DNA from: Saccharicrinis sp.
Lineage (GTDB): Bacteria; Bacteroidota; Bacteroidia; Bacteroidales; Marinilabiliaceae
DNA length: 32,733 nucleotides
Assembly (NCBI GenBank): GCA_024635585.1
Contig: JAGXIP010000215.1
Coordinates: 1-32,733, forward strand
Direction of reading: 5' to 3'
Shown in pieces: positions 1-32,733 of the stretch; the first letter of the stretch is position 1; each line of letters opens with the position of its first letter. The notes under the pieces were generated by a model. It was not told the origin of the DNA. It ran no database searches and saw only the letters and a program-made list of their open reading frames with translations. The translations under genes and the position numbers were made by a program.

Positions 1-1
1 A

Positions 2-799
2 TCAAAGGTTGGATATGGCATAATTAGGGCAGCATCAAACTTAATTGCCGATAATTACCTTGCCCAACCTTATTCATACAAATGCTATCTACACACCCTT
101 ACCAGCGATAAAGAATCGAACGTACAGGATGAAGCCATATTTATTATAAGTGACAATAAAGGCTATGGCGAGCGATCGTTCACCGGAGCATTTCAAAACA
201 TCAATTACCGAATTCAGGAAAATAATCCACATAATCAAACTCGACTATTAAAAGAAGGTTTAGTCACCATAGATAATCTGTTAAGTCAGGATATCGTGCG
301 AAACCCGGGCAACATCTTATCGGCACAGGCCATAAATGAGTTTGAAGTAAAAGTGCTGGGAAGCGAAGTATTGGATAATGATTCGGTGTGGGTAATTTCT
401 TATAACTGCAAAAATCCCACCCTCCAAAACACAGGCGATCCGGAATTGATAGAATATGAAGGTAAAATATGGATTGCGACAAATAACTATCAGGTACTTA
501 AAAATAGTTTTACTGCCCTCAGAAATGGTAAGTTCCGACATGGTAACAGCTTTTACAACGTGAATAAAAGTACCGATAAATTGACATATACTGTGGAAAC
601 AAGCTACAAACCTTACAAAGGAAAATATGTGCTGAACACCATTAATTATATAGAGAAACAAGGCGAGATAAAAAACAAGGCGACATACCTGAAGGTAGTA
701 GAGGTGGGGCCACAAGACAATAGTATTACCCAGCGTCAATATTTTAATGGCGAAGTAAAAGATGCGGATTTTTGGAATGTTTATCAACGTCCAGAATAA
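2..799 (+). CDS. C-terminal part of a carboxypeptidase-regulatory-like domain protein (5' truncated by window edge)
   Basis: The frame is open from base 2 to a TAA at 797-799 with no internal stop, so the gene runs in from the left and only about 265 residues are visible. The first residues (IIRAASNLIADNYLAQPYSY) resemble the region that follows the N-terminal CarboxypepD_reg-like domain in a common Bacteroidota family of exported proteins, where a segment of the type 'I..NY...PY' precedes a beta-rich C-terminal half. The C-terminal half (about residues 95-265) is rich in Tyr, Asn and beta-type patterns such as EYEGKIWIATNNYQVLKNS, which fits a repeating surface or periplasmic beta domain. 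Family placement is by resemblance only; the diagnostic N-terminal domain and signal peptide lie outside the window. An internal GTG at 296 is not the real start. Confidence 0.65.
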   Translation, partial: SKVGYGIIRAASNLIADNYLAQPYSYKCYLHTLTSDKESNVQDEAIFIISDNKGYGERSFTGAFQNINYRIQENNPHNQTRLLKEGLVTIDNLLSQDIVRNPGNILSAQAINEFEVKVLGSEVLDNDSVWVISYNCKNPTLQNTGDPELIEYEGKIWIATNNYQVLKNSFTALRNGKFRHGNSFYNVNKSTDKLTYTVETSYKPYKGKYVLNTINYIEKQGEIKNKATYLKVVEVGPQDNSITQRQYFNGEVKDADFWNVYQRPE

Positions 800-948
800 A
801 TCAGGTACTTGAAAATACACTGTAATTTTGATCTTTTAAATTTTTGTTGAGTATGTGAAACACCCTTGAAGTTTTCAGGATTAAGTTCCTAACAAGCATT
901 TCTAAAGCAATAAGGGAGGTAAGTCCAGTATATCGGGAATTAAAAAAA

Positions 949-1062
949 AAACTGCGTCTCAGTGCCCCTTACGCTTTGGCGGAACAAGTTGTGTTCATTG
1001 TCTATTATCTAACAGTCTATTATCTAACAGTCTCCCTGCCTGCCGGCAGGCAGGTTATCTAA
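949..1062. repeat. Intergenic repeat cluster: 15-bp tandem unit plus 20-bp perfect palindrome
   Basis: Two identical adjacent copies of gtctattatctaaca lie at 1000-1014 and 1015-1029. A third copy begins at 1030 (gtct) and resumes at 1055 (ttatctaa); between the halves sits a perfect palindrome, CCTGCCTGCCGGCAGGCAGG, at 1035-1054. The GC-rich palindrome stands out in an AT-rich spacer. Just upstream, 949-985 holds a degenerate stretch (ctgcgtctcagtgcc) that looks like the common 'ctctgtgtctctgtgcc' intergenic repeat type. The cluster ends 10 bases before the start codon of the universal stress protein gene, so it is in that gene's leader or promoter. Confidence 0.85.
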
Positions 1063-1072
1063 TTTTAAAAAT

Positions 1073-2188
1073 ATGAAAGACAACATTATTACCTTAGCTA
1101 CACTCTCCTTCGGAAAGGCCCAAGTGGTAAAGTCTTTGTTGGCAAACGAAGGGGTAGAATGCTTTTTAGAGCATGTAAATCTTATTCAAGGTGCGGTATC
1201 TACCGGAGTAAAGGTCAATATTAAGGAAGCGGACTTTAAACAAGCTTTAATTGTTTTTGATTCAATCAGCGAATCCGTTTACGAAAAAGCCAACCCTCCC
1301 CAAAAAACTGTTAAGGGTATAAAAGTGTTGGTGCCAGTTGATTTTTCAGAATACTCGCAAAAAGCCGTGGACATGGCATTCGATTGGGTGGCACAAGGCA
1401 CTGGTGAGCTCACCCTATTTAATGCTTTTTATTCGCCCTTAAGTTCAGGCCTCCCATTTGGCGAGTCGTTTGTGTACGACATAAATTCGGATCAAATTAG
1501 TTTTGAACTGAAAGAGGAGAGCGAGAAAAAAATATTGCTGCTTAAAAAAGGCTTGGAAAAAAGAATAGCAGATGAGAAAATTGAAAATGTAAAGGTAAAG
1601 ACCGAATTGCGACGTGGAATCGCCGAACATGAAATACTGTCTTTTAGCGAATCGTATAACCCATCTTTAATAGTGATGGGTACCCGAGGAAGTGATAAAA
1701 AAGCAGTTGACTTGATAGGAAGTGTTACTGCTGAAATAATAGACGGTGCCAAAGTACCCGTTTTAGCAGTGCCCGAGAGTTTTGATTACCGAGGCCTAGA
1801 CAAATTAAAGACCGTAGGATATCTGTCGGTTTTTGGTCAAAGCGATTTTCAGTCCATTGAAAAGCTTTCTGATATACTGGGATCATTTGATGTAAAAGTG
1901 AAATGTGCCCATATAACATCAGGTAAAAATATGGAGTCCGATCAAATAAAAATGGACGGACTGATTGATCATTTTAACAAAAACAAAATCGATGCAACCC
2001 TTGAGTTCAAGTTGATTGAAAATGAAGATTTTTGGGTAGGCGTAGAGGGTTTTGTGCAGTCTGAGAATATTGAGATATTATCTTTTACCACGTTTAAGCG
2101 TAATTTAATATCCCGGCTGTTGAACCCATCCATAGCCAAAAAAATGTTATTTCATTCCACTACACCATTATTAGTTTTTCATTCTTAA
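1073..2188 (+). CDS. Universal stress protein with N-terminal DUF2007-like domain
   Basis: This 371-residue cytoplasmic protein has three parts. Residues 1-65 resemble the DUF2007 'putative signal transducing protein' domain (ITLATLSFGKAQVVKSLLANEGV). Residues 82-235 are a canonical UspA domain, opening with IKVLVPVDFSE and holding the ATP-binding signature G-x2-G-x9-G-S in GTRGSDKKAVDLIGS. Residues 245-371 look like a second, degenerate Usp domain without that signature. Tandem Usp proteins are common in Bacteroidota; the canonical half is expected to bind ATP and the protein to act in stress or energy-limitation responses, which is family knowledge rather than something visible here. The start at 1073 directly follows the repeat cluster. 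The next gene begins 34 bases after the stop, so the two may be cotranscribed. Confidence 0.85.
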   Translation: MKDNIITLATLSFGKAQVVKSLLANEGVECFLEHVNLIQGAVSTGVKVNIKEADFKQALIVFDSISESVYEKANPPQKTVKGIKVLVPVDFSEYSQKAVDMAFDWVAQGTGELTLFNAFYSPLSSGLPFGESFVYDINSDQISFELKEESEKKILLLKKGLEKRIADEKIENVKVKTELRRGIAEHEILSFSESYNPSLIVMGTRGSDKKAVDLIGSVTAEIIDGAKVPVLAVPESFDYRGLDKLKTVGYLSVFGQSDFQSIEKLSDILGSFDVKVKCAHITSGKNMESDQIKMDGLIDHFNKNKIDATLEFKLIENEDFWVGVEGFVQSENIEILSFTTFKRNLISRLLNPSIAKKMLFHSTTPLLVFHS

Positions 2189-2222
2189 AGTCGCCCATGT
2201 TCATTGCTAACACCATAACTAC

Positions 2223-3113
2223 ATGACGGAGAGATGTGTATTTATCCTACTCATCTTAGCACTTGGTATGGGCACGCTCAATTCACAGGATAAATATCCT
2301 GTGCGAGGTAGTGTGTTTGTTAGGGAAGGAAAGGCTTCAAAGGTCAGCTTAACTATTTTACTCGAGCAAAAAACAACACGGATTCCCGTGGATATTGACG
2401 GGAATTTTACAACTTATTTGCATTGGAATAAAAATTATCAATTTTATTTTTCAAAGCCGGGTTACGTCGGGAAGAAAATCAATTTTTCGACCGTCGTACC
2501 CGGCCATGTTGAAAAAAAATATATCTATCCCTACGAAATATTGGTGGAGTTATTTCCCACCTTTCCCAATGCCGACACTACTTTTTTTAAAAATCCGGTG
2601 GCTAAAATTGCCTATTCAAACAAAATAAATGACTTTGAATACGATTTGGATTACCTGTTGATAGTAAAAGAAAAAATCAACTCATTTAAAAATCAATATT
2701 ATGCTTGGCGTAAGCAAGCTGTTCCCCCAAAAACGCTTACAAATAATAGTATCACAAAAACGCAGGAAGCAACAGCACTTCATTATCAAAAAAATGTAGA
2801 AACAAAAAATCCCAAAACGTCCACTCCGGCTCAATCAAAAGTAACGCATAATATAAAAGTACCTGTTATTGATAAAAAGAACCAGTTTGGATTGCCTCCC
2901 TTAAAAAAGTCTTATTCAGATGGGAAATTTATTGAGGTATATCCCTTAAATGCTAAGGTAATTACTCGCGTAGTGATAAAAAATGGGGTCTATCAAAAAG
3001 TATTTTATAAAGTTGAACACAATTGGGGCGGACGGTATTATTTTGTAGAGGAATCACCGGGGTATTACCGAAGTATTTCAAAATATAACTTCGAAAAGGC
3101 TACAAAAAGTTAA
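2223..3113 (+). CDS. Secreted protein of unknown function
   Basis: I do not recognise a characterised family. The 296-residue product begins with a signal peptide (MTERCVFILLILALGMGTLNSQ, cleavage probably near residue 22). Residues 23-100 form a short beta-rich domain (YPVRGSVFVREGKASKVSLT) resembling the small carboxypeptidase-regulatory/PEGA-like domains common in Bacteroidota exported proteins, including the typical 'KPGYVGKKINFST' segment. A Lys/Thr/Pro/Gln-rich linker (about residues 165-225) leads to a C-terminal segment with many Tyr and aromatic residues (WGGRYYFVEESPGYYR). It is therefore probably periplasmic or on the outer membrane. It lies 34 bases after the Usp gene and is followed by the thr operon leader, from which it is separated by its own 70-base spacer. 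Confidence 0.75.
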   Translation: MTERCVFILLILALGMGTLNSQDKYPVRGSVFVREGKASKVSLTILLEQKTTRIPVDIDGNFTTYLHWNKNYQFYFSKPGYVGKKINFSTVVPGHVEKKYIYPYEILVELFPTFPNADTTFFKNPVAKIAYSNKINDFEYDLDYLLIVKEKINSFKNQYYAWRKQAVPPKTLTNNSITKTQEATALHYQKNVETKNPKTSTPAQSKVTHNIKVPVIDKKNQFGLPPLKKSYSDGKFIEVYPLNAKVITRVVIKNGVYQKVFYKVEHNWGGRYYFVEESPGYYRSISKYNFEKATKS

Positions 3114-3161
3114 AACAATCCCTTGTTCTGCATTAAATGCATGGTATAAATCATCCTTTAT

Positions 3162-3191
3162 TTTGAAAATTTAAATAAATGTCTATTTTTG
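3162..3191 (+). promoter_or_regulatory. Bacteroidota-type promoter of the thr operon
   Basis: TTTG at 3162-3165 (-33 element) and TATTTTTG at 3184-3191 (a perfect TAnnTTTG -7 element) are separated by 18 bases. Transcription would begin near 3197-3199, about 30 bases before the leader-peptide start codon at 3227. The match to the published Bacteroides primary-sigma consensus is direct; activity is inferred. Confidence 0.7.
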
Positions 3192-3226
3192 CATTATAGT
3201 TTATAAGAAAAACACAATAATAGCTT

Positions 3227-3295
3227 ATGATTTGCAAATTACGCTATACCGTCACCATCGTTACCTCTACTACTATTACCCCTGGGGGGGTCTAA
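3227..3295 (+). CDS. thrL: Threonine operon leader peptide
   Basis: A 22-codon reading frame from ATG (3227) to TAA (3293-3295). Residues 8-18 read TVTIVTSTTIT: six Thr, two Ile and two Val in eleven codons, after a basic MICKLRY start, and before PGGV. The composition and position match threonine-operon leader peptides such as E. coli ThrL, whose Thr and Ile codons make ribosome stalling report on charged tRNA-Thr and tRNA-Ile. It lies about 30 bases after a predicted transcription start and 194 bases before thrA, with GC-rich complementary runs just downstream. A run of seven G (3284-3290) overlaps the last codons; if one G were a sequencing error the Thr-rich part would not change. Function is inferred from composition and context, but I consider it strong. 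Confidence 0.85.
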   Translation: MICKLRYTVTIVTSTTITPGGV

Positions 3296-3358
3296 CTAAT
3301 ATTCTTCCGCATTCAGGTTGTCATACGTATGGTTTGATGTAACCCGAAACCCCCTTTT
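3284..3358 (+). promoter_or_regulatory. Candidate thr attenuator (competing G-run/C-run structures and terminator)
   Basis: A G7T run at 3284-3291, overlapping the end of the leader peptide, is complementary to ACCCCC at 3349-3354, which is followed directly by TTTT (3355-3358). Between them GGTT (3316-3319) can pair with AACC (3341-3344), CATACGTATG (3322-3331) is self-complementary, and GGTTT (3331-3335) can pair with AAACC (3347-3351) next to the T run. These are mutually exclusive options of the kind expected for translation-coupled attenuation. Which form terminates cannot be decided by eye. Confidence 0.6.
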
Positions 3359-3488
3359 CTGAATAAAAAATTATCAGGAATAGCATTGTGCCTTATTTAC
3401 GTTATTTATAACAGAAACGATAAATATAAATCACTCAAAACTAAGACGTTTAATTCGCATCCATAATAGTAAATATATTAGCATTGGT

Positions 3489-5921
3489 ATGAAGGTATTA
3501 AAATTTGGAGGAACATCTGTAGGTTCCTCAGATAGCATCCTATTAGTAAAAAGAATTGTAGAAACAGAGCAAGAGCAAGTTATTGTTGTAGTTTCTGCTG
3601 TGGGCGGTGTAACCGATGCACTAATCCGAGCTGCCGAATTGGCTGAGCAAGGCAACCAAGAGTGTTTTGATGTTTATAGCGAAATAAAGGAAAAGCACTA
3701 TAAAATAATAAGTGAACTGTTCCCGCTAAATAAAGCCCGCAACATAAAATTTAAAGTCGATCAACTTTTTGATGAACTTAGTACCATTATTAAAGGTGTG
3801 TTCATGCTTAAAGAGATGACCAATAAAAGTAAGGCCATTATCTCGAGCTTTGGCGAAAGGATATCGTCCTTTATTATTTCCGAAGTAATTGTCGATGCCT
3901 CACTAATTGAGTCGCAAAACTTTATTATTACCGACAAAGTTTTCGGTAAGGAAGCTGTTAATATTGAATTAACAGAAAAAAATCTAAACAATATTAAAGA
4001 TAGTTTGGGTAAGGTCAGTGTTTTTCCTGGGTTTATTGCCTCTAACCAAAAAAATGAGATAACCACACTAGGTCGGGGCGGATCGGATTATACCGCAGCT
4101 ATAATTGCCGCTACCTATGATGCTTCCATACTAGAAATATGGACAGATGTGAACGGTTTTATGACTGCCGATCCAAAAATTATAAGCCGTGCCTATTGTA
4201 TAGATAGCCTTACATACTCCGAGGCCATGGAACTTTCACATTTTGGGGCTAAGGTTATTTTTCCACCCACCATATTGCCGGTTTATAAAAAAAATATTCC
4301 CATCCGTATTAAAAACACGTTTAATCCCGATGCTGTAGGTACTTTAATTAGTAATCAAGCATTGGCTGTGAACGGTAAAAAAATCAAGGGTATTTCTTCC
4401 ATTAAGGATGTTTCGTTGCTTACGGTTCAGGGTATTGGTATGATTGGTGTTACAGGCATTGCAATGCGCCTGTTTAAATCATTGGCACAAAAAGATATCA
4501 ATGTGATTCTTATTTCACAGGCTTCTTCCGAAAACTCCATCAGCGTGGTTATTGACACACATGCCGCCGAGAGTGCCGTTGATATGGTGAAGTTGGAATT
4601 TGCACCCGAAATAGCCCTAAATCAAATTAATAATATATCTGTAGAAACAGATATGGCCATTATCGCCATTGTAGGTGAAAACATGAAACGCACAACAGGA
4701 ATCTCCGGAACACTGTTTGAAAGCATGGGGAAAAATGGCATCAATATTTTTGCCATTGCACAGGGAGCTTCAGAGCTAAATATCTCTTTTGTGGTAAAAG
4801 ATAAGGATCTTAAAAAAGGGCTCAATGCAGCACACGAAGCTTTCTTCCTTTCACAGTTTGCTGTGGTCAATTTGTTTTTGGTGGGTACAGGTACCGTAGG
4901 TAAAATGTTGATTGAAAAAATTATAGCACAAACCGAAAAACTTGCCGAGTATAACAAACTTAAAATCAGAGTAGCTGGGATTACAAACAGCCGTAAAATG
5001 TTGCTCGATCCACAAGGTTTAAATGTAAAAACACTTTTTGAAGATTTACCAGAGAAAGGTGAGAAGGCTCACATGGAGGTGTTTAAGGGACATATCATAC
5101 AATATAACTTAGCGAACAGTGTATTGGTAGATTGTACGGCCAATGCTGACATAGCATCGGTTTACCAAAGCATGTTAGAATCTAACGTATCGGTAGTTAC
5201 TGCCAACAAAATAGCGAGTTCCTCAGCATTTGTGCTGTACCAAAAACTTAAATCAACCGCACTAAATAAAGGTGTTAAGTTTTTATTCGAAACAAACGTG
5301 GGAGCAGGGTTGCCAATTATTGCACCATTGAACAGCATGGTGATGAGTGGTGATAAAATTTTAAAGCTGGAGGCAGTACTTTCGGGCAGTTTAAATTTTA
5401 TCGTAAACACGGTGAGCCAAAACAATTCTTTGTCTACTGTTATTCAGGAGGCCAGAGATAAGGGTTTTACCGAACCCGATCCAAGGTTAGACCTAAGCGG
5501 TATTGATGTTGTTCGAAAAATTTTAATTCTGGCTCGGGAGTCTGGCTATGCCATGGAGCAAAGCGATATCGAAGTCACACCATTTGTTCCGCAAAAATAT
5601 ATGGATGCGGATAGCATAGAGCAATTTATGGATAACATAAAACAATATGATGTGGACTTTGAAGAATACCGTAAAACATTGGTAGCGAAGGGAAAAAAGC
5701 TGAGGTACGCTGCTAAACTCGAAAACGGAAAAGCTTCCGTAGGTTTTATTGAGGTAGATAGTCAACATCCTTTTTACGATTTGGAAGGCAGCAACAATAT
5801 CATTTTAATCAATTCGGAGCATTACAAGGAACACCCCATGCAAATTAAAGGCTACGGAGCTGGTGCCGAGGTTACTGCCGCAGGCGTTTTTGGCGACATC
5901 ATTAAAGTAGCCAATCAGTAA
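3489..5921 (+). CDS. thrA: Bifunctional aspartokinase / homoserine dehydrogenase
   Basis: The 810-residue product phosphorylates aspartate (first step of the Thr, Met and Lys branch) and reduces aspartate semialdehyde to homoserine. Residues 1-290 are the aspartokinase domain, with the N-terminal signature KFGGTSVGS and the segment TTLGRGGSDYTAA. Residues about 310-460 carry two ACT-type regulatory units (VQGIGMIGVTGIAMRLF and VGENMKRTTGISGTLFESM), the usual site of threonine feedback. Residues 462-810 are homoserine dehydrogenase, with the NAD(P) loop VGTGTVG at 465-471, the VDCTANADIASVYQ region, NVGAGLPIIAPLN and the GSLNFI segment. Length is close to E. coli ThrA (820). It is the first structural gene of the thr operon, 126 bases before the mutase-like gene, and is expected to be under leader-peptide attenuation. 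Confidence 0.97.
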   Translation: MKVLKFGGTSVGSSDSILLVKRIVETEQEQVIVVVSAVGGVTDALIRAAELAEQGNQECFDVYSEIKEKHYKIISELFPLNKARNIKFKVDQLFDELSTIIKGVFMLKEMTNKSKAIISSFGERISSFIISEVIVDASLIESQNFIITDKVFGKEAVNIELTEKNLNNIKDSLGKVSVFPGFIASNQKNEITTLGRGGSDYTAAIIAATYDASILEIWTDVNGFMTADPKIISRAYCIDSLTYSEAMELSHFGAKVIFPPTILPVYKKNIPIRIKNTFNPDAVGTLISNQALAVNGKKIKGISSIKDVSLLTVQGIGMIGVTGIAMRLFKSLAQKDINVILISQASSENSISVVIDTHAAESAVDMVKLEFAPEIALNQINNISVETDMAIIAIVGENMKRTTGISGTLFESMGKNGINIFAIAQGASELNISFVVKDKDLKKGLNAAHEAFFLSQFAVVNLFLVGTGTVGKMLIEKIIAQTEKLAEYNKLKIRVAGITNSRKMLLDPQGLNVKTLFEDLPEKGEKAHMEVFKGHIIQYNLANSVLVDCTANADIASVYQSMLESNVSVVTANKIASSSAFVLYQKLKSTALNKGVKFLFETNVGAGLPIIAPLNSMVMSGDKILKLEAVLSGSLNFIVNTVSQNNSLSTVIQEARDKGFTEPDPRLDLSGIDVVRKILILARESGYAMEQSDIEVTPFVPQKYMDADSIEQFMDNIKQYDVDFEEYRKTLVAKGKKLRYAAKLENGKASVGFIEVDSQHPFYDLEGSNNIILINSEHYKEHPMQIKGYGAGAEVTAAGVFGDIIKVANQ

Positions 5922-5997
5922 CGTAATTGCTACAAACATTTTATGAACTTGTATCAGGAAAATACCTTCAAGACACAAAATTGCCTTATTCTTTAGT

Positions 5998-6036
5998 CTT
6001 GATACTTGATACTTACATCTTGATACTTGATACTTA
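5998..6036 (+). repeat. Tandem GATACTT repeats in the leader of the mutase-like gene
   Basis: Two copies of cttgatacttgatactta lie at 5998-6015 and 6019-6036, each containing two 7-base GATACTT units, and end 12 bases before the start codon at 6049. The same units occur in the same orientation relative to the gene in front of the flavodoxin gene (26399-26437). Confidence 0.85.
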
Positions 6037-6048
6037 ATATTAAAAAAA

Positions 6049-7254
6049 ATGAAATACTTAGTTATATTAGCAGATGGGGCTTCTGATGAACCCATCAAAG
6101 AATTAGGAAATAAAACACCATTGATGGCTGCCCATACGCCTTACATAGATAAATTGTGCTCCGAAGCAGTTTCGGGCCTTTTGGATACAGTTCCACCCTC
6201 ATTGCATCCCGGTAGCGAGGTGGCCAATATGATGGTGATGGGATATGATGCCGCCAAATATTACCGAGGCCGCGGCGTGCTCGAAGCTGCATCGATGGGA
6301 GTGAAGACCTCACTTTCCGATTTAGTGTTCCGGTGCAACTTGATATCCCTAAAGGATCAAAAAATATTGAATCATTCAGCTGGGCATATTTCAACACCAG
6401 AAGCCAAAGAATTAATGCTTTATTTGCAGGATAAACTAGGCTCGGAGAAAGTGAGTTTTTATCCTGGCGTAAGCTATCGCCATTTAATGGTACTGGGTGG
6501 TGGAAGCGACAAGTTAAATTGTACACCTCCTCACGACGTTACAGGTGTGCCTTTTAAAGATGTGATGCCAACAATCCAAGAAAAAGTTGCTCAGGATACT
6601 GTGGATATAGTAAGCGATTTGATGCTAAAATCAATTGAATTACTTAAAGACCATCCAGTTAATGTTAAAAGGAGAGCGGCCGGAAAACCTACTGCCGACA
6701 TGATATGGCCTTGGTCAGCGGGAAACACACCCGACATGCCTACGCTAAAAGAAATGTATGGAATTGAATCAGGTGTGGTTATCTCAGCGGTGGATTTGAT
6801 ATATGGTCTGGGTGCTTATGCAGGCCTCAAAGGTATGCATGTGGAAGGCTCAACAGGACTTTACGATACCAATTACGAAGGCAAAGCACAAGCAGCTATC
6901 GAGGCACTAAAGGAAAATCAGTACGTATTCCTGCATATCGAGGCTAGCGACGAAGCAGGGCACGAAGGTGATTATGTGCTTAAAACCAAAACAATAGAGT
7001 ATTTGGATCAAAGGGTGGTTAAATATTTAGTCGAAGAAATTGAGAAGATGGACGAGCCTGTTACCATTGCTTTACTTCCCGATCATCCTACTCCTTGCGC
7101 CCTCAAAACACACACCAGGGATGCCGTTCCATTTTTCATTAAAAAACCGGGTCAACAACCAGATGGGGTAATGCAGTACGACGAAGAATCGGCCAAAGCA
7201 GGTAGGTATGGAAGAATATACGGAACTGAGTTTATGCAGGAACTGTTGAAGTGA
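6049..7254 (+). CDS. apgM: Phosphoglycerate-mutase-like enzyme (ApgM family), probable homoserine kinase of the thr operon
   Basis: A 401-residue member of the alkaline-phosphatase superfamily, closest in appearance to archaeal-type cofactor-independent phosphoglycerate mutase. Metal and phosphoryl-transfer residues are visible: Asp9 (LADGASD), Ser56 (HPGSEVAN), Asp301 and His305 (ASDEAGH), Asp345-His346 (LPDHPTP) and His355 (KTHTRD). By sequence alone the call would be phosphoglycerate mutase. Context argues otherwise: it lies between thrA and thrC, 18 bases before thrC, exactly where thrB is expected, and no GHMP-type homoserine kinase is in the operon. I recall that related proteins of Bacteroides and Desulfovibrio have been assigned as the missing homoserine kinase from mutant-fitness data. 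I therefore favour homoserine O-phosphorylation, but the activity is inference from position and family. Confidence 0.8.
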   Translation: MKYLVILADGASDEPIKELGNKTPLMAAHTPYIDKLCSEAVSGLLDTVPPSLHPGSEVANMMVMGYDAAKYYRGRGVLEAASMGVKTSLSDLVFRCNLISLKDQKILNHSAGHISTPEAKELMLYLQDKLGSEKVSFYPGVSYRHLMVLGGGSDKLNCTPPHDVTGVPFKDVMPTIQEKVAQDTVDIVSDLMLKSIELLKDHPVNVKRRAAGKPTADMIWPWSAGNTPDMPTLKEMYGIESGVVISAVDLIYGLGAYAGLKGMHVEGSTGLYDTNYEGKAQAAIEALKENQYVFLHIEASDEAGHEGDYVLKTKTIEYLDQRVVKYLVEEIEKMDEPVTIALLPDHPTPCALKTHTRDAVPFFIKKPGQQPDGVMQYDEESAKAGRYGRIYGTEFMQELLK

Positions 7255-7272
7255 TTATTTTATAATTTTTAA

Positions 7273-8571
7273 ATGATGCAATATTACAGCACCAATTCAC
7301 CAGATACAAAAGTAAGTCTTAAAGAGGCTGTACTTCGGGGGCTTGCACCCGATAAAGGGTTGTACATGCCTGAAACCATCCCCACGTTGGATGCGTCTTT
7401 CTTTGCAAACATAGGCCAAAAATCGCTACCCGAAATTGGTTTTGAAGTGCTCAAGCCCTTCTTTTGCCCTGATATACCCGAGGAAACTTTTAAAACAATT
7501 GTACAAGAGTCGCTTAACTTCGATATTCCCACGGTTAAGGTGAATAACAATATTTACGCACTGGAACTTTTCCATGGCCCTACCTTGGCTTTTAAGGATG
7601 TAGGAGCTCGTTTTATGGCGCGTATATTATCCTATTTTGCCAAAGGTCGTAATGAGGAGATCAATGTTTTGGTGGCCACTTCCGGCGATACTGGAAGTGC
7701 CGTGGCCAATGGTTTTTACAAGGTGCCTGGGATTAAAGTACAGGTACTTTACCCAAAGGGAATGGTGAGCCAGGTGCAAGAAAAACAATTTACCACTTTG
7801 GGGCATAACATTACTTCATTGGAGGTGGAAGGTACTTTTGACGAATGCCAACGCATGGTTAAGGAAGCCTTTATGGATACTGAGCTGAACGAAAAACTAG
7901 TGCTCACCTCGGCTAACTCCATTAACTTGGCCCGTCTTTTACCACAATCTGTATATTATTACTATGCCTACGCACAAATGCAAAAGGCAGGCATTGCGGA
8001 CGATATTGTTTTTTGTGTGCCCAGTGGTAATTTCGGAAACATAACAGCTGGACTATTAACTCAAGCCATGGGACTTCCTATCAAACGTTTTATAGCCGCC
8101 ACTAATATCAATGATATAGTACCCCAATATTTGCAGACAGGGAATTATGTACCAGCACCTTCTAAAAGTACAGTAGCCAATGCGATGGATGTTGGCGATC
8201 CCAGTAATTTTGTGCGTATCCTCGATATTTTTGCTTCGGATCATAACCTGGTTAAGTCAAAAATCGAAGGTATTGCATTTACCGATGATGAAATCAAAGC
8301 AGGGGTGAGGCGTGTGGATAAATCCTTCGACTATGTCCTCGATCCACATGGTGCCACAGGTTATTTGGCTTTGGAGAAAATATTGCTAAACGATCAAATA
8401 GGAATTTTTCTGGAAACAGCGCATCCTGCCAAGTTTCCTGAAGTGATAGAACCCGCAATTGGCCGTAAGGTAGATGTGCCACTCAGGCTGCAAGCTTTTA
8501 TGAAAGGTGAAGCAAAAAACATAGCAATAAAGGCCAATTTATATGAGTTAAAACGATTTCTATTAAAATAG
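7273..8571 (+). CDS. thrC: Threonine synthase
   Basis: This PLP enzyme converts O-phosphohomoserine to threonine and phosphate, the last step of the pathway. The 432-residue length, the N-terminal YYSTNSPDTKVSLKEAVLRG (the usual opening of bacterial ThrC), the PLP-lysine motif HGPTLAFKDVGARF (Lys108) and the phosphate-binding ATSGDTGSAVANGF leave little doubt. The start could be 7273 or the adjacent ATG at 7276; the difference is one residue. It is the third structural gene of the thr operon, follows the mutase-like gene by 18 bases and is followed by a strong terminator, so the operon ends here. Confidence 0.97.
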   Translation: MMQYYSTNSPDTKVSLKEAVLRGLAPDKGLYMPETIPTLDASFFANIGQKSLPEIGFEVLKPFFCPDIPEETFKTIVQESLNFDIPTVKVNNNIYALELFHGPTLAFKDVGARFMARILSYFAKGRNEEINVLVATSGDTGSAVANGFYKVPGIKVQVLYPKGMVSQVQEKQFTTLGHNITSLEVEGTFDECQRMVKEAFMDTELNEKLVLTSANSINLARLLPQSVYYYYAYAQMQKAGIADDIVFCVPSGNFGNITAGLLTQAMGLPIKRFIAATNINDIVPQYLQTGNYVPAPSKSTVANAMDVGDPSNFVRILDIFASDHNLVKSKIEGIAFTDDEIKAGVRRVDKSFDYVLDPHGATGYLALEKILLNDQIGIFLETAHPAKFPEVIEPAIGRKVDVPLRLQAFMKGEAKNIAIKANLYELKRFLLK

Positions 8572-8594
8572 GCATAGTTATTGTTAATTATCGT

Positions 8595-8632
8595 AAAAAC
8601 CATGAAACTTTCACAATCGTTTCATGGTTTTT
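8595..8632 (+). terminator. Intrinsic terminator of the thr operon
   Basis: AAAAACCATGAAAC (8595-8608) pairs perfectly with GTTTCATGGTTTTT (8619-8632): a 14-bp stem with a 10-base loop, its T run forming the 3' arm. It lies 23 bases after the thrC stop. Confidence 0.9.
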
Positions 8633-8642
8633 AAAAAAAAGC

Positions 8643-8650
8643 TATTTTTG
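8643..8650 (+). promoter_or_regulatory. Predicted -7 element upstream of the secreted TPR gene
   Basis: TATTTTTG is a perfect TAnnTTTG match just after the thr terminator, 48 bases before the TPR start codon. No clear TTTG -33 element was seen at the usual distance. Confidence 0.5.
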
Positions 8651-8698
8651 TCTATTCATATAAATATTCACCAATCATATAATTTTAAAACAAAAATC

Positions 8699-9346
8699 AT
8701 GAAGTACATTTTATCAGTAACATTATTGTTGTTTACCATGTTGGGAGCTACCTATGCTCAGGAGGAGAAAAGTGCAGCCGAATTTGTCAATGAAGGAAAC
8801 GATGCGTTGCGAGCAAAAAATTACAAAGCCGCCCTCGCCTCCTATGAAGCAGCCATAAATGCTTGGGACGAAACGGAAGACATGGATGCCGCTATGATTT
8901 ATAATACAGCAACATGTGCACGTAAAATTGACAACAATGAAAAAGCATTAAAGTATTATGCGCAATCAAAAGAATTGGCATATAAAGAGGACGTAGCAAC
9001 CTTTTATATGGGAATGGCCTATAAAGATATGGGCAAAGACGAAGAAATGGAAAAAGTATTGTTGGGCGGCATCGAAGAATTTCCGAACAGCAAGTACATC
9101 GGTTATATGAAAAAAGAGTTAGGCAAGCACTATGTGAAACAAGCCAATGATTTTTTTATGAATGGAATTGCTATTCTTAACACCCGAGTAGATGGAAACC
9201 GTGAGGAGTGGGATGCCATTAAGGAAAAGGCAAAAACTGAGTTTGACCAAGCAAATGAGCTTGCCGACAAAACCTTAAAATACGATGCAAAGAATAAGGC
9301 AGCGTTAACTATAAAAACTAAAATTGAAGAGTTGATGAAGAGCTAA
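8699..9346 (+). CDS. Secreted tetratricopeptide-repeat protein
   Basis: A 215-residue exported protein. I place the start at ATG 8699 because it opens with a clean signal peptide (MKYILSVTLLLFTMLGATYA, cleavage before QEEK) and lies after the predicted -7 element at 8643-8650; the longer frame from 8624 would begin inside the thr terminator. Residues 30-150 contain about three TPR units (EGNDALRAKNYKAALASYEA, IYNTATCARKIDNNEKALKY), and the C-terminal 60 residues are a Lys/Glu-rich helical tail. TPR units mediate protein contacts; no enzyme motif is visible. Similar small secreted TPR proteins are frequent in Bacteroidota, and a second one follows gyrA in this window. The partner is unknown. 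Confidence 0.85.
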   Translation: MKYILSVTLLLFTMLGATYAQEEKSAAEFVNEGNDALRAKNYKAALASYEAAINAWDETEDMDAAMIYNTATCARKIDNNEKALKYYAQSKELAYKEDVATFYMGMAYKDMGKDEEMEKVLLGGIEEFPNSKYIGYMKKELGKHYVKQANDFFMNGIAILNTRVDGNREEWDAIKEKAKTEFDQANELADKTLKYDAKNKAALTIKTKIEELMKS

Positions 9347-9369
9347 TAAAAACAGCACTTTTTAGATAC

Positions 9370-9404
9370 AAAAAAGGATGAACCCAAGAGGTTCATCCTT
9401 TTTT
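9370..9404. terminator. Bidirectional terminator between the TPR gene and clpC
   Basis: AAAAAAGGATGAACC (9370-9384) pairs with GGTTCATCCTTTTTT (9390-9404): a 15-bp perfect stem with a 5-base loop. Poly-A on one side and poly-T on the other let it serve both convergent genes. Confidence 0.9.
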
Positions 9405-9420
9405 GTTTTAAAGCGACGCC

Positions 9421-11955
9421 TTAGTTTTCGCTCGCTTTTGTATCTTTCAACGCTTTCATGGGCTCTTTCTCTATCGAAGTAAATATCTTTTCTTCTTCTT
9501 CGTTAAAATCGACTTTTATAATATCTCCTTCTGATATGCTGGCTTGGATGATGATCTCGGCCATTTCGTCTTCCAGGTATTTTTGTATAGCTCTTTTTAA
9601 CGGACGCGCCCCAAAGTTGGTATCAAAGCCTTTAGATGCAATATATTCTTTTGCTTTTTCCGTCAGTAAAAGTTTGTAGCCCAATGATTCCACACGAGCA
9701 TAGAGTCCTTTAAGCTCAATATCTATTATCTTAAAGATATGTTCTTTATCCAAAGAGTTGAAAACAATTACATCATCAATCCGGTTGATAAATTCCGGAG
9801 CAAATGCCTTTTTCATGGCCTTTTGGATAACATGACGGGCATGATCAGAATCCGACTCTTTGCTGCTGGGCTGAAAACCTACCCCGCGACCAAAATCTTT
9901 TAATTCACGACTTCCAATATTGGAGGTCATAATGATAATGGTGTTTTTAAAATCAACGCGTCGTCCCAAACTATCAGTTAACCTACCTTCGTCAAGTACC
10001 TGTAGCAATAGATTAAAAACATCGGGGTGCGCTTTTTCTATTTCGTCCAAAAGAACTACAGAATAGGGTCTGCGTCTCACCTTTTCTGTTAGCTGTCCGC
10101 CTTCCTCATATCCCACGTATCCGGGAGGTGCGCCCACCAAACGTGATACCGAAAATTTTTCCATGTACTCACTCATATCAATGCGGATAAGTGCATCTGT
10201 TGAGTCGAACAAGTAAGTAGCCAGCACTTTTGCCAAATGTGTTTTTCCAACTCCAGTTGGCCCAAGAAACACGAAGGAACCTATCGGACGGTTGGGATCT
10301 TTAAGTCCGGCACGGTTACGTTGTATCGCCTTCACTATCTTCTGAATTGCATCCTCCTGGCCAATCACACGACCTTGCATTTCACTACCCATTTTCAGTA
10401 GTCTAAAACCTTCGGCTTGAGCCACCCGCTGCACGGGAATACCTGTCATCATAGCCACAACTTCGGCTACTTTTTCAATGTCAACAATCTCTCGGTTCTG
10501 TTGAAGATCCTTTTCCCATTTGGATTTGGCATGATTCAAATCTTCAAGATAAGTTTTTTCCTTATCTCTGAAACTGGCAGCCAGCTCAAAATTTTGGGCT
10601 TTTACCGCCTTTATCTTATTGTCTTTCGTTTCTTCAATCTGTTCCTCCAGTTTCAATATAGTCTCAGGCACAATAATATTCGATATATGAACACGCGAAC
10701 CCGCTTCGTCTAATGCATCAATTGCCTTATCAGGCAAATTACGGTCGGTTATATACCTGTCAGTCAGTTTTACACATGCTTCTATAGCCTCTTGAGTAAA
10801 CGATACATTATGGTGATCCTCATACTTTTCTTTTATATTATTGAGTATCTGTATCGTCTCATCAATACTGGTGGGTTCAACCATAATTTTTTGAAACCTA
10901 CGTTCCAAAGCACCATCTTTTTCAATATGCTGACGGTATTCATCCAAAGTAGTGGCTCCAATACATTGAATATCTCCACGTGCCAAGGCTGGTTTTAACA
11001 TGTTGGCCGCATCTAACGATCCTGTTGCACCACCCGCACCAACAATAGTATGTATCTCGTCAATAAAAAGGATAATATTGTGGTTTTTTGAAAGCTCGTT
11101 TAAAATTGCCTTCATCCGCTCTTCAAATTGACCTCTGTATTTGGTTCCTGCTACTATAGAAGCCAGGTCAAGTGTAACCACTCTCTTATCGAACAATACT
11201 CGTGATACTTTTTTCTCCTGAATACGTAGTGCTAACCCTTCGGCAATAGCCGACTTACCAACGCCAGGCTCACCTATTAATATGGGGTTATTTTTCTTTC
11301 TTCGACTTAAAATCTGAGCCAATCGCTCAATTTCCTTTTCCCGTCCCACAATAGGGTCCAGCTTGCCTTCTTCGGCAGCTTGTGTTATATCTATGCCAAA
11401 ATTATCCAACACAGGTGTGTCCGACCCTTTTGGTCCAGCAGCCGAACGCGTTCCATCAGAACCGCCACCCGACGAAAAAGGGCTGTCCTGATCATCATCC
11501 TCAGGCATATCTGCTTTGGCCAATGGTTGGTTGTTAGTAAGTAAAGCCTTTACTTTTTCGTAATTTAATTTTTTATCTTCCATAAGTTCAGGTATTAATC
11601 CTTGGTTATCCTTCAATAATGCCAAAAGCAAATGTCCGGTATTTATATTTTTACTTTTCACCGCACGTGCCTCCAAATAAATCAATCTCAAAATCCTTTC
11701 CGACGATTTTAGCAGAGGAATATGGTCGCTGTGCTGCAGCACGGTGTTTGTTTTAATTCTAAGTTCAATAGTATGCTTTAGATTATGCAAGTTAATGCCT
11801 AACTGCCCAAGCACCTCAATAGCCGTACCTTTACCTTCTCTAAGCAATCCCAATAAAAGATGTTCGGGCAATATATATGGATTTCCGAGGCGTTCGGCTT
11901 CTTCTTTCGAAAAACCTATTACATCATTAATCCTTTGTGAATAATTCAAATTCAT
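9421..11955 (-). CDS. clpC: ATP-dependent Clp protease ATP-binding subunit ClpC
   Basis: An 844-residue HSP100 unfoldase. It has the double Clp N domain (residues 1-145, opening YSQRINDVIGFSKEEAERLG), AAA-1 with Walker A GEPGVGKS at 228-235 and the FIDEIHTIVGAG Walker B, a central UVR-type helical insertion (KAQNFELAASFRDKE) that marks ClpC rather than ClpB, and AAA-2 with Walker A GPTGVGKT at 565-572 followed by VLLDEIEKAHPDVFN. A VGF tripeptide at 692-694 (GRGVGFQP) matches the loop through which ClpC docks onto ClpP, so it should feed a ClpP peptidase encoded elsewhere. It is transcribed divergently from gyrA across a 343-base spacer and ends at the bidirectional terminator. I see no CtsR gene or obvious CtsR operator beside it. 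Confidence 0.97.
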   Translation of the reverse strand: MNLNYSQRINDVIGFSKEEAERLGNPYILPEHLLLGLLREGKGTAIEVLGQLGINLHNLKHTIELRIKTNTVLQHSDHIPLLKSSERILRLIYLEARAVKSKNINTGHLLLALLKDNQGLIPELMEDKKLNYEKVKALLTNNQPLAKADMPEDDDQDSPFSSGGGSDGTRSAAGPKGSDTPVLDNFGIDITQAAEEGKLDPIVGREKEIERLAQILSRRKKNNPILIGEPGVGKSAIAEGLALRIQEKKVSRVLFDKRVVTLDLASIVAGTKYRGQFEERMKAILNELSKNHNIILFIDEIHTIVGAGGATGSLDAANMLKPALARGDIQCIGATTLDEYRQHIEKDGALERRFQKIMVEPTSIDETIQILNNIKEKYEDHHNVSFTQEAIEACVKLTDRYITDRNLPDKAIDALDEAGSRVHISNIIVPETILKLEEQIEETKDNKIKAVKAQNFELAASFRDKEKTYLEDLNHAKSKWEKDLQQNREIVDIEKVAEVVAMMTGIPVQRVAQAEGFRLLKMGSEMQGRVIGQEDAIQKIVKAIQRNRAGLKDPNRPIGSFVFLGPTGVGKTHLAKVLATYLFDSTDALIRIDMSEYMEKFSVSRLVGAPPGYVGYEEGGQLTEKVRRRPYSVVLLDEIEKAHPDVFNLLLQVLDEGRLTDSLGRRVDFKNTIIIMTSNIGSRELKDFGRGVGFQPSSKESDSDHARHVIQKAMKKAFAPEFINRIDDVIVFNSLDKEHIFKIIDIELKGLYARVESLGYKLLLTEKAKEYIASKGFDTNFGARPLKRAIQKYLEDEMAEIIIQASISEGDIIKVDFNEEEEKIFTSIEKEPMKALKDTKASEN

Positions 11956-12298
11956 GCGGTATATTTTTTCCTTTGGTTAGCAATTTTCGTGCAATTCATA
12001 CAAATACTGACAATTCAACAGCGTAACGTCAAAAAACACGTCACTTTTGCTGACATAATTCTATTGCTAAAGCTTTAAACACGCAATTAATAGTATTGTT
12101 TATTTAAGCATTTAAGCAATAGAACGGGATAAAAATAACAATAAATATGCGTATTTCAGAATGTTTGTTCCTTGTTTATAAATTGTGCTCACTTTCGTTT
12201 TATAATTAGCACATAAATGACTAAATTAGGCCGTCCAAAAAACAGGCTATACAAGGCCTGTTTTCGTGTGTATATTCTAATTCATAATTTAAATATAA
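11956..12298. other. Divergent spacer between clpC and gyrA
   Basis: An AT-rich spacer holding both promoters by position. I found no perfect TAnnTTTG on either strand. Visible features are a tandem TTTAAGCA pair (12103-12118), repeated TGAC/GTCA half-sites at 12005-12056, a terminator-like hairpin (12239-12264) and a 29-codon upstream frame (12217-12306) on the gyrA side. Confidence 0.6.
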
Positions 12299-12306
12299 AT
12301 GGCTGA
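12217..12306 (+). other. Possible upstream reading frame overlapping the gyrA start
   Basis: A 29-codon frame from ATG 12217 to TGA 12304-12306 encodes a basic peptide (MTKLGRPKNRLYKACF at its N-terminus) and overlaps the first 8 bases of gyrA. It contains the 12239-12264 hairpin. No recognisable domain; it may be chance, and I give it low weight as a gene. Confidence 0.25.
12239..12264 (+). promoter_or_regulatory. Hairpin in the gyrA leader
   Basis: AAAACAGGC (12239-12247) pairs perfectly with GCCTGTTTT (12256-12264), 9 bp with an 8-base loop, 34 bases before the gyrA ATG. Its 3' arm ends in four T, so it resembles an intrinsic terminator placed inside a leader. No gene upstream needs terminating because clpC runs the other way. 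Confidence 0.6.
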
Positions 12307-14878
12307 AGGAGAAAGAATTATAAAGATCAATATTGAGGAAGAAATGAAATCGGCCTACATCGATTATTCGATGTCGGTAATTGTTTCAAGGGCTTTGCCC
12401 GACGTTAGGGACGGTTTTAAGCCCGTTCACCGACGAGTACTGTATGCGATGAGCGATTTGGGACTTGCTTCCAACAAACCGTATAAAAAATCGGCCAGAA
12501 TAGTGGGAGAGGTTTTAGGTAAGTATCACCCACATGGCGACTCTTCTGTTTATTATGCTATGGTTCGTATGGCCCAACCGTGGTCTTTACGGTATCCCTT
12601 AGTTGATGGACAAGGAAACTTTGGGTCAGTGGATGGAGATAGTCCTGCTGCAATGCGTTATACCGAAGCTCGTTTGAATAAGATAGCAGAGGAAACCCTG
12701 ATCGATATCGACAAGAGAACGGTAGACTTTAGGTTAAACTTTGATGATTCTTTACAAGAGCCTACCGTTTTACCAACCCGCATACCAAACCTTTTGGTGA
12801 ATGGTGCTTCAGGTATCGCAGTGGGTATGGCTACCAACATGCCACCCCATAATTTAACCGAAATCATTAACGCTACGGTAGCCTATATCGAAAATAACGA
12901 TATCGACATCGACGGACTTTTGGAGTATGTTAAGGCACCCGATTTTCCCACCGGAGGAACTATTTACGGTTATAAAGGTGTAAAAGATGCTTTTGAAACG
13001 GGTAGGGGACGAGTAGTGGTTCGTGCCAAAGCCGAAGTAGAAACCGATAACAGCGGCAGGGATAAAATCATTGTCACCGAAATTCCTTACATGGTGAACA
13101 AGGCGGAACTTATTATTAAAATAGCCGACCTTGTAAACGAGAAAAAAATTGAAGGCATTTCCAACGTTAATGATGAGTCGGATAGAGACGGAATGCGCAT
13201 AGTAGTTGACCTTAAACGCGATGCTATTGCCAATGTGGTTCTAAATAACCTCTACAAACTCACCGCATTGCAATCATCTTTCAGCGTAAATAATATCGCG
13301 CTTGTTAAAGGACGTCCGCAAATGCTTAACCTTAAAGGTTTGATAAGCAATTTTGTAGAGCACCGCCACGATGTGGTAATACGACGTACGCAATACGAAT
13401 TGGAACAGGCCGAAAAACGTGCTCACATTCTTGAAGGACTTATTATTGCTAGTGATAATATTGATGAAGTCATTAAAATAATAAGAGCTGCATCCAGTCC
13501 CGATGAAGCACGTGAAAAACTGATTGAGCGATTTGAACTATCAGATATTCAGGCACGCGCCATTGTTGATATGCGTTTACGCCAGCTTACCGGACTAGAG
13601 CAGGACAAACTGCGTACCGAATATAACGAACTGTTGATTGTAATTGCCGACTTGAAAGACATATTGGCTCAAGAGCCCCGGCGTATGGAAATCATAACTG
13701 GGGAACTGATTCAAATAAGGGATAAATATGGCGATGCCAGAAGAACAGAAATAGTCTATTCATCGGAAGAATTCAATCCCGAAGATTTTTATGCAGATGA
13801 CGAAATGGTGATTACCATCTCACATATGGGTTACATAAAAAGAACACCTTTGGCAGAGTTCAGAACCCAATCCAGGGGAGGAGTAGGCTCCAAAGGAAGC
13901 ACCACACGCGACGAGGATTTCATCGAACACCTGTACCCGGCAACCATGCACAACACCATGTTGTTTTTTACCAGTAAAGGACGATGTTTTTGGTTGAAGG
14001 TGTACGATATTCCCGAAGGAGGTAAAAATACCAAAGGAAGAGCTATACAAAACTTGTTGAACATTGAAGGCGATGATAAAGTACAAGCTTTTATCAAAGT
14101 AAAAGGACTCGGCGAACAGGACTATATTAATAACCATTATATCATAATGGGAACCAAAAAAGGGGTGATTAAAAAATCCTTATTGGCCGACTATTCACGT
14201 CCACGTGTAAACGGTGTTAATGCCATTACCATCAAGGAAGATGACGAGTTGATTCAAGCACGGCTAACCAATGGTCAGGCTGAAATATTGATGGCCACAA
14301 AATCGGGTAGAGCCATCCGATTTAACGAAACCAAAGTTAGGTGCATCGGTCGTACTGGTCAGGGTGTCAAGGGGATAACCTTAGATACAAAGAATGATGA
14401 AGTGGTTGGCATGATATGTGTTGAAGACATAGAGCAGGAAGAAGTGCTGGTGGTGAGCGAAAATGGTTTTGGAAAAAAATCTAAAATCGAAGATTATCGC
14501 ATCACTAACCGAGGCGGTAAAGGAGTAAAAACAATGCGTATTACCGACAAAACAGGTGCATTAATTACCATTAAAAATGTTACCGACGACAATGACCTGA
14601 TGATCATTAACAAATCTGGAATAACGATTCGCTTAGCGCTGTCCGAGATGCGTACTACTGGCAGAGCAACACAAGGAGTGAAGGTAATTAACCTAAGAAA
14701 CGGTGATCAAATTGCCTCCGTAGCTAAAGTTTCGGCATTTAAAGAAGAAGAAATTGTAGAATCAGATTTAGATGTGGATGCTATAATTTCAGACCAGATC
14801 GAAGACGGAAGTAACGCTACAGAAAAAGAAAATCCAAATCAGGAAAACAACGAGAATAATAATAACGATCAAGAATAA
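12299..14878 (+). CDS. gyrA: DNA gyrase subunit A
   Basis: The 859-residue product is the breakage-reunion subunit of gyrase, acting with GyrB (not in this window) to introduce negative supercoils. The winged-helix core spans residues 1-500 with catalytic Tyr121 ([10 protein letters not shown]) and the [21 protein letters not shown] region; the C-terminal beta-pinwheel follows and contains a GyrA-box at 524-530 (QSRGGVG, compared with QRRGGKG in E. coli), which supports gyrase rather than ParC. The quinolone-binding segment reads [10 protein letters not shown]: Ser82 matches E. coli Ser83, but residue 86 is Tyr where E. coli has Asp87. The tail is acidic and Asn-rich. The TPR gene follows 48 bases downstream. 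Confidence 0.97.
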
Positions 14879-14887
14879 AAATAACAT

Positions 14888-14895
14888 TATTTTTG
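14888..14895 (+). promoter_or_regulatory. Predicted -7 element between gyrA and the TPR gene
   Basis: TATTTTTG matches TAnnTTTG exactly and begins 9 bases after the gyrA stop, 31 bases before the next start codon. No matching -33 TTTG was found, so it may be a weak or secondary promoter. Confidence 0.4.
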
Positions 14896-14926
14896 AGGAC
14901 TAAAATCCACACAATAAAAACTCAGT

Positions 14927-16093
14927 ATGATGAAAAAAACAATTTTATTTTTAGCAGCTGTACTCACTTTATCAGTTGCTGTAGCACAAAAAGGGAAGGT
15001 AACAACAGCCACCACATTGCTTGAACAAGGTGATCTTGATAAAGCTAAAGAGGCTATTGACCTAGCTATGGAGCATGAAAAAAGTAACACCTGGCCAAAG
15101 ACCTATATCGTAGCAGCAAACGTTTATAACAAGCTGTATCAAAAGGGAAAGGATGATAAGGGGGTTGTTAAGGCATTCGAATTTTATCAAAAAGCCATTG
15201 AACTAGATAAAAAAGGCAATGACAAAGGTAAGCGAGTTGGAAAATACAAAAAAGAAATTGGCCAAGCATTGATTTTATTTAGCAATGAATTAACAAATGC
15301 GGGTGTTGAAGCATTTAATAAAAATGATTTTGAAACAGCAGTATCCGCTTTTGATGGTCTTTTAAAACTCAATAAAAATGAGTATATGGTTGAAATTCAA
15401 GGTGAAAAGGTAGATACTGCCATCATTTTTAATGCAGCTGTGGCAGCCTATAATGGTAAAAATTGGCCCGTTGCTGAAAAATATTTCGACCAGTCCGTTG
15501 ATTTAAAATATGGTGATGGTGATGTTATTTTGTTGATGCATCAGATGTACGTTGAGCAAGGTGATTCTGCAAAGATGGGTGCAAATTTAATGAGAGGTTT
15601 TGAAACTTATCCTGATGATAATCGCATTTTAACCCAGTTGATCAATTTTTATCTTGAAACAAAACAAAACGATAAAGCACTGGATTATTTGAATAAAGCC
15701 ATCGAAAGCGACGATACAAACCCTTCTTTTTATTATGCCAGAGGAGTACTGTACGACAGTAGCAAAAACTTTGAGGAAGCCATGAAAAATTATGAAAAAG
15801 CATTGGAATACGATTCCGAATATTTTAATGCACTTTATAATGTGGGCGTAATGTATTTTAATAAAGCGGTTGAGGAAATGAATTTAGCCAATGCAGAAAC
15901 TGACTTTAAAAAGTTTGAAGCAAAGAAAAAAGTAGCTGAAGATACTTTTAAGCAAGCACTTCCTTATTTTGAAAAAGCATTAGAAGTAAACCCAGAGGAT
16001 GTTGCTGTAATGGAAAGTCTTAAAACACTATATTATCGTTTTGAAATGATGGACAAGTACAAAGCAATTGACGAAAAACTTAAAGGCAATTAA
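14927..16093 (+). CDS. Secreted tetratricopeptide-repeat protein
   Basis: A 388-residue exported TPR protein. The signal peptide is MMKKTILFLAAVLTLSVAVA with cleavage before QKGK; the start may be 14927 or the adjacent ATG at 14930. TPR-like helix pairs run through most of the mature protein, clearest at residues 240-300 (NDKALDYLNKAIESDDTNPS followed by FYYARGVLYDSSKNFEEAMK) and 335-375 (ALPYFEKALEVNPEDVAV). It carries no enzymatic signature and is probably periplasmic, binding another protein. It lies 48 bases after gyrA with a possible promoter between them, and its end is marked by a clear terminator, so it may be read either with gyrA or alone. It is of the same general type as the 215-residue protein at 8699-9346, but I see no close similarity. 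Confidence 0.85.
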   Translation: MMKKTILFLAAVLTLSVAVAQKGKVTTATTLLEQGDLDKAKEAIDLAMEHEKSNTWPKTYIVAANVYNKLYQKGKDDKGVVKAFEFYQKAIELDKKGNDKGKRVGKYKKEIGQALILFSNELTNAGVEAFNKNDFETAVSAFDGLLKLNKNEYMVEIQGEKVDTAIIFNAAVAAYNGKNWPVAEKYFDQSVDLKYGDGDVILLMHQMYVEQGDSAKMGANLMRGFETYPDDNRILTQLINFYLETKQNDKALDYLNKAIESDDTNPSFYYARGVLYDSSKNFEEAMKNYEKALEYDSEYFNALYNVGVMYFNKAVEEMNLANAETDFKKFEAKKKVAEDTFKQALPYFEKALEVNPEDVAVMESLKTLYYRFEMMDKYKAIDEKLKGN

Positions 16094-16127
16094 AATCCTG
16101 TCATAGGATGCATTAAAATTCAAACAT

Positions 16128-16159
16128 AAAATATCCGGATAGAAAAGTCCGGATATTTT
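16128..16159 (+). terminator. Intrinsic terminator after the gyrA-TPR pair
   Basis: AAAATATCCGGA (16128-16139) pairs with TCCGGATATTTT (16148-16159): 12 bp with an 8-base loop, T run at the 3' end, 34 bases after the stop. Confidence 0.88.
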
Positions 16160-16292
16160 TATATATACAAAAATAACATAATAACAACTATAAGACAAAT
16201 GTTATTGGTTATAGATTTCCAGTCATTTCAGGACCCATCACACTTTAGACTACCATAAATTGGAACGGAAATTTAAACCACAATATTTGTTT

Positions 16293-16778
16293 TTACTGAC
16301 GGGGAATCTTTATATTCATCCTAAACTGTGGTTCATCATGCTGATTAACCATCCAGTTTGAAAACTCATCCAGCCATTTCCAAAAAGACAAAACCAAATC
16401 ATCTGGAACATCTTCAAATTTTGATAGTACCACCTTATAACAATCCAGCCATACAATTCTTGATTTTGGAGTAATTTTAAAGGGCAAATGTCGATTAGCC
16501 AGCATTGGATTACCACGAGACATCTTATAATACTGTGGGCCACCTAAACGTTGTACAAAAAAATCAGCAGAACGTCTTTTTGCTCCTTCGAGTAATTCAC
16601 CTTTGGGCGGAAACATATCTTTAATAGAACTTTCAACCAATAGCTCGTAATGGTCATTCACCATTCTGCGCACACCTTCTTCTTTCAAATATTCAAATAT
16701 TGTAATATCAGGCCCTAAACTTTTAAGTCTTAGACCAAAAGGCATTTCTGTAATCTGGAATTGTGTAATATCCACCAT
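16293..16778 (-). CDS. Truncated hemoglobin, group II type
   Basis: A 161-residue heme protein. The globin core starts near residue 28 after a 27-residue N-terminal extension. Hallmarks are Tyr44 (B10 position, NDHYELL), MFPP, the segment QRLGGPQYY at 76-84, proximal His97 in NRHLPFKIT, and Trp110 (VWLDCY), the G8 tryptophan typical of group II truncated hemoglobins. Such proteins bind O2, NO or sulfide and often protect against nitrosative or oxidative stress; the ligand here is not known. The gene lies alone, 84 bases beyond the end of the serine hydrolase gene on the same strand, and its translation start is the only good ATG before the globin fold. No promoter consensus was found in front of it. 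Confidence 0.85.
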   Translation of the reverse strand: MVDITQFQITEMPFGLRLKSLGPDITIFEYLKEEGVRRMVNDHYELLVESSIKDMFPPKGELLEGAKRRSADFFVQRLGGPQYYKMSRGNPMLANRHLPFKITPKSRIVWLDCYKVVLSKFEDVPDDLVLSFWKWLDEFSNWMVNQHDEPQFRMNIKIPRQ

Positions 16779-16862
16779 ATCTATCTCTTAAATCTTTTTC
16801 TCGTAGCCAAATGAAAAGTTACTTTAGCAACAGAAGAAAGAACACTAAGACACTCAAAATGT

Positions 16863-18188
16863 TTAAAAAATAATAGACTTGCGGCTAAGGGGTTTAATTT
16901 TATTTTTAAGTTCAAATAAATTGTAGTCAGGCCAGTCTTCTACCTTGGCCAAGGTACGATCCATCATATACTTAATATCATTGGCGAAGCTGGGACCTTT
17001 CCAAGAGTTACTGTTAAATACAATAGCATACGACAATCCATCATCCTGACGTACCACCAATGCCGATGTGCCGGCTAGCGTGCCAGTTCTGTACCAGTAA
17101 CCTCGTCTAACACCACGCCATCCTAATGGGCTTCCACCTATTAGTTCAGTGGTACTCATTTCGTGAATGCTATTTGTTGAAAGTATATCGGCTGGCTTTT
17201 CAAAACCATCAATGGCCACTACCAATCTGAGCAAATCGGTTGTAGAGGCTATCCAACCACCGGCTGCACCTAAAGTCTTAATATCGTTGCCCCCATAACT
17301 GCGTGGAACTTCTTTATTGTCATCCATATAATCCTTAACAAGATAAGTATCATCTGGCTCGTAATATTTAACTTCCAAATCGAGTCTTTCGTGGCTGTAA
17401 CTACCGCCTATTTGCATATCAAAAATCTCCAAAGGATATAGCACATTGGTTTTTACGAAAAGTTCATAGTTCACTCCAGATGTTTTTTCAATCACTTCCT
17501 CTAGTATGGAATATCCCAAATTACTATAGGACGACATGGTTCCTGGTGGATAGTGAAGACGTTTATCAAGCATAAAACAGATGATATCTTCTTTTTTAAC
17601 AGGATAACTCACATGCCTTTTATTTGCGATAACTTGGGGAATAAACATTGGGTCACCATATCGGTTGGTAAATCCAGCAGAATGATTTAATAATTGCTTT
17701 ACCGTTATATCTTCGACTTTTCTATCTCGGTAATCTAAAAAAATAGAATCATTTAGAATGCCATTAAATCCAAAAACCTTACTGTCCAGTGATAATTTTC
17801 CTTCTTCCACTAATTTCATTATGGCCACAGCGGTAACCAGCTTTGAAACACTGGCAATTCGGAATAAATTAAATGGCTGTACTTCAATGGACTTTTCTTT
17901 ATCAGCATAACCATAACCCTTGGTGAAAACTAACTTTCCATCTTTAACTACCGAAAGCGAAGCGCCCACCATATTGTTTCGACTAAGGAAACGGTTCACG
18001 TTAGCGTCTATCACTTCAAATCTATCTTGATCGGAAAAAGTATTTGCTATTCTATGCGAAGAAACTGCGGGAGCTGGAGGTACAAAGTCGCCACCAAAGG
18101 AGTCGCCAGAATTAAAATAGGTTAAATTAGCAATACCTAGAGAAACCACGCCCAATAAGGCAAAACCGGTTTTATATATAAACTTCAT
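16863..18188 (-). CDS. Serine hydrolase, class C beta-lactamase / PBP4* family
   Basis: A 441-residue exported serine hydrolase. The N-terminal segment (FALLGVVSLGIANLTYF, residues 9-25) is a signal peptide or anchor. Catalytic motifs are S113-V-S-K116 in FRIASVSKL and Y221-S-N223 in SSYSNLGYS; the segments NHSAGFTNRYG and GAAGGWIASTTDLLR are also family hallmarks. The family includes class C beta-lactamases, D-aminopeptidases, esterases and penicillin-binding proteins, and substrate cannot be told from sequence; the usual Bacteroidota members are not resistance enzymes. A TAATTTTG element at 18211-18218 gives a plausible promoter about 22 bases ahead of the ATG. It is transcribed in the same direction as the thioredoxin-fold genes upstream but separated by 109 bases. 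Confidence 0.85.
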   Translation of the reverse strand: MKFIYKTGFALLGVVSLGIANLTYFNSGDSFGGDFVPPAPAVSSHRIANTFSDQDRFEVIDANVNRFLSRNNMVGASLSVVKDGKLVFTKGYGYADKEKSIEVQPFNLFRIASVSKLVTAVAIMKLVEEGKLSLDSKVFGFNGILNDSIFLDYRDRKVEDITVKQLLNHSAGFTNRYGDPMFIPQVIANKRHVSYPVKKEDIICFMLDKRLHYPPGTMSSYSNLGYSILEEVIEKTSGVNYELFVKTNVLYPLEIFDMQIGGSYSHERLDLEVKYYEPDDTYLVKDYMDDNKEVPRSYGGNDIKTLGAAGGWIASTTDLLRLVVAIDGFEKPADILSTNSIHEMSTTELIGGSPLGWRGVRRGYWYRTGTLAGTSALVVRQDDGLSYAIVFNSNSWKGPSFANDIKYMMDRTLAKVEDWPDYNLFELKNKIKPLSRKSIIF

Positions 18189-18210
18189 CTATTTTTATAT
18201 TTAATAGCAG

Positions 18211-18218
18211 CAAAATTA
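18211..18218 (-). promoter_or_regulatory. Predicted -7 element of the serine hydrolase gene
   Basis: Read on the minus strand the sequence is TAATTTTG, a perfect TAnnTTTG, giving a leader of roughly 16 bases. The -33 element is not clear. Confidence 0.45.
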
Positions 18219-18297
18219 AACAAAATGACTTAAAATTTACCCAATTTGTGCTTAAACATGCCAAAATACTTTAATTGAGTTTATATACGCAAAAAAA

Positions 18298-18891
18298 TCA
18301 ATAAGGTTTTATACTGCATCCTATAGCTTTTGTTTCTTTTAAATGAATTTTGTTACCCTCCAGTAGCGCATCTATGGCATCAGCCAAATAGGTTTGTTTC
18401 ACGTTATTCTCATCTTTGGGTGAATCGTCGATAGTCCCGATATACTTTACAGAAAAATGCGAATTTTCGTTTTTTAGTAGATAAACATGTGGTGTCTTAG
18501 TTGCTCCGTAAGCCTTATAAATACCAACGTCGTCGACTAAATATGGAAACGTGAAGCCTTTGTCTTCGGATCTATTAATCATTTCATCAAAGGAATCCTC
18601 TTCTGAAATATCAGGATTATTGGGATTGAGTGCCACAACAGGAAATCCTTTCTTTTTATATTTGGTGTCCAAGGCCACAATACGGTCTTCGTAAAGCTTA
18701 GCATATGGACACTGGTTGCATGTAAATATTAGGACAACCCCTTTTTCTTTATTATACTGATCGAGAGAGATGTAACTTTTGTCAATGTTTTTCAGTTTGA
18801 AACCGGGAGCTGTGTCACCAATTTTCAACTGTGAAGGCGCAGTAAAGGCTATCAACGACAGCAATAATAAAAAGGATATCTTCTTGTTCAT
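18298..18891 (-). CDS. Exported thioredoxin-fold protein, AhpC/TSA (peroxiredoxin-like) type
   Basis: A 197-residue protein with a signal peptide (MNKKISFLLLLSLIAFTAPS) and a thioredoxin-like fold: the opening IGDTAPGFKLKNID is typical of the AhpC/TSA-Redoxin group, the redox centre is C58-N-Q-C61 (FTCNQCPYAK), and the cis-proline loop is ATKTPHVYLL. The extra length between strands (NPNNPDISEEDSFDEMI) matches a Bacteroidota subgroup annotated as thioredoxin family or redoxin-domain proteins. It probably acts as a periplasmic thiol oxidoreductase. It lies 73 bases downstream of a TlpA/ResA-like protein on the same strand, so two exported thiol proteins are adjacent. Partner and electron donor are not shown. 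Confidence 0.85.
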   Translation of the reverse strand: MNKKISFLLLLSLIAFTAPSQLKIGDTAPGFKLKNIDKSYISLDQYNKEKGVVLIFTCNQCPYAKLYEDRIVALDTKYKKKGFPVVALNPNNPDISEEDSFDEMINRSEDKGFTFPYLVDDVGIYKAYGATKTPHVYLLKNENSHFSVKYIGTIDDSPKDENNVKQTYLADAIDALLEGNKIHLKETKAIGCSIKPY

Positions 18892-18964
18892 AGTGCAAAC
18901 TGTTAATTAATGGAAAGAGAAATTGACCTATACTTCCTGTTTAATGTATGTAACAAGTAAACAC

Positions 18965-19459
18965 TTATGGCATTAATTGGTTCATTGAGGATTGGATAGT
19001 GGTAGTTGTTACCTTTCCCTCATGAAATAAGGACATTGTTTTATATTGAAACAAACAGGCAGGTATAGCGCCACTCCATTGAAGATCGACTTTTGGTATC
19101 CAGTCATTGGGATTGGATTCATCCAAAACAACCACCTCATTAACAATTCCATTTTTTTGAATAAAAGGAATAAGCTTTTGTTCAATTTGATCTGTGAAAT
19201 CCAGACTAACCAGTAACACTTTGACTGCTGTTCCCTTGTACATAGTGGGTATTTCTTCCAGGACTGGCATTTCTTCTATACAAGGCTTACACCAGGTCGC
19301 CCAAAAATTTATCACAAGAATAGAATCGACACTTGTTGTTTCTATCCGCTCCTGAAGCTGTCGAAAACTTATTTTTTTTAATGATACATTTTGGGCATAA
19401 ATGGCGGTAATGGGTACAAGTAAAAATAATAATATAATACTGGATATTTTTCTGAGCAT
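18965..19459 (-). CDS. Exported TlpA/ResA-like thioredoxin
   Basis: A 164-residue periplasmic thiol-disulfide oxidoreductase: signal peptide MLRKISSIILLFLLVPITAI with cleavage near AQ, active site W56-C57-K-P-C60 in NFWATWCKPCIEEMPVLEE, and a cis-Pro loop (SGAIPACLF). The WCxxC with following EEMP is the TlpA/ResA pattern, proteins that reduce apocytochrome or other exported cysteines. The Lnb/DUF4105 gene upstream stops only 11 bases before this start, which suggests cotranscription. A cysteine in the putative catalytic pair of that neighbour (FYDNCATR) could be a client, but that is a guess. No cytochrome maturation gene is nearby. Confidence 0.88.
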   Translation of the reverse strand: MLRKISSIILLFLLVPITAIYAQNVSLKKISFRQLQERIETTSVDSILVINFWATWCKPCIEEMPVLEEIPTMYKGTAVKVLLVSLDFTDQIEQKLIPFIQKNGIVNEVVVLDESNPNDWIPKVDLQWSGAIPACLFQYKTMSLFHEGKVTTTTIQSSMNQLMP

Positions 19460-19470
19460 TGCAAATATTG

Positions 19471-20637
19471 TTAAATGGCTGTTTTACGCTGCCTATATAG
19501 TATTATAATCATCCGAGTGATCAATAATAATGCTATTGGTATGGTGGCAGGAGGAAATGCTTGTGGAATTAACTTCCAACCAATTAAAAACACACTAAGA
19601 CTAAAAAGGTTGATAACCATGATTACAGCCAATACCTTTTTTTTATGATTTGCAAAGGCTAAATATAAAAAAGTAGGCATTGCCCAAAGTATGTTCCAAT
19701 TGTTGCCTGTTACACTGTGGTTGGATATAAACCATAAAAAAGTGATAACAACCCCTACTATTCCAGCAGATAGAAATAACAAGCCATCGAAAATTTTGAT
19801 TAAACGAACCTTTGCAAAAAACACCAATACAAACGACAAAATTAATAATAGCCAAAAGATAAGTGCAGGACTCCATATTGTAATAGCATCCTCTTTAGGA
19901 AAATCGAGAATATTTACTTTGTCTTTGATTAAGGGTGTGCTTTGTCCACCCGGAGTTGTGTAAATGGCATGGTCAAAAGCCTGCATCAAAAAGTATGGTA
20001 AATAGGTTGATTCTCTAACCGTAGGAATTTTATCAGCAGGCAAGCCCAGAATCATAGCCAAACCGGTTTCTGTCCAGGGCGAGTTGTACAAATAGTAATG
20101 CATCAATTCCCTGAACGAAATACTCTTGTAGGCTTCAATGGGGTTAAAAACAACACTACCTGCTACATTATTACTTACTATGTCAACAATCCGGGTCGCA
20201 CAGTTGTCGTAAAAAAAATCGTATCGATAATTGCGGTTTTCGGGTTTGTAGTTTAATAACAGGGCATTGAACAACTTTTGTCTATCGTGTTTATCCAGAT
20301 TAAGTACTTGCTCAGTAACACTGCGATCGTCTCTAAAGTATTGTGCCAAAAAATGCTTATACTCGCTAATGCTCAGCAAGTAATCGAGATTTCCATTGGC
20401 AAATTTCAGATAAAATCCAGGTGTGTCAAAATCAAAGGTGCCATAATTGAACACCCAGTCGATGTTATTGGTAGGATCCAAAACTCTAATGGCACTGTGC
20501 CCAAATGCCGAATATAGCTCCTCGCCATCGGAGCATGTTAGCACCGATATCTTTGAATCGGCAGAGAGTATTTTCTGTGCACCTAAAGTTGCAGTAAAAA
20601 GCAGCAGAAAAGCACTTATATAAATAATTCGTGACAT
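19471..20637 (-). CDS. Lnb/DUF4105-type periplasmic domain protein with C-terminal membrane segments
   Basis: A 388-residue protein. I choose ATG 20637: the frame can be extended to TTG 20646, but the predicted transcription start is near 20647 and the ATG-led signal peptide (MSRIIYISAFLLLFTATLGA) is cleaner. Residues 25-200 match the Lnb N-terminal/DUF4105 domain through LTCSDGEELYSAFGHSAIRV, NYGTFDFDTPGFY and FYDNCATRIVD. Residues about 255-388 hold five hydrophobic stretches (for example ALIFWLLLILSFVLVFF), so the periplasmic domain is tethered to a membrane bundle. His in FGHS and Cys in DNCATR are the invariant-looking polar pair. The biochemical role is unknown to me. It appears to head a unit with the TlpA-like gene 11 bases downstream. 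Its promoter is embedded in an inverted repeat. Confidence 0.8.
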   Translation of the reverse strand: MSRIIYISAFLLLFTATLGAQKILSADSKISVLTCSDGEELYSAFGHSAIRVLDPTNNIDWVFNYGTFDFDTPGFYLKFANGNLDYLLSISEYKHFLAQYFRDDRSVTEQVLNLDKHDRQKLFNALLLNYKPENRNYRYDFFYDNCATRIVDIVSNNVAGSVVFNPIEAYKSISFRELMHYYLYNSPWTETGLAMILGLPADKIPTVRESTYLPYFLMQAFDHAIYTTPGGQSTPLIKDKVNILDFPKEDAITIWSPALIFWLLLILSFVLVFFAKVRLIKIFDGLLFLSAGIVGVVITFLWFISNHSVTGNNWNILWAMPTFLYLAFANHKKKVLAVIMVINLFSLSVFLIGWKLIPQAFPPATIPIALLLITRMIIILYRQRKTAI

Positions 20638-20640
20638 AAA

Positions 20641-20673
20641 TTCCAATTTGTCGCAAATATAAACAAATTGGAA
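20641..20673 (-). promoter_or_regulatory. Promoter of the Lnb/DUF4105 gene inside a 10-bp inverted repeat
   Basis: TTCCAATTTG (20641-20650) and CAAATTGGAA (20664-20673) are perfect inverted repeats. The 13-base spacer contains, on the minus strand, TATATTTG (20654-20661), a perfect TAnnTTTG. A TTTG lies 16 bases further upstream (20678-20681). The arrangement looks like an operator covering a promoter. Confidence 0.6.
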
Positions 20674-20688
20674 AGGCCAAAAAACTAT

Positions 20689-21039
20689 CTAAACCATTAT
20701 TGGTACAGCATCTTTATGCAAAGCCATTCGTTGGGTAAAAAATACACGATAATATGTTGCAGTGCAAACTTCGCAAAGGTTTAAAACTACTTGGTTAAAG
20801 TTTTTTCGTGCAATAAAAAAAGGATTATTTAATTGCTCTTTTAGCCAAATAGAAAACTTTGGTAAACTTTTAACTCTAGTGTTAATAGCTCTAGCCACCA
20901 TAATTGTAGGAGCATCTGAAGGGTAAGTTTCTGCTACCCAATAATTTTCGGGCTCGGCAAAAAAATCCATAAACCAATCTACACAATACGTTGCCCACTT
21001 AAATAGTAGTGCTACAATGCTTAATTTTATAGCTTCCAT
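20689..21039 (-). CDS. Small protein of unknown function
   Basis: I do not recognise this 116-residue protein. It begins MEAIKLSIVALLFKWATYCVD, a hydrophobic start that is not a good cleavable signal peptide, followed by an acidic aromatic stretch (FMDFFAEPENYWVAE) and a mixed C-terminal half (NLCEVCTATYYRVFFTQRMA) containing a CxxC. Amino-acid composition is that of a real protein and the frame ends 52 bases before the Lnb/DUF4105 start codon. The 204-base spacer upstream, shared with the divergent gene at 21244, contains a cluster of TTAAGC/GCTTAA motifs. CxxC could bind a metal or be redox active, but it is a single motif and I would not rely on it. Confidence 0.55.
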   Translation of the reverse strand: MEAIKLSIVALLFKWATYCVDWFMDFFAEPENYWVAETYPSDAPTIMVARAINTRVKSLPKFSIWLKEQLNNPFFIARKNFNQVVLNLCEVCTATYYRVFFTQRMALHKDAVPIMV

Positions 21040-21104
21040 AACTTAATAATTTTGATGAGATAAATAAATACACCACAAAACTATCACCATTATTTGTTGT
21101 ATAA

Positions 21105-21206
21105 TAAGCTTTTAAGTATATTAAGCCATAATTAAATCACATTTAAGCTGTTGTAAGATGCTTAATTATAGCTTAATAAATTACTTAATAAATGCCTTAA
21201 TTATTA
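21105..21206. promoter_or_regulatory. Cluster of GCTTAA/TTAAGC motifs in a divergent spacer
   Basis: Between the divergent genes at 21039 (minus) and 21244 (plus), variants of GCTTAAT occur in both orientations: TAAGCTTTTAAG at 21105-21116, TTAAGCC 21121-21127, TTTAAGC 21142-21148, GCTTAATTA 21160-21168, GCTTAATAAA 21171-21180, ACTTAATAAA 21183-21192 and CCTTAATTA 21195-21203. AT-rich sequence makes some of these expected by chance. Confidence 0.4.
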
Positions 21207-21218
21207 ATTTGTTTCGCT

Positions 21219-21226
21219 TATCTTTG
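21219..21226 (+). promoter_or_regulatory. Predicted -7 element of the unknown gene at 21244
   Basis: TATCTTTG is a perfect TAnnTTTG match ending 17 bases before the start codon, so the leader would be about 10 bases. The -33 region is AT-rich without an obvious TTTG at the right distance. Confidence 0.5.
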
Positions 21227-21243
21227 TATTTGATAGTTGCACA

Positions 21244-22407
21244 ATGTCCAGTTTTACTCACATATTATCGGAAGACCTGATTTTTTCCCTTATCGACCAC
21301 GTATGTGATATGGTTGTGGGGGTAGAAAAAATAATCGGTATATACGACCATCTCGAGAAGGGAGAATTGTGCGGTATCACTATGCAATACACCAACCACC
21401 GACTGCAAGAGCACCGGATGAACCTAGCAGGATTAAGTGAGTCGCTTACAGCGTTAAGAAATACAAATAATAAACACCGATGGCTTCAAAAATCGCAACT
21501 TCCATTTGATACGGCCGATAGCAGCCAAAAGCAACTCAATATTTTTGATGAAAGCAAGCATCTTACTTTGCTTATAACGCTTCCGGGCAGCAAACGTTTG
21601 GAAAAGGATATCCTGATTATTTATTTTAAGGATCAATTTAACACCTTTGGTGTTCAACATCAGAATTCACCACTAAGTACCGAGAACAAAACTATCATTG
21701 CACATTTACTTTCCGGTTCTATCCATTCGTTTTGTAAACTATATTGGAAGGAAAACGAACGCTTGCAATTATTTGCCAATAAAACAAAACGCATACTGGA
21801 GCAGCAACGAATAGATAATCTGACAGATACACGAAAAAGAGAACTTGAAGACTTCATCTGCTCGTGGGCCAATACATTTTTAGCAGAATGCAGCGATTCT
21901 GAGGACGTTAATTATGTTTATAGTGAGAGTGCTTTAGAAAAGATAAAAAAATATTCTGGTGAGTTTAAACACTTGGAAAATGCATTAAAAGAAGCCATAA
22001 GCTACACAAAGACAATAGTTACAAGTGTAACAAAGATAATACAAGCAGAATATATTGAGCTGTTTACAAATGAAAACAATGAAAATGTATTGCACGATTC
22101 ACAGACAACCCCCCGTAATTTAACAGCTCGTCAGCAGCGCGTATTTGACTATTTGAATAGATTAGAGGCAGCTGCCATTGATACGGATCGTAATGATCAG
22201 AAGTTAACCGGACGCAATATTGGCCTTGCCATGAAACCACAATCAGTGTCTGCACCAGCTTTATCTGACTTTATAAGTAAAAATAGAGAATCTATTAACA
22301 CGCTTTTTTTAAAATATCCTGAAAGTTGGAGTTTTGTAAAAAACAATTTCAGGACAATTATTAATGTTACAGCTAATGGAAATCAGCAGGCTCGTAAATG
22401 GGCTTAA
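21244..22407 (+). CDS. Protein of unknown function, possible DNA-binding C-terminal domain
   Basis: A 387-residue soluble protein that I cannot assign to a named family. Residues 1-160 are mixed alpha/beta (VVGVEKIIGIYDHLEKGEL, with a beta-rich stretch HLTLLITLPGS), residues 165-280 are helical and charged with coiled-coil character around 175-205, and residues 290-380 form a separate domain beginning LTARQQRVFDYLNRLEAAA, followed by KLTGRNIGLAM and SAPALSDFISKNRESINTLF. The last domain has the helix pattern of a small DNA- or protein-binding module, and I have an impression of similar C-termini in other Bacteroidota hypotheticals. There is no signal peptide or membrane segment. The gene stands alone, divergent from the 116-residue gene and ending at a bidirectional terminator. 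Confidence 0.7.
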   Translation: MSSFTHILSEDLIFSLIDHVCDMVVGVEKIIGIYDHLEKGELCGITMQYTNHRLQEHRMNLAGLSESLTALRNTNNKHRWLQKSQLPFDTADSSQKQLNIFDESKHLTLLITLPGSKRLEKDILIIYFKDQFNTFGVQHQNSPLSTENKTIIAHLLSGSIHSFCKLYWKENERLQLFANKTKRILEQQRIDNLTDTRKRELEDFICSWANTFLAECSDSEDVNYVYSESALEKIKKYSGEFKHLENALKEAISYTKTIVTSVTKIIQAEYIELFTNENNENVLHDSQTTPRNLTARQQRVFDYLNRLEAAAIDTDRNDQKLTGRNIGLAMKPQSVSAPALSDFISKNRESINTLFLKYPESWSFVKNNFRTIINVTANGNQQARKWA

Positions 22408-22457
22408 TAAAGGTTCTTATCTATTACAACGTGGATAATTCTGCTTTTAAAGCATAA

Positions 22458-22485
22458 AAAAGGCCACTAATTCCGGCAGCCTTTT
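22458..22485. terminator. Bidirectional terminator between the unknown gene and pyrD
   Basis: AAAAGGC (22458-22464) pairs with GCCTTTT (22479-22485), a 7-bp stem with a 14-base loop that can form an inner GCC/GGC pairing instead. Poly-A/poly-T flanks make it usable on both strands. Confidence 0.65.
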
Positions 22486-22551
22486 CGTATAGAATATTTC
22501 ATATTTTACTATAGTTATCATCTAACGTGTCTATCGGTTAGAACATAACCA

Positions 22552-23466
22552 TTAATCTACCAACATGCCACCTATCAGACTATTAACATCTGTAATCCGA
22601 TGGCGTTGCATATATTCTTTAATACCCTCTATTATCTTAACGGATATTGTTGGATCAATAAAATTGGCTGTACCCACCTGTATGGCTGTGGAACCTGCTA
22701 ACATAAACTCTATGGCATCCGTGGCGTTCATAATACCTCCCATACCTATGATGGGAATTTTAACGGCATTATATACCTGCCAAACCATGCGTAATGCTAC
22801 TGGTTTTATACAAGGGCCAGACAATCCACCGGTTATGGTCGAAAGTAAGGGTCGGCGCTTTTCGGCATTGATAGCCATGCCCAACAAGGTATTGATTAAG
22901 GATATTGAATCGGCTCCTGCTCCCTCAACTCCCCTGGCCATTTCGGTTACATCTGTAACATTTGGAGATAACTTCACCATTAAATGCCCTTTGTAAACAT
23001 CACGCACCGCACTGGTAACGGCAATAGCAGAAGGACAATGCACCCCAAATGACATGCCACCTTCTTTAACATTAGGACAAGAAATATTGAGCTCAATTCC
23101 AGGAATTTTTTCCAGATCGTTAAGCTTTTCTGCGGTTTGCACGTATTCCTCAATGGTAGAACCGGATACGTTGACAAAAATACCGGTATCATAATGCTTG
23201 ATACGTGGATAAATGTGATTGACAAAATGATCAACCCCTTTGTTTTGAAGCCCCACAGCATTAAGCATCCCCGAAGCTGTTTCGGCCATTCTAGGATAGG
23301 GATTTCCCTCACGATGATGCAAGGTGGTACCTTTAACTACAATGCCACCCAATGCGCTTATATCAATGAAATCCTCATACTCTTCGCCAAACCCAAAGGT
23401 GCCCGAAGCAGTCATTACTGGGTTTTTAAGTGAGTATCCGTTTATATTTACTGCTAAATTTACCAT
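22552..23466 (-). CDS. pyrD: Dihydroorotate dehydrogenase B, catalytic subunit
   Basis: The 304-residue FMN protein oxidises dihydroorotate to orotate in pyrimidine synthesis. Class 1B features are seen: [16 protein letters not shown], the catalytic-loop Cys130 in [13 protein letters not shown] (class 1 enzymes use Cys, class 2 Ser), [20 protein letters not shown] and the C-terminal FMN-phosphate loop [19 protein letters not shown]. Length fits PyrDB of Gram-positive and Bacteroidota species. The gene overlaps pyrK by 7 bases (ATGGTAA), so translation is probably coupled and the two subunits are made in equal amounts, as expected of the PyrD2K2 heterotetramer that passes electrons to NAD+. 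It ends 67 bases before the bidirectional terminator. Confidence 0.97.
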
Positions 23467-24233
23467 CCTTTCAAATCTTCAATATTAAATATCGGTCCTT
23501 CGGTGCACGTATTCTTGTTTCCCGATTTAGTTTCTACCACACAACACAGGCAAGCACCAAAACCGCAAGCCATCATATTCTCCAACGACACCTCACAAGC
23601 TATTCCTGCTCCTTTAGCCGCAGAGGCCACAGCTCGCATCATGGCATCAGGGCCACAGGTAAAAACCCTATCCATATCCTTTAGTCTCTCTTTTAATAAG
23701 GGATGGTCGGTAACATACCCCTTCACTCCGGCCGATCCATCTTCGGTGGTAACTCCAATGGATCCATACTGTTTATAATCAGTTAGGTCCATCAGTATTT
23801 CGCGATTACGCGCTCCCAGCAAAAAGTTGACATCAGCACCTTCCTCTCGCAAACGCCGGCCTAATATTAGTAGTGGAGCAACACCCACACCACCGCCTAC
23901 GAGCAACATTTTACCATGTTTGGGTACGGTAAAACTATTGCCCAAAGGATAAATCAAATCCAACTTATCACCAGGCTGCAAATCAACCAACAAACGTGTA
24001 CCTTCGCCAACCTCTTGGATAAGCAAAAGCATTTCATTGGTATCTTTATTAACCTCATGTATTGAAATAGGTCTGCGCAAAAAGGTATTGGGACCGTTTT
24101 CTACTTTAATCTCTACAAACTCTCCTGGAGCAATATCGGGGAGTTTTCCATCGGGCTTGGCATAGAGCACGATATATTCATTATTAATCCTACGATTTCG
24201 AGTAACCGTAAACAATTCAACTCTTTTTTTCAT
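23460..24233 (-). CDS. pyrK: Dihydroorotate dehydrogenase B, electron-transfer subunit
   Basis: The 257-residue PyrK carries FAD and a [2Fe-2S] cluster and moves electrons from PyrD to NAD+. Residues 1-100 form the FAD domain ([11 protein letters not shown] is the flavin-binding motif), residues 105-205 the NAD domain ([16 protein letters not shown]), and the C-terminal loop holds the cluster cysteines C223, C228, C231 and C243 (CGFGACLCC and NTCTEG). It is the first gene of the pyrK-pyrD unit and overlaps pyrD by 7 bases. A TATATTTG -7 element lies about 54 bases upstream, and a TTACATTTGTAA dyad (24256-24267) sits between the promoter and the start codon, where it could act as an operator or hairpin. 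The unit is downstream of an XRE regulator on the same strand. Confidence 0.96.
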
Positions 24234-24242
24234 ATCTAAGAT

Positions 24243-24256
24243 ACATCAGATGATGT
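24243..24256 (-). promoter_or_regulatory. Hyphenated palindrome in the pyrK leader
   Basis: ACATCA (24243-24248), GA, TGATGT (24251-24256): 6-bp perfect arms with a 2-base centre, ten bases upstream of the pyrK start codon and abutting the TTACATTTGTAA dyad. It could be an operator half or simply a coincidence. Confidence 0.3.
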
Positions 24257-24294
24257 TACATTTGTAAACAATCGTATTTGATGCTGCAAATATA
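24256..24294 (-). promoter_or_regulatory. pyrK-pyrD promoter with TTACATTTGTAA dyad
   Basis: On the minus strand TATATTTG (24287-24294) is a perfect TAnnTTTG, with ATTG 19 bases further upstream (24314-24317) in place of TTTG. TTACATTTGTAA (24256-24267) has 5-base perfect arms and lies in the predicted leader, just before the ACATCA/TGATGT palindrome. Confidence 0.55.
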
Positions 24295-24355
24295 GATAAA
24301 TCAGAGTAAATGCCAATGGTCGATGACCGTGTATCCCCTTTTAAAGTCTAATAAA

Positions 24356-24850
24356 CTATTTATTTCGATGATTATTGGGTGTATAAGTATCAAAAGTACC
24401 ATCAGCATAGAAAAATACGATTCGTTCTGCTTCTTTTGGAAGTATCGTTTCACTATATATATTTCTATCCTTTTTAAGGTCATTAGGCACATCTTCTTCA
24501 GGCTCTACAATCAAGTTCGGCGATTCCTGTTCAGGTTCTTTTTTAAGCTCTATTTTCGCCTGTTTTGGTGCCTTCTCCTCTTCATATGGCACTTTATAAA
24601 ATAAATTGGGATTGATTGGTGCTGCCACATCGCTTTTTGCATTGCGATACATAGCACCCTGGCCCAACAATAGCCAATCTGGATTAATATGTGGAAATTT
24701 TACAAGAACTTTTTGCAAGAAATCAAGACCTGGATTGTTGCGTCCAGACAATAAATGCGATATACTGGATCTGTTTACTCCTAATATATCAGCAAATTTT
24801 GAAGAGGCCATTTTTTCGCTAGCCAATATGGTTTCTAATCTATGTTTCAT
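24356..24850 (-). CDS. XRE-family helix-turn-helix regulator
   Basis: A 164-residue transcription regulator. Residues 1-58 are a Cro/CI-type HTH (MKHRLETILASEKMASSKFA, then ILGVNRSSISHLLSGRNNPG as helices 2-3 with the recognition helix near 26-37) followed by the usual 'DFLQKVLVKFPHINPDWLLLGQGAM'-like C-cap seen in many Bacteroidota XRE proteins. Residues 75-145 are a charged, Pro/Glu/Lys-rich linker, and the C-terminus (IVFFYADGTFDTYTPNNH) is a short hydrophobic segment found in this subgroup. There is no phage-type partner gene or toxin next to it. Several TTACAT/TGTAA-type sites flank its start and recur upstream of pyrK, so autoregulation is plausible. Its targets are not known. Confidence 0.85.
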   Translation of the reverse strand: MKHRLETILASEKMASSKFADILGVNRSSISHLLSGRNNPGLDFLQKVLVKFPHINPDWLLLGQGAMYRNAKSDVAAPINPNLFYKVPYEEEKAPKQAKIELKKEPEQESPNLIVEPEEDVPNDLKKDRNIYSETILPKEAERIVFFYADGTFDTYTPNNHRNK

Positions 24851-24873
24851 AAACTCTAATAAAATAGCATCAT

Positions 24874-25001
24874 TTACATTTGGAAATTTAATCAGATATA
24901 AAACAAGTTGTTACATCTGCAAATAACAGGTGCTATTTTTGATTACAAATAACAAGCTGCTCTATTATCTATACAAATGTAATAATTATTTACATATGCC
25001 A
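24874..25001. promoter_or_regulatory. Four TTACAT-type sites upstream of the XRE regulator
   Basis: TTACATTTGGAA (24874-24885), TTACATCTGCAA (24911-24922), ATACAAATGTAA (24971-24982, the reverse of TTACATTTGTAT) and TTACATATGCCA (24990-25001) share TTACAT followed by N-TG. The first two are within 75 bases of the XRE start codon. The perfect version TTACATTTGTAA occurs upstream of pyrK. Confidence 0.5.
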
Positions 25002-25502
25002 AATGTGTACAATGTATATTTATTCAAATAAAATCCTTTTTAATCATTCAATATTTTCTATGAAAAAAAATATATCCAGCTTATTTTTTGCTTTAGTTTA
25101 GCTACAGATAATTGGAGGCATTATTTACTTTAGATATATGTATTATAAATCTATGAAATAAGTACTTAATGATTTGTAATAGTTAGATAGAAATAGTCTG
25201 AAAAGGGGTTCTATCGTGTAACTTTATTCTTTTATCTGACCTAAATGGATGTAATTAACTGATATATAGCTGATTGCAATATTAGCATCATATAAGTAAT
25301 CTAAAGCTTTATGTGACGTCTTTATTATACTGATTATAAGTGATATAAGTCAACAATTTAAGCAATAAATCACAGCATTGTTGAGAAAATAAGATTGACT
25401 AAGGCTTTTTATTGGATTTTTAAATGATATGGACTATATAACTGCATGAATATTAGTATTTTATGCAAAATGTAAATTAACCTTAACCTCTTAACCCTAA
25501 TA

Positions 25503-25519
25503 TTGGCATATACTATGCA
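25503..25519 (+). promoter_or_regulatory. Sigma-54-like promoter sequence
   Basis: TTGGCATATACTATGCA has GG (25505-25506) and GC (25517-25518) separated by exactly 10 bases with the flanking bases of the -24/-12 consensus. Transcription would run rightward from about 25530 into a region without a gene. It could be a chance match. Confidence 0.3.
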
Positions 25520-25592
25520 ACTGTATGTATAATTGTTTACAAAAGTACTCGCCCCTACCCTATTTGTAGTAAATTAACATACAAATATCGAA

Positions 25593-25647
25593 TTACATGT
25601 GTAATCATTACAGTGTACATTCTCACATGAAGGGTTACATATGTAAC
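25593..25647. promoter_or_regulatory. Two perfect TTACA-N2-TGTAA dyads
   Basis: TTACATGTGTAA (25593-25604) and GTTACATATGTAAC (25634-25647, a perfect 14-base palindrome) are 30 bases apart in the gene-free region. They are the most symmetric members of the site family seen around the XRE regulator and pyrK. Confidence 0.55.
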
Positions 25648-25828
25648 TTTCTTAAGTTTGCTATAGGATGAAGAATTTTCTTTTTTATATGATTTGAAGA
25701 TTTATTGATTAGGATTTCTGTGTGAATGTTGAAGCTGCAATCCGTACCAATATAGGTATGTTGGATATATCCAAATCTAAGCGGGTTAATTATGTTATAC
25801 CGAAATCCACAGTTTTAAGAATAAAAAA

Positions 25829-25853
25829 AGGCCCTGCGTAAAACACAGGACCT
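25829..25853 (-). terminator. Terminator of the flavodoxin gene
   Basis: On the minus strand AGGTCCTG pairs with CAGGGCCT (7 Watson-Crick pairs and one G-T) across a 9-base loop and is followed by seven T. It lies 30 bases past the flavodoxin stop. Confidence 0.8.
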
Positions 25854-25882
25854 ATAACTATAACTGATAGTAAAAATTTAAA

Positions 25883-26386
25883 TTAGAATTCTTTCTTGAT
25901 ATCTTCTACCCACTTTTCGATTCTTTCGTTGGATAATGCAGACTGGTTTTCGATATCCAGAGCAAGGCCTACAAATTTATCACCTCTTTGTGCTCTGGAA
26001 CCTTCAAACGTATATCCGTCTGTAGAAGTAAAACCAACAATTTTACCTCCTCTGGCCTCTATAAATTCAGCTAAATGGCCAAGACCATCGACGAAATTTT
26101 CGGGATACCCCTTTTGATCGCCACCGCCATACAGCGCAAAGGTTTTTCCTTTTAACGAATCATCTTCTACCGATGGTAAAAACTCATCCCAATAATTAGG
26201 CAACTCACCATCGAACCAAGTGGGCACGGCAAGTATATAGTTTGTAAAGCCCATAAACTGCTCCTGAGTAGCTTCCTCAACGTTTACCTTCTCTACATTC
26301 TTTTCGCCAAGGAGTTTTATAATTTTATCGGCCTGCTGCCGCGTTTTTACTGAGTTAAAACTATAGAATAAACCTATTTTCTTCAT
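25883..26386 (-). CDS. Long-chain flavodoxin
   Basis: A 167-residue FMN electron carrier, full length for the long-chain (NifF/FldA) group. It has IGLFYSF at the N-terminus, the 50s loop PTWFDGELPNYW with Trp positioned to stack on FMN, the GGGDQKGYPENFVDGLG segment with its stacking Tyr, and the C-terminal STDGYTFEGSRAQRG and GLALDIENQS blocks. The phosphate-binding loop is unusual: FNSVKT stands where related flavodoxins have SNTGKT, so the central Gly is Val. Flavodoxins replace ferredoxin under iron limitation and can serve pyruvate:ferredoxin oxidoreductases, hydrogenases or nitrogenase; there is no such gene beside it. The leader carries AAGTATC tandem repeats and the terminator downstream is strong, so it is probably a single-gene unit. 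Confidence 0.93.
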   Translation of the reverse strand: MKKIGLFYSFNSVKTRQQADKIIKLLGEKNVEKVNVEEATQEQFMGFTNYILAVPTWFDGELPNYWDEFLPSVEDDSLKGKTFALYGGGDQKGYPENFVDGLGHLAEFIEARGGKIVGFTSTDGYTFEGSRAQRGDKFVGLALDIENQSALSNERIEKWVEDIKKEF

Positions 26387-26398
26387 CGTTTTTTAAAT

Positions 26399-26437
26399 AA
26401 GTATCAAGATATAAGTATCAAGTATCAAGTATCAAGA
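26399..26437 (-). repeat. Tandem GATACTT repeats in the flavodoxin leader
   Basis: On the minus strand three tandem GATACTT units (26413-26433 in plus coordinates, AAGTATC) and one more at 26399-26405 end 12 bases before the ATG at 26386. Units, orientation and distance to the start codon match those in front of the mutase-like gene (5998-6036). Confidence 0.85.
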
Positions 26438-26539
26438 TTAATAAACGCAGAAATTTTATTTTTCCAACTATTTCCCAAAATCGATTCGGGACATACAATC
26501 AACCTATATACTTAACAATCAATCTTAATGGTTAAAAAT

Positions 26540-28588
26540 TTAATAAGCCAACAAATCTGCTGCTGCACTTTTAATCTTTTTTGTATTAGGTAATGTTTCG
26601 GCTTCTAGAATACGGTTAAAACCAACGGGTGTAAAAGCAGATCCTACGCGCTTTACAGGTGCATCAAGATACTCAAAACCCAGTTCGGTAATCATAGCCG
26701 ATACTTCGGCACCAAAACCGGCAAAAACCTTGTCTTCGTGCACTACCATTGCCCTCGATGTTTTTTTAATCGATTCTAAAATGGTTTCCTTATCCAATGG
26801 TATCAAAGAGCGCAAATCAATCACTTCAATATTTCCTTTACCTTCCTCATTCAGCGCATCAGCAGCCTCCACGCACATGTGTGTGGTGTTACCATAAGTC
26901 AGGATAGTAAGGTCGGTTCCTTCGCGTCTGATTCGTGCCTTACCATAAGGAACTTCAAAACCTTCAGGAATAGGCGTAGCAGCTTTTGGCGAGTTGTACA
27001 ATGCTTTTGGCTCCAAAAACAAAGTCATACCTTCGGAACGCATGGAAGTACGCAATAGTCCAGCGGCATCATCGGCATACGATGGGTAAACTACCCGTAC
27101 ACCCGGGAAAGTAGTGAGTGCTCCCTCGATGTTTTGCGAATGGTAAAGACCTCCGCCAATATATCCACCCGAAGCCAACCTAACGGTTATATTTGGCGAG
27201 AATTGTCCTTTGGTTCGCCAATACTCGTGGGTAGTTTCCACAAATTGTTCCATAGCTGGCCAAAAATAATCGGCAAATTCGGCTCCTTCAATTACAATTC
27301 GGATATCCTTATTAAAACGGGACATGCCATTGGCTGTACCCATAATAAAATCCTCGGCTATGGGTGCATTGAACACGCGTTCTTTCCCGAACTCTTGTTG
27401 CATACCCTTGGACACGTTAAAGATACCACCCTTATCTTTGTTGGCCATATCCTGTCCCCATATATAAGTATGCGGATTATGCCTAAACTCCTCTTTAAGC
27501 GTACTATTGAGTGCCTCAATGAGTTTTTTTGGTTCACCCGTTTCATTGTGTAAGCCATCCGGGAATTTTTTTGGTTCGTAAGCTGGTGCATACACAAAAT
27601 CATAAACGCTTTCTGGCTTAGGATTGGGTGCAGCTAAACCAGCTTTATGTGCAGCTTTCACCTCGCTTTTTACTTTGGCATCAATGGCATCTAATTCTTC
27701 CTCGGTAGTTCTTTCGTACCTGAGTAACAACCTGCGGTACTTGGCCAGTGGATCGTATTCTTGTACATAGTTCAGTTCGGCCTTATCGCGGTAAAGCTCA
27801 TGCCTGTCGGAATTAGAATGGGAATGGATCCGCACACAGTTGGCATGTACGATAACAGGTTTTTGTTCTTCTTCGGCCCATTTTACCGCTTCGGCCATGG
27901 CATTCATCGAATCGAACACATCCTTGCCGTTACAATATATGATACGGAGATTCTTCATTCCTTCAAAGTTCTTGGCTACCTTGCGATTAGCCGTTTGATC
28001 TTCCTTGGGCACAGAAATACCATATCCATTATCCTGAAACACAAAAACCACCGGAAGCTGTTCGTTGGATGCCCCGTTGATGGCCTCATACACATAACCC
28101 TCGGATACCGATGACTCGCCCTGTGAGCTGATGGCTACCCCTTTGGCCTTGTAAGTTTTTATGCCTCGTGCTATACCAGCTGCATGAAGCGTATGGTTAC
28201 CCGTAGCCGATGAAACGTTATGAATATTCCATTCCGGCTTGGCAAAATGGTTGGACATATGTCGTCCACCCCCAGCCACATCCGTATCTTTAGATATACC
28301 ATTAAATATAATCTCTTCGGCAGTTAAGCCTGCCGACAAGCAGGTCTGTAAATCCCTGTAATAAGGAAAAAGATGATCCTTGCTCCGGTCGAAATTTTGC
28401 CCAATGGCCAACTGAATGGCATCGTGACCGGCAGCTGGTGCATGGTACGACCAGCCTATGGCCTGCTTTAGGTAGTTAGGCGCACGTTCGTCGAGGCTGC
28501 GACCCAGCTTTAAAAGGTGATACCATTTTAGGAGCGTTTCCTTTTCGGTGGTCTTTATTTTGTATATTTCTTTTACGTCTGACTTCAT
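26540..28588 (-). CDS. 2-oxoacid dehydrogenase E1 component, fused alpha and beta subunits
   Basis: A 682-residue TPP enzyme that decarboxylates a 2-oxoacid and acylates the E2 lipoyl group. I start it at ATG 28588, preceded by GAGGA; a TTG ten codons upstream would extend it into the spacer. The alpha-like half (1-330) has PYYRDLQTCLSAG, GGGRHMSNHF and a TPP motif G157-E-S ... N187 (QGESSVSEG ... DNGYGIS), with Glu where many enzymes have GDG. The beta-like half (about 350-682) has APIAEDFIMGTANGM, EFADYFWPAMEQFVE and PEGFEVPYGKA. Fused E1 is common in Bacteroidota. Substrate, branched-chain oxoacid or pyruvate, cannot be decided; I lean to branched-chain because of the GE- motif. E2 lies 35 bases upstream; E3 is not in the window. 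Confidence 0.9.
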   Translation of the reverse strand: MKSDVKEIYKIKTTEKETLLKWYHLLKLGRSLDERAPNYLKQAIGWSYHAPAAGHDAIQLAIGQNFDRSKDHLFPYYRDLQTCLSAGLTAEEIIFNGISKDTDVAGGGRHMSNHFAKPEWNIHNVSSATGNHTLHAAGIARGIKTYKAKGVAISSQGESSVSEGYVYEAINGASNEQLPVVFVFQDNGYGISVPKEDQTANRKVAKNFEGMKNLRIIYCNGKDVFDSMNAMAEAVKWAEEEQKPVIVHANCVRIHSHSNSDRHELYRDKAELNYVQEYDPLAKYRRLLLRYERTTEEELDAIDAKVKSEVKAAHKAGLAAPNPKPESVYDFVYAPAYEPKKFPDGLHNETGEPKKLIEALNSTLKEEFRHNPHTYIWGQDMANKDKGGIFNVSKGMQQEFGKERVFNAPIAEDFIMGTANGMSRFNKDIRIVIEGAEFADYFWPAMEQFVETTHEYWRTKGQFSPNITVRLASGGYIGGGLYHSQNIEGALTTFPGVRVVYPSYADDAAGLLRTSMRSEGMTLFLEPKALYNSPKAATPIPEGFEVPYGKARIRREGTDLTILTYGNTTHMCVEAADALNEEGKGNIEVIDLRSLIPLDKETILESIKKTSRAMVVHEDKVFAGFGAEVSAMITELGFEYLDAPVKRVGSAFTPVGFNRILEAETLPNTKKIKSAAADLLAY

Positions 28589-28623
28589 TGTCCTCAAATT
28601 TTTATAATGACTGTGCAAAGTAG

Positions 28624-29997
28624 CTAAATGGATCTGTCAATATCAAATTGTTCCAGATAATCGCCTATTCTACGAAGGAAATTACCACCCAACGCTCCAT
28701 CAACGATACGATGGTCGTAGGATAAAGAAAGGAACATTTTATGGCGTATTGCTATGGCATCGCCACTTGGCGTTTCGATAACAGCCGGTTTTTTCTCGAT
28801 GGAGCCTACGGCTAGTATAGCTACTTGAGGTTGGTTAATGATAGGCGTGCCCATAATATTTTTAAACGAACCAAAATTGGTAATAGTAAAAGTACCTCCT
28901 TGTATGTCATCGGGCGAGAGTTTGTTGTTACGCGCCAAATCTGCTAACCTGTTTACATCAGAAGTGAGACCAACGAGGTTTTTATGATCTGCATTTTTGA
29001 TGACAGGAACAATTAAATTTCCACTGGGCAAAGCTACAGCCATACCAACGTTTACATTTTTACGATAGATAATCTTGTCGCCGTCAACCGAGGCGTTTAC
29101 ACCAGGGAAATCCCGCAGTGCTTTGGCTGTGGCTTCAAAGAATATAGGTGTGTACGTTATTTTTTGTCCATGTTTTTTCTGATAGGCCTCTTTGTTTTTG
29201 TTGCGCCACATCACAATGTTGGTCATGTCCACTTCAACCACTGCAGTTACGTGAGGCGACACCTGTTTTGACATCACCATATGATCAGCAATGAGTTTAC
29301 GCATGCGATCCATTTGAACAATTTCGTCCTCGGCATTCACTGAAACTGGTGGCCTTGCAATTTGTGCTGCTGGTTTAGCAGGAGCATCACTTGGTTTTGC
29401 AGTTTGCTTATTTGCAGTACCTGAAGCCTTTTGTTCGATATAACTCAAAATATCGGCTTTTGTAACACGCTCATTTTGTCCGCTACCCTTTATCGAATCC
29501 AACTCCTTAAAAGTAACGCCTTCTTCTTTGGCAATACTTTTTACCAAAGGAGAATAAAATTTGTCGGAACTATCCGAAGCCTGATTATCCTCGTTGGATT
29601 CACCTTTGCCGGATTCTTTACCGCCCTCTTCAGGTGCCTCTTGACCTTTTTGAATGTTTCCTTCTACTTTGGCTGGAGTGACATCATCTTTTTTCTTATC
29701 GTCGCTTTCCGTTGCTTTGGAGGGCTTCGATTTTTCTTCACTTTCCGATTCGTCGCCTTCCAGTGTAATGATTGCCACGGGCTTTCCAACGGGTACTAAT
29801 GCGTCTGTTTCGAACAAAATTTCCTTCACGGTTCCTGCTACGGGCGATGGAATCTCAGAATCGACTTTATCGGTGGCTATTTCCAATAAAATATCGTCTT
29901 CCTCGATGGTATCACCAACAGAAACGAACCATTTTGTAATCGTTGCTTCTTCAACGCTCTCACCCATTTTGGGCATAAGAATTTCAAATGTTGACAT
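28624..29997 (-). CDS. 2-oxoacid dehydrogenase E2 (dihydrolipoamide acyltransferase)
   Basis: A 457-residue core enzyme of the complex. The lipoyl domain (1-80) begins STFEILMPKMGESVEEATIT and carries the lipoylated Lys44 in ATDKVDSEIPSP. A long acidic/Lys/Pro linker follows (85-145), then the E3/E1-binding domain (about 147-190, FYSPLVKSIAKEEGVTF), an Ala/Pro linker (195-220), and the catalytic domain to the end with His429 and Asp433 in LSYDHRIVDGALG. A single lipoyl domain and the 'MPKMGESVEEATI' start are typical of Bacteroidota branched-chain or 2-oxoglutarate-like E2 rather than E. coli AceF. It is the promoter-proximal gene of the E2-E1 unit. The TAnnTTTG promoter with TTTG-N20 spacing is in front of it. 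Confidence 0.95.
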   Translation of the reverse strand: MSTFEILMPKMGESVEEATITKWFVSVGDTIEEDDILLEIATDKVDSEIPSPVAGTVKEILFETDALVPVGKPVAIITLEGDESESEEKSKPSKATESDDKKKDDVTPAKVEGNIQKGQEAPEEGGKESGKGESNEDNQASDSSDKFYSPLVKSIAKEEGVTFKELDSIKGSGQNERVTKADILSYIEQKASGTANKQTAKPSDAPAKPAAQIARPPVSVNAEDEIVQMDRMRKLIADHMVMSKQVSPHVTAVVEVDMTNIVMWRNKNKEAYQKKHGQKITYTPIFFEATAKALRDFPGVNASVDGDKIIYRKNVNVGMAVALPSGNLIVPVIKNADHKNLVGLTSDVNRLADLARNNKLSPDDIQGGTFTITNFGSFKNIMGTPIINQPQVAILAVGSIEKKPAVIETPSGDAIAIRHKMFLSLSYDHRIVDGALGGNFLRRIGDYLEQFDIDRSI

Positions 29998-30032
29998 ATC
30001 GTTGTTTTTATTATTTTAATTTAAGCGTAATT

Positions 30033-30064
30033 CAAATATAAATATTGTTTCAGTCCAATCCAAA
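30033..30064 (-). promoter_or_regulatory. Promoter of the E2-E1 operon
   Basis: On the minus strand TTTG (30061-30064), a 20-base spacer and TATATTTG (30033-30040) form a full Bacteroidota -33/-7 promoter. Transcription would begin near 30026, giving a leader of about 30 bases. Confidence 0.7.
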
Positions 30065-30224
30065 ACTTTATCAGTCAACTATAACGTTTAAACTTCAAAG
30101 TATAAAAGTGATTAGATAATCATGAACAATAGGTTTAAGTCCTACTTATTGCGTATCTTTTTATTTTTATGATACGAATTATAAACAAGCAAGCCTAAAA
30201 ATGGTTCTGTGATACTGAAATATC

Positions 30225-32213
30225 TTATTCAATAATTTTAAGTTCGGTTCTTCTGTTCTTAGCCCGACCCGCTTCCGTTTCGTTGGAAGCAATGGGGTCG
30301 TTCATCCCTTCGCCTTTGAAAGCAAGGCGATTAGCAGCGATACCTTTCTTTATAAGATATTGGTAAACTTCATGAGCCCGTTGCATACTTAATTTTTGAT
30401 TATAGTCTGGCGAACCCACATTATCAGTATATCCAAGCAACTGAATTTTTAATTGGTCGTTTTCGTTAAGGAACTGAAGCAACTTTTTAAGCTCCACCTC
30501 CGACTCGTCTCTCAACTGATACGAATCTGTTTCGAAGAATATATTGTTGAGCACTATTTGTTCGCCCACTCTTAAGGGTTTAAGATAGATGTCTAAAATT
30601 TGTGGATCGGCAGCGGATGATAAGGAATCCATTTTAAAGAAATCTGAATAGAATAAATAACCTTTTTTGGATACATTTAACGCGTACGAACCGCCCATAG
30701 GCAAACACACCAAAAAATCGCCTGAAAAATCGGTTGACATGGCCTCCACTACCATTTTTCCGTTGTTGATATCCTTGAGCTCGAAAGCTGCTTTGAGTTT
30801 TTCCCTGGTATGGCTGTCGTACACCCTGCCTTTGACGTACGAAACGGGCAAAGGCCTTATTTCTTCAGGAATATCGAAGCTATAAATATCGCGACCACCA
30901 AAGGACTCTTCATACCCATCGGAGGAGAAGTAAGCCTTACTACCGTTAGCTGTTACCACCAGCCCAACCTCGTCGGCGGCTGTGTTGATAGGAAAGCCAA
31001 GATTTACCGGAGGCTCAACAAAGACCCCGTTAGTCATCCGTGACATAAACAAATCGGCTTTTCCCATCCCAGGCCATCCTTCGGATGCAAAATAAAGGGT
31101 GCTGTTATCAGGATGAATAAAAGGGGACACCTCGTTGGAAGCGGTGTTAATATTATCGCCCAGGTTTTCGGGACTTCCAAAAAATGGTGTTCCTGAGGCA
31201 TCAAGACCCATAACAGTAGCGCGCCAAATATCGTTTGCTCCCTTACCTCCCGACCGATTACTGGAAAAATACAAGGTACGGCCATCGGACGAAAATGAAG
31301 GCTGCGACTCCCAAAATGGGCTATTTACAGGTGATCCAATATTTTTTGGGGAACTCCAGCCCGTGGCCGTACGGTAGCTAAAATAAATATCGCAGGATCC
31401 CTTGCTGTCGGATCTGCCACACGCTGTAAAAAACATCCAATTACCATCAGACGAAAGCGTTTGTGCCCCCTCGTTACTGGCACTATTTAAAGGTGCATCC
31501 AACTGTATTCGCTCTTCCCATTCTCCTTGGGAGTTTTTTACCGAACTAAAAAAATCTTCGTGAAAATGATTGGCCATGGCATTGGCGTAAGGCTTCTTAT
31601 TTAATACAGAATCCCGCTCCACCAAAACGGTATAAACCAAGGTTTGCTCATCGGCAGTGATACTAGGCCAATATTCACTATAGTAACTATTTATTTTTCC
31701 GCCCAAGTTAACAGGTGTAATATGGCGTGGTTTTTCCATCGCTTCTTTTGCAAATTTGGCTTTCGTTAGCCAATCATTTGCTTTTTGTTTTGATTGGGTA
31801 TTATTAGTTTTAGTGAGATATGCACGGAAATATTGTACTGACTCGTCAAACTCGTCCAACTGAAAATGAGCCACTCCCAAACTATAATAACTGTAAACAA
31901 AAAAAGTAGAATCGAGTTCCACCACTTTTTGCAGGTAATCTATCTGATTACGATAGTTTTCCTGTTCAAAATAAACTTCTGATAACAGAAGATAAGCTTC
32001 TACAAAACTATTATCTTTTTTAATGGCCTGACTTAATGGCTCTTTGGCTAGATCGTAATTGTGAGATTGATAAAAGGATAATCCTTTTTTATAGAGGTTT
32101 TCGGCCTTTTTAGAGGATGTGCTTAGTTTTTGCGCATCAGTAACAATCCCAACACCCATTAAAAGTGCCATAAGGCAAACCTTTATTAATATCCTATACT
32201 TATGTACCACCAT
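30225..32213 (-). CDS. OmpA-family protein with TPR, beta-propeller and carboxypeptidase-regulatory domains (PorE-like)
   Basis: A 662-residue envelope protein if started at ATG 32213 (HKYRILIKVCLMALLMGVGI signal region). A perfect TATTTTTG on the minus strand at 32239-32246 puts transcription near 32232, so the longer frame from 32279 is excluded; 32222 is also possible. Domain order: TPR units at about 30-160 (AENLYKKGLSFYQSHNYDLA), PD40/WD40-like propeller blades at 190-430 (repeated PSFSSDGRTLYFSSNRSGG-type motifs), a carboxypeptidase-regulatory domain at 445-530, and an OmpA C-terminal peptidoglycan-binding domain at 545-662 (FETDSYQL, GYTDNVGS, AKNRRTEL). This order is that of PorE, which anchors type IX secretion parts to peptidoglycan, but several Bacteroidota paralogues share it. 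No lipobox Cys is seen. Confidence 0.88.
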   Translation of the reverse strand: MVVHKYRILIKVCLMALLMGVGIVTDAQKLSTSSKKAENLYKKGLSFYQSHNYDLAKEPLSQAIKKDNSFVEAYLLLSEVYFEQENYRNQIDYLQKVVELDSTFFVYSYYSLGVAHFQLDEFDESVQYFRAYLTKTNNTQSKQKANDWLTKAKFAKEAMEKPRHITPVNLGGKINSYYSEYWPSITADEQTLVYTVLVERDSVLNKKPYANAMANHFHEDFFSSVKNSQGEWEERIQLDAPLNSASNEGAQTLSSDGNWMFFTACGRSDSKGSCDIYFSYRTATGWSSPKNIGSPVNSPFWESQPSFSSDGRTLYFSSNRSGGKGANDIWRATVMGLDASGTPFFGSPENLGDNINTASNEVSPFIHPDNSTLYFASEGWPGMGKADLFMSRMTNGVFVEPPVNLGFPINTAADEVGLVVTANGSKAYFSSDGYEESFGGRDIYSFDIPEEIRPLPVSYVKGRVYDSHTREKLKAAFELKDINNGKMVVEAMSTDFSGDFLVCLPMGGSYALNVSKKGYLFYSDFFKMDSLSSAADPQILDIYLKPLRVGEQIVLNNIFFETDSYQLRDESEVELKKLLQFLNENDQLKIQLLGYTDNVGSPDYNQKLSMQRAHEVYQYLIKKGIAANRLAFKGEGMNDPIASNETEAGRAKNRRTELKIIE

Positions 32214-32238
32214 CAAAACCATATAAAAGTTAATCTGA

Positions 32239-32246
32239 CAAAAATA
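32239..32246 (-). promoter_or_regulatory. Predicted -7 element of the OmpA-family gene
   Basis: TATTTTTG on the minus strand, a perfect TAnnTTTG, lies 17 or 26 bases before the possible ATG codons at 32222 and 32213. No clear -33 TTTG. It decides against the upstream start at 32279. Confidence 0.5.
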
Positions 32247-32463
32247 GCATAATTGTTTAAACCATCTTGGTATTGCCATATTTTTGGCTCTTTGATAGAA
32301 GGAATAATGAAAACAACTGTTGTAGGCCTATTTTTACAGATAGAAATTTAAGGAATTTAAGAAGGGACGGGTATAGGTTTGTACCTTTTTCTGCTGCCTT
32401 ATTTTAAAAAAAAATTAAAAGTATCAGGAATTAAATCGCTTAATTTTCTTTTTCAAGTTTTCA

Positions 32464-32491
32464 TAAAAACCAGGGTTTTGTGAGACTGGTT
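32464..32491 (-). terminator. Probable terminator of the RDD-family gene
   Basis: On the minus strand AACCAG (32486-32491) pairs with CTGGTT (32468-32473) over a 12-base loop, followed by more T (32465-32467). The stem is only 6 bp. It lies 32 bases past the stop of the partial gene. Confidence 0.5.
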
Positions 32492-32523
32492 AAGTCTTAT
32501 AATTCGATTGGGGGTAGTTTATT

Positions 32524-32733
32524 TTAATCTTCAATTTCTATTACTCTAGTAAAAGATAATAGATCATGTACCCCGTACTTAACTCCGAATAAGTAGGATA
32601 AAGTGTCAAAAGGGTTAAGTCTCAAGACTGATCTTACAATTATCCAAAACCATTTATTTTTATCCTTCAAATAGATTACTTTGGTTCGTGTGAAATGTTT
32701 CCCAATTGTTTTCCCAATAAAACCTTCAAGAAA
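32524..32733 (-). CDS. C-terminal 69 residues of an RDD-family membrane protein (truncated by window edge)
   Basis: The minus-strand frame is open from the last base to a TAA at 32524-32526. Its residues match the end of RDD-family proteins: GFIGKTIGKHFTRTKVIYL (the 'TxGK...l..rVv' segment that follows a transmembrane helix), WFWIIVRSVLRLNPFDTLSY (Arg-rich stretch then 'pFd'), and YGVHDLLSFTRVIEIED (the HD...TRV ending). RDD proteins are small integral membrane proteins; some have been linked to Na+/H+ exchange, but no function can be assigned here. The N-terminus and the RDD motif itself lie outside the window. The gene is upstream of the OmpA-family gene in the direction of transcription but separated by more than 300 bases with its own terminator. 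Confidence 0.75.
   Translation of the reverse strand, partial: FLEGFIGKTIGKHFTRTKVIYLKDKNKWFWIIVRSVLRLNPFDTLSYLFGVKYGVHDLLSFTRVIEIED

Follow-up and report, generated by a model that had tools for sequence, protein, structure and literature searches.

A tiny, unannotated, Thr-codon-rich leader gene lies 5' of the threonine-making genes in the analysed DNA, and a GC-rich RNA hairpin, H1, stands at its end. We tentatively see in it a phylum-wide threonine leader of Bacteroidota with a design of its own. Its Thr codons lead into a constant C4/G4 hairpin, and the stop codon lies in this hairpin or next to it. In place of a terminator and antiterminator pair, it would be this hairpin that passes ribosome stalling on to a decision taken 5' of thrA, one that is not intrinsic and probably depends on Rho. 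The second sensed product (Ile or Met) would be swapped between lineages with the RNA part kept.

The leader and the operon in the window

The window, that is the whole stretch of 32,733 nucleotides that was analysed, carries the following features.

3162 to 3191, + strand: promoter (TTTG at 3162-3165, 18 nt, TAttTTTG at 3184-3191)
3216 to 3223, + strand: possible 5' strand of helix P1, AATAATAG, read by eye and weak in the window
3227 to 3295, + strand: leader peptide gene, MICKLRYTVTIVTSTTITPGGV, which is proposed to sense charging with Thr (and Ile)
3278 to 3291, + strand: hairpin H1, ACCCC-UGGG-GGGGU, over the last Thr-Pro codons and immediately before the stop
3296 to 3303, + strand: possible 3' strand of P1, CTAATATT, read by eye
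3315 to 3345, + strand: hairpin HP2, AGGT..ACC arms, variable in sequence, at a comparable position across the genus, not directly followed by a U-tract
3350 to 3358, + strand: CCCCC-TTTT run, possible alternative partner of G7, lineage-specific
3489 to 5921, + strand: thrA, bifunctional aspartate kinase/homoserine dehydrogenase I (NF006959, 988 bits, cut-off 726)
6049 to 7254, + strand: proposed homoserine kinase of the phosphoglycerate mutase (PGM) type (TIGR02535, 516 bits, cut-off 446)
7273 to 8571, + strand: thrC, threonine synthase (TIGR00260, 299 bits, cut-off 167)

The family matches confirm the operon order given in the preliminary description, with thrA followed by a homoserine-kinase-type mutase gene and thrC; the gene at 6049-7254 also matches NF003242 (532 bits, cut-off 426). 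The frame at 3227-3295 has 22 codons with six Thr, three Ile and three Val, the same counts as described before, and no Trp codon. The GC runs are likewise present: C4 at 3279-3282, G7 at 3284-3290 and C5 at 3350-3354, followed by TTTT at 3355-3358. The predicted fold of 3200-3372 was not more stable than that of shuffled sequences (z = +0.51).

Bacteroidota promoters have a consensus of -33 and -7 elements, and the phylum is known for little use of Shine-Dalgarno sites. Judged against this consensus, both elements of the promoter at 3162-3191 match, and the transcript is expected to start a few bases 3' of it. TAnnTTTG was found 5' of 44 of the 54 related leaders (4.8 in shuffles), and both elements at a spacing of 17-20 nt were found in 26 of the 54 (0.1 in shuffles).

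Conservation of the frame and the hairpin

The sources of ThrA relatives were the best 80 genome-contig loci, 60 family genomes, 149 order genomes (144 with some ThrA match and about 50 with full-length ThrA) and further upstream stretches. After 14 duplicates, three short rows (L022, L079, L139) and three unparsed rows (L161, L166, L177) were dropped, 158 non-redundant thrA upstream regions were left. In 53 of them, within 400 nt 5' of thrA, there is an ATG frame that is 10-45 codons long and has four or more Thr among its last 14 codons; the reverse strand gave two and mononucleotide shuffles 2.6. This count avoids the selection behind the first leader tables, in which Thr content helped to pick the frame and L030, L052, L077 and L193 were given their starts by hand. 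The pattern CCCC-N1-5-GGGG occurred in 55 of the 158 regions, and in 54 it lay at the end of a short frame; the one outside the 54, L042, has the C4/G4 match without a leader. Frame and hairpin were found together in 44 regions, the hairpin alone in 10, the frame alone in nine and neither in 95 (Fisher p 2e-20, with related genomes counted as independent, as in the other statistics over loci). Of 81 regions, from 80 loci plus the window, 25 contain ACCCC-N1-4-GGGG, and none does when read backwards.

All nine genomes of the genus carry the hairpin ACCCCTNGGGG about 145-290 nt 5' of thrA, and nine of the 17 matches to it in these genomes are those at thrA. The strict pattern ACCNNNACCCCTNGGGG, which misses most leader members including the window, gave two matches in the 149 order genomes, both immediately 5' of thrA. 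The distribution is patchy: 104 of the 158 upstream regions are outside the leader set, and a few, e.g. L068, have a shortened hairpin. Among the nine frames without the C4/G4 hairpin, L068 is the one with the shortened form, and six resemble the Thr-rich end of RecA; the gene preceding thrA in those six is presumably recA.

Many Prolixibacteraceae-type records have what we take to be recA directly 5' of thrA (L015, L016, L025, L033, L034, L060), and the RecA end is Thr-rich (e.g. ITGTTTE, ITTTTTVN) in the position where a Thr leader would be. In L170, the Thr leader frame MKHQLHTIITITTTRPQTS starts 157 nt 5' of thrA and has no C4/G4 hairpin; it is perhaps a different type of attenuator.

Like leader peptides in the broad sense, the frame is short, enriched in end-product codons and conserved in orthologous leaders. 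Thr, Ile and Met are all products of the pathway opened by thrA. Outside the fixed end, the leaders of the genus consist of 29% Thr and 18% Ile with Met at 0 of 140 residues, and the Bacteroidaceae leaders of 29% Thr and 25% Met (58 of 234), the background amino-acid frequencies being assumed values. We propose that the co-sensed amino acid differs by lineage, and that it would be Ile in the genus of the window and Met in Bacteroidaceae. Conservation of Thr codons in the relatives has an exception in L004, a member of the genus that kept H1 and has a single Thr codon; L006 has two. L004 and L006 speak against strict Thr sensing there. Amino-acid sensing by translation of the leader frame is very probable, and the frame itself, its codons and their conservation in relatives bear out the earlier reading, in which the thrA operon has a leader peptide for Thr and also Ile. 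A lack of conserved Thr codons in orthologous leaders had been named there as a refutation, and this did not come about.

The sequence ACCCC is invariant in an alignment of 50 sequences. The in-frame codons at H1 are ACC-CCT in 53 of the 54 leaders and ACC-CCC in L169. In all 54 the arms are C4/G4 or longer, and in variants such as L068, L234 and L235 they are C3 and G3 or G4. Of the 54, 38 are compatible with a C4-N4-G4 hairpin; nine leaders of the Bacteroidaceae type have CCCCTCGGGG as their run, from which A-CCC-CUCG-GGG-U can be formed. Between the intact C and G arms the loops vary (UUGG, UGGG, UAGG, UUAG, UGCG, UGUG, UCAC and others). The stop codon stands after H1 (TPWGV-stop, TPRG-stop) or inside its loop (TP-stop). 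In L068, L234 and L235 the Pro is replaced by Leu and the hairpin is retained, so the nucleotide hairpin rather than the peptide end seems to be conserved. The element common to the leaders seems to be an RNA hairpin of the form ACCCC-loop-GGGG that occupies the final Thr-Pro codons together with the stop. Covariation is uninformative for the pairing since the C and G arms hardly vary. We consider it probable that H1 forms as a hairpin in the RNA and that the ribosome reads it.

A covariance model (R1) was made that covers the hairpin and the final Thr codons; it rests on 50 of the 54 leaders, L006, L046, L052 and L077 being left out. With filters that lose weak matches, it matched in 46 of 395 phylum genomes at E 0.01. 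All 46 contexts were inspected: 41 are upstream of thrA, two of these (the window and G105) having contributed to the model, and five are elsewhere (L236, L240, L241, L242, L244; E 0.00157 to 0.00616). Among the families represented by matches at thrA are f122 and f123, from the same class, and, from another class, f141 with 11 genomes.

One of the 41, L226, has an open frame between the thr leader and thrA, which starts 720 nt on; the intervening frame presumably resembles the GxxExxY family. In L198-L225 and L227 (f123, f141), a block near ACATAT(C/A)(A/G)(T/C)C is conserved about 10-13 nt 3' of the hairpin, and family relatives such as L186 and L193 have a similar ATATCATC.

Output of the leader and competing explanations

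We prefer an explanation in which the leader frame is a ribosome-based Thr sensor, H1 reports the position of the ribosome and premature termination is the output; for the whole of it, we judge the balance to be even. The leader at 3227-3295 would sense charged tRNA-Thr and a second tRNA besides, which would be tRNA-Ile in the window and tRNA-Met in Bacteroidaceae. Under Thr shortage, the ribosome would stall on the Thr run and its leading edge would keep H1 open. When Thr is plentiful, it would reach the stop and depart, and H1 would close. The state of H1 would thus be the readout of ribosome position. The most likely output would be that transcription ends early, in the untranslated stretch from H1 to thrA, where release of the ribosome at H1 would expose a spacer with more C than G to Rho.

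The classical alternative is intrinsic attenuation, in which G7 (3284-3290) and C5 (3350-3354) before TTTT would form a terminator once the ribosome is gone, and a ribosome on the Thr codons would cover the G-run and block it. The preliminary description had likewise placed competing GC pairings ending at 3358. One part of this stands: G7 pairs with C5 in the minimum-energy fold of the window, with TTTT next to it, and C5 is kept in the closest relative, L008. As a general design it lacks support, since C5 is present in these two of the nine genus members and absent from seven, which also answers in the negative whether the downstream pairing is conserved. Over 92 loci, the downstream complementarity of the G-run showed no excess (-6.5 kcal/mol native, -6.8 shuffled). 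Sites with a hairpin and a U-tract between H1 and thrA were found in 13 of the 92 loci, with 11.3 expected (this set omits L226, and its L247 is the same locus as L121), and a second score gave 11 of 54, with 6.8 expected. A scan for local hairpins returned no terminator-like site in 3100-3600 of the window, where the U-tract is interrupted (TTTTCTG). The same terminator test was positive in four of four trp leaders of relatives (RF01692); these are a soft control, since three of the four are below the family cut-off and the model probably covers, and may favour, terminators. In L123, L101 and L158, the last Thr codons and H1 do form the 5' part of a terminator-like hairpin, directly followed by a T run of six in L123 and four in L101 and L158. 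Transcription attenuation by an intrinsic terminator was rejected as the general design because terminators are at background over the 92 loci, and we regard intrinsic attenuation as quite improbable. If the leader ribosome and the fold of H1, P1 and HP2 instead set thrA translation or mRNA stability, control would be post-transcriptional. The short distance from H1 to the thrA start (under 100 nt in 30 of 92 loci) and the support for P1 and HP2 in several clades would suit this. Against it, the thrA start is not paired with the leader beyond shuffles (5.0 pairs, 4.5 in shuffles, p 0.86) and its region is slightly more open overall (13.9 pairs, 14.8 in shuffles, p 0.004). A translational attenuator of the ermC type was rejected since the leader does not sequester the thrA start, and post-transcriptional control as such is unlikely.

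That H1 is a DNA operator of a thr regulator and not an RNA hairpin is suggested by its near-palindromic ACCCC..GGGGT, often just 5' of thrA. However, the arm spacing changes by single bases (T, TT, TTA, TCAC), and H1 lies 3' of the promoter and in phase with the leader end, with the Thr-Pro codons in frame in 54 of 54; we find an operator highly improbable. It would surprise us just as much if the Thr run and H1 had no regulatory role: the patchy distribution and the near absence of Thr codons in L004 would agree with that, but the elements are conserved over genera, families and classes with controls at background.

Rho-dependent termination is favoured by elimination of the other outputs, and it is likelier than intrinsic termination since, as a rule, no hairpin with a U-tract is present. 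The untranslated spacer from H1 to thrA is 57-288 nt long in the 92 loci. Its base content is 16.6% C and 12.3% G, compared with 15.5% C and 17.1% G upstream of thrA in the 104 regions without a leader (p 9e-8, related genomes counted as independent); the bias is weak, a Rho site would be expected to hold more C, and the G content of the controls may be raised by those whose ends lie in coding sequence. Rho is described as essential in B. thetaiotaomicron and as acting in mRNA leaders of bacteria generally (PMC13269538). A Rho-dependent output is possible, in our judgement somewhat short of probable.

Two further pairings were considered. P1 is an enclosing helix between the leader start and the bases after its stop. 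It was set aside in the window, as its pairing is not above shuffles there (4.1 pairs, 4.6 in shuffles) and another best pairing was computed. In L008 it has eight perfect pairs (p 0.06). Over the 54 loci, 10.4 pairs were found (7.3 in shuffles), and a second score gave 16.0 against 14.2 (combined p 0.0015); an initial test that left the duplexes unrestricted showed hardly any excess (p 0.04). In one family clade, CG, AU and UA occur at one position of P1, counted in nine hand-picked of 14 clade rows, two of the nine being unpaired at that position. For HP2, the mean z was -2.18 in the genus (n=9), -1.90 in Bacteroidaceae, -1.62 in Flavobacteriaceae-like loci and -1.00 in f141, and -0.5 in the window itself. 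Neither 23 other loci (-0.48) nor another family clade (+0.20) showed it, with controls without a leader at -0.69. The HP2 covariation count in f141 covers seven of 11 sequences; three longer hairpins and one copy of an identical pair are outside it. Both HP2 and, for certain clades, P1 appear to be conserved, and they count against the preferred explanation as elements without a settled role in it.

The Bacteroidaceae leaders L030, L037, L038, L043, L044, L046, L052 and L072 share a near-identical block after the leader, GGATAGTATAT..GTGTTTCTACGTGATACACGC..GTAAGC, with two possible hairpins and then usually a T-rich stretch; L067 and L069 are less alike.

Relation to known leaders

The enterobacterial thr leader (thrL), which we take to be the Rfam family Thr_leader (RF00506), is a short Thr/Ile-rich leader peptide directly 5' of the bifunctional thrA, and the leader described here has the same anatomy. 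In contrast to thrL, the Bacteroidota leaders have no conserved intrinsic terminator or competing (antiterminator) pairing, a C4/G4 hairpin is conserved on the last codons, Met replaces Ile in Bacteroidaceae and the second gene of the operon is a kinase of the PGM type. No Rfam family, Thr_leader and Bacteroid-trp included, matched the window at gathering score, and ten related leader loci searched at E up to 1 gave only weak, unrelated matches below it. Four leader peptides searched against Pfam and NCBIfam gave no match of note (one Pfam match at E 4.9).

The Bacteroid-trp RNA (RF01692) is also an amino-acid leader peptide (WWW) in the same phylum. At E 0.001, it matched in four of 41 genomes, one of them above cut-off; the window's own genome had no match, and one trp leader from its genus (L230) had a match below cut-off. 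All four trp leaders (L228-L231) have three consecutive Trp codons and a strong terminator with a U-tract, unlike the thr leaders as a set.

In Rho-dependent leader-peptide attenuators of the tnaC type, where the ribosome stands as a short frame ends determines whether transcription terminates downstream. The leader described here would resemble them in a decision made by ribosome position without a U-tract terminator, with the action of Rho as our proposal, and would differ from them in sensing charged tRNA and not a free ligand.

For F. psychrophilum, one paper gives strong clues for leader-peptide attenuation 5' of amino-acid operons (PMC9723704), which is the same kind of control of amino-acid biosynthesis operons in Bacteroidota. 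Its section on 5' cis-regulatory RNAs names pheA, hisG and others, and not thrA or a hairpin of this kind; the supplement of the paper may include thr. Passages of other papers mention leader-like short frames in B. thetaiotaomicron in general (PMC7366714), treat leader genes in general (PMC4833913) or list Bacteroid-trp among RNAs (PMC2864571). Among the matches listed in our literature search, there were general remarks on leader-peptide control and no paper on a Bacteroidota thr leader.

The leader is a previously unannotated control element for thrA across Bacteroidota. Amino-acid attenuation that does without an intrinsic terminator can be put to the test here, next to a trp leader of canonical appearance in the same genus, and the co-sensed amino acid, Ile or Met, would be a case of natural exchange.
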